Source: Clostridiales bacterium
GTDB taxonomy: Bacteria; Bacillota; Clostridia; Christensenellales; Aristaeellaceae
Assembly (NCBI GenBank): GCA_029012285.1
Contig: JAQXLU010000063.1
Span: forward strand, 1 to 49,543
DNA: 49,543 nucleotides
Direction of reading: 5' to 3'
Shown here in pieces: positions 1 through 49,543 of the stretch. The notes beneath the pieces are model-generated. The model did no database searches and was not told where the DNA came from. It was given only the letters and a program-made list of their open reading frames with translations. Each line of letters begins with the position of its first letter. Position 1 is the first letter of the stretch. The position numbers and the translations under genes were made by a program.

Positions 1-2286
1 CTGGGGTATGAGACCGTTATGGTCAACTGCAATCCGGAAACGGTTTCCACCGACTACGACACCTCGGATAAGCTGTATTTTGAGCCGCTGACCTTTGAGG
101 ACGTGATGAGCATCTACCGGGAGGAGAAGCCGGTGGGGATCATCGCCCAGTTTGGCGGGCAGACGCCGTTGAATCTGGCACGGGCGCTCCAGGCAGCAGG
201 GGCGCGGATTTTGGGCACTTCCCCGGATTCCATTGATCTGGCGGAGGATCGGGATCATTTCCGCGCCATGATGGACAAGCTGGGCATCCCCATGCCCGAG
301 TCCGGCATGGCGGTCACGGTCGAAGACGCCGTGTCCATCGCCAACCGCATCGGCTACCCCGTGATGGTGCGCCCCTCCTACGTGCTGGGCGGCCAGAACA
401 TGATCATTGCCTACCAGCCCGCCGATATCGTGGAGTACATGCGGATCATCCTGGCCCAGGGCATCGAGAACCCCATCCTGATCGACCAGTACCTCAAGGG
501 CATCGAGGCTGAGGCGGACGCCATCTGCGACGGCGAGGACGTGCTGATCCCAGGCATTATGGAGCACATCGAGTCCTCCGGTGTCCACTCGGGCGACTCC
601 ATTGCGGTCTATCCCGCGTGGAACCTCACCGGCGCGATGTACCAGCGCCTGGTGGAGGTCACCCGTCAAATCGCCCTTGAATTGGGCACGCTGGGCTTGA
701 TCAACATCCAGTACATCGTCTACCATAACGAGGTGTACGTCATCGAAGCGAACCCCCGCGCCAGCCGCACCGTGCCCTACATCAGCAAGGTGACGGGCGT
801 GCCCATGGTCGACTTGGCCGTGCGCGCGATGCTGGGCGAGAAGATTCGTGACATGGGCTACGGCACGGGCTTGTACCGTCAGAGTCCCTATTTCGCGGTC
901 AAGGTGCCCTGCTTCTCCTTCGAGAAGCTGGCGGACGTGGATACCCACCTCGGCCCGGAGATGAAGTCCACCGGCGAGGTGCTGGGCCTGGGCACCAATC
1001 TGCAGGAGGCCATCTACAAGGGACTGGTCGCCGCGGGCTACAAGATGCGCCAGGGCGGCGGCGTGCTGATTTCCGTCCGGGATAAGGACAAGCCGGAGGC
1101 TGTGGGCGTGGCCCGCAAGTTCCAGGCCCTTGGCTTCAACATCTTCGCCACCACCGGCACCGCCCGCATGCTCCTGGAGCATGGCGTGTATTCCGCCGTG
1201 GTCAAGCATGAGGCCATGGAGCAGATGCTCACCATGGGCCAGGTGCAGTATGTGATTTCCACCTCCGTCAAGGGGCGCGATCCCCTGCGTGAATCCGTCA
1301 AGCTGCGCCGCAAGGCCGTGGAGCGCGGCATTCCGCTCTTCACCTCTCTGGATACCGCCAATGCCCTTGCCAACGCGCTGACCAGCCGCTATTCCCAGGG
1401 CAATGTGGAGCTGGTGGACATCAACCACATGCGCAAGGAGCCCAAAAAGCTCTCCTTCGTCAAAATGCGCGGCACGGGCAACGATTACCTCTATTTCGAC
1501 TGCTTCGAGCAGCAGCTGGAAAGCCCCGAATCTTTGGCGGTACGCTTGAGCAACCGCCGCAGCGGCGTGGGCGCGGACGGCATTGTGCTCATATTGCCCT
1601 CCAAGCGGGCGGACGCAAGGATGCGCATGTTCAACGCCGATGGCTCCGAGGGCGCGGTGGCTGGCAATGCACTGCGCTGCGTGTGTAAGTACCTGTACGA
1701 GTCCGGCCGGGTGCGCAAGGAGGAAATGCGCATCGAAACCGGCAGCGGCGTGAAGGCTGCCAAGCTGTTCATCCGCGAGGATCAGGTGTTCTCCGTGCTG
1801 GTGGATATGGGCCGTCCGGCCTTTGCCCCATCGGAGGTGCCCGTCAAGCTGGAGGGCGAGAAGGTGCTGGGCCGCCAGGTGTTCCTGGCCGGGCAGATGC
1901 GCGAGATCTCCTGCGTGTCCATGGGCAACCCCCATGTGGTGCTCTTTGTGGATGATGTGAACGCGGTGAACCTGGAGCAGGTTGGCCCGGCGATCGAGCA
2001 GGACGCGCTCTTCCCCGCCCGGGTGAACGTGAGCTTTGCGCAGATCGTCGACGGCAGCAGCATTGTGATGCGTGTGTGGGAGCGCGGCATCGGGGAAACC
2101 CAGGCCTGCGGCACCGGCGCCTGCGCAGTGGCTGTCGCTGCGGTGGAAAACGGAAGGTGCAAGCGCGACGCGGACATCGACGTGGCCCTGCCCGGCGGCA
2201 CCTTGGTGGTGCGCTACCAGGCGGACGGTCAGGTCTGGATGACTGGCGACGCGGTGATGGACTTCGAGGGTTCGATCCGCATCTAA
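1..2286 (+). CDS. carB: Carbamoyl-phosphate synthase large subunit (C-terminal part) fused to a diaminopimelate epimerase-like domain
   Basis: The reading frame is open from base 1, so the 5' end lies outside the window. About the first 475 codons are the second half of CarB: the second ATP-grasp unit (NCNPETVSTDYD, EANPRASRT) that makes carbamoyl phosphate for pyrimidine and arginine synthesis, then the allosteric MGS-like domain ending near ELVDINHM. With no stop codon and a linker of about ten residues, the frame runs into a DapF domain from about 1453 (FVKMRGTGNDY, NRRSGVGADG, FNADGSEG, MGNPHVV, ERGIGETQACGTGACA). DapF converts LL- to meso-diaminopimelate for lysine and cell wall. An ATG at 1429 sits at the junction but has no convincing ribosome-binding site, so I read one fused protein. 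The first catalytic cysteine of DapF is alanine here (codon 1660-1662), while the second is present (2107). A hairpin follows the stop. Confidence 0.93.
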   Translation: MGYETVMVNCNPETVSTDYDTSDKLYFEPLTFEDVMSIYREEKPVGIIAQFGGQTPLNLARALQAAGARILGTSPDSIDLAEDRDHFRAMMDKLGIPMPESGMAVTVEDAVSIANRIGYPVMVRPSYVLGGQNMIIAYQPADIVEYMRIILAQGIENPILIDQYLKGIEAEADAICDGEDVLIPGIMEHIESSGVHSGDSIAVYPAWNLTGAMYQRLVEVTRQIALELGTLGLINIQYIVYHNEVYVIEANPRASRTVPYISKVTGVPMVDLAVRAMLGEKIRDMGYGTGLYRQSPYFAVKVPCFSFEKLADVDTHLGPEMKSTGEVLGLGTNLQEAIYKGLVAAGYKMRQGGGVLISVRDKDKPEAVGVARKFQALGFNIFATTGTARMLLEHGVYSAVVKHEAMEQMLTMGQVQYVISTSVKGRDPLRESVKLRRKAVERGIPLFTSLDTANALANALTSRYSQGNVELVDINHMRKEPKKLSFVKMRGTGNDYLYFDCFEQQLESPESLAVRLSNRRSGVGADGIVLILPSKRADARMRMFNADGSEGAVAGNALRCVCKYLYESGRVRKEEMRIETGSGVKAAKLFIREDQVFSVLVDMGRPAFAPSEVPVKLEGEKVLGRQVFLAGQMREISCVSMGNPHVVLFVDDVNAVNLEQVGPAIEQDALFPARVNVSFAQIVDGSSIVMRVWERGIGETQACGTGACAVAVAAVENGRCKRDADIDVALPGGTLVVRYQADGQVWMTGDAVMDFEGSIRI

Positions 2287-2302
2287 TCAACGCAAAATCA
2301 AA

Positions 2303-2343
2303 AACAGTCGCTTGTCCTTCGTTGCGAGGGACAGGCGGCTGTT
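2303..2343. terminator. Hairpin terminator between convergent carB-dapF and XRE genes
   Basis: AACAGTCGCTTGTCC pairs with GGACAGGCGGCTGTT around an 11-base loop. On the minus strand it is followed by TTTTTGATTTT, a good intrinsic terminator for the XRE gene. It also stands just after the fusion gene, so it may serve both directions. Confidence 0.75.
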
Positions 2344-2579
2344 CATTTGCTGTAAATGTTGTTGCCGTGCAGTGGGGAGGGGACGTTGCTCAGCCCGGCG
2401 ATGTAGTCAATGGATACATTGTACAATTCCGCCAGGCGGATCACCAGCGCCAGTGGAATCTCGCGCTTGCCCTGCTCATAGTTGGTGTAGGTGGTTTTGT
2501 GCATGCCGATCTTGGCGACCAGCTGCTCCTGCGTCAGGTCGTGATCCTCGCGAAGATCGCGCAGACGGCGATAGTACAT
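2343..2579 (-). CDS. Small XRE-family helix-turn-helix regulator
   Basis: The 78-residue protein is almost only a HTH_3 DNA-binding domain: LRDLREDHDLTQEQLVAKIG, then the recognition segment MHKTTYTNYEQGKREIP and a helix ending NVSIDYIAGL. Such one-domain proteins are common in Clostridia and usually repress nearby genes. I start it at MYYRRLRDL because family members begin this way. An ATG two codons upstream (2585) is possible, and neither has a clear ribosome-binding site. The open frame continues further upstream but reads as antisense of the neighbouring gene. The target is unknown. Its promoter would have to lie inside the divergent gene. Confidence 0.8.
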   Translation of the reverse strand: MYYRRLRDLREDHDLTQEQLVAKIGMHKTTYTNYEQGKREIPLALVIRLAELYNVSIDYIAGLSNVPSPLHGNNIYSK

Positions 2580-2607
2580 CGGCATGCCCCAGGAGGTCAC
2601 TGAAGCG

Positions 2608-3000
2608 GTGGCCCGATTCGCCTGGCTTTGCACCATGACCCGGGACAAGCTGAAAATCATGGGCGCGCTGAACGACGAATTCTTTTCCGAGGCAGTGTTT
2701 GCCTTCACCTTTGGCGGGGCAGGGGAGGATGCCAAAGCGGAGTTCAGCTTTTGCTTTGACTGGCAGATGGTGGGCTTCTACGCCCTCATGGGCTATGAGC
2801 TGGGGGAGGGGCTGCGCATTGAGGATGGGAAGCGGGTGGTGTTTACCACTGACCACATGACCGGTTTGGATGCTGCGCTGCCTCCCGAAAACCGCGAAGC
2901 CTGGATCATGGAAGTGTTTCAGGACCAATGCCCGGACGCCGTGGCGTCGAATGTCCGCCACACGCCCCAGGGCATGACCATATGTTTCAAATTCAGATAA
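2608..3000 (+). CDS. Hypothetical protein, about 130 residues
   Basis: I do not recognise this protein. It is soluble and acidic, without signal peptide or membrane segment, with segments such as FFSEAVFAFTFGGAGEDAK and a C-terminal TPQGMTICFKFR. I choose the GTG start because AGGAGG lies at 2592-2597, ten bases upstream. ATG 2584 would put that motif inside the gene, and ATG 2635 has no such site. It is head to head with the XRE gene with only 28 bases between starts, so it may be that regulator's target or partner. It ends before a strong hairpin shared with the polyamine operon. Strand choice rests on the ribosome-binding site and protein-like composition. Confidence 0.55.
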   Translation: MARFAWLCTMTRDKLKIMGALNDEFFSEAVFAFTFGGAGEDAKAEFSFCFDWQMVGFYALMGYELGEGLRIEDGKRVVFTTDHMTGLDAALPPENREAWIMEVFQDQCPDAVASNVRHTPQGMTICFKFR

Positions 3001-3006
3001 GAAAGC

Positions 3007-3036
3007 GTCCCCCGCTGTCAGCGTGCAGCGGGGGAC
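3007..3036. terminator. Hairpin between convergent hypothetical gene and potD
   Basis: A perfect 11-base inverted repeat, GTCCCCCGCTG and CAGCGGGGGAC, with an 8-base loop, lies between two convergent genes. There is no long T run on either side, so termination strength is uncertain. Confidence 0.65.
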
Positions 3037-3051
3037 TTGCGTATACTACGA

Positions 3052-4092
3052 TTACTTGGTGTTCTTGATTTCCATCCACATGGCCTCGTAAACGGGGCGG
3101 AAGCTGTCGTCAATGTCGTGGAAGAACTCGCACTTCTCCAGCACCTCAGCGGCGGGATTCTGCACGTGGTTGTCTGTGTATTCCTCGCCCAGCAGGTCGA
3201 TCGCGCCCTGGTTGGGGGTGGAGTAGCAGATGTATTCCACGTTCATCTGCGCAATGTCGGGGCGGCAGAGGAAGTCGATGAACTTCTCGGCGTTTTCCTT
3301 GTTCTTGGCGGTCTTGGGGATGACCACGCCGTCCACCCACACGTTGGAGCCCTCCTCGGGCACGAAGTAGTCCAGATCCTCGTTCAGGTCAATGGCGTAC
3401 ATCGCGTCGCCGGACCACATCAGGGCCAGGGCAGCCTCACCGGCCACCATCTTGTCCTTGGTTTCGTCCACCTGGTAGGCCTTCACCACGCCGCTCTTCT
3501 TCTGGTCGATCAGCATCTGCTTGGCGGCCATCAGCGCGGGCACCTCCTGGGTGTTCATGCTGTAGCCCATGTACTTGAGGGTGACGCCCATGCTGTCGCG
3601 GATGGAGTCCAGCATGAACACCTGGTTCTGGTACTCGGTGTTCCACAGCGTCGCCCAGGACTTGACGGGGTCGGGGATCATGGTGGTGTTGTAGAGCACG
3701 CCCACGGTACCCCACATGTAGGGCACGGAGTACTTCTCCTCGGGATCGTAGTCGGGGTTGCGCAGGAAGTCAATGGTCTGGGCGGCGTTGGGCACGTTGT
3801 CGTAGTTGATTTCCGCCAGCATGTCCTTCTTGATCATGCGCTCGATGATGTAATCGGAGGGGAAGCACAGGTCGAAGGCGCCGGGATTGGCTTCAACCTG
3901 CACGATCATGTCCTCGTTGGTGGTGAAGCACATGTAGTTGACCTTGATGCCGGTTTCCTGCTCAAACAGGGTAATGACGGCGGGGTCGATGTAGTCTTCC
4001 CAGTTGTAGACGTTGACCACGCCCTCGGCGGAGGCAGGCACGGCAGCGAGCGCCAGCGCCAGGAGCAGGAACAGGGAAAGCAGCTTTTTCAT
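3052..4092 (-). CDS. potD: Spermidine/putrescine ABC transporter substrate-binding protein
   Basis: The 346-residue protein captures polyamines outside the membrane and delivers them to PotBC. It opens with a typical export signal (MKKLLSLFLLLALALA, likely cut after ASA). The mature part starts with VNVYNWEDYIDP, the hallmark of PotD/PotF, followed by FEQETGIKVNY and CFPSDYIIERM. No lipobox cysteine follows the signal core, although such proteins in Gram-positives are often lipoproteins, so how it is kept at the cell surface is unclear. GAGGAGG precedes the start. It is the last gene of the operon, 35 bases after potC. Confidence 0.95.
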   Translation of the reverse strand: MKKLLSLFLLLALALAAVPASAEGVVNVYNWEDYIDPAVITLFEQETGIKVNYMCFTTNEDMIVQVEANPGAFDLCFPSDYIIERMIKKDMLAEINYDNVPNAAQTIDFLRNPDYDPEEKYSVPYMWGTVGVLYNTTMIPDPVKSWATLWNTEYQNQVFMLDSIRDSMGVTLKYMGYSMNTQEVPALMAAKQMLIDQKKSGVVKAYQVDETKDKMVAGEAALALMWSGDAMYAIDLNEDLDYFVPEEGSNVWVDGVVIPKTAKNKENAEKFIDFLCRPDIAQMNVEYICYSTPNQGAIDLLGEEYTDNHVQNPAAEVLEKCEFFHDIDDSFRPVYEAMWMEIKNTK

Positions 4093-4127
4093 GTTGGATG
4101 AACCTCCTCAAAAGAATTGGGGATATG

Positions 4128-4895
4128 TCAGTCGTTGTTGGCGGTGCGGCGGTTGACGATGAGCAGCAGCACCAGCAGCGACACGAACATCAGCGCGGAC
4201 AGGGCATTGAGCGACGGGTCGATGCCCTTGCGGGCGGAGGAATAGATGAGCGTGGACAGGTTTTGCACCAGGGGCGAGGTGGTGAAGTAGCTGATGGTGA
4301 AATCGTCCAGCGAGAGGGTGAAGGCCAGCATCGCGCCGGTGATGATACCCTGCTTGCACTGGGGGATGAGGACGTGCAGCAGCGCGTACATCGGCGTTGC
4401 GCCCAGGTCAAGGGCCGCCTCGTAGGTGTGGCGGTTCATCTGCTTGAGCTTGGGCAGCACCGACAATATCACATAGGGGGTATCAAAGGTGATGTGGGCC
4501 AGCAGCATCGTCATGTAGCCGCGCTCCACCTTGGTGAAGATGAACAGCAGCATCAGCGAAATGCCGGTCACAATATCGGGCATGGTGTTGGGCAGATTGG
4601 TGAGGGTCATCATCAGCGCCTGGGGCCGCTTCTTCATCGAATGGATACCGATGGCGGCCAGCGTGCCCAGGATGGTGGCGACGATCATCGCCACCACCGC
4701 GATGGACAGTGTGACATACAGCGCGTTGAGGATGCGCTCATCCCGGAAGAGCTCGGCATACCAGCGCAGGGAGAAGCCTTCCCACTTGGCACGGGACTTG
4801 CCTGCGTTGAAGCTCTGCACAATCAGCACCAGGATGGGCACATACAGGAACACGAGCACCAAGCCCAGATAGCAGCGCTTGAGCCACTTGATCAT
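4128..4895 (-). CDS. potC: Spermidine/putrescine ABC transporter permease PotC
   Basis: This 255-residue inner-membrane permease has about six hydrophobic segments and the binding-protein-dependent transport signature (EAALDLGATPMYALLHV, the EAA loop that docks on the ATPase). The N-terminal MIKWLKRCYLGLVLVFLYVP and YVPILVLIVQSFNAGKS are typical of PotC. It pairs with PotB to form the polyamine channel. Its ATG overlaps the potB stop by four bases, and AAGGAGGTGG precedes it, so translation is probably coupled. Confidence 0.95.
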   Translation of the reverse strand: MIKWLKRCYLGLVLVFLYVPILVLIVQSFNAGKSRAKWEGFSLRWYAELFRDERILNALYVTLSIAVVAMIVATILGTLAAIGIHSMKKRPQALMMTLTNLPNTMPDIVTGISLMLLFIFTKVERGYMTMLLAHITFDTPYVILSVLPKLKQMNRHTYEAALDLGATPMYALLHVLIPQCKQGIITGAMLAFTLSLDDFTISYFTTSPLVQNLSTLIYSSARKGIDPSLNALSALMFVSLLVLLLIVNRRTANND

Positions 4896-5884
4896 GCAAT
4901 GCCACCTCCTTCACCGTTGGGATCGACCTTGCGCAGGATGGACAAACTCAGGAGGATCAGCAGCATCATGATCAGGGACAGGGCCGAGCCGACGTTCCAG
5001 TTGCCCTCGGTGAGGAACTTCGACTCAATCAGGTCACCGAACATCATCGTGTTGCCGCCGCCCAGCACGCGGGGGATGAAGAACGTGGTCACCGATGGCA
5101 TGAACACCATCGTGATGCCGCTCACCACGCCGGGGAGGGAGAGGGGCAGCGTGACCTTATACAGGGTCTGAATGCTGTTGCAGCCCAGGTCAGCCGCGGC
5201 CTCGGACAGGCGGTAGTCCATCTTGGCCAGCACCGTGTAGATGGGGAAAACCATGAAGGGCAGGAAGTTGTACACCATGCCCAGCAGCACGGCGCTGGAG
5301 TTGTACATCAGCTGTACACCGTCAAAGCCCAGCCATTTCAGGAACGTGTTGATGAGGCCCGAATCCTCCAGCAGGCTCATCCAGGCGATGGTGCGCAGCA
5401 GGAAGTTCATCCACATGGGGATGATGAAGAGCACCACCAGGGTGGGGCCCAGCTTCATGTGGCGATCCGCCATGAACAGCGCCGCAGGGTAGCCCAGCAT
5501 CAGGCAGATCACCGTGCAGCGGAAGGCCATCCACAGCGAGTAAACGAGGGTATCCACGTTCACCGTGCCACGGGTGATGTAAGCCGCGCCGCTCTCGCCC
5601 ATCACGTCCAGAATGACCTTGTTGGATTCATAGTTGGAATCCCAGAAATTCTTGAAGTTATCCAGGGTGAAGGCGCCGCTGGCGTCGGTGAAGGAGTAGT
5701 AGCTGATCAGCAGCACCGGCAGGATGGTGAAGATGATCATCCAAAGCGTATAGGGCGAAGCGAACAGGGAGCGGTGCATGCCGCGGTGACGCCTGATTGT
5801 CAGCGCAATCATGGTCACAAACACGGCAAGGCCCGCGCCCATGGCCGCCCAGGCCCACCAGGGGAGCGACATATCCGTGAGCAT
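4892..5884 (-). CDS. potB: Spermidine/putrescine ABC transporter permease PotB
   Basis: The second permease subunit, 330 residues. The family core starts around residue 38 (LFASPYTLWMIIFTILPVLL) and holds the EAA loop SEAAADLGCNSIQTLYKV. It is longer than usual because of an additional hydrophobic helix at the N-terminus (WWAWAAMGAGLAVFVTMIAL). A loop around residues 80-110 (NYESNKVILDVMGESG) is also longer than in E. coli PotB. AGGAGG stands at the right distance from the chosen start, one base after the potA stop, so the extra helix is probably real. Confidence 0.94.
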   Translation of the reverse strand: MLTDMSLPWWAWAAMGAGLAVFVTMIALTIRRHRGMHRSLFASPYTLWMIIFTILPVLLISYYSFTDASGAFTLDNFKNFWDSNYESNKVILDVMGESGAAYITRGTVNVDTLVYSLWMAFRCTVICLMLGYPAALFMADRHMKLGPTLVVLFIIPMWMNFLLRTIAWMSLLEDSGLINTFLKWLGFDGVQLMYNSSAVLLGMVYNFLPFMVFPIYTVLAKMDYRLSEAAADLGCNSIQTLYKVTLPLSLPGVVSGITMVFMPSVTTFFIPRVLGGGNTMMFGDLIESKFLTEGNWNVGSALSLIMMLLILLSLSILRKVDPNGEGGGIA

Positions 5885-5885
5885 G

Positions 5886-6977
<1,092 letters not shown>

Positions 6978-7010
6978 GCTGCCAAGCTCCCTTCGCTAAA
7001 TAAACGAATG

Positions 7011-7556
7011 TCAAAATACGGGCGGGTTGGACACCCACAGCACGCGGGCCTTTGTTTTGCCGGCGTTGACCAGATAGTGGGTCTCCCGCGGATGGATGCA
7101 GAAGCTGCAGCCGGTGCGCACGCGGGTTTTCTTTTCCCCGGTGACCAGATACACCGTGCCCTGCAGCACATAGCCAAATTCCTCGCCCTCATGGGGAGGC
7201 AGGGGATAGCTTTCGCCCCCCTCGTTCATTTCCACCAGGATGGGCTCCATGGAGTTCTTCTGCGCATCAGGCACCAGCCAGGTGATGGAGCCGCGCAGAT
7301 CCTCCTCGTCCTCCTTGACGAACATATCCTGGGGAGTAAAGACGGTTTTCTCGTTCTTGTCCTCGGAGAAGAACTGACTCAGGGACGAGCCGAGGCATTC
7401 CAGCATATCCGTCAGCGTGGCGATGGAGGGCGACGCCAAATTGCGCTCCACCTGGGAGATGAAGCCCTTGGACAGCTCGCAGCGGTCGGCCATGTCTTCC
7501 TGGGTCAGCCCGCGCTGCAGCCTCAGCTGGCGAAGCTTTTCGCCGATGTCCATCAT
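7011..7556 (-). CDS. XRE-cupin transcriptional regulator of the polyamine operon
   Basis: The 181-residue protein has an N-terminal helix-turn-helix (GEKLRQLRLQRGLTQEDMA, LSKGFISQVERN) and a C-terminal cupin_2 barrel (PLPPHEGEEFGYVLQGTVYL, SFCIHPRETHYLVNAGK). The layout matches PuuR-type regulators that sense polyamines or related small molecules in the cupin pocket. It is the first gene of the operon, 33 bases before potA, and AAGGAG precedes the ATG. Two strong palindromes lie between its promoter and start, so autoregulation is likely. The ligand is inferred from context. Confidence 0.92.
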   Translation of the reverse strand: MMDIGEKLRQLRLQRGLTQEDMADRCELSKGFISQVERNLASPSIATLTDMLECLGSSLSQFFSEDKNEKTVFTPQDMFVKEDEEDLRGSITWLVPDAQKNSMEPILVEMNEGGESYPLPPHEGEEFGYVLQGTVYLVTGEKKTRVRTGCSFCIHPRETHYLVNAGKTKARVLWVSNPPVF

Positions 7557-7595
7557 AGCGACCTCTCCTTTCGTTCAGTCCTGTGTGACTGATGA

Positions 7596-7632
7596 ACACA
7601 ATATTGTGTCCCGAAGTTTAGAAGAACTAAAC
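7596..7632. promoter_or_regulatory. Two palindromes, likely operators of the XRE-cupin regulator
   Basis: ACACAATATTGTGT (7596-7609) is a perfect 14-base palindrome. GTTTAG-N5-CTAAAC (7616-7632) is a perfect inverted repeat. Both lie just downstream of the operon promoter, where bound repressor would block transcription. Assignment to the adjacent regulator is inference. Confidence 0.6.
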
Positions 7633-7647
7633 CCGGGAGACGGTGAT

Positions 7648-7676
7648 ATTAAATCATATCGTCGGGTTCATGTCAA
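7648..7676 (-). promoter_or_regulatory. Sigma-A promoter of the regulator-potABCD operon
   Basis: On the minus strand TTGACA (7676-7671), a 17-base spacer and TTTAAT (7653-7648) form a near-consensus promoter that reads toward the XRE-cupin gene. Confidence 0.75.
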
Positions 7677-7865
7677 GGGCTTTTGAAGAATTTTTTGTCG
7701 CATGCCCGTTGTTTTTGCCTGATCATCTGCGCTGGTGCAGTCTTTTCGGCTTACCTGCCTGACAAAATGGTTTATCAGGAGTAAATCGCAGGCTTAGTTT
7801 GGCTGTCATGCACAAGGAAATGAAGGAAAGTATCCGCCAATGTGCGCCGGAGAAAGAATTGCCCC

Positions 7866-7894
7866 TTGCCAAAAACGCCAACTTGTGTTATGAT
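7866..7894 (+). promoter_or_regulatory. Sigma-A promoter of trpS
   Basis: TTGCCA (7866-7871), 17-base spacer, TATGAT (7889-7894). It lies right before the T-box leader. The preceding bases 7680-7865 are AT-richer and hold nothing I recognise. Confidence 0.75.
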
Positions 7895-7900
7895 GACCTA

Positions 7901-8138
7901 AACCGATGAGAAGCAGGGGAATCGTCAGGTCACCCACAGCGAGCCGGGGACAGTGCAAGCCCGGTGGCGGACGGCGAGGACATTGGGGCTTCGAGGGCGC
8001 GGGGGAAGGGCGATGAGCCTGCGTATCCTGCGACGGCTTCCGCCGTTACCGGGATTGAGCGGTACAGGGATACCTGTACAAGTGGGGTGGCACCGCAGTC
8101 ATCTGTCCCCAATGGAGAGGGACGGACGGCTGTTTTTT
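7901..8138 (+). promoter_or_regulatory. T-box leader, tryptophan-specific, controlling trpS
   Basis: The leader contains the stem I start (GATGAGAAG), the conserved GAGCCGGGG...GTGCAAGCCCGG arm near 7938-7967, a candidate specifier codon TGG at 7984-7986 followed by a TTCGAG element, and the diagnostic T-box sequence GGGTGGCACCGC at 8085-8096. A terminator follows: CAGTCATCTGTCCC (8096-8109) pairs with GGGACGGACGGCTG (8119-8132), then six T. In this family uncharged tRNA pairs with the specifier and the T-box bulge, forming an antiterminator. A Trp specifier fits the downstream trpS. The specifier was placed by eye, not by folding. Confidence 0.9.
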
Positions 8139-8207
8139 GATTCATGAATAACCTGGCGTGATGGCGTCCCCGGCCGGAGCACCGCGATGAAAAAGGAGGA
8201 AACCACC

Positions 8208-9227
8208 ATGTCTGAAACCATTGTCAAGCCTGAAAAGAAACCGATCATTTTCTCCGGCATCCAGCCCTCCGGCACGCTGACGCTGGGCAACTACATCGGC
8301 GCGCTGAAGAACTTCTCCAAGCTCCAGGACGAGTACGACTGCATCTATTCCATCGTGGATATGCATGCCATCACCGTGCGGCAGAATCCTGCCGAATTGC
8401 GCCGCCGCTGCCTGGAGCTGGCCGCGATCTACATCGCCAGCGGCATCGACCCGAAGAAGAGCCTCATCTACTGCCAGAGCCATGTGTCCGGCCACGCGGA
8501 GCTGGCATGGATTCTCAGCTGCTTCACCTATATGGGCGAAATGAACCGCATGACCCAGTTCAAGGACAAGTCCGCCAAGCATGCGGACAACATCAACGTG
8601 GGCCTGTTCACCTACCCCGTGCTGATGGCGGCGGATATTTTGCTTTACCAGACCAACCTGGTGCCCGTGGGCCACGACCAGAAGCAGCACCTGGAAATCT
8701 GCCGAGACATTGCCCAGCGCTTCAACAGCATCTACGGCGATGTGTTCACCATCCCTGAGGGGTACATCCCCAAGGTGGGCGCACGCATCATGAGCCTGCA
8801 GGAGCCCACCCGCAAGATGTCCAAGTCCGACCCCGAGGACACCTTCGTCGCCCTGACGGACGATCCTGATACCATCCGCCGCAAGATCAAGCGGGCCGTG
8901 ACCGACTCCGACGGTGAGATCCGCTTTGACCCGGAGAACAAGCCTGGCGTGTCCAATCTGCTGAGCATCATGAGTGCCCTGGGCGCAGGCGAGATCGACG
9001 CGCTGGTGCAGGAGATGCAGGGCCTGGGTTATGGCGAATTGAAGAACCGCACGGCGGATTGCGTGATTGCGGCCCTTGCGCCGATGCAAGCGGAGTACAA
9101 GCGGCTGATTGCGGATAAGGGCTATCTCCAGAACGTGCTGGATGAGAATGCCAAGACTGCCACGTATTTGGCCACCAAAACGCTGCGTAAGGTGCAGAAG
9201 AAGGTCGGCTTCGCGGCGCGCGGCTAA
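8208..9227 (+). CDS. trpS: Tryptophanyl-tRNA synthetase
   Basis: A class I aminoacyl-tRNA synthetase of 339 residues that charges tRNA-Trp. It shows FSGIQPSGTLTLGNYIGAL (the HIGH-type ATP site) and RKMSKSDPED (the KMSKS loop, near residue 201). VPVGHDQKQHLEICRDIA is the family's signature near the tryptophan site. I start at 8208 because AAAGGAGG lies eight bases upstream. The in-frame ATG at 8187 overlaps that motif. Expression is controlled by the Trp T-box in its leader, and a strong terminator follows. Confidence 0.97.
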   Translation: MSETIVKPEKKPIIFSGIQPSGTLTLGNYIGALKNFSKLQDEYDCIYSIVDMHAITVRQNPAELRRRCLELAAIYIASGIDPKKSLIYCQSHVSGHAELAWILSCFTYMGEMNRMTQFKDKSAKHADNINVGLFTYPVLMAADILLYQTNLVPVGHDQKQHLEICRDIAQRFNSIYGDVFTIPEGYIPKVGARIMSLQEPTRKMSKSDPEDTFVALTDDPDTIRRKIKRAVTDSDGEIRFDPENKPGVSNLLSIMSALGAGEIDALVQEMQGLGYGELKNRTADCVIAALAPMQAEYKRLIADKGYLQNVLDENAKTATYLATKTLRKVQKKVGFAARG

Positions 9228-9235
9228 ACAAAATG

Positions 9236-9264
9236 CGGCTGATGACCACCATCAGCCGTTTTTT
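9236..9264 (+). terminator. Intrinsic terminator of trpS
   Basis: CGGCTGATG, five-base loop, CATCAGCCG, then six T, eight bases after the trpS stop. Confidence 0.9.
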
Positions 9265-9271
9265 CATCCCC

Positions 9272-9423
9272 TGGGCGAAGCCCAAAATGGGTCAAGGGGC
9301 TAAGCCCCTTGCAGGGTCCAGGGACAGCGTCCCTGGCGGGGTGAAGGGGCAGCGCCCCTTCCTCCGCGCCCGCAGGCGCAACGCAGCCTTGCGCGCCTTT
9401 CGCGAATCGAAAGATTCGCGAAA
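9272..9423. repeat. Mosaic of six short perfect hairpins (REP-like element)
   Basis: In about 150 bases there are TGGGC-gaa-GCCCA (9272-9284), CAAGGGGC-taa-GCCCCTTG (9293-9311), CCAGGGAC-agc-GTCCCTGG (9318-9336), GAAGGGGC-agc-GCCCCTTC (9343-9361), GCGCC-cgca-GGCGC (9366-9379) and TTTCGCGAATC-gaaa-GATTCGCGAAA (9398-9423). The three middle ones share eight-base stems and three-base loops at a spacing of about 25 bases. None has a T tail. The look is that of a dispersed intergenic hairpin element, but I cannot test for other genomic copies. Confidence 0.7.
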
Positions 9424-9432
9424 CAGCCCACC

Positions 9433-9510
9433 CAGCCCCATAAAAGCCGCACCTCCGTCCTCCCTATTCCACAGCCCTATAAAAGGCGCCCCCTCGTCCT
9501 CCTCTCATGG
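9433..9510. repeat. Imperfect tandem direct repeat, period 39 bases
   Basis: CAGCCCCATAAAAGCCGC... starting at 9433 recurs as CAGCCCTATAAAAGGCGC... at 9472, and both continue to a TCGTCCTCC or CCGTCCTCC segment. The rest of this gap up to the aroA start (9511-9700) holds no gene I can support. A TATGAT at 9658-9663 is a possible -10 for aroA but lacks a good -35. Confidence 0.5.
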
Positions 9511-9700
9511 CCTTGTAATCTACGTCAGCTTGCATGGACGATCCGCCCGCCCCTACGTGCTCACGCAATCCCCCAAAAGCCAACCCATCCCTTGTTCTTT
9601 TCCTGTATCCGCCCCGTAAATACAGTGCAAAAACAACACAAGGCCGCAAAAACATGGTATGATAAAGGCCAACTATGATGAGAAGGAGCACCCCTTGCTT

Positions 9701-10972
9701 ATGGACATGACCTTTTTTCCTGCGCCCTTGACGGGCACGGTGGCAGCGCCGGCCTCCAAGTCGGAGGCGCATCGACGGATGATCTGCGCGGGCCTGACCC
9801 GGGGCACGACGACGCTCAGCGGCTTTATGGATTCCGCCGATATGGCGGCGACGGCCCGCTGCTTGAAGGCCCTGGGCGCAACGATCGGGCAAAGCGGAGA
9901 TTGCCTGACCGTCACGGGCTATGACAGGAAGATCGCCAGGCTGCCCGTGCTGGATTGCGGTGAGAGCGGCTCCACGCTTCGTTTCTTCGTCCCCATTGCG
10001 CTGGCGATGGCGGGGGGCGGCGTGTTCCGCATGCATGGCAGGCTCGGGCAGCGCCCGATGGACGTCTACCGTGACCTGTTCGTGCCCCGGGGCGTGCGCT
10101 GGCGTATGGGCGTGGGCTGCGACGGTGCGGCGGAGCTGACCGTCCAGGGCCAGCTGGAGGCCGGGCATTATGTGCTGCCGGGCAATGTGTCCAGCCAGTT
10201 TGTGTCCGGGCTGATGTTCGCCCTGCCGCTGCTGAAGGAGGAATCCACCCTGACGGTGGCGCCACCGGTGGAAAGCGCCAGCTATATCCGCATGACCGTG
10301 GAGGCCCTCACCCAGAGCGGCGTGGCGATGGAGGAAACCGCGGCTTTCTCCTGGCACATTCCGGGCAAGCAGCAGGTGCAGGCCCGGAGCGGGCGGCTGT
10401 CGGGGGATTATTCCCAGGCGGCGGTGCTGCTCTGCGCAGGCGCGCTGGGGCATCGCTTGACCGTCACCGGATTGGAAAAGGAAACCACCCAGGGGGATCG
10501 CGCGGTGCTCCGGCATCTGGAAGCCCTCGGCGCAACGGTGGATGAGTGCGCATCTGGCGTGACCGTCACGGCGGACGCCCTCACCGGCACGACGCTGCAC
10601 ATGGCGGATTGCCCCGACATTGCGCCGATTATCGCCCTGTGCTGCCAGCTTGCAGCAGGGGAGAGCCGCCTCACTGGCTGCGGCCGCCTTCGCCTGAAGG
10701 AGTGCGACCGCCTGGCAGCCACGGTGGAGATATTGAACCTCCTGGGCGGCAACGCCCGCGCGGAGGGCGACAGCATCGTCATACGCGGTGTGGAGAAGCT
10801 TAAGGGCGGCGTCACGCTGCCGGATTACAACGATCACCGGATGGTCATGCTGGGCGCTGTTGCTGCCACTGTGGCGGAAAACCCGGTGACGGTCGCGGGC
10901 GTGCAGGCGCTGAACAAGTCCTGGCCCGAGTTCATCCATGTATTGCAGAGTCTTGGAGGAAGAGCGGAATGA
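9701..10972 (+). CDS. aroA: 3-phosphoshikimate 1-carboxyvinyltransferase (EPSP synthase)
   Basis: The 423-residue enzyme joins shikimate-3-phosphate and phosphoenolpyruvate, the sixth step of the shikimate pathway. It has VAAPASKSEAHRRMICAGL at the N-terminus, the GESGSTLRF loop around residue 87, SGDYSQAAVLL and the C-terminal LKECDRLAATV and YNDHRMVMLGAVAA motifs. I start at ATG 9701, with AAGGAG 12 bases upstream. An ATG at 9659 gives an atypical extension and overlaps a possible -10. In the PEP-site loop, the position equal to E. coli Pro101 appears to be Phe. aroC overlaps its stop by four bases. Confidence 0.96.
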   Translation: MDMTFFPAPLTGTVAAPASKSEAHRRMICAGLTRGTTTLSGFMDSADMAATARCLKALGATIGQSGDCLTVTGYDRKIARLPVLDCGESGSTLRFFVPIALAMAGGGVFRMHGRLGQRPMDVYRDLFVPRGVRWRMGVGCDGAAELTVQGQLEAGHYVLPGNVSSQFVSGLMFALPLLKEESTLTVAPPVESASYIRMTVEALTQSGVAMEETAAFSWHIPGKQQVQARSGRLSGDYSQAAVLLCAGALGHRLTVTGLEKETTQGDRAVLRHLEALGATVDECASGVTVTADALTGTTLHMADCPDIAPIIALCCQLAAGESRLTGCGRLRLKECDRLAATVEILNLLGGNARAEGDSIVIRGVEKLKGGVTLPDYNDHRMVMLGAVAATVAENPVTVAGVQALNKSWPEFIHVLQSLGGRAE

Positions 10973-12060
10973 GCAGCAGCTACGGGCAGCATGTGAAGCT
11001 GTCCATCTTCGGGCAGAGCCACGGGGAGGCCATTGGCGTGACGCTGGACGGCTTCCCGGCGGGGATGTCCATCGACATGGCGCACCTGCAAGCCGAAATG
11101 GCCCGCCGTGCCCCGGGGCAGAGCCTGCTGACTACCGCCCGCAAGGAGGCCGATGCGCCGGAATTTGTCTCCGGCGTGCTGGATGGGCGCACCACCGGTC
11201 AGCCCATCTGCATCCTCATCCGCAACACCAACCAGCGCAGCAGGGATTATGGCGACGGGGTGGATCTTGTCCGCCCCGGGCACGCGGATTACACCGGGCA
11301 CGTGCGCTATTTCGGCTTTGAGGACTGGCGGGGCGGCGGATCGTTCTCCGGGCGGCTGACTGCGCCCCTGGTGGCGGCGGGTGCGCTGTGCAGCCAGTGG
11401 CTGGCGGCGCAGGGCGTGACCATCGCCTGCCATATCCAGCAGCTGGGCGGCATGGCGGATGCGTCCTTTATGCAGGCTGACTCCGGGACGGATTATTCCT
11501 ATTTGAAGCAGATGCATCTGCCCGTGCTGACCCAGGGCCTGGATGCACAGATGGAAGCCGCCGCGATGGCAGCCCGCAATGATTGCGACTCCATCGGCGG
11601 GGTGCTGGAATGCATGGTGACCGGCCTGCCTGCCGGGCTGGGCGCTCCCTTCTTTGACAGCGTGGAGAGCCAGCTGAGCCATCTGCTGTTCTCCGTGCCA
11701 GCGGTGAAGGGCGTCGAATTCGGCGAGGGCTTCGGCTTTGCGGCGCTGCGGGGGAGCAAGGCCAACGACGCCTTCCGCATGGCAAAGGGGCGCGTCGTGA
11801 CCGAAACGAACCATTCCGGCGGCGTGAACGGCGGCATCACCAACGGCATGCCAGTGATCTTCCGCTGCGTTATCCGGCCCACGCCGTCCATCGCCCAAAG
11901 GCAAAGGACGGTCTCCCTCAAGGCCGGGGAGAACGCCGATATTGAGATTCACGGCCGCCACGACCCGTGCATACTGCCCCGCGCAGTGCCGGTGATCGAG
12001 GCGATGACCGCCATTGCCATCCTGGACATGTGGAAGGAGCGACAGGGATGCCTTATGTGA
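10969..12060 (+). CDS. aroC: Chorismate synthase
   Basis: At 363 residues it matches the family. It makes chorismate from EPSP using reduced FMN. Family signatures are visible: FGQSHGEAIGVTLDGFPAG near the start, RRAPGQSLLTTARKEAD, RPGHADYTGHVRYF and NHSGGVNGGITNGMP. The ATG overlaps the aroA stop (ATGA) and the gene overlaps the start of pheA, so the three are one translationally coupled unit. Confidence 0.97.
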   Translation: MSSSYGQHVKLSIFGQSHGEAIGVTLDGFPAGMSIDMAHLQAEMARRAPGQSLLTTARKEADAPEFVSGVLDGRTTGQPICILIRNTNQRSRDYGDGVDLVRPGHADYTGHVRYFGFEDWRGGGSFSGRLTAPLVAAGALCSQWLAAQGVTIACHIQQLGGMADASFMQADSGTDYSYLKQMHLPVLTQGLDAQMEAAAMAARNDCDSIGGVLECMVTGLPAGLGAPFFDSVESQLSHLLFSVPAVKGVEFGEGFGFAALRGSKANDAFRMAKGRVVTETNHSGGVNGGITNGMPVIFRCVIRPTPSIAQRQRTVSLKAGENADIEIHGRHDPCILPRAVPVIEAMTAIAILDMWKERQGCLM

Positions 12061-12875
12061 TTGCCTACCCGGGGACGGCGGGCAGCTTCTCCCACGGCGC
12101 GGCCCAGGAGGCCTTCCCGGGTGGCGTATGCGTGGGCTATGACACCTTCCCCGAGGCCGCGAAGGCCGTGACCGACGGCCAGGCGGATTATGCGCTCCTC
12201 CCGGTAGAAAACTCCTTTGCCGGGGCGGTGCTGCCCACCTACTCCCTGCTGGAAAAGCTGCCCTTGCACATCGTGGCTGAAACGATGAAGGCCGTGCGCC
12301 AGCATTTGCTGGGCGTACCCGGCGCAAAGCTGACGGACATCCGCCACATCGCGAGCCATCCCCAGGCCATCGCCCAGTGTGACGAGTTCCTGCGCACGCT
12401 GCCCGGGGTGCAGATTGTGCCCTCGGTGAATACGGCCATTTCCGCCCGGGAGGTTGCGGAGGTGGGGGATGTCACCCGCGCAGCTATTGCCTCCATCGAG
12501 GCGGCGAAGGAATACGGCCTCGTCCCCCTGGCGGAGAACATCCAGACCAGCGCCACCAACACGACGCGATTCTTCATCCTCTCCATGAGCGCCATCCCGT
12601 TGGGCACGCCCTCCAAGGCGACGGTGACCTTCCGGGTGAACAACGAGGTCGGCGCGCTGGTGAAGGTGCTGTCCTCCTTTGCCGAGAGCGGACTGAACAT
12701 GAGCCGCATCGAGTCCCGCCCGTTGCCGGATACCCCCTTCCAGTATTTCTTCTCCGCCGACTTTGAGGGCGAGATGGACGCTGCTCATCTCAGCCGTGCC
12801 ATGGCGGATGCCCGCAACTACACCTGCGCATTGCGGCTGCTGGGTGTCTACCCCAGGGCGGAGCGCCCCTATTGA
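12048..12875 (+). CDS. pheA: Prephenate dehydratase with ACT domain
   Basis: This 275-residue, single-function enzyme converts prephenate to phenylpyruvate for phenylalanine synthesis. It opens with YPGTAGSFSHGAAQEAF (the family norm is close to GPEGTFSHQAA), has LLPVENSFAGAV and the catalytic TRF motif in NTTRFFIL. The C-terminal ACT domain carries LNMSRIESRPLPDTPFQYFF, the phenylalanine-binding ESRP region, so feedback inhibition is expected. There is no chorismate mutase domain. The start overlaps the last 13 bases of aroC and is preceded by GGAGCGACAGG. A terminator follows. Confidence 0.95.
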   Translation: MPYVIAYPGTAGSFSHGAAQEAFPGGVCVGYDTFPEAAKAVTDGQADYALLPVENSFAGAVLPTYSLLEKLPLHIVAETMKAVRQHLLGVPGAKLTDIRHIASHPQAIAQCDEFLRTLPGVQIVPSVNTAISAREVAEVGDVTRAAIASIEAAKEYGLVPLAENIQTSATNTTRFFILSMSAIPLGTPSKATVTFRVNNEVGALVKVLSSFAESGLNMSRIESRPLPDTPFQYFFSADFEGEMDAAHLSRAMADARNYTCALRLLGVYPRAERPY

Positions 12876-12881
12876 GCATCG

Positions 12882-12918
12882 CCCGACTGAATGAGGTTTC
12901 ATATCAGTCGGGTTTTTT
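12882..12918 (+). terminator. Intrinsic terminator of aroA-aroC-pheA
   Basis: CCCGACTGA and TCAGTCGGG flank a 13-base loop and are followed by six T. Confidence 0.88.
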
Positions 12919-12939
12919 CTGATTTTTCCGAAAGGGGGG

Positions 12940-12968
12940 TTGACAAACCAAACAATCGGTGCTATGAT
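12940..12968 (+). promoter_or_regulatory. Consensus promoter of the tRNA-Arg pair
   Basis: TTGACA (12940-12945), 17-base spacer, TATGAT (12963-12968), about 44 bases before the first tRNA. Confidence 0.88.
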
Positions 12969-13011
12969 ATGAAAGCTGTCAGGGAAACACAGCAATGTGT
13001 GATGGCGATGT

Positions 13012-13085
13012 GGTCTCGTAGCTCAGCTGGATAGAGCGTTTGACTACGAATCAAAAGGTCGCAGGTTCGAGTCCTGCCGGGATCA
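13012..13085 (+). tRNA. tRNA-Arg (ACG), first copy
   Basis: A full cloverleaf can be drawn: acceptor GGTCTCG with CGGGATC, D stem GCTC/GAGC, anticodon stem TTTGA/TCAAA around loop CTACGAA (anticodon ACG, read as ICG), and T arm GCAGG-TTCGAGT-CCTGC. CCA is not encoded. Confidence 0.96.
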
Positions 13086-13134
13086 CTTCTTCTACCGGGT
13101 TCACTGCCTGAATAGCCGTCCCCTGACAACATAT

Positions 13135-13208
13135 GGTCTCGTAGCTCAGCTGGATAGAGCGTTTGACTACGAATCAAAAGGTCGCAGGTTCGAGTCCTGC
13201 CGGGATCA
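13135..13208 (+). tRNA. tRNA-Arg (ACG), second identical copy
   Basis: All 74 bases are identical to the copy at 13012. The 49-base spacer between them shows no similarity to the other flanks. The pair shares one promoter and one terminator. Confidence 0.96.
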
Positions 13209-13212
13209 TTCA

Positions 13213-13237
13213 AAGGAGCATGCGTTGCTCCTTTTTT
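13213..13237 (+). terminator. Intrinsic terminator of the tRNA operon
   Basis: AAGGAGCA, loop, TGCTCCTT with a run of six T, starting five bases after the second tRNA. Confidence 0.88.
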
Positions 13238-13270
13238 CGTTGCGAAAACGCAGCAATGCCATGACGCATC

Positions 13271-13326
13271 AGCCCCGCCCATGCAGACGCTTGAGCAGCA
13301 CTCAAGCGCGTGCAAAGGGCGGGGCT
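13271..13326. repeat. Long nested inverted repeat
   Basis: AGCCCCGCCC (13271-13280) pairs with GGGCGGGGCT (13317-13326). Inside, GCA pairs with TGC and GCTTGAG pairs with CTCAAGC around CAGCA. No T run follows on either strand. It stands between the tRNA terminator and the end of the minus-strand thioredoxin gene, so it may stop transcripts from both sides. Confidence 0.6.
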
Positions 13327-13374
13327 GGTTTGATGATTCGGTTGTTACGTTCCCGGGGCGGGATGGGCGGATGC

Positions 13375-13737
13375 TCAGAGCCCCAGTGAGTGCAGCAGCT
13401 TTTCCACCTCGGAGGCCTTGAGCAGCTTGCCCATGGAAACCACCTGCTCATTGACAACGATCGCGGGCATGCTCATCACGCCGTAGGCCATCACCTGCTT
13501 AAGGTCGGTGATGTATTCCACCTCGACGTTAAGCCCCAGCGCCTGGACGGCGGATTGTGCGTTCTCGTACTGCTCGTGGCAGGTTTTGCAGCCCGCGCCA
13601 AGCACCTTGATGCTCAATGCGCCGCTGACCGCCTTGCCGCAGCAGGCAGCTTCTCCCGCCTGCGCGTCGCTGCCGCAGCAGCAGGTAGGGGCTTTCCTTT
13701 CTTCCTCGTTCTTCTTGCCGATACCAAACAGTGCCAT
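13375..13737 (-). CDS. Cysteine-rich thioredoxin-like protein
   Basis: A 120-residue cytoplasmic protein. From about residue 40 it has the small thioredoxin fold of the redox-active disulfide protein family: SIKVLGAGCKTCHEQYENA with the CxxC active site, and VMSMPAIVVNEQVVSMGK with the cis-proline. Before it lies a stretch with TCCCGSDAQAGEAACCGK, five more cysteines that could bind a metal or metalloid. AAGGAGG precedes ATG 13737. It is the last gene of the arsR operon, 13 bases after the permease gene. Reduction or transfer of a metalloid is an inference from context. Confidence 0.88.
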   Translation of the reverse strand: MALFGIGKKNEEERKAPTCCCGSDAQAGEAACCGKAVSGALSIKVLGAGCKTCHEQYENAQSAVQALGLNVEVEYITDLKQVMAYGVMSMPAIVVNEQVVSMGKLLKASEVEKLLHSLGL

Positions 13738-13750
13738 GTGGTTATCCTCC

Positions 13751-14752
13751 TTATAGAATGATAAATTGAATCGCGTTGAAAATATAACCGACCACCACAA
13801 TGCCAGCCGTACAGATGGCCACGAAGATCCCCAGCAGCTTCGGTTTGACGGCCTTGCGCAGCATAATCATGGATGGCAGGGACAGCGTGGTCACACCCAT
13901 CATGAAGGAGAGCACCACGCCCAGCTGCGCGCCCTTCCCCAGCAGCGCCTCCGCGATGGGGACGGTGCCGAAGATGTCGGCATACATGGGGATGCCCGCG
14001 AGGGTGGCGAGAATCACGCCAAGGGGATTGCCACTGCCGAGCAGCTTGACGATCCATGCCTGGGGAATCCAGTTGTGGATGATGGCGCCGATGCCCACGC
14101 CCAGCAGCACATAGGGGAACACCTTCCGGGCTGTGGACACGACCTGCCCCCAGGCATACCCCAGCCGATCGCGGAAGCCAAGCTTCTCCTGGGGCACATC
14201 CAGGGCGCGGCCGTGGCGGATGAATTCCTCCACCTGCTCCTCCAGGTGCAGCTTCTCAATCAGCGTGCCGCCCGCGACGGCAATCACCAGCCCCAGCACC
14301 ACATAGACCACGGCGATCTTCCAGCCGAAAATGCTCATCAGCAGCACCAGGCTTCCCAAATCCACCATTGGGGAGGAGATCAGGAAGGAGAAGGTGACCC
14401 CCAGCGGCAGTCCCGCGCTGGTGAAGCCGATGAACAGCGGGATGGACGAGCAGGAGCAGAACGGTGTGACGGTACCCAGCAGCGCCGCGACGCAGTTCGC
14501 GCCCAGCCCATGGAAGCGCCCGAGGATTTTCCTGGTGCGCTCCGGCGGAAAGTAGCTCTGAATGTAGGATATGACCAGGATCAGTACGCCCAGCAGCACC
14601 ATGATCTTGATGATGTCGAAGAAAAAGAACTGGACGCTGCCGCCAACCCTGCCCGCCGGATCAAGCCCGCATGCTTCCACCGCGCGGCCGATCAGGCGGC
14701 TGAGCCATTTCATCCCGAGGACTTCATCCTGGATAAAGTCCCATGCCTGCAT
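13751..14752 (-). CDS. Permease of the DUF318/ArsP family
   Basis: A 333-residue membrane protein with about eight hydrophobic segments. It has the family hallmark TPFCSCSSIPLFIGFTSAG and, in the second half, a matching repeat AGIPMYADIFGTVPIAEALL. ArsP members export organoarsenicals, while others in this broad family have unknown substrates. A charged loop (residues about 170-195) separates two halves. It lies between an arsR gene and a thioredoxin gene, which supports an efflux role, but the true substrate is not shown by sequence. GGGAGGG precedes the ATG. Confidence 0.9.
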   Translation of the reverse strand: MQAWDFIQDEVLGMKWLSRLIGRAVEACGLDPAGRVGGSVQFFFFDIIKIMVLLGVLILVISYIQSYFPPERTRKILGRFHGLGANCVAALLGTVTPFCSCSSIPLFIGFTSAGLPLGVTFSFLISSPMVDLGSLVLLMSIFGWKIAVVYVVLGLVIAVAGGTLIEKLHLEEQVEEFIRHGRALDVPQEKLGFRDRLGYAWGQVVSTARKVFPYVLLGVGIGAIIHNWIPQAWIVKLLGSGNPLGVILATLAGIPMYADIFGTVPIAEALLGKGAQLGVVLSFMMGVTTLSLPSMIMLRKAVKPKLLGIFVAICTAGIVVVGYIFNAIQFIIL

Positions 14753-14807
14753 AACGAATCCCTCCCTAATCTCATGGTTGATGGATGCAGCGTGATGGCT
14801 GCATGCC

Positions 14808-15128
14808 TCAATGCGCGGCCTGCGTTGGACAGTCGCCTATGCCTGCTTGATTCGTCGCAACGATTTCCCGGAGCATGGCTATGGCTACCTCGATGCCCTG
14901 CGGGTCGATGCGGTAATGCGTCCACTTGCCCTCCTCCCGGCTGGCGACGATGCCGGAGTCGCACAGGATCTTCATGTGGTAGGAGAGGGAGGACTGGGGC
15001 ATCTCCATCTCCTCAATCAGGGTGCAGGCACATTTCTCGCCATCGTGCAGCAGCTCTAGAATCCGCTGGCGGCGCTCGTCGCACAGCGCCTTGAACACCC
15101 GGGCCCGCGTTTCGTACACCGTTTCCAT
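14808..15128 (-). CDS. ArsR/SmtB-family metal-sensing repressor
   Basis: A 106-residue winged-helix repressor: VFKALCDERRQRILELL, then the recognition helix PQSSLSYHMKILCDSGIV and the wing EEGKWTHYRI. Cysteines 33 and 35 (GEKCACTL) sit where ArsR proteins bind arsenite or antimonite (ELCVCDL-type site), and more cysteines are at 16 and near the C-terminus. It should repress its own operon through the palindrome overlapping its promoter. A gap of 55 bases separates it from the permease. Confidence 0.93.
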   Translation of the reverse strand: METVYETRARVFKALCDERRQRILELLHDGEKCACTLIEEMEMPQSSLSYHMKILCDSGIVASREEGKWTHYRIDPQGIEVAIAMLREIVATNQAGIGDCPTQAAH

Positions 15129-15139
15129 GCCGTCACCTC

Positions 15140-15188
15140 ACATCAAGCTTTCTTGATGTATTATAAGTCATGCATCGAAAAAAGTCAA
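15140..15188 (-). promoter_or_regulatory. Promoter and ArsR-type operator
   Basis: On the minus strand TTGACT (15188-15183), a 17-base spacer and TATAAT (15165-15160) form a promoter. Directly downstream ACATCAAG-cttt-CTTGATGT (15140-15159) is a perfect inverted repeat that contains the ATCAA-N6-TTGAT pattern known for ArsR-type operators, placed over the transcription start. Confidence 0.85.
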
Positions 15189-15215
15189 TATGAGAACGGG
15201 ACGTTCGTCGACTTT

Positions 15216-15237
15216 TTGCGCGAATGGCGCAATTTTT
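15216..15237 (+). terminator. Short terminator-like hairpin
   Basis: TTGCGC-gaatg-GCGCAA followed by TTTTT. The stem is only six pairs. It lies upstream of the NrdD-like gene, so it could be a leader element or chance. The rest of 15189-15375 shows nothing I can name. Confidence 0.35.
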
Positions 15238-15375
15238 CACGATGCGGCACAAAATGTTGTAAAGACCTGTTTCACTCTGCCCCATGCGTGGTATATCATT
15301 AGCAGAGGAACCCGCTCCCCGGGACTCACATCCCACACATGACATTTGGCTCATCACGAAATGGAGGAATACATC

Positions 15376-15648
15376 ATGGCTTGCGCAATCACAGTGACCG
15401 GCGGCGTGCTGGAACAGACGGAAATCAACGCGTACATCGACCGCGCCAAGGAGAAGTACGGCCGGGAGCCCCTGGGCATCGACATCAAGGTGGATGGCGA
15501 CTATGTGGAGCTCTCCTATGACTTTGGCCACACGCCCTTCCAGCGCATCCGCAGGATCACCGGCTACCTCGTGGGGACCCTGGATCGCTTCAACAATGCT
15601 AAGCGCGCGGAGGAGCATGACCGCGTGAAGCACAGCGTCGCTGTGTAA
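15376..15648 (+). CDS. Small protein resembling the C-terminal region of anaerobic ribonucleotide reductase
   Basis: A 90-residue protein. Its C-terminal half, QRIRRITGYLVGTLDRFN then KRAEEHDRVKHSV, is strongly reminiscent of the tail of NrdD (RITGYxxGTxxRxNxxKxxExxDRVKH), but there is no glycyl-radical motif and no zinc-site cysteine quartet. The N-terminal half (MACAITVTGGVLEQTEINAY) looks like a separate small fold. GGAGG lies eight bases before ATG 15376. It stands alone between the arsR promoter and a bidirectional terminator. Function is unknown, and a link to nucleotide reduction is only by resemblance. Confidence 0.75.
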   Translation: MACAITVTGGVLEQTEINAYIDRAKEKYGREPLGIDIKVDGDYVELSYDFGHTPFQRIRRITGYLVGTLDRFNNAKRAEEHDRVKHSVAV

Positions 15649-15668
15649 GGCGCATCCCCATCAGAAAT

Positions 15669-15711
15669 ACAGCCCTGTCCGTTTCCCATGCACGGGAGCG
15701 GACAGGGCTGT
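15669..15711. terminator. Bidirectional terminator
   Basis: ACAGCCCTGTCCG pairs with CGGACAGGGCTGT, with a further CCC/GGG inside the loop. It stands between two convergent genes. Confidence 0.8.
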
Positions 15712-15716
15712 TTGCA

Positions 15717-17228
15717 TTACATTTCCACGTCGAAGGGGAGGAGATCCAGCACATCCCGCTGCACATCCACGCCAGGATAGACCTCCAGCAGCTTCAACCC
15801 CCGGGCGGTGAGGATGAACACACAGCGCTCGGTGACGTAGAGCACCTTCTGCCCGTTGTCGATGGCCTTGCGGGCGGAGAAGCTCACCGTCTTGACGGAA
15901 TGGACGAACTTGGGCACCTCGCCGTTTTCCAGGATGGTCACCTCGTCGCCGTTCTGGGAGACGGACAATCCCTTGGTGTTGAAGGTCAGACAGAACACCA
16001 CCGTCGGCGTTTTGGCAGTGATGTTGGCGAAGCCACCGATGCCCGCGTAAGCGCCCGGCCCGCGATGGGCGTTGACGTTGCCGTGCCCGTCCACCTCCAG
16101 CGCACCCATGAAGCAGATATCCAGCCCGCCGGAGTTGTACAGGTCGAACTGGTTGGCCATGTCGTACACGGAGGCTGCGCCGATCATCGCGCCGAACACC
16201 TTGCCCGACGCCGGGAAACCGCCGATGCCGCCGGATTCCACCGTCAACGTGATGTGGTCGAGCATGCCGCTCTGCTCGGCAAAGCGGGAGATGGTCTCCG
16301 GGATGCCAATGCCGATGTTGACGATGTCCTCCTTGCGCAGCTCCCGGGAGGCGCGCCGCCCGATGATGTCCGCCGCAATGCCCGAGGAGCGGATCACGTG
16401 GTTGAGGGCGTCCAGCTTCTTTGTCCAGTTGTGCCATTCCTCATAGCGGATCTCAAAGCTGCCGGTCAGGGCGGTCAGCGCGTCGTCCCGTGGGCCGGGC
16501 TCCTGCACGACGATCGCGTCCACCAGGCAGCCGGGGATGATGGTGTTGCGGGGACGGGTGGGCTCGTCCACCAGGCGATCCACCTCGACAATCACGATGC
16601 CGTTGTTGGATTTCACCGCCTGGCAGATGGACAGCGCGTCGCCGGACATGTACATGTCGTCGAAGGAGATATTGCCCTTGCGGTCCGCCGCGGTGCCCTT
16701 GATGAGTGCCACGGTGATCTTGGGCAGCTTGTAGTACAGGAATTCCTCGCCGTCCACCTGCACCACCTTGACAAAGGAGTTATCGGTGGAAATCTGGTTG
16801 ATGCCTGGACCCTCGCGGCGGGGATCGACGAAAATATCCAGCCCGACCTTCGACAGCGCGCCGGGCAGCCCGCCCGCCTGGGCGCGGATGGCATGGGAGA
16901 TGCAGCCCAACGGCAGATTGTACGCCTCAAAGCGGTTTTCCAGAATGATCTTCTTGGTGGAGGGCATCGCGCCAAAGTGTCCGCAGATGAGCCGATCCAC
17001 CGCGCCCGCGCGGATATAGCCCTCCGCGTTGCGGTTCTCGTCCCACACGCCGAAGCCCGCGCTGGATACGATGGTCAGGTGCTTGGGGGAGTGGGTTTCC
17101 TGATAGCGGCGGTACAGCGCCTCGTGCAGCTCGATGGGATTCTCAATGCCGACAAAGGAGTTGACGCAGATGCAATCGCCATCGCGGATCAGGCTGATCG
17201 CGTCCTCCGCGGACATGATACGGTACAT
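15717..17228 (-). CDS. Family I acyl-CoA:carboxylate CoA-transferase (fused alpha-beta subunits)
   Basis: A 503-residue enzyme that moves CoA between acyl groups such as acetate, propionate or short-chain acids. Both halves are on one chain. The N-terminal half has VNSFVGIENPIELHEAL, and the C-terminal half has NIGIGIPETISRFAEQSGML and then TVESGGIGGFPASG, where the glutamate is the expected covalent CoA-thioester residue. The overall plan matches YdiF/propionate CoA-transferases. Substrate cannot be read from sequence. I choose ATG 17228 because GGAAAGG then lies nine bases upstream; ATG 17234 is too close to it. It is a single gene with its own promoter and terminator. Confidence 0.93.
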   Translation of the reverse strand: MYRIMSAEDAISLIRDGDCICVNSFVGIENPIELHEALYRRYQETHSPKHLTIVSSAGFGVWDENRNAEGYIRAGAVDRLICGHFGAMPSTKKIILENRFEAYNLPLGCISHAIRAQAGGLPGALSKVGLDIFVDPRREGPGINQISTDNSFVKVVQVDGEEFLYYKLPKITVALIKGTAADRKGNISFDDMYMSGDALSICQAVKSNNGIVIVEVDRLVDEPTRPRNTIIPGCLVDAIVVQEPGPRDDALTALTGSFEIRYEEWHNWTKKLDALNHVIRSSGIAADIIGRRASRELRKEDIVNIGIGIPETISRFAEQSGMLDHITLTVESGGIGGFPASGKVFGAMIGAASVYDMANQFDLYNSGGLDICFMGALEVDGHGNVNAHRGPGAYAGIGGFANITAKTPTVVFCLTFNTKGLSVSQNGDEVTILENGEVPKFVHSVKTVSFSARKAIDNGQKVLYVTERCVFILTARGLKLLEVYPGVDVQRDVLDLLPFDVEM

Positions 17229-17263
17229 AGACATCGGCCTTTCCAAGATAGTGTAACGTGCCT

Positions 17264-17293
17264 ATTATAGCATATGCCCAATTCCCGTGGCAA
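17264..17293 (-). promoter_or_regulatory. Promoter of the CoA-transferase gene
   Basis: Minus strand TTGCCA (17293-17288), 18-base spacer, TATAAT (17269-17264). Confidence 0.7.
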
Positions 17294-17354
17294 GACGCAT
17301 GCGGATTGGAAACACGATAAATGCAATCCGAGGCAAGCGTGCCCGGGCAAGTGA

Positions 17355-17546
17355 ATGAGCTTCAAGGCCATCGCACGACGAATCGGGAAAGACCAGACCG
17401 CTGTGCCCCGCGAGGTCAAGAGCAGATGCATGGAGCACCGAAACAGCTTCGGAACCCCACTTGCCGCTTCATCAGGCGACTGCACATGCCCAAGGGGGGC
17501 GCGGCATGGGGACGGAACGACGTTGGTGCAACCTTGGGCAAGGTAG
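17355..17546 (+). pseudogene. Decayed IS30-like transposase fragment (N-terminal HTH)
   Basis: MSFKAIARRIGKDQTAVPRE followed by VKSRCMEHRNSFGTP resembles the DNA-binding start of IS30-type transposases in Clostridia (FKxIAxxIGKDxTTVSREVK). The expected cysteine-rich segment and the DDE catalytic core are absent, the frame degenerates into arginine- and glycine-rich sequence, and a stop lies just before the ATG. I see no terminal inverted repeats. It marks an old insertion site in the gene-poor stretch 17.3-17.9 kb. Confidence 0.5.
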
Positions 17547-17612
17547 TTTCACGATAAGCGATCGGGAGGACACTGTATTGTCTTTTTAAGCCCTTGGGGG
17601 GAGTAAAATCGA

Positions 17613-17774
17613 CTAAGCATTAAACCATTCCAGAACGATCTGTGCATGGCTGCATTTCTGACACACAGCTCTGCCGCCCATTCCGAGATACAGCGTAAAC
17701 TTTTTACTGCTGCAGATTTCACACTTCTCATTCGTTGCAGTGCGTGTTACAGTTTTTGCTGCACCACCAGATAC
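17613..17774 (-). pseudogene. Zinc-ribbon-like gene fragment
   Basis: A minus-strand frame of 53 codons without a start codon encodes NEKCEICSSKKFTLYLGMGG then AVCQKCSHAQIVLEWFNA and a stop. Two CxxC pairs 18 residues apart look like a zinc ribbon. A stop just upstream (17775-17777) and the missing start suggest the 3' remnant of a broken gene. The region is AT-richer than its surroundings. The parent gene is not recognised, and 17780-17960 shows nothing else I can support. Confidence 0.4.
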
Positions 17775-17968
17775 CTATTCAAGTTCCGCTTCATGAAATT
17801 CGATATTTGATTCCCTCAACTTTCATCGTATGATTATAGACTTGGTCAATTCAGTGGTAAGAAAACCGTGGCTACTGCTAAAAAGGAACATCCTACGACA
17901 TCGAGGCATCGCCTGCCTCAATCATCTTGTCTCCATGGATGAAGTACCTACCATGCGGCGGCGCTCGA

Positions 17969-19117
17969 TCACTGCGCCTGACCGTTGGCGTCGTAGCTGG
18001 TTTCGGAAACCAGCTCGTCGGCGCTGTTAAAGACAAAGACGGTGTAGGAGCCATCCTCGTCGTAGATGGTTTCCCGGCAGACGTAATGCCAGCCGTCCTC
18101 ATCCGCGTATTCGGTCAGAATGACCAGGTCGCCGTCTGCGTAGGTGCGGATCGTACGCCAGCTCATGTCCTCGTTGTACTCGTAGACGTAGGTGTGCACG
18201 CTCTCGATGTTGCCGTCCGCGTGATAGGAGGTGACGGTCACCGGGTCGGCATGGTCGTTGAAGTCGGTGACCATCTTTGCGCCGCCCTCGTAGAACTCGG
18301 TTTCCTGCTCGATGTAGCCATCTGCGTGATAGCGCACCTCAAGGGTCATAACGCCGCTCTCGTACTGCTTCTTCCAAAGGAGCATGCCGTTCTGGTATTC
18401 GTACTCGCAGGTGGTATCCTCCCAGACGGTGCCATCCGCATACAGATTGTAGCGCAGCACAGGGTCGCCGTACTGGTTGAATTCGGTGTAGGACACCGCG
18501 CCATCGGCATAGCGGGAGGTGTGGCGGAACTCGTAGTAGCTGCCCGAGGCATCCTGGAGGAACTCGCCCTGCTCCTCCAGCTGCAGTGTGCCGTCGGCGG
18601 CGTAGGTGATGCAGCTGAGCAGATTGCCGTGCTCATCGTATTCGCTCACGGACCAGGTGTCGTCCTGGTAGTATACCACCTGGGCTACGGGAATCTGCCG
18701 CCCGTCAGCAGCCGTATCATAGGTGATTTCGCCCGTGAGCACGCCGCCCACATATTCCCGGCTGACGAGCATATACCCCTGTGCGTCGTATTCATAGGCG
18801 TAGCACAGCTCAAAGGAGATCTCTCCGTCCTCATCAAAGAGCGTGTAGCGTACCAGGTCGCCGTGATCGTTGTAGTCGCTCACGTCGGCGGCCCCACTGT
18901 CAAAGGCCCACACCTCGCTGCCGCAGATGGTGCAGTGGGCGTCGTTGAGCGTGTGCGCACCCCGGTCGGTTACCTCACCGTCGGGGAGGACGTGCCAATG
19001 CTCGGTGGCGTTGCGCTCCCAAGCGAATGTGGGCAGAGCGGAGTCGGTGGCCTGCTCGGCTTGACAGACGAGTAGTACAGACAGCAGCAGGCAGAAAATC
19101 AGCAGCGTTCTCTTCAT
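17969..19117 (-). CDS. Secreted repeat protein (YwqK/MORN-like repeats)
   Basis: A 382-residue exported protein. The start has a clear signal peptide (MKRTLLIFCLLLSVLLVCQA), with GAGGAGG eight bases upstream. Residues about 36-70 hold HWHVLPDGE and HCTICGSEVW, a small Cys/His module. The rest is Tyr/Asp/Gly-rich and contains at least four copies of a motif like SDYNDHGDLVRYTLFDEDG at about residues 80, 158, 211 and 284. These resemble beta-hairpin repeats of YwqK-type proteins. Function is unknown, with a surface or envelope role plausible. It has its own promoter. Confidence 0.85.
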   Translation of the reverse strand: MKRTLLIFCLLLSVLLVCQAEQATDSALPTFAWERNATEHWHVLPDGEVTDRGAHTLNDAHCTICGSEVWAFDSGAADVSDYNDHGDLVRYTLFDEDGEISFELCYAYEYDAQGYMLVSREYVGGVLTGEITYDTAADGRQIPVAQVVYYQDDTWSVSEYDEHGNLLSCITYAADGTLQLEEQGEFLQDASGSYYEFRHTSRYADGAVSYTEFNQYGDPVLRYNLYADGTVWEDTTCEYEYQNGMLLWKKQYESGVMTLEVRYHADGYIEQETEFYEGGAKMVTDFNDHADPVTVTSYHADGNIESVHTYVYEYNEDMSWRTIRTYADGDLVILTEYADEDGWHYVCRETIYDEDGSYTVFVFNSADELVSETSYDANGQAQ

Positions 19118-19172
19118 AGAATGTGCCTCCTCATCAATCAGGGTGCATGACAGGTTATGCACGCCGCTTCTC

Positions 19173-19201
19173 ATTATACCGCAAATGGGGCGAAATAACA
19201 A
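19173..19201 (-). promoter_or_regulatory. Promoter of the secreted repeat protein gene
   Basis: Minus strand TTGTTA (19201-19196), 17-base spacer, TATAAT (19178-19173). Confidence 0.65.
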
Positions 19202-19269
19202 GAGCGCCAAGGGATGCGGTCGACACGCAAAAAAGAAGAGCGAAAAACAAAGAACTCCCGCCTTCCCCC

Positions 19270-19299
19270 TTGCCCAAAGGGTGCTGATGGTGGTATAAT
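19270..19299 (+). promoter_or_regulatory. Promoter of the priA operon
   Basis: TTGCCC (19270-19275), 18-base spacer, TATAAT (19294-19299), about 60 bases before priA. Confidence 0.65.
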
Positions 19300-19362
19300 A
19301 ATGATAGGGGTCTTTGACCCTTTGTTCGCATTACCGCAAAACGCAGGGAAGGGGGAGAAGGC

Positions 19363-21597
19363 ATGTACGCGCAGGTCATTGTGGACATCGTGCACGAGAA
19401 CGTGGCGCACACCTTCTCCTACCGCATTCCGGAGGGCATGCTTTTATCCGTAGGGCAGCGGGTGGAGGTGCCCTTCGCCCGGATGGTGAAGGAGGGCGTG
19501 GTCGTCGGCCTTACCGACACCTGCGATGTGCCCCCGGAGAAGCTCCGCGACGTACGCGCTCCCCTGGAGGATTACCCTGCCGTGCTGCCCCAGCTGCTGA
19601 CGCTGGCCCGTCAGATGGCGGAGGCCTCCCATTGCCCCCTGGCCGAGACGTTGCGGCTGATGCTCCCGGCTGAAATGCGGGGCGGTCGCGTCGGCGTCAA
19701 AACCCAGACGGTGGTATCCCTGGCGATCCCGATGGAGGAGGTGGACGCCGCCATCCTCAAGCAGGGGCGCGCCCAGAAGCGGCGGATGCTGCTCAACCTC
19801 CTGCGGGACGGTGAAATGCATCCGGTGGAGGAGCTGCGCATCCTGGTGCGCGAGCCCATGGAGGCCCTGCATACCCTTGAAGCGCTGGGGCTGGTCGCCA
19901 TCACCCGCGCGGAGGTGCTGCGTCGTCCCGGTGGGGAAATAAGCGATAAGGTGATCGACCCGCCGCTGACCGATAGCCAACAGGAAGTGCTGGATGTGGT
20001 GCTGCCCGAGCTCCAAGCCGGGCGGGGGCGGTATCTGCTCCATGGCGTGACGGGTTCGGGCAAGACCGAGGTGTTCATCCGCCTGGTGCGCCATGTGCTG
20101 ACGATGGGGAAGTCGGCCATCATCCTTGTGCCGGAGATTGCCCTGACCCCGCAGATGGTCAGCTGGTTCCGCGCCCGGTTTGGGGATACGGCGGCGGTGC
20201 TGCATTCCAGGCTTTCGGCAGGGGAGCGCTTCGACGAGTGGCGGCGCATCCGCCAGGGACAGGCCCGGGTGGTCATCGGCGCCCGCAGCGCGGTGTTCGC
20301 CCCCTGCGAGCAGCTGGGCATCGTCGTGGTGGACGAGGAGCACGAGGCGACCTACCTCAGCGACCGCCATCCCCGCTACGACGCGCGGGAGGTAGCAGCC
20401 TGGCGATCCGAAAACGAGGGCGCGACGCTCCTGCTGGCCTCCGCCACCCCGAGCATCCTCAGCTTCGCCAAGGCGCGCCGCGGGGACTACACCCTGCTGG
20501 AAATGCCCCACCGGGTGCATAACCGGCCCATGCCCCAGGTCACCGTGGTGGACATGCGCAGGGAGATGGAGGGCGGCAACCGCAGTGTGTTTTCCGGCCT
20601 GATGATGCAAAAGCTCCGGGAATGCATGGCCCGCGGCGAACAGGCCATGCTGCTGATGAACCGCCGGGGCTACAATTCCTTCGTCAGCTGCCGCAGCTGC
20701 GGCTTGACCATGAAGTGCCCCAACTGCGACGTGGCGCTGACCTATCACCTCACCGGGGGCGACGGCCGGCTGCACTGCCACTATTGCGGCTACATTGCCG
20801 ATACGCCCACCGCCTGTCCTCAGTGTGCCAGCAAGTACATCCGCTATTTCGGCGCGGGGACGCAAAAGGTGGAGGAGGAGCTGAGGAAGCTCCTCCCCGG
20901 CATCCCCGTGGCCCGAATGGATGTGGATACCACCTCCGGCAAGGAGGGGCACGCGAAGATCCTGGATGAATTCCGTTCCGGCAGGGCGCGAATCCTGGTC
21001 GGCACGCAGATGATCGCCAAGGGGCTCGACTTCCCCCGGGTGACGCTGGTGGGCGTGGTCGCGGCGGACATGACGCTCAATCTGCCCGACTACCGCAGCA
21101 GGGAGCGCACCTTCCAGCTGCTGACCCAGGTGGCCGGCCGAGCCGGTCGGGGCGATACCCCGGGCGAGGTGATCGTGCAGACCTACAAGCCGGAGGACGA
21201 GATCATCGCCGCCGCCGCCAAGCAGGATTATCGGGCGTTCTTTGAAACGGAGTTCTCCCGCCGCCGGACGGGGCTGTATCCGCCCTTTTCGATCCTGTCG
21301 CGGCTGCTGGTGGAAAGCCCGAGCGAAGTGAATGCCCACCAGGCGGCGGAGAAACTGCACGCGCGCTGCCAGGCGATATTGGAAACGCATCCCGCGTGGA
21401 AGAAGCGCGTGCTGATGATGCGCATGGATCAGCCGGGCATCAAGGTGCTGCGGGGCAAAACCCGTTGGCATGTGATGTTCAAGCTCCTGGTCAACCCAGT
21501 GACGGAGGAATTCGTCGCCGCGCTGACGGAGCTGGCCCGCGAGCCCATCCCCGGGGTCGAGGTATACTTCGAGTACAACCCCACCACCATGATGTAA
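19363..21597 (+). CDS. priA: Primosomal replication restart helicase
   Basis: The 744-residue 3'-5' helicase reloads the replisome at stalled forks. In order: an N-terminal DNA-binding domain (VIVDIVHENVAHTFSYRIPE), a winged-helix region, Walker A GVTGSGKTEV (residue about 227), the DEEH box (VVVDEEHEATY), and a zinc-binding insertion with eight cysteines (CRSCGLTMKCPNC ... CHYCGYI ... CPQC, residues about 443-489). Helicase motifs GTQMIAKGLDFP and QVAGRAGRG complete the motor. GGGGAGAAGG precedes the ATG. It opens the long housekeeping block. Confidence 0.97.
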   Translation: MYAQVIVDIVHENVAHTFSYRIPEGMLLSVGQRVEVPFARMVKEGVVVGLTDTCDVPPEKLRDVRAPLEDYPAVLPQLLTLARQMAEASHCPLAETLRLMLPAEMRGGRVGVKTQTVVSLAIPMEEVDAAILKQGRAQKRRMLLNLLRDGEMHPVEELRILVREPMEALHTLEALGLVAITRAEVLRRPGGEISDKVIDPPLTDSQQEVLDVVLPELQAGRGRYLLHGVTGSGKTEVFIRLVRHVLTMGKSAIILVPEIALTPQMVSWFRARFGDTAAVLHSRLSAGERFDEWRRIRQGQARVVIGARSAVFAPCEQLGIVVVDEEHEATYLSDRHPRYDAREVAAWRSENEGATLLLASATPSILSFAKARRGDYTLLEMPHRVHNRPMPQVTVVDMRREMEGGNRSVFSGLMMQKLRECMARGEQAMLLMNRRGYNSFVSCRSCGLTMKCPNCDVALTYHLTGGDGRLHCHYCGYIADTPTACPQCASKYIRYFGAGTQKVEEELRKLLPGIPVARMDVDTTSGKEGHAKILDEFRSGRARILVGTQMIAKGLDFPRVTLVGVVAADMTLNLPDYRSRERTFQLLTQVAGRAGRGDTPGEVIVQTYKPEDEIIAAAAKQDYRAFFETEFSRRRTGLYPPFSILSRLLVESPSEVNAHQAAEKLHARCQAILETHPAWKKRVLMMRMDQPGIKVLRGKTRWHVMFKLLVNPVTEEFVAALTELAREPIPGVEVYFEYNPTTMM

Positions 21598-21635
21598 TCA
21601 CACAGAGAATACAGAACAGGAGAACGATATCAACC

Positions 21636-22127
21636 ATGGCTATTCGTAAAATCATCACCCTGGGGGACGATACCCTCCGCAAAGAGTGCCGCAAGCAGGA
21701 GAAGTTTGACCTGCGGCTGGCGATACTGCTCAAGGATATGGCTGACACCATGTACCGCGCCGAAGGCGTGGGCCTGGCCGCGCCCCAGGTGGGCGTGCTG
21801 CGCCGGGTGTGCGTCATTGATGTGGGCGAGGGGCTGGTGGAAATGGTCAACCCCGTTATCACCCAGCGCGAGGGCACGCAGACGGGCCGCGAGGGCTGCT
21901 TGTCCCTGCCGGGCCGCCAGGGCGTGGTCACCCGCCCGATGAAGGTCACGGTGAACTACCAGGACCGACGCGGCGCTTTCCAGCAGCTGACGGCGGAAGG
22001 CTTCTTCGCCCGCGCCTGCTGCCACGAGATCGACCACCTGGACGGGCGTGTGTACATCGACGTGATGGATCGCGAGCTGACCGAGGAAGAAATCGAAGGA
22101 CATATCCCGGAGGATGATGAAGCGTGA
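21636..22127 (+). CDS. def: Peptide deformylase
   Basis: A 163-residue metalloenzyme that removes the formyl group from new proteins. All three family motifs are present: GVGLAAPQVG (residue about 43), EGCLSLPG (about 85, with the metal-binding Cys) and HEIDHLDG (about 129, two metal-binding His and catalytic Glu). I start at MAIRKIITLGDDTLRK as usual for the family. AGGAG is 13 bases upstream, slightly far. The stop overlaps the GTG start of fmt. Confidence 0.97.
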   Translation: MAIRKIITLGDDTLRKECRKQEKFDLRLAILLKDMADTMYRAEGVGLAAPQVGVLRRVCVIDVGEGLVEMVNPVITQREGTQTGREGCLSLPGRQGVVTRPMKVTVNYQDRRGAFQQLTAEGFFARACCHEIDHLDGRVYIDVMDRELTEEEIEGHIPEDDEA

Positions 22128-23065
22128 GAATCGTATTCATGGGTACGCCGGAATTTGCCGTGCCCTCCCTGCGCGCGCTGTGCGAGGGCGGGTATGAGGT
22201 GGTGGGCGTTTTCACCCAGCCCGACCGGCCCAAGGGGCGGGGCAACAAGGTGGTGGCCTCGCCGGTGAAGCAATATGCGGTGGAGAAGGGGATTCAGGTC
22301 TTTCAACCCCAGCGCATCCGCAAGGACGGCGTGGAGGACTTGAAGGCCCTCGCGCCCGACCTGTGCGTGACCGCCGCCTTCGGGCAGATCCTCAGCCAGG
22401 AGATCCTCGACATCCCCCGCATCGGTACGGTGAACGTCCATGCCTCCCTGCTGCCCCGGCATCGCGGCTCCGCGCCCATCAACTGGGCTATTTTGCAGGG
22501 TGACACGACCGTCGGCGTGACCACAATGATGACCGACCGGGGCATCGACACCGGCGATATGCTGCTCAAGGCCCAAACCCCCTATATCCCGGGCGAGACG
22601 GCGGGTGAACTGACGCTGCGCCTGGCGGAATTGGGCGCGTCGCTGCTCATCGACACGCTGCGGCAGCTCGAGGCGGGCACGCTCACGCGCATCCCCCAGG
22701 ATGAGGCGCAGATGACCTACGACCCCATGCTGACCAAGGAGATGGGCATCGTTGATTGGACGCAGCGCGCGGTGGACATTGTCAACCGCATCCATGGCCT
22801 GAATCCCTGGCCCGGCTGCTCCACCGCCATTGACGGCGGACGGCTGAAGCTCCTGCGGGCGGAGAGGACGGACGGCGCTGGTCGGCCCGGAGAGATCATC
22901 ACTGCGGATGCCAGGCAGGGCCTGGTGATCGCGGCGGGCGAGGGGGCTGTGTGCGTCAAGGAGCTCCAAGCCCCCGGCGGCAAGCCCATGTCCAGCAAGG
23001 ATTATCTGCGCGGCCACCCGATGCAGGTGGGTACGGTGCTGAAGGAGGAAAACGTCGATGCATGA
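22124..23065 (+). CDS. fmt: Methionyl-tRNA formyltransferase
   Basis: A 313-residue enzyme that formylates initiator Met-tRNA using 10-formyl-tetrahydrofolate. MGTPEFAVPSLRAL at the start, the catalytic region VNVHASLLPRHRGSAPINWA and MMTDRGIDTGDML are diagnostic. The C-terminal tRNA-binding domain follows LNPWPGCST. The start is GTG 22124, with GGAGG upstream, overlapping the def stop by four bases. Confidence 0.96.
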   Translation: MRIVFMGTPEFAVPSLRALCEGGYEVVGVFTQPDRPKGRGNKVVASPVKQYAVEKGIQVFQPQRIRKDGVEDLKALAPDLCVTAAFGQILSQEILDIPRIGTVNVHASLLPRHRGSAPINWAILQGDTTVGVTTMMTDRGIDTGDMLLKAQTPYIPGETAGELTLRLAELGASLLIDTLRQLEAGTLTRIPQDEAQMTYDPMLTKEMGIVDWTQRAVDIVNRIHGLNPWPGCSTAIDGGRLKLLRAERTDGAGRPGEIITADARQGLVIAAGEGAVCVKELQAPGGKPMSSKDYLRGHPMQVGTVLKEENVDA

Positions 23066-24761
23066 CGGGAATCAGAATCATCCTCGTGGGGGAAATGACG
23101 TAAATCATAGTGGGAAATCCTCTTTTGGTGGGTATAACGGGCGGAAATTCGATAAAAAGCCTTCCTATGGTGGCAATAGAAGCAGCAAGCCCGCATTCCG
23201 CGGGGAGAAATCTGCCGCGGGTGGGGAGAAACCCCGCTTCCATGGGGAGAAACGCTCTGTAAGTGGTGATAATCCGCAAAATGGTATCGGAAAGCCTTCT
23301 TTTGGTGGTAATCGTGGCGGGAATCGACCCGGTTTCGGCGGCCCTCGTGGGAATGCCCATCCAGTGGGAGAGCGCAAGCCCGTCCAGGGCAAGACCCTCA
23401 AGCCCCATCAGCAGGAGGGCCTTCCGGCCCGTCGCCTGGCGCTGGAGGTCATTCGTGATGTGACGGAGAAGGGCAAGTTCATCCATCTGTCCATGGACGA
23501 GAAGCTCCGCGCCTGTACCCTGCCGCTGATCGACCGCCGCCTGGCCGCACGCCTGGCCTACGACACCATCGAAAACCAGATGTACCTGGACCATGCGCTG
23601 AATCAGATCATGGCCAGGCCGGACTGCGACATCAAGCTGCGCAACGTCCTTCGTCTGGGTGCGTGCCAGATTCTGCTGGAGGACCGCATCCCCGAGAGCG
23701 CGGCCTGCAACACCGCCGTCGCCCTGTGCAAGGAGAATGGCATGGAGGGCCTGGCAGGTGTGTGCAATGGTGTGCTGCGCAACCTGATCCGACAAAGGGA
23801 AGCCCTGTCCTGGCCCGAACCCCAGGAGAACCCCGTGGAGGCGCTCTCTGTGCGCCACAGCGTGCCGGCGTGGCTGGTGGAGAAGCTCCTGGCCGACTGG
23901 GGCGACGAAGCGGTCAATCTCATGAGCTGCCACAGCCACGACAGCTACATCACCGTGCGGCCCAATCTGCTTAAAATGGACGACGCGGCCTTCGAGTCCT
24001 TCCTGAATGAGAAGGTCTGGGAGCATGAGCCGGGCAAGGTGGCCCATGCCTGGCGCGTGCGCAATATGGCAGAGATCGCCCACGACGCGGGCTTTGTGGG
24101 CGGCAAGTTCTCCATCCAGAGCGAGTCCTCCATGATGGCCGCCATGGCTGTGGAGCCCCGGCGCGGCATGCAGATCCTGGACTGCTGCGCGGCCCCCGGC
24201 GGCAAGAGCTGCCTGATGGCCGAAATGATGGGCGGCACCGGGCGCGTGCAATCGTGGGAGCTCCATGAGCACCGCACCGGCCTGATCGCCGCCCAGGTGA
24301 AGCGCCTCGGCCTGGAAAATGTCCGCCCCATGACTCGCGATGCCAGCGTTCCGCGCCCCGACCTGGAGGGCACCATGGACGCGGTGCTGCTGGATGCGCC
24401 CTGCTCCGGTCTGGGCGTGATGGCGGACAAGCCTGATGTTAAGTACCGTGTCACCCCTGAAAGCGTGGCGGAGCTGGTCAACACCCAGCGCCAGCTGCTG
24501 GATGCGGTGGCGCCCTATGTCAAGCGGGGCGGCACGCTGGTGTATTCCACCTGCTCGGTGCTCAAGGATGAGAACGTGCGCCAGGTGGAGGCCTTCCTGG
24601 CGCGCCACCCGGAGTTTGAAGCGGTGAAGCTGCCCGAAACCATCCCGGCGGAATTCCGCCAGCATGAAGGCCTGGGCTTGCAGCTTCTCCCCAGCCGCGA
24701 CGGTGTGGAGGGCTTCTACATCTGCCGCATGAAGCGCAAGGGGACTTCGTCCCGTTTCTGA
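23058..24761 (+). CDS. rsmB: 16S rRNA (cytosine-967) methyltransferase with a long Gly/Arg/Asn/Ser-rich N-terminal extension
   Basis: A 567-residue protein. From about residue 120 it has the NusB-like domain (ARRLALEVIRDVTEKGKF) and then the Rossmann methyltransferase core with LDCCAAPGGKS (about 375), the cysteine of DAPCSGLG (about 445) and the catalytic YSTCSV (about 494). Normal RsmB is about 440 residues. The extra 110 residues at the N-terminus are low-complexity, with repeated GG, RG, KPSFGG and GEK segments, probably disordered and RNA-binding. Codons there are visibly more A/T-rich than in the rest. AAGGAGG precedes ATG 23058, so the extension is translated. The start overlaps fmt by eight bases. 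Confidence 0.95.
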   Translation: MHDGNQNHPRGGNDVNHSGKSSFGGYNGRKFDKKPSYGGNRSSKPAFRGEKSAAGGEKPRFHGEKRSVSGDNPQNGIGKPSFGGNRGGNRPGFGGPRGNAHPVGERKPVQGKTLKPHQQEGLPARRLALEVIRDVTEKGKFIHLSMDEKLRACTLPLIDRRLAARLAYDTIENQMYLDHALNQIMARPDCDIKLRNVLRLGACQILLEDRIPESAACNTAVALCKENGMEGLAGVCNGVLRNLIRQREALSWPEPQENPVEALSVRHSVPAWLVEKLLADWGDEAVNLMSCHSHDSYITVRPNLLKMDDAAFESFLNEKVWEHEPGKVAHAWRVRNMAEIAHDAGFVGGKFSIQSESSMMAAMAVEPRRGMQILDCCAAPGGKSCLMAEMMGGTGRVQSWELHEHRTGLIAAQVKRLGLENVRPMTRDASVPRPDLEGTMDAVLLDAPCSGLGVMADKPDVKYRVTPESVAELVNTQRQLLDAVAPYVKRGGTLVYSTCSVLKDENVRQVEAFLARHPEFEAVKLPETIPAEFRQHEGLGLQLLPSRDGVEGFYICRMKRKGTSSRF

Positions 24762-24793
24762 AACACTGTAAAATCTTGTGTGGAGGATTGTCA

Positions 24794-25864
24794 ATGACCG
24801 AGCTGACTGGGCTGAGCCAAGCTGAAATGACCGCGTGGTGCAAGGAGCGGGCACTCCCGGCCTTCCGCGCCAAGCAGATATTCAAATGGATTCACCAGGG
24901 CGCCGATTTCGACGAGATGACCAATCTGCCCCTGTCATTGCGCGAGCAGCTGAAGGGGGAGGCCATCGCCCAGCCGGTGCAGATCATCCATGAGCGCCGG
25001 TCGAAAATCGACGATACGGTGAAGTTCCTCTTTGGCATGCGGGATGGCAACTGCGTCGAGGGCGTGCTGATGCACTATCACCACGGCTACACGCTGTGCA
25101 TCTCCACCCAGGTCGGCTGCCGGATGGGCTGCACCTTCTGCGCCTCCACCCTGGAGGGCTGCGTGCGCTCCCTCACCGCCGGGGAAATGCTGGGCGAGGT
25201 GCTCTGCGCCAACCGCTACATCCTGGCGCATCAGCTGCCCATTGAGGAGGGACAGCGCCAGCGGGTGCATAACCTGGTCCTCATGGGCAGCGGCGAGCCC
25301 CTGGATAATTATGACAACGTGATGAAATTCCTGCGGTTGCTGCGGGAGCCGGATGGCGTGCAGATTGGGCTGCGCAACGTCAGCCTGTCCACCTGCGGCT
25401 TGGTGCCCAAGATGTACGCCTTGGCGGAGGAGAACCTGCCAGTGACCCTCAGCGTGTCCTTGCACGCGCCCAATGACGACATCCGCCGCCAAACCATGCC
25501 CATCGCCCGGGTGTACAGCATGGACGAGCTGCTATCGGCCTGCCGGAACTATGTGGAAAAGACCGGGCGGCGCATCATCTTTGAATACGCGCTGGTGGGC
25601 GGGGTGAACTGCGAGGAAAGGCACGCGGTGGAGCTGGCCTCCCGGCTGCGGGGGCTGCAGTGCCATGTCAACTTGATTCCGCTCAACGCCGTGGAGGAAC
25701 GCGACCTCAAGGGCGTGACGGAGGTTACCGTCCGCCGGTTTATGGATACCCTGGAGAAGCTGCATATCTCGGTGACCCGCCGCCGCGAGATGGGCGACGA
25801 CATCGAGGGCGCATGCGGTCAGCTGCGCCGCAAGACCATCAATGAGGGAATGTATGAATCATAA
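24794..25864 (+). CDS. rlmN: 23S rRNA/tRNA adenine-C2 methyltransferase (radical SAM)
   Basis: A 356-residue radical SAM enzyme that methylates C2 of A2503 in 23S rRNA and A37 in some tRNAs. The iron-sulfur motif is CRMGCTFCAS (residue about 108). LMGSGEPLDNYDNV and FEYALVGGVN are family marks, and C-terminal DIEGACGQLR holds the cysteine that carries the methyl group. I start at ATG 24794, with GGAGG seven bases upstream. The gene overlaps the next start by 11 bases. Confidence 0.96.
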   Translation: MTELTGLSQAEMTAWCKERALPAFRAKQIFKWIHQGADFDEMTNLPLSLREQLKGEAIAQPVQIIHERRSKIDDTVKFLFGMRDGNCVEGVLMHYHHGYTLCISTQVGCRMGCTFCASTLEGCVRSLTAGEMLGEVLCANRYILAHQLPIEEGQRQRVHNLVLMGSGEPLDNYDNVMKFLRLLREPDGVQIGLRNVSLSTCGLVPKMYALAEENLPVTLSVSLHAPNDDIRRQTMPIARVYSMDELLSACRNYVEKTGRRIIFEYALVGGVNCEERHAVELASRLRGLQCHVNLIPLNAVEERDLKGVTEVTVRRFMDTLEKLHISVTRRREMGDDIEGACGQLRRKTINEGMYES

Positions 25865-26675
25865 GTTCAGTTTTAACAAGAAGGCGCTCCGGCGAATGAC
25901 GGATTTCGTGCTGCACCGCGAGGAGGCCGCCGAGGAAGCGCCCGTGGCTGCGCAGCCTGCGCTGCGGGTCTACGCCCTGACGGACGTGGGCAAGGTGCGC
26001 GCCGCCAACCAGGACGCCCTGGTCGTGGACGAGGGGATGCGGCTCTACGGCGTGGCGGACGGCATGGGCGGACACAATGGCGGCGAAACCGCCTCCGCCG
26101 GTGCACGGGATGGCCTGCTTGCCGCCCTCGCCGGCAAGGAGCCCTCCATGACGGCGCTGCAGGACGGCATCAAGCAGGTCAATGGCGACCTCTTCCGGCA
26201 ACAGGCGGAGGATGAGCGTCTCTCCGGCATGGGCACGACGCTCTCCGTTTTGTGGATGAGCGAGCACTTCGCCTACATCGGCCATGTGGGCGACAGCCGC
26301 GTGTACCTTTTCCGCGAGGACAAGCTGGAGCAAATGACCGACGACCATTCCCTGGTGGGGGAGCTGGTGCGCGCCGGATTCCTGACCCCCGAGCAGGCCG
26401 AGAATCATCCCAACAAGAACGTTATCCTCCGGGCCGTGGGCACGGAGGAGGGGATTGACGTGGATCTGGCCGTGGAGGAGCGTCGCGCGGGCGACGTGTG
26501 GATGGTCTGCTCCGATGGGCTGCACGGCATGGTGCCCGATAGCCAGATGGAAGCCATCCTCCGGGCGCATAAGCCGGAGAACGCCGCGAAAATGCTCCTG
26601 GACGCCGCCCTGGATGCCGGTGGCCGGGACAACATCAGCGTGGTGCTCCTTGCCGATGGGGAGGTGGCCGGATGA
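25854..26675 (+). CDS. prpC: PP2C-type serine/threonine phosphatase
   Basis: A 273-residue PPM-family phosphatase that reverses PrkC phosphorylation. Metal-binding motifs are present: LTDVGKVRAANQDA, VADGMGGHNGGE, HVGDSRVYLF, MTDDHSLV and GGRDNISVVLL. It has about 40 extra residues at the N-terminus (MNHKFSFNKKALRRM...) before the catalytic domain. The start overlaps the end of rlmN, and the stop overlaps the start of prkC by four bases. Confidence 0.95.
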   Translation: MNHKFSFNKKALRRMTDFVLHREEAAEEAPVAAQPALRVYALTDVGKVRAANQDALVVDEGMRLYGVADGMGGHNGGETASAGARDGLLAALAGKEPSMTALQDGIKQVNGDLFRQQAEDERLSGMGTTLSVLWMSEHFAYIGHVGDSRVYLFREDKLEQMTDDHSLVGELVRAGFLTPEQAENHPNKNVILRAVGTEEGIDVDLAVEERRAGDVWMVCSDGLHGMVPDSQMEAILRAHKPENAAKMLLDAALDAGGRDNISVVLLADGEVAG

Positions 26676-28549
26676 GCGAGAAGATCCTCGCGGGCCGCTA
26701 TGTCCTGGTGGAGCAGATCGGCGTGGGCGGCATGGCCATCGTCTACCGCGCCATTGACCGCAACACCGGCCATAGCGTGGCGGTGAAGGTGCTCAAGCCC
26801 GAGTTCAACCGGGATGCGGAGTTCGTCAGCCGCTTCCAGCGCGAGGCGGAGGCCGCCTCAAAAATGACCCACCACAACATCGTCAACCTCCTGGACGTGG
26901 GCATGGACGGCGAAAACCGTTACCTTATCATGGAGTACGTCAAGGGCAAGACCCTCAAGGAGGTCATTCAGGAGAAGGGGCGTCTGTCCGCGCCGGTGGC
27001 GGTGCAAATCACCATCCGCATCCTGTCCGCCCTCCAGCATGCCCATCAAAACGGCATCATCCACCGCGACATCAAGCCGCAGAACATCCTCGTCCATGCG
27101 GATGGGCACATCAAGGTGGCGGACTTCGGCATTGCCCGCATGGCCAATTCCTCCACGCTGACCCGGGGGGATTCGGTCATGGGCTCGGTGCATTACTTCA
27201 GCCCCGAGCAGGCTCAGGGCAAGGGCACGGACGTGACCAGCGATTTGTACTCCGTGGGCGTGACGCTCTACGAGATGCTCACCGGCCGCGTGCCCTTTGA
27301 TGGGGACAGCCCGGTGGCCATCGCCATGCAGCACCTGCACGCTGCGCCCGAGCCCATCCGCCGCTACGCCCCGGATGTGCCCGAGGCTATCTGCCATGTG
27401 TGCATGAAGGCCATGGAGAAGGACCCAGCCTACCGCTACCGTTCCGCCAGGGAGATGGCCACGGAGCTCCGCAAGGCCCTGGAGGGCCGCGTGTCCGATA
27501 TGCAGCCCCGTCTGGCGGAGGAGCTGCCGCCCGCCAAGCCCAATCCGCCGTCCCTGCGCCAGGGAGCGGTGCGCCAGGGCACGGGCCGCACCCACGTCAA
27601 GGATAGCAAGACCCGCTGGTGGATCATGACCGCCATCGTCACCCTGGTGGTGATCTACGGCTTGTACCTGGGGACGGCGGCGATCTATGAGAAGGTGGTC
27701 AATTCCGCCACGGTGGAGGCTTATGCGGGCCGCGAATCGAGCGAGGCGCAGCGGGCGATCGCCCGTGCGGGCCTGAAAGCTGAGGCGGTGGAGATCAATC
27801 ACCCGAGCATCCCTGCGGGCGTTGTGGTGATGCAGGCCCCCCAGGAGGGCACTCAGCTCCGCAAGGGCGACGTGGTGGTGCTCACTGTTTCGAAGGGCCC
27901 GGCCAGCCAAACCGTGCCCAATGTGGTCAACATGCCTCGCCAGGATGCTCAGACCACCCTCAAGGCCTATGGGCTGACCATGGCCGTGGTGGAATACGTC
28001 GTCTCACCGACCTATGAGGCGGGCCGCGTGGTGGAGCAGCATCCCGAGGCGGGAACTGTCTGCGAAAGCGGCGAGGTGGTGCAGGTCACCATCTCCGGCG
28101 GCGTTGCCTATGTGCCCCGGGTGACGGGGCGGCGGCTGAATGAAGCCAAGGAGCTGATCGCCGCAGCGGGGTTGACCCTCAACCCCACCATCACCTACAT
28201 GGAAACGTCGGAGGCCTCGCTGCATGGCCTGGTGACCAGCCAGTCCATCGCGGCGGACAGCCAGGTGATTCGCGGCGCTAGCATCAGCCTGACGGTCTAC
28301 CGCGTGCCCAGCATGATGAGCCGGGCGAAAATCACCCTGGACCTGCCCGTGACTGACGGCCTGACCAGCGTCCGGGTGACGCTGTCGGACGAGACTGCCG
28401 CTGAGTACACCGTGTACGAGAGCGAATTTCCGTCCAACGCCAGCCGCCAGCCGGAAATCGAGCTGGCCACGGACGCCCCAGGCACGTACACCTATCGCGT
28501 GTACATCAACAATGTGTTCAAATATTCCAATACGGTGGTATTTGAATGA
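26672..28549 (+). CDS. prkC: PASTA-domain serine/threonine protein kinase
   Basis: A 625-residue membrane kinase that senses cell-wall fragments. The N-terminal kinase domain has the glycine loop IGVGGMAIVYRA, VAVKVLKPEF, HRDIKPQNIL and DFGIARM with the SPEQAQGKGTD segment. A single membrane helix lies near residues 315-337 (WWIMTAIVTLVVIYGLYLG). Outside are three PASTA repeats (about 345-550) and an extra C-terminal beta domain of about 75 residues ending FKYSNTVVFE. Paired with prpC by a four-base overlap and coupled the same way to rsgA. Targets usually include cell division and wall synthesis proteins. Confidence 0.96.
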   Translation: MSEKILAGRYVLVEQIGVGGMAIVYRAIDRNTGHSVAVKVLKPEFNRDAEFVSRFQREAEAASKMTHHNIVNLLDVGMDGENRYLIMEYVKGKTLKEVIQEKGRLSAPVAVQITIRILSALQHAHQNGIIHRDIKPQNILVHADGHIKVADFGIARMANSSTLTRGDSVMGSVHYFSPEQAQGKGTDVTSDLYSVGVTLYEMLTGRVPFDGDSPVAIAMQHLHAAPEPIRRYAPDVPEAICHVCMKAMEKDPAYRYRSAREMATELRKALEGRVSDMQPRLAEELPPAKPNPPSLRQGAVRQGTGRTHVKDSKTRWWIMTAIVTLVVIYGLYLGTAAIYEKVVNSATVEAYAGRESSEAQRAIARAGLKAEAVEINHPSIPAGVVVMQAPQEGTQLRKGDVVVLTVSKGPASQTVPNVVNMPRQDAQTTLKAYGLTMAVVEYVVSPTYEAGRVVEQHPEAGTVCESGEVVQVTISGGVAYVPRVTGRRLNEAKELIAAAGLTLNPTITYMETSEASLHGLVTSQSIAADSQVIRGASISLTVYRVPSMMSRAKITLDLPVTDGLTSVRVTLSDETAAEYTVYESEFPSNASRQPEIELATDAPGTYTYRVYINNVFKYSNTVVFE

Positions 28550-29454
28550 GTGAAGAGTTGATGAAGCAGGGCGTGCTGGTGCGCGGCTTCGGCGGCTTCT
28601 ATGTCGCCGCGGACGACGCGGGCACGGAGTACATCCTGCGCTGCAAGAAGAAATTCCGGCGCATGCGTATGTCCCCCCTGGTGGGGGATGAGGTGCGCTT
28701 CATTCCCGGCGAGGGGGAGGAGCACGGCTGGCTGGAGGAAATTCTGCCCCGCCGCACCGAGAGCCTCCGCCCGCCGGTAGCAAATGTGTCGCTGCTGCTG
28801 GTGGTCATCTGCCCCTCGCCCGAGCCGGATCTGCTGCTGGTGGACCGGCTGCTCGTCCGCGCCAGGATGCAGGGGATGAAAACCGCCATCGTGGTCAACA
28901 AGTGCGACATGGGCGAAGCGCTGGCAGATGATATCCGCCGCCAGTATGCGGGGGCGGATTGTCCGGTGCTTGAGGTCAGCGCCCGTCAGGCGCGCGGCCT
29001 GGACGCGCTTAGCGCCATCATGCTGGGGGAGAGCTGCTGCTGCCTGACCGGGCAGTCCGGTGTTGGCAAATCGACGCTGCTCAACGCCCTGCTGGGGCTG
29101 GAACTGGAAACCGGCGACATTTCGGAAAAGATTCAGCGTGGCAAGAACACCACCCGCCATGCGCAGCTGCTCATCCGCAAGTGCCCGGAGGGGGACATCC
29201 GCGTGCTGGACACAGCGGGCTTTTCCCTTCTGGAGCTGGACGCGGGTATGGCCCCGGAGCAGCTGCGGGCCTACTATCCCGAATTTGTAGCCTACGAGGG
29301 CAGCTGCCGCTTCACCCCCTGCCTGCACGACCGGGAGCCCGGCTGCCAGGTCAGCGCTGCGGTGGCGCGGGGGGAAATCAACGAAGGCAGGGTGGCGCGC
29401 TATCGCCAGCTGCTCTCCGACGTGCGCGAGAGCTGGAAGCAACGGTATCATTGA
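28546..29454 (+). CDS. rsgA: Ribosome small subunit-dependent GTPase
   Basis: A 302-residue circularly permuted GTPase for late 30S assembly. An N-terminal OB-fold comes first, then the G4 motif VVNKCD (residue about 117), then the P-loop GQSGVGKST (about 168) and DTAGFSLLEL, the order typical of RsgA. The zinc site CRFTPCLHDREPGC is near residue 254. The ATG overlaps the prkC stop. Confidence 0.96.
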   Translation: MSEELMKQGVLVRGFGGFYVAADDAGTEYILRCKKKFRRMRMSPLVGDEVRFIPGEGEEHGWLEEILPRRTESLRPPVANVSLLLVVICPSPEPDLLLVDRLLVRARMQGMKTAIVVNKCDMGEALADDIRRQYAGADCPVLEVSARQARGLDALSAIMLGESCCCLTGQSGVGKSTLLNALLGLELETGDISEKIQRGKNTTRHAQLLIRKCPEGDIRVLDTAGFSLLELDAGMAPEQLRAYYPEFVAYEGSCRFTPCLHDREPGCQVSAAVARGEINEGRVARYRQLLSDVRESWKQRYH

Positions 29455-29519
29455 TGCGTAGAGAAGGAAGGGCCGCAGCGCAAACGATGGATGCGTTCTG
29501 TGGCCCGGAAGGAGATTAT

Positions 29520-30155
29520 ATGAGGGTTGCACCTTCGATCCTGGCGGCTGACCCGCTCCACATGGCGCGGGATATCCAGCGCATGCTGGACGCGGGGGCC
29601 GATTGGCTTCATGTGGACATCATGGATGCGCATTTCGTGCCCAATCTGTCCTTTGGCCCGGCGCTGACGGCGGCGCTTCACCGGCAATTCCCCAGCCTTC
29701 CGCTGGATGTGCATCTGATGATGGACAACCCGGAGGGCTACATCGACGTGTTCTGCGACGCGGGCGCATCGGTGCTGACCATCCACGCGGAGATCCCCGG
29801 GGATGTGGCGGCGCTGCTGGAGCGCATCCGTGCCCGAGGCGTGAAGGCGGGATTGTCCGTCAAGCCCGGCACGCCGGCGGAGGCCATCCGCCGGCTGCTG
29901 CCCCATGCGGACATGGTGCTGGTCATGACGGTGGAACCCGGCTTTGGCGGGCAGCGGTTCAACGCCGGTATGCTCGGCAAGCTGGATGCGCTGCGAGAGA
30001 TGGGCTACACCGGGCTGCTGGAGGCTGACGGCGGCATCTCCCTCAGCAATGTGGCGCTGCTGCGTTCCCATGGGCTGGATGTAGCCGTGATGGGCACCGC
30101 CATGCTGGGCAGCGCCGATCCTGTGGCGGACATGACCGCCATCCATGCGCTGTAA
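29520..30155 (+). CDS. rpe: Ribulose-phosphate 3-epimerase
   Basis: A 211-residue TIM-barrel enzyme of the pentose phosphate pathway that interconverts ribulose- and xylulose-5-phosphate. Motifs: VAPSILAADPLHMARDI, WLHVDIMDAHFVPNLSFGP, LDVHLMMDNP, MTVEPGFGGQRF and EADGGIS. GGAAGGAG lies five bases before ATG 29520. It follows rsgA by 65 bases, as in many Bacillota. Confidence 0.97.
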   Translation: MRVAPSILAADPLHMARDIQRMLDAGADWLHVDIMDAHFVPNLSFGPALTAALHRQFPSLPLDVHLMMDNPEGYIDVFCDAGASVLTIHAEIPGDVAALLERIRARGVKAGLSVKPGTPAEAIRRLLPHADMVLVMTVEPGFGGQRFNAGMLGKLDALREMGYTGLLEADGGISLSNVALLRSHGLDVAVMGTAMLGSADPVADMTAIHAL

Positions 30156-30180
30156 GGATAGGGACGAAGGAAGCCGGGCA

Positions 30181-30197
30181 ACCTCCCACCAGGAGGT
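30181..30197 (+). promoter_or_regulatory. Hairpin masking a ribosome-binding site
   Basis: ACCTCC (30181-30186) pairs perfectly with GGAGGT (30192-30197) across a five-base loop. The 3' arm is the ribosome-binding site of the small gene at 30204, so the fold would hide it. Six base pairs is short, so this needs a folding check. Confidence 0.5.
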
Positions 30198-30203
30198 GTC
30201 CGC

Positions 30204-30272
30204 ATGCGCAAGCCATTGTTTCAAGCGCCGGAAAAGAAAAAACGCATGGGCCGCAAGCCCGTGCGCAGTTAG
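30204..30272 (+). CDS. Candidate 22-residue basic small protein
   Basis: A small gene encoding MRKPLFQAPEKKKRMGRKPV plus RS. It has a perfect AGGAGG seven bases before the ATG, and its TAG stop overlaps the AGGAG of the next gene, so translation of both could be coupled. Nine or ten of 22 residues are Lys or Arg. It sits after rpe, where some Bacilli have thiN and spoVM, but the sequence is not like SpoVM. It may be a leader peptide for the methyltransferase gene or an RNA- or ribosome-binding peptide. Function unknown; support is the translation signals only. Confidence 0.45.
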   Translation: MRKPLFQAPEKKKRMGRKPVRS

Positions 30273-30281
30273 GAGTACACC

Positions 30282-31187
30282 ATGCTGCCCAAAGTACCAG
30301 AGCTGTTGATGAATCGGCTGAACGCGCAGTACGGCCCGGCCCTGGCGGCGGAGATCGTCGCGGGGTACGTCCACCGTCCGGTCACGCTGCGGGTGAACAC
30401 GATCAAGTCCACCGCAGAGGCCATCCGTGGGGCGCTCAACCGGGCCGGCATGACCTGGGAGGCCGTGCCGTGGTATGAGGATGCGCTCATTGTGCAGGGC
30501 GTGCGGGAGGAGGCGGTGCAAGCGCTGCCGGAATACGAGGCGGGCGAAATGTACCTGCAATCGCTTTCTTCCATGCTGCCGCCGCTGGTGCTGCAGCCCC
30601 GGCAGAGAGAATCCATTCTGGACATGGCGGCAGCCCCCGGCGGCAAAACCACCCAAATGGCGGCGCTATCGGGGAATGCGGCACTCATCACCGCGTGTGA
30701 AAAGAACAAGATCCGCGCCGAGCGGCTGCAATTCAACCTGGAGCGCCAGGGCGTGAAGCGGGTCAGCGTCATGTGCCAGGACGCACGCCAGCTTAGCGAT
30801 CTGTTCCGCTTCGATAAGGTGCTGCTGGACGCGCCCTGCACCGGTTCGGGGACACTCCTGCTGGCCGAGGGTGAGCCTGAGCGCCGCATGACCCCCGACT
30901 GGGTGTCGAAGATCACCGCGACCCAGAAGGCCATGCTGAAGAAGGCCCTGACCCTGCTCTCCGCCGGGCATGAGATGGTTTATTCGACTTGCTCCATCCT
31001 GCGGGAGGAAAACGAGGAGGTGCTCCGGGCCGTCCTTCCGGGAATGAACGCGGAAATCGTCCCGATAGCGCATCCCTTTCTGGCTGACGCGCCGCTGCTG
31101 CCGGTTGACATCCCCGGCGTGGTCTGCGTCAAGCCGACAGAGCGCTTTGAGGGTTTCTTCGTGGCGAAAATCAGGAAAAAGAAGTAG
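30282..31187 (+). CDS. Sun/NOL1-family RNA cytosine-C5 methyltransferase
   Basis: A 301-residue SAM-dependent methyltransferase. N-terminal LRVNTIKSTAEAI is the family's substrate-binding part. Then come MAAAPGGKTTQMAAL (SAM site), DAPCTGSGTLL (with the releasing cysteine) and YSTCSILREENEEV (catalytic cysteine). It is shorter than RsmF, lacking the C-terminal PUA-like part, and has no NusB domain unlike rsmB in this window. The target could be rRNA or tRNA. AGGAG overlaps the stop of the small upstream gene. Confidence 0.92.
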   Translation: MLPKVPELLMNRLNAQYGPALAAEIVAGYVHRPVTLRVNTIKSTAEAIRGALNRAGMTWEAVPWYEDALIVQGVREEAVQALPEYEAGEMYLQSLSSMLPPLVLQPRQRESILDMAAAPGGKTTQMAALSGNAALITACEKNKIRAERLQFNLERQGVKRVSVMCQDARQLSDLFRFDKVLLDAPCTGSGTLLLAEGEPERRMTPDWVSKITATQKAMLKKALTLLSAGHEMVYSTCSILREENEEVLRAVLPGMNAEIVPIAHPFLADAPLLPVDIPGVVCVKPTERFEGFFVAKIRKKK

Positions 31188-31193
31188 CATGAC

Positions 31194-31227
31194 GGCCTCC
31201 GTCCGGCCTGGGCGGAGGCCTGTCTTT
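31194..31227 (+). terminator. Hairpin after the methyltransferase gene
   Basis: GGCCTCCG pairs with CGGAGGCC, followed by a weak TGTCTTT. It starts six bases after the stop and precedes the ruvC promoter. The poor T run makes it a weak call. Confidence 0.5.
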
Positions 31228-31230
31228 GGT

Positions 31231-31244
31231 GGAATTGCAATTCC
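31231..31244. promoter_or_regulatory. Perfect 14-base palindrome upstream of ruvC promoter
   Basis: GGAATTGCAATTCC lies 15 bases before the -35 box of ruvC. It could be an operator; no protein can be assigned. Confidence 0.3.
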
Positions 31245-31258
31245 GCGCCGTGTTCGCC

Positions 31259-31306
31259 TTGACTTTGGCAGCCATTGCGTGTATGATAAATCATGTACAA
31301 ATGTTC
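31259..31306 (+). promoter_or_regulatory. ruvCAB promoter with LexA-like box
   Basis: TTGACT (31259-31264), 17-base spacer, TATGAT (31282-31287). At the expected transcription start GTAC-aaat-GTTC (31295-31306) matches the Gram-positive LexA consensus GAAC-N4-GTTC with one change. SOS control of ruv genes is well known, which supports the reading. Confidence 0.65.
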
Positions 31307-31323
31307 TCATGCGGAGGCGGAAA

Positions 31324-31818
31324 ATGATCGTCCTTGGGATCGACCCCGGCTATGCCCTGATGGGCTGGGGTGTGGTGGAAGCAAACGGCAGTCAGATGAA
31401 GCTGCTGGGCTATGGCTGCATCGAAACGAAGGCCGGCACGCCCATGCAACACCGGCTGCGGACGCTGCAGCTGGGCATCCGCGACCTGACGCTGATGTAC
31501 CGCCCGGACGAGGTGGCCTTCGAGGAATTGTTCTTTGCCCAGAATGTGACCACCGCGCTCATGGTAGGCGCGGCCCGCGGGGCGGCCATCATCGCGGCGG
31601 CGGAATATACCGAGAACCTCTACGAGTACACCCCCATGCAGATCAAGCAGGCCATCACCGGGTACGGCAAGGCCGACAAGAAGCAGATTCAGCAGATGGT
31701 GAAGCTGCTATTGCAGATGAAGGAGCTCCCCAAGCCGGATGACGCGGCGGATGCCATCGCCTGCGCCATCACCCATTGCCAGGCAGGTCGCATGCGCGAG
31801 CAGTTCCGCATGAAGTGA
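31324..31818 (+). CDS. ruvC: Holliday junction resolvase
   Basis: A 164-residue endonuclease that cuts four-way junctions. GIDPGYALMGWGVV has the first catalytic Asp, FEELFFAQNVTTA the Glu, and KPDDAADAIACAITHC the two C-terminal Asp. GGAGG is six bases before ATG 31324. It begins the ruvCAB cluster. Confidence 0.97.
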   Translation: MIVLGIDPGYALMGWGVVEANGSQMKLLGYGCIETKAGTPMQHRLRTLQLGIRDLTLMYRPDEVAFEELFFAQNVTTALMVGAARGAAIIAAAEYTENLYEYTPMQIKQAITGYGKADKKQIQQMVKLLLQMKELPKPDDAADAIACAITHCQAGRMREQFRMK

Positions 31819-31851
31819 CCGCACCAGCACAGACAAAGGAGGACAAGGCTC

Positions 31852-32463
31852 TTGTACGCATTTATTGAAGGCCAGGTGGTGGAAAAGACCAACAATACCC
31901 TGGTGCTGCTTGCTGGCGGGGTGGGGTATCTGCTCAACTGCTCCATGTCCACCATCTCCGCTGCGCCCAAGGTGGGCGACGTGATGCGCTGCCACACCTG
32001 GCTGAGCGTCCGCGAGGATGCGATGGAGCTCTTCGGCTTTGCCAGCAAGGAGGAAAAGCAGCTCTTTTTGCTGCTCAACGGCGTGAACGGCGTGGGCCCC
32101 AAAATGGCCCTGGCGCTGCTAAGCACGCTCTCCGCCAGCGATCTGCGCCTGGCCATCATCATGGAGGACGATAAGACCCTTGCCCGCGCGCCCGGCGTAG
32201 GCAAGAAGATCGCCCAACGCATCACCCTGGAATTGAAGGAGAAGCTGGGGCAGTTCGAGCTCTCCGGCGGAAGTCCGGCCCGGACGCCCGATGTACCCGC
32301 AGCGCCCGACGCTGCCGACCAGGTGGCCCAGGCAATGTCCGCCCTGGTGGGCTTGGGCTACACCCCTGCGGAGGCCCGGGACGCGCTGCAAAGGATCGAA
32401 AACAAGAATGCCCCCGCTGACGAGCTGCTGCGCTTAGCGCTCCGGAGCATGGCGGGCATGTGA
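31852..32463 (+). CDS. ruvA: Holliday junction branch migration protein RuvA
   Basis: A 203-residue DNA-binding subunit. It has the OB-fold start [11 protein letters not shown], the helix-hairpin-helix [18 protein letters not shown] and [12 protein letters not shown], and a C-terminal domain that contacts RuvB ([16 protein letters not shown]). The start is TTG 31852, with AAGGAGG nine bases upstream; no ATG fits. Confidence 0.96.
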
Positions 32464-32473
32464 GGAATCAACG

Positions 32474-33505
32474 ATGGAAGAACGCTTCATGAACGCCAGC
32501 TACCAGCTGGAGGACGGCGCGGTGGAGCAATCCCTGCGCCCCCACACCCTGCGGGAGTACATCGGCCAGACGGCCGTCAAGGACAGCCTGAGCATCTACA
32601 TTCAGGCCGCGCTCTCCCGCCACGACGCGCTGGATCACATGCTGCTCTATGGCCCGCCCGGCCTGGGCAAGACCACCCTGGCAAACATCGTCGCGGCGGA
32701 GATGGGGTCCAACATCCGCATCACCTCCGGCCCAGCCATCGAACGCCCCGGTGATCTGCTGTCCATCATCACCAACCTCAACCAGGGCGACGTGCTGTTT
32801 ATCGACGAGATTCACCGCCTCTCCCGCACCTCGGAGGAGGTGCTGTACTCCGCCATGGAGGACTTCGCGGTGGACATCGTGACCGGCAAGGGCCCCATGG
32901 CCAACTCCATCCATATGGCGGTGCCCAAGTTCACCCTGGTGGGCGCGACGACCCGCGCGGGCCAGCTGAGCGCCCCCTTGCGCGACCGCTTCGGCATGTT
33001 GTTCCGCCTGGAAATGTACTCCCCGGAGGAGCTGAGCCAGATCGTCCGCCGCAGCGCGACAATCCTGGGCATCGACGCCACGCCGGAGGGCATCCTGGAG
33101 ATTGCCCGGCGTTCCCGTGGCACGCCCCGTATCGCCAACCGCATGCTCAAGCGCGTGCGCGACTATGCGCAGGTCAGGGGCGGCGGCGTGATTGATATCG
33201 AGGTTGCCCGGGAGGCCATCGCCATGCAGGGCGTGGATGCGTTGGGCCTGGATAAGACCGACCGCACCATGCTATCCACCATGATGGATAAGTTTGGCGG
33301 CGGCCCGGTAGGCCTGGATACCCTGGCGGCCACCACCGGCGAGGATGCGATCACCATCGAGGATGTGTACGAGCCCTACCTGATGCAGCTGGGCTTCCTG
33401 ATGCGTACCCCGCGCGGGCGCGTCTGCACCCCCGCCGCCTGGGCCCACATGGGCAAAACCGCCCCCGGGGCAGGGGAGAATGGCCAAATCCGGATGGAAC
33501 TATAA
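32474..33505 (+). CDS. ruvB: Holliday junction DNA helicase RuvB
   Basis: A 343-residue AAA+ motor. [13 protein letters not shown] is the family start. Walker A is GPPGLGKTT (residue about 59), Walker B is [10 protein letters not shown], then sensor [19 protein letters not shown]. The C-terminal winged helix contains [18 protein letters not shown]. It follows ruvA by ten bases and ends at a strong terminator. Confidence 0.97.
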
Positions 33506-33512
33506 CAAAAAG

Positions 33513-33540
33513 GAGTCTGCCGTAGCTGGCAGACTCTCTT
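33513..33540. terminator. Bidirectional terminator after ruvB
   Basis: GAGTCTGCC-gtagct-GGCAGACTC, followed by TCTTT on plus and by CTTTTTG on minus. It serves ruvB and the convergent glycosyltransferase gene. Confidence 0.85.
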
Positions 33541-33553
33541 TGATACAGCAATG

Positions 33554-34312
33554 TCATTTGTTCAGATAGTGGATGACCTCCAGCAGGCGCTTGCAGATTT
33601 CCGGCAGGTTGCGGGATTTCTCCGCCTGATGGTGGGTGACGGCCATCTCCGGGTGGTACACGATGCTGCCGATGTCCAGGGCGCGGCGGCTCAGGTCGCT
33701 GTCGGCGTGGCTGTAGAAGAATTTGGGGTCCAGGCCGTTGAGCTGGCGCAGGGCGGCGGTGCGGATGAGCAGGAAGCAGCCGTGGGCCACCTCCACGCTG
33801 GTGGGAGCGCGCAATTCGGAATCCGCCAGCGTGTATTCCTCGTACCAGGTCTTGAACGGGCCGGGAATGTGGCGCAGCGCGCTGGACAGCAGATACTTCA
33901 CCGTCGGGGCGCGCTTGGGCAGGTGGATTTCCTTGCCGTCCTCGTCTACAACCTTCGGGGTCAGGATGACGCACTCCGGGTTGCGCTCCATATAGGCCAC
34001 CATGTTGGAGAGCAGATGCTCGTCAAAGCTGACGTCCGGGTGGCAGAGCAGGTGATACTGGCTGTGCAGGAAGGGCAAAACCACATTGTGACCAGCGCCG
34101 TAGCCCAAATCCCTGCGCTGGGCGGAGTAGATCAGCCCGGGGCACTGCCATTGCAGATGCATCCCCATGGTGCTGCTGGGGGCATTGTCCACCACATGCA
34201 GCTCCAATTCGATATTGCTCTCCTGGAAGCACTGCACCGTATGCAGCACCTGCATACCGGGATTGTACATCACGATGCACGCGCTGAGCACCGGTTCAGT
34301 AAAGATCGACAT
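33554..34312 (-). CDS. Family 2 glycosyltransferase
   Basis: A 252-residue soluble enzyme with the GT-A fold. ACIVMYNPGMQVLHTVQCF is the nucleotide-sugar-binding start, LHVVDNAPSS follows, GYGAGHNVVLPFL and HPDVSF hold the region of the DxD-type motif, and KFFYSHADSDLSRRA is typical of rhamnosyl-type GT2 enzymes. The donor and acceptor are unknown; cell-wall or exopolysaccharide glycan is plausible. I start at ATG 34312; a GTG three codons earlier is possible. It stands alone, divergent from a GntR gene. Confidence 0.9.
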   Translation of the reverse strand: MSIFTEPVLSACIVMYNPGMQVLHTVQCFQESNIELELHVVDNAPSSTMGMHLQWQCPGLIYSAQRRDLGYGAGHNVVLPFLHSQYHLLCHPDVSFDEHLLSNMVAYMERNPECVILTPKVVDEDGKEIHLPKRAPTVKYLLSSALRHIPGPFKTWYEEYTLADSELRAPTSVEVAHGCFLLIRTAALRQLNGLDPKFFYSHADSDLSRRALDIGSIVYHPEMAVTHHQAEKSRNLPEICKRLLEVIHYLNK

Positions 34313-34406
34313 GGCCCACACCCCGCAGTCAACAAATACTCACTCTATTCTACCGCGAAATGGCGGATTTGTCCACAAAAGTGTGGAAATTTTGAAGAGG
34401 AAATGT

Positions 34407-34412
34407 TATAAT
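34407..34412 (+). promoter_or_regulatory. Possible -10 element of the GntR gene
   Basis: TATAAT 44 bases before the GntR ATG. No good -35 sits at the standard spacing. The AT-rich gap 34322-34455 is the shared upstream region of two divergent genes. Confidence 0.4.
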
Positions 34413-34455
34413 ACAAGCATTCCTGATTCATCCCGCCTGTGAAAGGAGCACGCCC

Positions 34456-35166
34456 ATGGAAAAAGTCCTCCGTACTGACAGTGCCAGCCCCCTGTATCGC
34501 CAGCTGATGCAGCGCATCCGGGCGGATATTGCCTCCGGCGTATACGCTGTGCACAGCCGCATCCCCTCGGAGGCGGAGCTGAGCCAGGCCTACCAGGTCA
34601 GCCGGGTCACGGTGCGCAAGGCCCTGGCCGAGCTGACCAGCGAGGGGCTTCTCCGCCGCAAGCAGGGCAAGGGCACCTTTGTCTGCGCCCCGCGGCTCAA
34701 GTCGAACCTGCGGGAGGTGACCAGCTTCCACGAGGCGTGCTTGATGATCGGCTGTACCCCCAGCACGAAGGTGATCTCCGCCCAGGTGGTTCGGGCGGAG
34801 GAGGACGTGAGGGAGGAGCTTGCCTTGACGGAGGACCGGGTGGTGGAGATCATCCGCGTGCGCATGGCCGATGGCGAGGTGGTCATGCTGGAAACGAACC
34901 GCTTCTCCATGCAGCATGAGGACCTCCTCCACGCGGACCTGACCGGCTCTCTGTACCATCTGCTGAGCAGCCAGGGCATCGAGGCTGCCAGCGGCGTGCA
35001 TGAGATCAGCTTGTGCTACGCCACAGCCCAGCAGGCCAAGCTCCTGGGGGTGGAGCCCGGTGCGGCGCTGCTCCAGCTGGACCAGCTGATTTTCGATCAG
35101 CACGGGCTGCCGCTTCACACCTCCCACCAGGTGATCCGTGGCGACCGCTTCACCTTCCGTATTTAA
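34456..35166 (+). CDS. GntR-family regulator with UTRA domain
   Basis: A 236-residue regulator of the HutC subfamily. The N-terminal winged helix has PLYRQLMQRIRADIASGVY, RIPSEAELSQAYQVSRVTVR and GLLRRKQGKGTFV. The C-terminal UTRA ligand domain (about 80-236) includes ETNRFSMQHEDLL and LHTSHQVIRGDRFTF. Such proteins usually sense sugars or amino-sugar phosphates. No transporter or sugar gene is adjacent, so its target is unclear. The glycosyltransferase and the NYN gene are the neighbours. Confidence 0.93.
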   Translation: MEKVLRTDSASPLYRQLMQRIRADIASGVYAVHSRIPSEAELSQAYQVSRVTVRKALAELTSEGLLRRKQGKGTFVCAPRLKSNLREVTSFHEACLMIGCTPSTKVISAQVVRAEEDVREELALTEDRVVEIIRVRMADGEVVMLETNRFSMQHEDLLHADLTGSLYHLLSSQGIEAASGVHEISLCYATAQQAKLLGVEPGAALLQLDQLIFDQHGLPLHTSHQVIRGDRFTFRI

Positions 35167-35211
35167 CGCCCCGACCCATTTTCCCTAATCTGAACGAAAG
35201 GCTTCACCATT

Positions 35212-36207
35212 ATGGCAAAGTTTGCAGTCTTTATCGACCTGGAGAACTGCGGCGCAAAGGTCGCGACCCTGGATTCCGTGCTGGAAAAGGTCAAGATCCG
35301 CGGCGATATTCTCCTGGGCAAGGTGTATGGCTACACCGACCGTTTTTCTGACCTCAAGGAGGTGCTTTTGTCCAACACCTTCACCGTCGTGCCCAGCTTG
35401 CGCTATGGCATCGCGCAGAAGAACAATGCGGACATCCAGCTGGTCATCGACGCGCTGGAGGTCGCCTATACCAATGAGCTGATCGACTCCTTCTGCATCG
35501 TCTCCGGCGATAGCGACTATGTGCCCCTGGTGGGCAAATTGAAGTCCATGGGCAAGTTCGTGCTGGGCATCAGTCGCTCCGAGTCCACGTCGAATATCTT
35601 CCTGAATGCCTGCAACGAGTTCCAGTTCCTGGAGGGCGTGAGCCGCAGCAAGGTTGCCGCGCCGGCCCGAAAGGGGAAGAAGGGCAGCGCCAACGAGGAA
35701 ACCGTGGACGAGAGCGAACTGAACAAGCTGGTGGTGTCCATCATCGACGAGGCCACCGGCCTGGACGAAATGTACGCCTCCGAGCTCAAGGGCGTGCTGA
35801 CCCGCCTGCGCCCTGACTTCAACGAGAAGGCCTATGGCTGCGCATCCTTCTATAAGCTCCTGGCCAAGCTCTCCGCCAAGTACGGGGACATCTACGTCAA
35901 GAACGACAACTTCAACGTCATGGTGTCCCTCAACGCCAACATGGAGGGCGCCGAGACTCATCCCCAGCTGACGGTGGACAACTGGAAGAAGGCCTTCGCC
36001 GCGCAGCTGGCCGCCTACAAGGATGGTGGCTTTGACCGCGTGAACCCCTCCATCCTCAAGGCGGACATCCTGACCACCTACCCGGATTTCAACGAACGGA
36101 ACATCGGCTTCAAGCGCTTCTCCGACATGATGAAGCAGCTGGAGAAGGATGGCCTTGTCCGGGTGGAAATGGACGAACAGAAAACGATGCTGATCGCATT
36201 ATTGTAA
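35212..36207 (+). CDS. NYN-domain putative ribonuclease with two OST-HTH/LOTUS domains
   Basis: A 331-residue protein. Residues 1-145 form a PIN-like NYN domain: FAVFIDLENCGAK (first Asp), NNADIQLVIDALE and FCIVSGDSDYVPLVGKL (acidic cluster expected to bind metal). Two LOTUS-type winged helices follow at about 160-245 (LKGVLTRLRPDFNEKAYGCA) and 255-331 (LKADILTTYPDFNERNIGFK); each has the DFNEK/RxxG-F-F pattern. In the known family LOTUS binds RNA, including G-quadruplexes, and NYN cuts RNA. The cellular target is unknown. A weak GAAAGG precedes the ATG. Confidence 0.92.
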   Translation: MAKFAVFIDLENCGAKVATLDSVLEKVKIRGDILLGKVYGYTDRFSDLKEVLLSNTFTVVPSLRYGIAQKNNADIQLVIDALEVAYTNELIDSFCIVSGDSDYVPLVGKLKSMGKFVLGISRSESTSNIFLNACNEFQFLEGVSRSKVAAPARKGKKGSANEETVDESELNKLVVSIIDEATGLDEMYASELKGVLTRLRPDFNEKAYGCASFYKLLAKLSAKYGDIYVKNDNFNVMVSLNANMEGAETHPQLTVDNWKKAFAAQLAAYKDGGFDRVNPSILKADILTTYPDFNERNIGFKRFSDMMKQLEKDGLVRVEMDEQKTMLIALL

Positions 36208-36219
36208 GGAGTATGCACA

Positions 36220-36813
36220 ATGAACGCAGGATTCAACCGTGAGGCTGCGCTGGCGGCCCTGAAGGAGTACAACAAGGAGGCCTTTCACCTCCAGCACGCG
36301 CTGACCGTGGAAAAGACCATGCGTTGGTATGCCAACGACCTGGGCTATGGCGAGGACGCAGATTTCTGGGGCCTGGTGGGGCTGCTGCACGACATTGATT
36401 TTGAAATGTGGCCCGACGCCCACTGCATCAAGTGTGTGGAGCTGCTGGAGGGCATCGGCGCGACGCCCGAGTTCATCCATGCGGTGTGCAGCCACGGCTA
36501 TGGCCTGGGCTCTGACATTGAGCCAGCGCACGAGATGGAAAAGGTGCTCTTCGCCGCCGACGAGCTGACCGGCCTCATCGGCGCTGCGGCCCGTATGCGG
36601 CCCTCCAAGTCCTGCACGGATATGGAGGTGTCCTCCCTCAAAAAGAAGTTCAAGGACAAGAAGTTCGCCGCCGGCTGCAGCCGCGATGTGATCCGCGACG
36701 GCGCGGCGCGCCTGGGCTGGGAGCTGGACACGTTGATGGACAAGACCATCCGCGCCATGGCCGCCACCGAGGCGGAGATGCTGTCCGAGCTGGAAGTCCT
36801 CACCCAGGCATGA
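36220..36813 (+). CDS. HD-domain phosphohydrolase-like protein
   Basis: A 197-residue protein of the HDIG group. HLQHALTVEKTM supplies the first metal-binding His, LVGLLHDIDFEMWPD the HD pair, AVCSHGYG a further His, and LFAADELTGLIGAAARM the final Asp. Hydrolysis of a nucleotide or phosphoester is expected; the substrate is unknown. It follows the NYN gene by 12 bases with AAGGAG, so they are probably co-transcribed, which may suggest a common role in RNA or nucleotide turnover. Confidence 0.9.
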   Translation: MNAGFNREAALAALKEYNKEAFHLQHALTVEKTMRWYANDLGYGEDADFWGLVGLLHDIDFEMWPDAHCIKCVELLEGIGATPEFIHAVCSHGYGLGSDIEPAHEMEKVLFAADELTGLIGAAARMRPSKSCTDMEVSSLKKKFKDKKFAAGCSRDVIRDGAARLGWELDTLMDKTIRAMAATEAEMLSELEVLTQA

Positions 36814-36891
36814 GCGGAAAAAAACGCCGTTGATGCAGTCTTTTGCGCCCATGGGCCGTTATATAGCTGACAGGAAAGGAGGGCGTGCCCG

Positions 36892-37431
36892 ATGAAGCAT
36901 CTGCGCAGGCTGATCTGGCATATCGCGTCCCGGCTGCTGATTCTCACCGTGGTGCTGGGATTGCTGGTGACCGGCTTCTACTACGCGATGAACATGACCA
37001 ACATCTACGTGGTCCTCAAGGACGGCATGGCCCGCCGCACCCAGGTGGTCATGATGACCGAGGACGTGGAGGAGCTGCGCAAGTACTTCTACGACAGCTT
37101 CCTCAGCAGGGACGCTGCGGTGCAAACCGTGCTGAACGGTACCTCCCCCTACCAGGCGTACAAGATCGTGGGCATCGACCACCGCCTGGAAATGGGCTTC
37201 ACCTGGGTTTGGCCCTGGGATACCACCGCCCGGGTGAACATTGTGGAGCGCGTCCCCGCCATTGACGGTCGCGTGAAGGGCAGCGTTGCGGAGACGTATA
37301 TCGCCCAGTATGGAAACGACGCGCTGTATCCGCCTAAGTGGATCAGCGCCCGCTACCGTGCCACCCTGGTGAAAGAGAATGGGCAGTGGAAAATATTGAG
37401 CCTCCAGACGATCGAACGGCTGGAGGAATAA
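36892..37431 (+). CDS. Membrane-anchored protein of unknown function
   Basis: A 179-residue protein with an N-terminal anchor (LLILTVVLGLLVTGFYYAMN) and an exported domain of about 145 residues rich in aromatic and charged residues (TWVWPWDTTARVNIVERVP, WISARYRATLVKENGQWKI). The last part looks like a beta sheet, similar in style to NTF2-like or DUF4829-type lipoproteins, but I cannot assign a family. AAAGGAGG precedes the ATG. It follows the HD gene by 78 bases and ends at a strong terminator. Confidence 0.8.
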   Translation: MKHLRRLIWHIASRLLILTVVLGLLVTGFYYAMNMTNIYVVLKDGMARRTQVVMMTEDVEELRKYFYDSFLSRDAAVQTVLNGTSPYQAYKIVGIDHRLEMGFTWVWPWDTTARVNIVERVPAIDGRVKGSVAETYIAQYGNDALYPPKWISARYRATLVKENGQWKILSLQTIERLEE

Positions 37432-37438
37432 TCAAATA

Positions 37439-37487
37439 GGAAAGCCTGGGAGGAAACGAGCAGCTTCCCGGGCTTTCCTTCTTTTTG
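37439..37487 (+). terminator. Intrinsic terminator
   Basis: GGAAAGCCTGGGA pairs with TTCCCGGGCTTTCC (one bulge), followed by TTCTTTTT. Confidence 0.85.
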
Positions 37488-37503
37488 ATGGATCAATCGT
37501 AAC

Positions 37504-37980
37504 TTAGCGTTCCTGGACTTCTTTTCCGCTAAGGTGCTCTATTTCGATTTCAAACATCTGAACGGCCCTTCCAGATGATGCCACTTCCTCATCTACCATC
37601 TTTTCATCAGGATAATACTTCATTGCAAACCTCTTTACAAGTTGAATGGTGTTTTCTTGATTTTCGACTAAATGGCATCGTCCAAAGACAACCACACTTT
37701 GAAGAAATGGTGCCCACGATTCTTCTTTAATGCTTTCATTACCGCATATTGTAAAGCAAACCTTGTCACATGCTTTCAAACAATCCGCCTTATAACCTAC
37801 TTTCGCTCCATGGAAAATAATCTTTTGTGCGTCTTCATCATACAGGTAATTGATCGGGATCGCATAGGGATAACCATGATCACCATTAACTGCCAGAATG
37901 CCACGTCGAGAACAACGAAGCAGTTCTTTTGCTGCGTCTATACTGATTTCATTTTTCTTTTTTCGAATTGTTCTAAACAC
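37504..37980 (-). CDS. Pyridoxamine 5'-phosphate oxidase-like flavoprotein (NimA/nitroimidazole reductase group)
   Basis: A 158-residue split-barrel flavin protein: RRGILAVNGDHGYPYAIPIN, KIIFHGAKVGYKADCLKACD and SVVVFGRCHLVEN are typical of the NimA-like subgroup. It may reduce nitro compounds or bind FMN or heme; the true substrate is unknown. The start is GTG 37980 with GGAGAGG upstream. Base composition is clearly AT-rich (many AAA, GAT, TTT codons) compared with flanking genes near 60% GC, so recent acquisition is likely. The AT-rich zone extends to about 38040. Confidence 0.88.
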   Translation of the reverse strand: MFRTIRKKKNEISIDAAKELLRCSRRGILAVNGDHGYPYAIPINYLYDEDAQKIIFHGAKVGYKADCLKACDKVCFTICGNESIKEESWAPFLQSVVVFGRCHLVENQENTIQLVKRFAMKYYPDEKMVDEEVASSGRAVQMFEIEIEHLSGKEVQER

Positions 37981-38076
37981 TGGATATACCTCTCCAAATC
38001 ACGATTTGTATGTGTATCATTGCAGCAAAGGCCAATCATCGTCGATGTGACGAGAACCGAAAAGGCGCAATGCGGC

Positions 38077-38688
38077 TCAGTAGCCGGCTTCTTCATCCAC
38101 CAGCACGACGGTGATCTTGTGTCCTCCCACGGGTCGCTCGATGATGGAGGTGACGTTGCACATGCTGCGCTGGCAGTGGGCAGCGTCGCATGTGCTCTCG
38201 CGGGCACAGGGGGTATCCAGCCCCAAGCGGCGGGCGTTGAGGGGGCAGGCGACCGTCTTGATGCGCCCCAGTGCCTGGGGAACGCCGCCGTCTACCAGCT
38301 TGTTGCTCCCCGCCACGATAATCACCTGCTTGGGCCCCGCAATCATCGCGCCAACCCGGTTGCCCGTGCCGTCAATGTTGACCAGACAGCCATCCGCCGT
38401 GATGGCATTGCTGCTGCACAGGTACACATCGCTGCTGGCCGCTTGGGCCATCGCTTCGGGCTTGGGCTCGTCGCTTTTCCAGTGCCAGTGGGGATGGCGG
38501 CCCAGGGATTGCAGCTCCTCGTAGATGCCCATGCTTTGCAAGGTGACGCTGCCGCCAAAGCCGATGGAATCCGCCGGGCCGATCAACTGCATCACGATGG
38601 CCTTGGCCTCGGATAGCGTCGCGGCGTGGTGCACGTGAAAGCCCTTGCGGACAAGGGCGTAAATGGTGTTGCTCATCAAGGTTGTCAT
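38077..38688 (-). CDS. LUD-domain protein (LutC/DUF162-like)
   Basis: A 203-residue protein with the LUD fold: LIGPADSIGFGGSVTLQSMG, VYLCSSNAITADGCLVNID, GNRVGAMIAGPKQVIIVAG and a C-terminal cysteine cluster (CARESTCDAAHCQRSMC). Family members act in lactate utilisation or have unknown roles, and single-gene versions are common in anaerobes. CCGGAGG lies nine bases before ATG 38688. No lutA or lutB neighbours are present. Confidence 0.88.
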   Translation of the reverse strand: MTTLMSNTIYALVRKGFHVHHAATLSEAKAIVMQLIGPADSIGFGGSVTLQSMGIYEELQSLGRHPHWHWKSDEPKPEAMAQAASSDVYLCSSNAITADGCLVNIDGTGNRVGAMIAGPKQVIIVAGSNKLVDGGVPQALGRIKTVACPLNARRLGLDTPCARESTCDAAHCQRSMCNVTSIIERPVGGHKITVVLVDEEAGY

Positions 38689-38766
38689 GACTGCTGCCTC
38701 CGGTTCGTGCGTTGGTATGCCGGGTGATTCGACGTGTTCCCTTGGAATTCCTGCTATTCCGCCGTG

Positions 38767-38795
38767 ATTGACTTCCAGGTTCAATGGTGCTACAA
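38767..38795 (+). promoter_or_regulatory. Promoter of the cysteine desulfurase gene
   Basis: TTGACT (38767-38772), 17-base spacer, TACAAT (38790-38795), 33 bases before the ATG. Confidence 0.75.
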
Positions 38796-38828
38796 TCAAG
38801 CGGAAGAATCCCGAAAAGGAGAATTCCC

Positions 38829-39977
38829 ATGCGCCGCATCTACCTTGATAACGCTGCTACCACCGCCGTACTGCCCGAGGTGCTGGAGGTCATGCTGCCC
38901 TACTTCACAAAGGTGTATGGCAATGCGTCCTCCATCCATGCCCCGGGGCGGGAGGCCAAGCGCGCCCTGGAGAACGCCCGCCGCCAGGTGGCGAAGGCGC
39001 TGGGCGCAGCCATCCCCCAGGAAATCTACTTCACTGCCGGCGGCTCGGAGAGCGACAACTGGGCCATCAAGGGGGTGGCCCTTGCCCACGGGAAGGGGCA
39101 TATCATCACCACGGCCATCGAGCATCACGCGGTGCTCCATACCTGCCAGTGGCTGGAAAAGCAGGGCTTTGCGGTCACCTATTTGCCGGTGGACGCCTAT
39201 GGGCAGGTCACCGCGGCCCAGGTGGAGGCCGCGCTGCGCCCGGACACCATCCTGGTGAGCGTGATGGCGGCGAACAATGAGATCGGCACGCTGGAGCCTG
39301 TCGCGGAGATCGGCGCGCTTTGCCGGGCGCGCCAGGTGATCTTTCACACCGATGCGGTGCAGGCCGTGGGCGCGGTCCCGCTGGACGTGCAAGCGATGCA
39401 CATCGACCTGCTGTCCCTGTCCGGGCATAAGCTGCACGGCCCCAAGGGCGTGGGCGCGCTGTACATCCGCAAGGGCGTGAAGCTCATCCCCCTGCTCCAC
39501 GGCGGCGCGCAGGAGAGGGGCTTCCGCGCGGGCACGGAGAATCTGCCTGGCATTGTCGGCCTGGGCAAGGCGGTGGAAATCGCCCATGCGCACCTTGAGG
39601 AAAACGCATCGCGCATGACGGCGCTGCGCCAGCAGCTGTTGACTGGCCTGATGGCTCGCGTGCCCGACACCCGCCTCAACGGGCATCCCACCCAGCGACT
39701 GCCGGGCAATGTGAATCTGTCCTTTGCCAAGGTGGAGGGGGAGGCGCTGCTGCTCCGGCTGGATCTGATGGGGGTGGCGGGCTCCTCCGGCAGCGCATGT
39801 ACATCCGGCACGCTGGATCCCAGCCATGTGCTCCTGGCGCTGGGCCTGAGCGAGGCCGAGGCCAACGGCGCGCTCCGATTGACCCTGGGCACGGACACCA
39901 CGGCGGAGGACATCGACGCGGTGCTGGACATCCTGCCGCCCATCGTGGCCGATCTGCGCCGCCTGGTGACCCGATAA
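38829..39977 (+). CDS. Cysteine desulfurase (NifS/IscS type)
   Basis: A 382-residue PLP enzyme that takes sulfur from cysteine for Fe-S clusters or tRNA thiolation. YLDNAATTAVLPEVLEVM begins it, FTAGGSESDNWAIKG and TAIEHHAVLHT follow, the PLP lysine is in SLSGHKLHGPKGVGALY, and the persulfide cysteine is in SGSACTSGTLDPSHVLLALG. I start at MRRIYLDNAATT, with AAAGGAG seven bases upstream. No iscU or mnmA is next to it, so the acceptor is unknown. Confidence 0.96.
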   Translation: MRRIYLDNAATTAVLPEVLEVMLPYFTKVYGNASSIHAPGREAKRALENARRQVAKALGAAIPQEIYFTAGGSESDNWAIKGVALAHGKGHIITTAIEHHAVLHTCQWLEKQGFAVTYLPVDAYGQVTAAQVEAALRPDTILVSVMAANNEIGTLEPVAEIGALCRARQVIFHTDAVQAVGAVPLDVQAMHIDLLSLSGHKLHGPKGVGALYIRKGVKLIPLLHGGAQERGFRAGTENLPGIVGLGKAVEIAHAHLEENASRMTALRQQLLTGLMARVPDTRLNGHPTQRLPGNVNLSFAKVEGEALLLRLDLMGVAGSSGSACTSGTLDPSHVLLALGLSEAEANGALRLTLGTDTTAEDIDAVLDILPPIVADLRRLVTR

Positions 39978-39987
39978 GTGAAGAACA

Positions 39988-40021
39988 CCGCCCCACCGGC
40001 AATTCGGCGGGGCGGCTTTTT
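39988..40021 (+). terminator. Intrinsic terminator of the desulfurase gene
   Basis: CCGCCCCaCCG, loop GCAATT, CGGcGGGGCGG, then CTTTTT. Confidence 0.88.
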
Positions 40022-40026
40022 GTGCG

Positions 40027-40884
40027 TCAGGCAGATTTTTTATCACCGATGCGCTTGAGGTAGAACAACGCGGTGCATAGCTGCATGCGGATGCTGTAAT
40101 AGGCGATGGCAAGGTACATCAGCAATGACAACAGCAGGGAAAGGAGAGGCGAGGCAGCTTTCAGTCCCAGCAAACTGATGATTGCGCCAAAGACGACAGC
40201 TACCACGAGCGCCATCACCAGCATCACCAGGAAGAGCGGCAGCGTCAGCTTGGCCAGCTGCCACTTGTGGCCCGCCATCAGGGCCTTGGACATGTTCACG
40301 CAGGAAAACACGCTGCATTCGGGGTCGTCCGCCAGGATATAGTTGGACAGCATGTAGCGCAGCGCTGCAGGAATCACCAGCCCCAGGACCAGGACAAGCG
40401 CTAAAAAGGGGAGGATTGTGAGGATGGGCTCTGCCACTTCCAGCGGGATGCGGGATTCCATCGCGACCGGGATGAGGATGTGCGCGCCGATGCGGATGAC
40501 CGCATAGACCGGCAGCGCCCACAGCACGAGCTTCAGTGACACCCACAGCGACAGTCCGAATGCCTTGCGGCAATCCCGCATGCGGCTGAACACGCTGGTG
40601 ACAGGACAGTAGACAGCGCCCCGGCACAGCTCGAGCTGCGCGGTGGTGATGCCCAGCATCAGGCTGCTGCTGATCAGTGTGTACACCATATCCAGCAGAA
40701 AGCGGCCAATGCCGGTCAACACCTGGTTGTTGGTCAGCGCCAGCAACGTGGTGCCAGCCCAGGTTAGCAGATAAGGGATGCCGACGGCGATGAAGAACAT
40801 CCCCAGCAGCGGCCAGAAATGCCTTTGTGCCAGCTCCCTGGCGCGGTGACGGGTGTAGACGTTCTCGACAGCGGTGTTACTCAT
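40027..40884 (-). CDS. DUF975-like integral membrane protein, copy 1
   Basis: A 285-residue protein with about six membrane segments. RARELAQRHFWPLLGM opens it, and FSRMRDCRKAFGLSLWVSLK and MLSNYILADDPECSVFSC then MSKALMAGHKWQLAKL are the conserved family parts. It is clearly paralogous to the gene directly upstream, which it overlaps by four bases. The DUF975 family has no settled function. A possible role is a response to envelope stress under the upstream LytTR regulator, which is inference. Confidence 0.82.
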   Translation of the reverse strand: MSNTAVENVYTRHRARELAQRHFWPLLGMFFIAVGIPYLLTWAGTTLLALTNNQVLTGIGRFLLDMVYTLISSSLMLGITTAQLELCRGAVYCPVTSVFSRMRDCRKAFGLSLWVSLKLVLWALPVYAVIRIGAHILIPVAMESRIPLEVAEPILTILPFLALVLVLGLVIPAALRYMLSNYILADDPECSVFSCVNMSKALMAGHKWQLAKLTLPLFLVMLVMALVVAVVFGAIISLLGLKAASPLLSLLLSLLMYLAIAYYSIRMQLCTALFYLKRIGDKKSA

Positions 40885-41972
40885 TTTATAAGCTCCTTTT
40901 CATCGTTATCTTCGCTGGATCCTTGTCCGGGGGAAGCGGCAATCGTTTCCGACGGAGGACCGGTGGAGGGCGCATCCAGCCAGGCGCTGACGGGCTTTGT
41001 GCTGCTCTCGTCCCGCAGCCAGTAGCTGAGGGGCGCGTCGGCTACGGGCTGATAACGCTTGACGTAGTACAGTGCGGATGCTATCTCCAACTGAAAGACG
41101 AAATACAATCCGCCAGCGCCCATCGCCAGGCACATGACAATCGACAAGCACCGGGCGATGAGGACAACCTCTGTATTGCGCATAAATGGGATCATCACCA
41201 GTGCACCCAGCAGCATGGTGCCATATAGTGCCCCCAGCAGCTTGAGCAGGATCAGGGCGCAGAGCCGGAAGTACTGCCACTTGCGGCCCTTCATCAGCCG
41301 CTTGGACAGCGCCACGCATTCGCGCACGCCCCGCTTCGGATCATCCGCCAGGCAGTGGGTCACCAGGGCATACCGGAGCCAGGCGGGGATCACCAGCCCG
41401 AGCATCAGCCCCATGCCGCAGAGCATGACGAAATTGCTGGGGCCGGCGAATCCGTTGATGGCCATGTCAGATGCGCAAAGCAGGAGCGCCAGGCCGGGGA
41501 TGGCCCATGCCAGGAGCTTCAGGTTGATGAGCACATTCAGCCCCAGCCCCTTGAGGCAAACGCGCATCCGCCCGAAAACCCCCCTGATTCGCGGGAAGCC
41601 GCCTCTGACCGTGCCAAGGTACTGTGCCTTGACGCCCAGGGTCAGCCCGATCAGGAGTATCGCGGAAATCAGCGCGTATACCAGGTTGAAAACCACAAAC
41701 CCGGGTGAGGTGAGCAACGCTCGCGCCGCGTCGCGGACGGACTGGTCGCTGATGATGATATTCGATTCAGCCACGGTGCGCAGTGCGTCCGTGAGCGCTT
41801 GCGTTTCCTTCGCGGTGATGGCATCCCCGACAGCCGTTGCCACAAGGTCGACGGATAGCATGATGAGCAGCGCCAGCAGCGTCATGCCCAGCATACGCCA
41901 GAAATGCCGCCTGGCCAGCCCCACAGCGTCATGGCGAAGGGTTACGTTTTCCACGGTCATCTCAACGTTCAT
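40881..41972 (-). CDS. DUF975-like integral membrane protein, copy 2
   Basis: A 363-residue protein with about six membrane segments and a longer, Ser/Pro-rich C-terminal tail. DAVGLARRHFWRMLGM, FGRMRVCLKGLGLNVLINLK, CLADDPKRGVRECVALSK and LMKGRKWQYFRL align with the equivalent parts of the downstream paralog, so the pair arose by duplication. Start at ATG 41972 with AAAGGGA seven bases upstream. The two genes are coupled by a four-base overlap. Confidence 0.82.
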   Translation of the reverse strand: MNVEMTVENVTLRHDAVGLARRHFWRMLGMTLLALLIMLSVDLVATAVGDAITAKETQALTDALRTVAESNIIISDQSVRDAARALLTSPGFVVFNLVYALISAILLIGLTLGVKAQYLGTVRGGFPRIRGVFGRMRVCLKGLGLNVLINLKLLAWAIPGLALLLCASDMAINGFAGPSNFVMLCGMGLMLGLVIPAWLRYALVTHCLADDPKRGVRECVALSKRLMKGRKWQYFRLCALILLKLLGALYGTMLLGALVMIPFMRNTEVVLIARCLSIVMCLAMGAGGLYFVFQLEIASALYYVKRYQPVADAPLSYWLRDESSTKPVSAWLDAPSTGPPSETIAASPGQGSSEDNDEKELIK

Positions 41973-42015
41973 GGTTGTTCCCTTTCGTAGATACAGAGGG
42001 TTGGAGGAGAGGAGA

Positions 42016-42304
42016 TCAGCCTTCCTCGTTGCTTTTGGCAGCGAGGGCCTTTGCGCGAAGCAGCCCCTCAGAGGGTGTTTCGCCCTCGTGCTTGCCGTCA
42101 CGCAGATGCTGGAAAACCACGCTCAGGCAAGCGACCATCAGGGCGTTGGCAACGTAGGTCATCACGATGCATGCGCAGGTGTTGACAGTGAAGCCGGCAG
42201 CAGTGTACCCAAACTGATCGCAATGGTGATCAGATACTCCCTTCCGGGATAACGAGCACCAGCTCCAAAGCGCGCTTGCGGATGCCAGCGGGGGAGTCAT
42301 TCAT
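42016..42304 (-). pseudogene. Frameshifted small membrane-protein gene
   Basis: The minus strand has a proper start (GGAGG, eight bases, ATG 42304) and begins MNDSPAGIRKRALELVLVIP but stops after 24 codons. A second frame then reads REYLITIAISLGTLLPA, and a third reads TCACIVMTYVANALMVACL followed by a charged tail ending AAKSNEEG. Each piece looks like protein in turn, so two small indels seem to have broken one gene of about 95 codons with two membrane helices. A single open frame from ATG 42300 exists but its first half is unlike protein. It sits 22 bases after the LytTR gene. Confidence 0.5.
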
Positions 42305-42326
42305 GTTCGCGTCCTCCGTCGCAACG

Positions 42327-43085
42327 TCAGCTGAACATCTTCTCCAGCTCTTCGTACTTTTCGTGGGTGATGAGCGCATCCTGGGTGATGCCCGTCAGGC
42401 GCACGACATAGGTCCAGCGCCCGTAGGGCGTGATGTTGGAAATGTGGTTGAGGTTGATGATGTAGCTCTTGTGGCTGCGGAAGAACACCGCCGGGTCGAG
42501 CCGCGCTTCGGTCTCCGCCAGAGAATCGCTGGTCACATAGCGGTCGCCGCCCGCGGTGTAGATGACCGTTGCGCGATCTTCGCGCTGCACCAGCACGATG
42601 TCCTGCATCTGGATGAACGTCACCCCGTCGCGGTGGTGGAGCATCATTCGCCCGTTGGCCTTGTCGATGGTCTTGGGCGTGGCGGTGTGGGGCAGGGGAG
42701 CCTCGTCCCGCTCTGGGTGGAGGCGGTCGCGGGCGCGCTCCAGGGTCTGAATCACCCGGCTGACCTTGAAGGGCTTGACCAGGTAGTCGAAGGCGTACAC
42801 CTCAAAGGCGTCGCCCATGTATTGGTCGTGGGCGGTGGCGAAGATCAGGATGATGGTGGGATCCATGTCCTGTATGACGCGGGCGGCCTCCACGCCGGTC
42901 TTTCCGGGCATCTCCACGTCCAAAAAGACGATCTGCGGGCGGAGCTTCTCCACCAGCTCGACGCATTCCAGCCCGTCGCGGGCCTCGCCCACCAGCTCAA
43001 AGCCCTCCAGCTTTTCAATCATTTTGCGCTCAATAACGCGCATGGCCTCATTGTCATCAGCGATCAACACGCGGATATTCTCCAT
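42327..43085 (-). CDS. LytTR-family response regulator
   Basis: A 252-residue two-domain regulator. The receiver domain has LIADDNEAM, the phospho-acceptor Asp56 in VFLDVEMPG, and the conserved YLVKPF lysine. The C-terminal LytTR DNA-binding domain (about 145-250) has IQMQDIVLVQREDRATVIYT and FFRSHKSYIINLNHI. No histidine kinase is adjacent, so it is an orphan here. Likely targets are the membrane protein genes that follow. Confidence 0.93.
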   Translation of the reverse strand: MENIRVLIADDNEAMRVIERKMIEKLEGFELVGEARDGLECVELVEKLRPQIVFLDVEMPGKTGVEAARVIQDMDPTIILIFATAHDQYMGDAFEVYAFDYLVKPFKVSRVIQTLERARDRLHPERDEAPLPHTATPKTIDKANGRMMLHHRDGVTFIQMQDIVLVQREDRATVIYTAGGDRYVTSDSLAETEARLDPAVFFRSHKSYIINLNHISNITPYGRWTYVVRLTGITQDALITHEKYEELEKMFS

Positions 43086-43158
43086 CTTGTGTGCTCCTTT
43101 TATATGCCTTCAATGATAATACGCACGGGAACGACGAATTATTCCCTGTTTTTCAATC

Positions 43159-43187
43159 ATTATAGCAGATTTTTTCATGGATGGAAA
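43159..43187 (-). promoter_or_regulatory. Promoter of the LytTR regulator gene
   Basis: Minus strand TTTCCA (43187-43182), 17-base spacer, TATAAT (43164-43159). Confidence 0.55.
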
Positions 43188-43189
43188 GA

Positions 43190-43221
43190 GGGGAGCGGCC
43201 CTGCCTTCAAGACCGCTCCCC
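43190..43221 (-). terminator. Hairpin terminator of the nfeD-floA operon
   Basis: GGGGAGCGG and CCGCTCCCC flank a 14-base loop just after the stop of the unknown gene at 43238. On minus it is followed by TCTTTCC. Confidence 0.65.
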
Positions 43222-43237
43222 TTTGCGTATGCTGTTC

Positions 43238-43729
43238 TTATCTCCTGGCCCGACGCTGGCAGGGGCGGTTGAGCACCTCCTGCATGATCACGGCCTTCAT
43301 CATGTTACTGCCCGACCATTGGAAGGGCTGTGCGGTTTCCTCTGCCGGGACTTCCACCGCCTGGCGGGGGTGGATCAGCTGCTCGTCGTGGCAGGGATCC
43401 TTGCCCTCCTCGCTGGTCTCGCCCAGGCTGCCCGGCATGTCATGGGTGTCGCAATCCGGCTCCACATGGGGGTGAACGGTGGGCGCAATGACCTGCCCAG
43501 GTACGTCGCCAAAGGATAGGGTAGGCATGATGGTTGGCGTAGCGGGCTTGGCTTGCTGTTGTGGCGCAGGCTTTTCAGGCTGTGGGTTGTGATAGCTGGC
43601 TGCGTGCGCTGCGGCAGCTTTCTTCTTGCGCTTGCTGATGCTGGCGATGATGCTGCCGACGATGATGATCGGGAGCACGAAGCCTTCTTCAAAGATGGCT
43701 TCCAGGATTTCTTCGATCAGTTCTACCAA
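43238..43729 (-). CDS. Unknown membrane-anchored protein of the nfeD-floA cluster
   Basis: A 163-residue protein with one N-terminal membrane helix (FVLPIIIVGSIIASIS), a basic stop-transfer KRKKK, and a Pro/Gln/Ala-rich disordered middle. A more ordered C-terminal tail (FQWSGSNMMKAVIMQEVLN) may bind a partner. I do not recognise a family. It follows floA by 75 bases on the same strand, so a role with the flotillin assembly is possible but not shown. Confidence 0.65.
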   Translation of the reverse strand: MVELIEEILEAIFEEGFVLPIIIVGSIIASISKRKKKAAAAHAASYHNPQPEKPAPQQQAKPATPTIMPTLSFGDVPGQVIAPTVHPHVEPDCDTHDMPGSLGETSEEGKDPCHDEQLIHPRQAVEVPAEETAQPFQWSGSNMMKAVIMQEVLNRPCQRRARR

Positions 43730-43762
43730 GTCGATCCCTCCTTCCGTGGGGGTGATGCGTCA

Positions 43763-43796
43763 GGGGACGGTGCATCAGGTGCGTGTCACCGTCCCC
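43763..43796. other. Inverted repeat between floA and the downstream gene
   Basis: GGGGACGGTG pairs with CACCGTCCCC across 14 bases. No T run follows on minus, so it may stabilise or partly stop the floA transcript. Confidence 0.5.
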
Positions 43797-43804
43797 CGCG
43801 GGCA

Positions 43805-44797
43805 TTACTTCTTTTCCACGGTGGGGGTGGTGGGCTGGCTGGCCTTGGCGATGGAATCGCGCATGGTGGTGTCAGCGATGGTGTTCTGCATCTGGTAGTA
43901 GTCCATCACACCCAGCTTGCCTTCCCGCAGGGCAGCGGCCATGGCGCGCGGCACCTCAGCCTCAGCCTCGACAACTTTGGCGCGCATCTCCTGCACGGAG
44001 GCCTTCATCTCCTGCTCGTGGGCGACAGCCATGGCGCGGCGCTCCTCGGCCTTCGCCTGGGCGATGCGGCGGTCGGCTTCGGCCTGATCCATCATCAGCT
44101 GTGCGCCGATGTTGCGGCCCACGTCCACATCCGCGATGTCGATGGACAGAATCTCGTAGGCAGTACCGGCGTCCAGGCCCTTGGCCAGCACGGTGCGGCT
44201 GATCAGGTCGGGGTTCTCCAGCACGGCCTTGTGGCTCTCCGCAGAGCCGACGGTGGTGACGATGCCCTCGCCAACGCGGGCGATGACGGTTTCCTCGCCG
44301 GCGCCGCCAACCAGACGGCTGATGTCGGTGCGCACGGTCACACGGGCCTTGGCGCGCAGCTCGATGCCGTCCTTGGCGATGGCGGCGACCACGGGGGTCT
44401 CAATGACCTTGGGGGTGACGCTCATCTGCACGGCCTCGAACACGTCGCGGCCAGCCAGGTCGATGGCGCAGGCCTTCTCGTAGGGCAGGTCGATGTTGGC
44501 ACGCTGGGCGGCGATGAGGGCGTTGATGACCCGGTCGATGTTACCGCCGGCCAGGAAGTGGGTTTCCAGCTGGCCGATGGTCAGCTTGAGGCCAGCCTTG
44601 GTGGCCTTGATGAGCGGGTACACCAGGCGCTTGGGTTGGATGCGGCGGATCTTCATGCCGATCAGAGTGCCCCAGCCGACATGTACGCCGCTGGCCAGGG
44701 CGCTGATCCACAGCCCCACGGGGATAAAGCTCAGGAAGATGCACAGCAGCACAAACACCAGGGTCACGATGCCAACGATGTAGACGATGGGATCCAT
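43805..44797 (-). CDS. floA: Flotillin-like protein FloA
   Basis: A 330-residue membrane scaffold of functional membrane microdomains. An N-terminal hydrophobic hairpin ([19 protein letters not shown]) anchors it; [39 protein letters not shown] and [11 protein letters not shown] are typical of FloA. A PHB-like core and Ala/Glu-rich coiled coil (about 230-305, [20 protein letters not shown]) follow. It pairs with the NfeD-type gene 38 bases upstream, the usual genomic partner. Confidence 0.95.
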
Positions 44798-44835
44798 AAC
44801 GATTTCCTCCTTACAAATTCAGGCCGAAGCCTTGA

Positions 44836-45333
44836 TTACAGTGCACGCACGAGGATCTTTGCGCCCTCCACCTTGATGATGCGCACCTTTGTGCCCGCGG
44901 GGATGTAGTCCCCCTCGGAGGACACATTCAGGCGTACGCCGTCAAAGTCCGCAATGCCGGTGGGCCGCAGCACGCTGGAGGCCACGCCCTCCCGGTCCAT
45001 GAACACCGCCAGGTCCTCGACGGAGCGGTAGCCCTCCTCGTTGCTCTCCGTGGCGGAGTGGACGAGGCTGGACTTGCTCAGCCGCCCGGAGATGATGCTC
45101 CTCAGACTGGTGGAGATGGCGATGGCCAGCACCAGCAGCACGATCAGCAGCATGCCCAGGGTGGCCAGAGGGCCGTGCTCAAACCAGGTCATGACCAGGG
45201 TGATGATTTCCAGGATCACACCGGTGATGCCCGGTGCGCCAAAGCCCGGCATGAACGCCTCCAGGATCAGCAGACCGATGCCGACCACAAAGCAGACGAT
45301 GATGGGCAGATTCGCAGTGATCAGTTCCAACAT
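44836..45333 (-). CDS. NfeD-family membrane protein
   Basis: A 165-residue short NfeD. Two or three N-terminal membrane helices (IIVCFVVGIGLLILEAFMPG, LGMLLIVLLVLAIAI) precede a C-terminal OB-fold (GVASSVLRPTGIADFDGVRL, KVRIIKVEGAKILV). The longer serine-protease form is not present. NfeD proteins partner with flotillins. Start at 45333, with AAGGAGG eight bases upstream; earlier in-frame codons lie over the promoter. Confidence 0.93.
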   Translation of the reverse strand: MLELITANLPIIVCFVVGIGLLILEAFMPGFGAPGITGVILEIITLVMTWFEHGPLATLGMLLIVLLVLAIAISTSLRSIISGRLSKSSLVHSATESNEEGYRSVEDLAVFMDREGVASSVLRPTGIADFDGVRLNVSSEGDYIPAGTKVRIIKVEGAKILVRAL

Positions 45334-45422
45334 GGACGAGACCTCCTTCAGGACATGCATCCTGCTTTCTTTCATGCCAAGCATAGCACAACCAGGCAGG
45401 ACGCGCAATGCGTTTTGTCCCA

Positions 45423-45451
45423 ATTATACAATTTGCCGCTCCAAATGTCAC
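45423..45451 (-). promoter_or_regulatory. Promoter of nfeD-floA
   Basis: Minus strand GTGACA (45451-45446), overlapping the stop of the UDG-like gene, 17-base spacer, TATAAT (45428-45423). Confidence 0.7.
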
Positions 45452-46044
45452 CGGGGGTCGTAGAGCAGGGCTCGGAGCGATTGCAGGTCCGCCTGATAGA
45501 CCTCCTGCAGGGCGCGGTTGTAGATGATGCTCGCCGGATGATAGAGAGGGAAGAGTGCAAACGTCGCCTCCTGCTTCTCATGCCGCACCGTGACGAGCGC
45601 CTTTTGCCCGTGCATGTCGCCAATGACGGCCTTCGTGCCGCACAGCGATCGCAGCGCTACATTGCCCAGGGTCACGATCATCTGGGGCTGCACAAGCAGG
45701 ATCTCCTCCATCAGGTAGGGGGTGAACAGCGCCAGCTCCTCCCGGTTGGGCGGACGGTTGGACACCCGGCCCTTCTCGCTCACCTTTGTGGGGCGAATCT
45801 TCACCACATTGGTGATGTAGATGTCCTCCCGGTTGAGCGACAGCACCTCCAGGAAGCCGTCCAGGTTCTTGCCAGCCTTCCCCACAAAGGGGCGGCCCTG
45901 CAACGATTCCTGCTCGCCGGGCGCTTCGCCGATGAGCATCACCGGCGGATGGTCACTTTGTCCCTCGCCCAACACGATGGGCTTTTCCTCCGCCGGCCAG
46001 AGGGTTTGGAAGAACCGGCACATTTTCGCGTTGAAGGCTTGCAT
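45448..46044 (-). CDS. Uracil-DNA glycosylase superfamily protein without Fe-S cysteines
   Basis: A 198-residue protein of the UDG superfamily closest in layout to family 4. VMLIGEAPGEQESLQGRPFV is the uracil-binding and catalytic motif A, and LYHPAS is the C-terminal motif. Normal family 4 enzymes hold a 4Fe-4S cluster with an N-terminal CxxC pair and a cysteine in KCRPP. Here only two cysteines exist in the whole protein, the N-terminal pair is missing, and the middle site reads KIRPTK. It may excise uracil without a cluster or have another role. GGAGG precedes the ATG, 13 bases after rnz. Confidence 0.88.
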   Translation of the reverse strand: MQAFNAKMCRFFQTLWPAEEKPIVLGEGQSDHPPVMLIGEAPGEQESLQGRPFVGKAGKNLDGFLEVLSLNREDIYITNVVKIRPTKVSEKGRVSNRPPNREELALFTPYLMEEILLVQPQMIVTLGNVALRSLCGTKAVIGDMHGQKALVTVRHEKQEATFALFPLYHPASIIYNRALQEVYQADLQSLRALLYDPR

Positions 46045-46057
46045 CGTCGTCCTCCGG

Positions 46058-46960
46058 TCAAGGGTATTGCAAGGTGAGGGTCATGCCGTCCACGGCCACA
46101 TCGGTGGCGGGAAAGACGGATTGCGCCTGGGGGAGATACGCTTCGGGTGCCTCGATGCTGGTGGAGAAATGGGTCAGCAGCAGCCGCGCAGCCTCCGCGT
46201 CCCGGGCCAGCGCCGCTGCCTCCCGGTAGAGCATATGGTGATTCCGGATGGCCAGCGGGTACTTCTCCTCCGCGCCGTACATGCCCTCCAGGATCATCAG
46301 ATCGCAGCGGAAGCCCAGCTCAGGGATGACCTCCACGGGCCGGGTATCCGTCGCGTAGAGCACCGTGATGCCCCGGCGCGGCGGGCCCATCACGTCCTCC
46401 GGGCGGATGGCGTGGCCCTCGACCTGGACGGCTTCCCCGCTTTGCAGCGTTTTCCACAGGGGAAGGGGGACGCGCAGCGCCCGGGCCTTATCCGGGTCGA
46501 AGGCGGCATTGCGCGGCAGATGCAGCCGCCACCCGTAGCAGGGGATGCCATGGTCCAGCGGAAACGCGGTGATTTGCAGCCCAAGCAATTCAAATTCAGT
46601 TTGCCCTGACAATTCATGCAGCATCACGGGAAATGTCAGCTGGGGCGCGATCACCCGCAGTCCGCTCACCACCTGCGTCAGCCCCACAGGCCCGTAGATG
46701 TGCAGCGGCTCGGTGCGCAGCGCCTTGGTCAGCGCCAGCAGCATCCCCGGCAAGCCGGAGCAATGGTCGGCGTGAAAGTGGCTGATGAGGATGCCGTCGA
46801 TGCACTGCATCCCCCAGCCGAGCCTTTGCACCCCCACCTGCGTGCCCTCGCCGCAGTCGATGAGCAGCGCGCGCCCATTGACGCGGACGTACAGGGCGGA
46901 AAGCGCCCGGTCAGGCATGGGCATGGTGCCGCCGGTTCCCAGGGTGCACAGGTCGAGCAT
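46058..46960 (-). CDS. rnz: Ribonuclease Z
   Basis: A 300-residue metallo-beta-lactamase-fold enzyme that trims tRNA 3' ends. The zinc motif SHFHADHCSGLPGMLL is clear, with LGTGGTMPMPDRALSALYV at the start (substrate and metal region), CGEGTQVGVQRLG, FPLDHGIPCYGWRL and LTHFSTS. AACGGAGG precedes the ATG. It heads a two-gene unit with the UDG-like gene. Confidence 0.95.
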   Translation of the reverse strand: MLDLCTLGTGGTMPMPDRALSALYVRVNGRALLIDCGEGTQVGVQRLGWGMQCIDGILISHFHADHCSGLPGMLLALTKALRTEPLHIYGPVGLTQVVSGLRVIAPQLTFPVMLHELSGQTEFELLGLQITAFPLDHGIPCYGWRLHLPRNAAFDPDKARALRVPLPLWKTLQSGEAVQVEGHAIRPEDVMGPPRRGITVLYATDTRPVEVIPELGFRCDLMILEGMYGAEEKYPLAIRNHHMLYREAAALARDAEAARLLLTHFSTSIEAPEAYLPQAQSVFPATDVAVDGMTLTLQYP

Positions 46961-47037
46961 GGATGAAGCCTCCGTTCACATCGTCACAATGGTGATAAAG
47001 TATTCGCTGCACCAGGGGGAAAATCCTGCCGGGTAGC

Positions 47038-47071
47038 AAAAAGGCGTGCCAGCCTTTGTAGCCAGCACGCC
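47038..47071 (-). terminator. Intrinsic terminator of thiT
   Basis: Minus strand GGCGTGC and GCACGCC flank a 15-base loop and are followed by TTTTT. It starts eight bases after the thiT stop. Confidence 0.8.
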
Positions 47072-47078
47072 GGGGAAA

Positions 47079-47765
47079 TCAGCTCTTCATGATCTTCATC
47101 ACGCGCTTGCCCACGAAGATGGCAACCACGATGCAGATCAGCGTATCGGGAATCAGGTAGGTGCCGTTGTACACCAGGCTTGCCCAGGGAGCGGTATCCC
47201 AGTAGAGGATGCCGGCCAGGGTGGCGGACAGCGCACGACCCAGGGCACCGATCACCATCGCGGCGTACAGGCTCCAGCGCTCCCACTGCTTGGGCAGCAC
47301 CTTGTACAGACCCGCCAGGCCGATCAGGGCGAAGGCTACGGGGTAGTCCAGCAGGAACTGAATGGGGTGTACAAACCAGCCGCCCTGCAGGTATTGCAGC
47401 AGACCATAGGCCGCACCGGCAAGCAGGCCGGGGCCAACGCCGTAGGCGGCGGAGAACAGCATGATGGGCAGCATGCTCGCCAGGGTCACGGAACCACTCT
47501 GGGGCATCCTGAACATCTTCACATAGCTCAGCACAAAGGACAGCGCGATGGACAGCGCCGCATAGGCCAGGGACTTGGCCGTCCAGGTTTTGCGGCTGAC
47601 GCTCATGCCGATCATGATGGCGACCAGCACGATCATGGTGAACAGGGTGATCCAGCCGGTGGTGCCCAGATCGCCGAAGCGACCCAGCATCTCGCTCAGG
47701 AAGGACGTCTTTTCTTCGACGACCTCCGCGGCTTCTTCCGCAATGGCAGCAGAGAACAGGTTCAT
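47079..47765 (-). CDS. thiT: ECF-type thiamine transporter substrate-binding subunit
   Basis: A 228-residue membrane protein that binds thiamine and works with the shared ECF ATPase module (not in this window). Family motifs: MPQSGSVTLASMLPIMLFS and LLQYLQGGWFVHPIQFLLDY, which line the thiamine pocket. It is longer than usual by about 45 residues, with an acidic start (AEEAAEVVEEKT) and an extra helix (WITLFTMIVLVAIMIGMSV). AAGGAGG seven bases before ATG 47765 supports this start. A TPP riboswitch controls it. Confidence 0.95.
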   Translation of the reverse strand: MNLFSAAIAEEAAEVVEEKTSFLSEMLGRFGDLGTTGWITLFTMIVLVAIMIGMSVSRKTWTAKSLAYAALSIALSFVLSYVKMFRMPQSGSVTLASMLPIMLFSAAYGVGPGLLAGAAYGLLQYLQGGWFVHPIQFLLDYPVAFALIGLAGLYKVLPKQWERWSLYAAMVIGALGRALSATLAGILYWDTAPWASLVYNGTYLIPDTLICIVVAIFVGKRVMKIMKS

Positions 47766-47801
47766 AGGTTGACCTCCTTTTTTGTGACGCATCCAGGGCA
47801 C

Positions 47802-47825
47802 AAAAAAACCCGCGTCAGACGCGGG
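47802..47825 (-). terminator. Riboswitch terminator
   Basis: Minus strand CCCGCGT-ctg-ACGCGGG followed by seven T, between the TPP aptamer and thiT. It is the likely off-switch of the riboswitch. Confidence 0.88.
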
Positions 47826-47889
47826 AAAGCAGAAGGCATGCAGCAAACTCTCCACGCCTGGCCAGGCTTCGTGGAAAAATGCGCCATGC

Positions 47890-47985
47890 GGCTCCGCTTC
47901 CCTACGGTAGGATGACCTACACAGGTTCCAAGGGTCGGACAAGTCCTCTCAGCAGCCGCCAGTGTGGCGGCCGCACCCCCAGCGG
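47890..47985 (-). promoter_or_regulatory. TPP riboswitch aptamer (THI element)
   Basis: On the minus strand GGGGGTGC begins the aptamer (about 47980), then GGCTGCTGAGAGGA, GACCCTTGGAACCTG and CGTAGGGAAGCGG near 47894. These are the conserved blocks of the TPP aptamer. Thiamine pyrophosphate binding should favour the downstream terminator and stop thiT expression. Confidence 0.95.
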
Positions 47986-48004
47986 TGGATGCGATTACCG
48001 GCAT

Positions 48005-48033
48005 AGTATACCGCAACCCAGGGTGTTTGTCAA
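48005..48033 (-). promoter_or_regulatory. Promoter of thiT
   Basis: Minus strand TTGACA (48033-48028), 17-base spacer, TATACT (48010-48005). Confidence 0.85.
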
Positions 48034-48056
48034 GCCAGGCAGCGCAATTCCAGGGC

Positions 48057-48104
48057 GGCTTTCCGCGGCCGAGGGGGAACTCCCTCGGGGAGGGAGCCAA
48101 AGCC
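48057..48104. repeat. Palindromic repeat-like element
   Basis: GGCTTT (48057) pairs with AAAGCC (48104), and inside CCGAGGG pairs with CCCTCGG. GC-rich hairpins of this CCCTCGGGGAGGGAG type are often dispersed in genomes of gut Clostridia. It lies upstream of the thiT promoter. Confidence 0.45.
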
Positions 48105-48156
48105 GTCAAGCCGTGGTGGGCGCATGCGACTCGCCCTGCGCGACGCAAATAGAAAA

Positions 48157-48197
48157 GGGCTCATACGCGATGGGATGACCTCCCCGCATATGAGCCC
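48157..48197 (-). terminator. Intrinsic terminator of the zinc-ribbon gene
   Basis: Minus strand GGGCTCATATGCG pairs with CGCGTATGAGCCC (one mismatch), followed by TTTTCT. Confidence 0.8.
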
Positions 48198-48205
48198 CCA
48201 TGTGT

Positions 48206-48916
48206 TTACATCCGGATAATCATTCTGCCGCAGCTCTCGCACTCGACGATCTCATCAGAGGCGTTGCGTACCCTGTGCAGCACGGCGCTGGGCAAGCTGG
48301 TGTTGCAGCCGGAGCACTGCCCGTTGATCAGGCGGCTCAGCGGCGGCGTGATGTGCTTCTTGATGCGCATGTAGTGCTCCATCAGCTTGGGATCAATGCC
48401 CTCGGCCTTTTTGTCGGCGGCAGCGCGCTGGGCCTCCTGCTGGGCCTTCTTGTCGGGCATCTCCTTGTCGTACTGGGCCTTGAGACGCTCAAACTCGGAG
48501 CGTAGACGGGCCGCCTCTGTGCGGATGGTGTTGCCGCGCTGATCGTTGGTGTTGGCCTCCTGGGTCAGGCGTTTCATCTCCTGCTCGTAGCTCACAATGG
48601 TCTCGCGGCACTTGTTGACCTCCGCCATCAGGGAGCGGACAGCCTCCAGCTCCTGGGGGGGATTCTGCTCAAAACGGGATTGCAGACCGCTCAGCTGATC
48701 CTTGGCGCGGCTGAGCGCGTCGCGGATGGCGTCCTTTCTGTCGGTCAGTACGGCGACCTGCTCCTCAATCTGCTTGTACTGCTTCTGGCGCTCCATAAAG
48801 AGGTTGCGGTCATTCTCCATCTTCTGGCGGAGCGGGCTGCGGCGGATGTCGTTCGCCAGCTTGTCGGCCTTCATATCCTCCGTCTGATACTCCCACAACA
48901 TCATAAGCTGATCCAT
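48206..48916 (-). CDS. Coiled-coil protein with C-terminal C4 zinc ribbon (DUF164/zf-RING_7)
   Basis: A 236-residue protein. Residues about 20-175 are a long alpha-helical coiled coil rich in Glu, Lys, Arg and Gln. The C-terminus has the zinc ribbon with CSGCNTSLPSAVLHRVR and CESCGRMIIRM (two CxxC pairs). Family members are found in most bacteria next to the Nif3-family gene, as here, and their role is poorly known. I start at ATG 48916, where AGGAGGGA stands upstream. The upstream Nif3-like gene ends 43 bases before, so they are probably one operon. Confidence 0.93.
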   Translation of the reverse strand: MDQLMMLWEYQTEDMKADKLANDIRRSPLRQKMENDRNLFMERQKQYKQIEEQVAVLTDRKDAIRDALSRAKDQLSGLQSRFEQNPPQELEAVRSLMAEVNKCRETIVSYEQEMKRLTQEANTNDQRGNTIRTEAARLRSEFERLKAQYDKEMPDKKAQQEAQRAAADKKAEGIDPKLMEHYMRIKKHITPPLSRLINGQCSGCNTSLPSAVLHRVRNASDEIVECESCGRMIIRM

Positions 48917-48959
48917 AGTTCCCTCCTGATATTCGCACATGCGTCGCCGCATGCTGGAT

Positions 48960-49543
48960 TCACTGATACGCTCCTGCGTTGCTGATAGAAACGCGTATCT
49001 TATATTGTACAGCAAGAGCGCTGTTTTGTAAAGCATCCGCCAGGGCGAAAATTCCCGGCGCCTCGGTGGCGTGGTGACCTGCCTCCAGCATCACGACGCC
49101 TGCATCCGCTGCTTCCAGCGCGACGTGGTGCTTGACCTCCCCCGTGAGGAAGGCTTGCGCGCCCAGGGCCACGGCGGCAGGCCATTCATCCGAGCCTGCG
49201 CCGGAGCACAGCCCGACCTTCTCCACCATCGCGGAGGCGTCGCCCATCACGCGCACCACATCGCCCAGCGCACCGCTGATGGAAGCCGCCAAGGCCTGCG
49301 CCGTCATGGGGGAGGGCAGCGTCCCCACGCGGAGGAAGCCCTCGCCCGTGACGTCCGTCAGGCTGATAGCCCGGGCCAGCGCGTCGTTGCAGCCCCCCAT
49401 GGCCTGATCCAGGTTGGTGTGGGCGGCAATCAGGCTGATGCCTTCGCGGATCATCCGGCACAGTAGCCGGGCTTGGTGATCCGTCTCTACCAGCTGTTTG
49501 ATGGCGTTAAACATCAGCGGATGATGGGTGATGATAAGGTTCG
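48960..49543 (-). CDS. Nif3-like dinuclear metal-centre protein (YqfO family), partial
   Basis: About 193 C-terminal residues are in the window; the start lies beyond base 49543. The first visible residues NLIITHHPLMFN are a family metal-binding motif. ISLIAAHTNLDQAMGGCNDA provides a second metal site, and the C-terminal GEVKHHVALEA and VMLEAGHHATE give the last ligands. Nif3 proteins form hexamers with a two-metal site; some have GTP cyclohydrolase-like activity, but the general role is unclear. The visible part has no large PII-like insertion between the halves, so it is the shorter form. Confidence 0.93.
   Translation of the reverse strand, partial: NLIITHHPLMFNAIKQLVETDHQARLLCRMIREGISLIAAHTNLDQAMGGCNDALARAISLTDVTGEGFLRVGTLPSPMTAQALAASISGALGDVVRVMGDASAMVEKVGLCSGAGSDEWPAAVALGAQAFLTGEVKHHVALEAADAGVVMLEAGHHATEAPGIFALADALQNSALAVQYKIRVSISNAGAYQ

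Follow-up and report, generated by a model that had tools for sequence, protein, structure and literature searches.

The diaminopimelate (DAP) epimerase DapF dimerises, and its catalysis uses two cysteines. An E. coli DapF in which C73 and C217 are both changed to Ala is reported to have no epimerase activity, and yet to bind and stimulate RppH (PMC4227774); a disarmed DapF can therefore regulate a partner. Crystal structures of the Anabaena enzyme, as set out in PMC12039745, have the distal amino acid of DAP held by Asn66, Glu215, Arg216, Asn164 and Asn197. Among carbamoyl-phosphate synthases (CPSases), human CPS1 (PDB 5dou, 5dot) is switched by N-acetyl-glutamate at its C-terminal domain, in the account of PMC4655335.

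Our literature searches found no paper on a fusion of CarB with DapF. Such a fusion stands at the start of the window, by which we mean the whole 49,543-nucleotide stretch of Clostridiales DNA that was analysed, and in it the DapF domain has lost its first catalytic cysteine and kept the contacts to the distal end of DAP. What might such a domain do on a carbamoyl-phosphate synthase?

Results

The fused frame in the window

The first-pass annotation had read CarB and DapF in one reading frame, a claim borne out by the open frame, by profiles of both families and by recurrence in relatives. The frame (1-2286, plus strand) is open over 761 codons, with a stop at its end. The window opens mid-gene, so that only the C-terminal half of CarB is present, the remainder being cut by the contig start. 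By NCBIfam profiles, residues 2-463 belong to the large subunit of carbamoyl-phosphate synthase and are followed by DapF (Table 1), the DapF domain scoring 281 bits with TIGR00652 against a curated cut-off of 114.65. The CarB profile (NF003671, TIGR01369) reaches 583.4 bits against a cut-off of 599, the contig beginning within the gene; a full-length relative (L055) has a complete CarB, at 1465.9 bits by the same cut-off. Pfam profiles find CPSase_L_D1, CPSase_L_D2, MGS and, in two stretches, DAP_epimerase.

Table 1. Features of the fused CarB-DapF frame (positions are those of the window)
Feature	Positions	Strand	Basis or remark
Contig head, CarB of different type, probable assembly chimera	1..370	+	break near conserved RPSYVLGGQNM stretch
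CPSase_L_D2 ATP-grasp, second half of CarB, residues 83-283	247..849	+	Pfam PF02786, 120.8 bits
MGS-like allosteric domain of CarB, residues 367-448	1099..1344	+	Pfam PF02142, 54.1 bits
CarB C-terminal tail and linker T452-F486, core ELVDINxMR, contains ATG 1429 (residue 477)	1354..1458	+	constant length, column counts, AlphaFold2
DapF domain, residues 485-759	1453..2277	+	TIGR00652; structure alignment to 9mro
Ala554 (GCT) at first catalytic cysteine position (Cys73, CGN motif)	1660..1662	+	alignments to solved and 46 unfused DapFs
Asn545 (Asn64 of H. influenzae DapF), distal DAP contact, kept	1633..1635	+	conservation; contact from PMC12039745 (portion used), numbering by alignment
Asn643 (Asn157), distal DAP contact, kept	1927..1929	+	conservation; PMC12039745 (portion used)
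Asn676 (Asn190), distal DAP contact, kept	2026..2028	+	conservation; PMC12039745 (portion used)
Glu694-Arg695 (Glu208-Arg209), distal DAP contacts, kept	2080..2085	+	conservation; PMC12039745 (portion used)
Cys703 (TGC), second catalytic cysteine (Cys217, ACGTG), kept	2107..2109	+	alignment

The AlphaFold2 model (pTM 0.83) predicts an ordered linker, with block means of 86-89 over residues 451-480. Its DapF part aligns to the DapF structure 9mro at 1.5 A over 272 residues, and the structures closest to this part are DapFs bound to DAP analogues. The DapF domain had been described as complete, which holds for the fold; what is absent is the first catalytic cysteine (Ala554). Downstream of the fusion, on the opposite strand, lie a gene for a helix-turn-helix regulator (2343-2735) and a polyamine-type ABC transporter set, PotD/C/B/A-like (3052-6977).

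The contig head and the host assembly

Over residues 1-122 the protein shares 81% identity with L276, an unfused CarB from another genus of the family, and only about 59-61% with the fused CarBs of the window's own genus. Identity to the nearest genus members is 96-97.5% over residues 126-245 and 91-93% over the last 428 residues, and from residue 126 onward identity to L276 is 42%. The switch falls at a conserved stretch near codon 123. Because the head matches the L276 type and the rest matches genus members, the contig end up to about base 370 is probably chimeric; it lies far from the junction, and these first bases are unfit for use as part of the fused gene.

The host assembly (2.8 Mb in 169 contigs, 95.25% complete, 6.12% contamination) has, in addition, a stand-alone CarB (contig C103, frame of 1067 aa) and a stand-alone DapF with both cysteines (contig C169). 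A further contig, C32, ends inside an argF-carA-carB run (L250, G000:C32:6000-15717). Its overlap with the window past the break agrees at only 85.6%, so that the assembly may hold two strains, and we do not claim C32 as the absent front of the window gene.

Recurrence of the fusion and nature of the linker

Is the fusion peculiar to this genome? The first-pass annotation had proposed looking for others, and the search was productive. With the junction protein as query the fusion is found in 47 of 100 genomes, namely the window's own and 46 of the 99 relatives. Most of the frames have about 1340-1360 aa, and the full-length product is estimated from its length at roughly 148 kDa. A draw across the phylum (398 genomes) gives it in at least 18 of the 397 besides the window's, a lower bound, as up to 10 candidates per genome were scored. 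Among the matches listed in a scan of named genome contigs, it occurs in many Clostridia MAGs and in three named strains: Ruminococcus sp. FC2018 (L113), Sporobacter termitidis DSM 10068 (L164) and Mobilibacterium timonense (L161). The counts given below leave out L096 and L139 (same genomes as L043 and L075), L155 and L158 (cut), L147 and L151 (cut, and read as unfused), L225 (second copy in its genome, G540) and L176 (the window copy). Among the 128 distinct fused domains seven pairs are at least 97% identical, and all were retained.

Two genomes carry two fused genes each (L132 and L224 in G533; L140 and L225 in G540). At L137 (2-3820) a fusion with both cysteines is followed directly by a second, separate DapF and then by pyrG. 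The fused gene is broken across two frames at L054 (1825-5991) and L076 (5886-10057), by a frameshift or a sequencing error.

From T452 to F486 the length is 35 residues without exception among the 128 fused proteins. Of 385 control segments of the same length in this part of the protein, 62 are equally constant, and none of these starts inside the DapF domain. An unfused CarB (L169) terminates in ...SLVDINTL, and at that place the fused proteins mostly read ...ELVDINxMR. A linker of about ten residues had been proposed; the junction stands, but by this comparison much of the supposed linker is CarB's own C-terminal tail.

Might the DapF domain be made separately, from the ATG at 1429? The window sequence has no stop or frameshift near that point, in agreement with the read-through originally claimed. 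The position is Met in 89 and Leu in 37 of the 128 fused proteins, and 32 of the 128 have no ATG at all between residues 463 and 486. Independent initiation there, judged from these columns, is not supported as a feature of the family, though it may occur in this genome.

The catalytic cysteines

The window has AGN for the CGN motif, with Ala where solved DapFs show the first cysteine. In the 128 distinct fused domains position 73 is Cys in 40, that of Ruminococcus sp. FC2018 among them, and the cysteine is lost in the other 88 (Ala 49, Gly 21, Ser 15, and Pro, Phe and Tyr once each). Both cysteines are present in all 46 of the unfused DapFs compared, which are those fetched with frames over 260 aa and not a random sample. 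Cys217 accompanies Cys73 in 39 of the 40 Cys73-kept domains; where Cys73 is lost, Cys217 is kept in 79 of the 86 domains having a residue there, the other seven having lost both. If both cysteines are taken as the mark of a bifunctional CarB-DapF enzyme, 39 of the 40 Cys73-kept fusions bear it and the window protein does not. A quick tree built from the C-terminal regions of 128 fusions (87 Cys-lost, 41 Cys-kept) requires the cysteine state to change 10 times, with at least 8 changes on supported branches.

Since its Cys73 is Ala, and since the E. coli mutant described in PMC4227774 is inactive, the window protein would be expected to have no epimerase activity, the comparison being with a double and not a single mutant. 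The same two facts leave the earlier suggestion that the epimerase is under CarB allostery unsupported, as far as the window protein is concerned. The other suggestion, a covalent link between the pyrimidine/arginine and the lysine/peptidoglycan pathways, is supported by the fusion itself. For the Cys73-kept fusions (40 of 128) the picture is different: PF01678 counts show no DapF besides the fused one in 29 of 40 Cys-kept genomes, versus 13 of 87 Cys-lost genomes, so that an active bifunctional enzyme is plausible there. Because the window domain passes the curated cut-off without the first catalytic cysteine, the annotation "DapF" could be wrong for most of the fused proteins.

The DAP pocket and selection

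By alignment position, we take the five Anabaena contacts named above to be Asn64, Glu208, Arg209, Asn157 and Asn190 of H. influenzae DapF. The window domain keeps 5 of 5. Weighted frequencies in the 87 Cys-lost domains are 1.00 for Asn64, 0.97 for Glu208, 0.90 for Arg209, 0.96 for Asn157 and 0.89 for Asn190, and in the 41 Cys-kept domains 1.00, 0.92, 0.92, 0.92 and 1.00 in the same order. Elsewhere in the Cys-lost group Asn75 stands at 0.97 and Cys217 at 0.90, and Asn11 (0.83) and Gly220 (0.74) are drifting. Ranked by conservation among the 274 columns of this group, Glu208 is 24th, Asn157 31st and column 73 156th, with Asn64 fixed; in conservation the distal contacts come close to the fixed glycines.

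The DapF part is under purifying selection, looser than that on CarB. Its median dN/dS in the Cys-lost groups is 0.22 (152 pairs), 0.12 (17), 0.05 (3) and 0.08 (1), a fifth such group having no usable pair, and in the two Cys-kept groups it is 0.13 (1 pair) and 0.06 (3 pairs). In the same Cys-lost groups the CarB part gives 0.01-0.07 and MGS 0.03-0.28. In the window genus the DapF part, at 0.22, has about threefold the value of the CarB part and lies below MGS, at 0.28.

Gene neighbourhood and other routes to meso-DAP

Neighbours were named by NCBIfam in reference loci, traced by phmmer and recounted without duplicates, and the counts refer to loci with at least 3 kb on the relevant side. Upstream argF is found at 40 of 72 Cys-lost loci versus 0 of 29 Cys-kept loci, and in the window genus at 14 of 15 fused loci. 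Downstream dapL shows the opposite distribution, at 0 of 71 Cys-lost versus 14 of 37 Cys-kept loci; it lies upstream instead at L210 (Cys-kept) and L079 (Cys-lost). In the relatives carA adjoins the fusion at 27 of 29 loci where the cysteine is kept and at 67 of 72 where it is lost; in the window this side falls beyond the contig start. An ANTAR-domain gene, with a receiver domain just under the cut-off, is seen upstream of carA or purF at 12 Cys-kept loci and at L169 (for example L211, 2044-2619).

Does loss of the cysteine go with another source of meso-DAP? A further DapF (PF01678) or a meso-DAP dehydrogenase, Ddh (PF16654), is present in 83 of 87 Cys-lost versus 24 of 40 Cys-kept genomes (raw Fisher p 1.5e-6); G533 is scored here as having another DapF, though its further copy is the second fusion. 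The Cys-lost genomes in which no other route was found are G004 and G020 (87% and 88% complete), G553 and G557 (M. timonense). In M. timonense (L161) the only DapF found is the Cys-lost fusion, with Tyr at 73, and no Ddh was seen. Conversely, Cys73 is kept in eleven genomes despite a further PF01678 copy, G533 with its second fusion being one of them. With relatedness removed, the association of Cys loss with another route is not significant (8 supported pairs, 2.0-2.3 concordant and 0-0.5 discordant, median p 0.5-0.6); the direction is that of the raw counts, and the informative pairs are too few for power. Nor is that of Cys loss with arg context significant (0.9 vs 0.0 of 8 pairs). We take the pattern as a strong description and not as a proof of cause. 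Ddh alone might have been the predictor of Cys loss, as it occurs in 9 of 13 genomes whose sole DapF is a Cys-lost fusion. We reject this, because Ddh is also present where the sole DapF is a Cys-kept fusion (13 of 29 genomes); it is found too in 6 of 18 checked genomes with a further DapF.

Origin and losses

A quick tree was built from 57 fused CarBs, picked by hand from the 128, together with 23 unfused ones. The fused CarBs group together in it with support 90, with two unfused CarBs inside the group (L273 and L265). Just outside it sits the CarB of an unfused cluster, carA-carB-dapF-pyrG-dapL (L169, 3423-11454), which likely represents the pre-fusion state. The DapF-only tree does not make the fused domains one clean clade (4 changes, weak support). 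A single origin, resting on the quick CarB tree, would be the simplest account. The two CarBs of the fused clade that have no DapF domain (2 of 59; L265 2165-5404 and L273 2665-5940) would by the simplest history be two losses in this sample, so that the domain would be dispensable somewhere. The L265 gene lies beside arg genes and ends ...HLVDINH at the linker.

Discussion

What course of events could lead from an epimerase to the protein seen in the window? We envisage that read-through past the end of CarB joined carB and dapF within a carA-carB-dapF cluster, in the simplest case on a single occasion, and synteny and the trees suggest that the ancestral product was bifunctional, a CPSase with a working epimerase. 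Where another source of meso-DAP existed or arrived, as a separate DapF or Ddh, the fused domain would repeatedly have lost the base Cys73. By analogy with the mutants, it should then have stopped converting LL-DAP to meso-DAP, and the pocket for the distal amino-acid end of DAP would have been retained under continuing purifying selection. The present role would most likely be that of a non-epimerising DAP-binding domain, tethered behind the allosteric MGS domain through an ordered linker. Such a domain, we infer, still has DAP or a similar amino acid as its ligand and passes a signal on to the CPSase, and it would tune carbamoyl-phosphate synthesis for arginine to the level of that ligand, for which the switching of CPS1 by a ligand of its C-terminal domain serves as a model. 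To the whole of this explanation, an active bifunctional ancestor followed in the window by a DAP-binding module without epimerase activity on an arginine-linked carbamoyl-phosphate synthase, we give even chances. A bolder and more tentative version, which we hold possible and would not bet on, is that a cell-wall enzyme became an allosteric DAP sensor in carbamoyl-phosphate synthase, so that in many lineages of gut Clostridia the supply of peptidoglycan and lysine precursors sets arginine or pyrimidine flux, the sensor having outlived the activity.

One might think instead that the domain is architecture only, setting the oligomeric state or the stability of the CPSase with no role for a ligand. 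The family conserves the fold and the length of the linker but lets Cys73 vary, and the inactive E. coli DapF still partners RppH (PMC4227774). Oligomerisation alone, however, does not require that the distal DAP contacts be conserved nearly like the fixed glycines, and we consider this reading unlikely, if a serious one.

Somewhat less likely still, in our view, is that the domain is a vestigial passenger, a fused epimerase decaying slowly and without function after a separate DapF or Ddh took over. Cys73 has indeed been lost repeatedly, mostly where another route exists, the dN/dS of the DapF part exceeds that of the CarB part, and two lineages have no domain at all. Against this, dN/dS is far below 1 and overlaps the values of the Cys-kept groups (0.06 and 0.13, from few pairs), the pocket residues are constant across deep divergence, and among fused loci with room upstream the frame is broken in two only at L054 and L076. 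Taken jointly, the architectural and the vestigial readings weigh nearly as much as the sensor explanation.

Could the remaining cysteine serve a new chemistry, acting on DAP or some other amino acid by, for example, elimination or proton exchange? Retention of Cys217 in most Cys73-lost domains would fit, as would the presence of 3-hydroxyproline dehydratases, of the same fold, among the structure matches. The residue at position 73, on the other hand, may be A, G, S, P, F or Y, which fits loss better than a specific new role, and seven members have lost Cys217 as well; we regard the idea as improbable. It is very improbable that the window protein is itself an active bifunctional CPSase-epimerase, as the first-pass annotation proposed: the fusion and most pocket residues are intact and the Cys-kept relatives are probably such enzymes, but the first catalytic position is Ala and another contig of the same assembly encodes a separate two-cysteine DapF. 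That an assembly artefact joined two genes can be practically dismissed, and a single chimeric junction is rejected: the contig head does appear chimeric, but the junction recurs, with invariant linker length, in the relatives and in three named isolates.

The fusion makes control of carbamoyl-phosphate synthesis by DAP a testable question; if such control exists, the level of a cell-wall precursor would be wired directly into the nitrogen and nucleotide metabolism of gut bacteria. The fused proteins and their neighbours would in addition provide a natural series from enzyme to pseudoenzyme, running from the unfused cluster through two-cysteine fusions and repeated loss of the base with the pocket kept to two lineages without the domain.

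How does the fusion compare with the known systems? With DapF (TIGR00652; PDB 9mro, 3ejx, 1gqz) it shares the fold, the distal-pocket residues and the second catalytic cysteine; unlike DapF, the window domain has Ala for the first catalytic cysteine and stands behind CarB, in fusions that often lie behind argF and carA. The likeness to CarB (NF003671, TIGR01369; PDB 1jdb) lies in the complete CarB of the full-length relative and in the adjoining carA of most relatives with room upstream, and the difference in the about 275 DapF residues that follow the MGS domain of the fused form. The E. coli pair of DapF and RppH (PMC4227774; PDB 6d13) is alike in that a DapF without both cysteines still stimulates a partner enzyme; there, however, DapF is a separate protein and the partner an RNA pyrophosphohydrolase, whereas the window DapF is covalently fused to a CPSase. 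CPS1 has its effector site in its own C-terminal domain, whereas the sensor of the fusion would be an additional domain derived from DapF.
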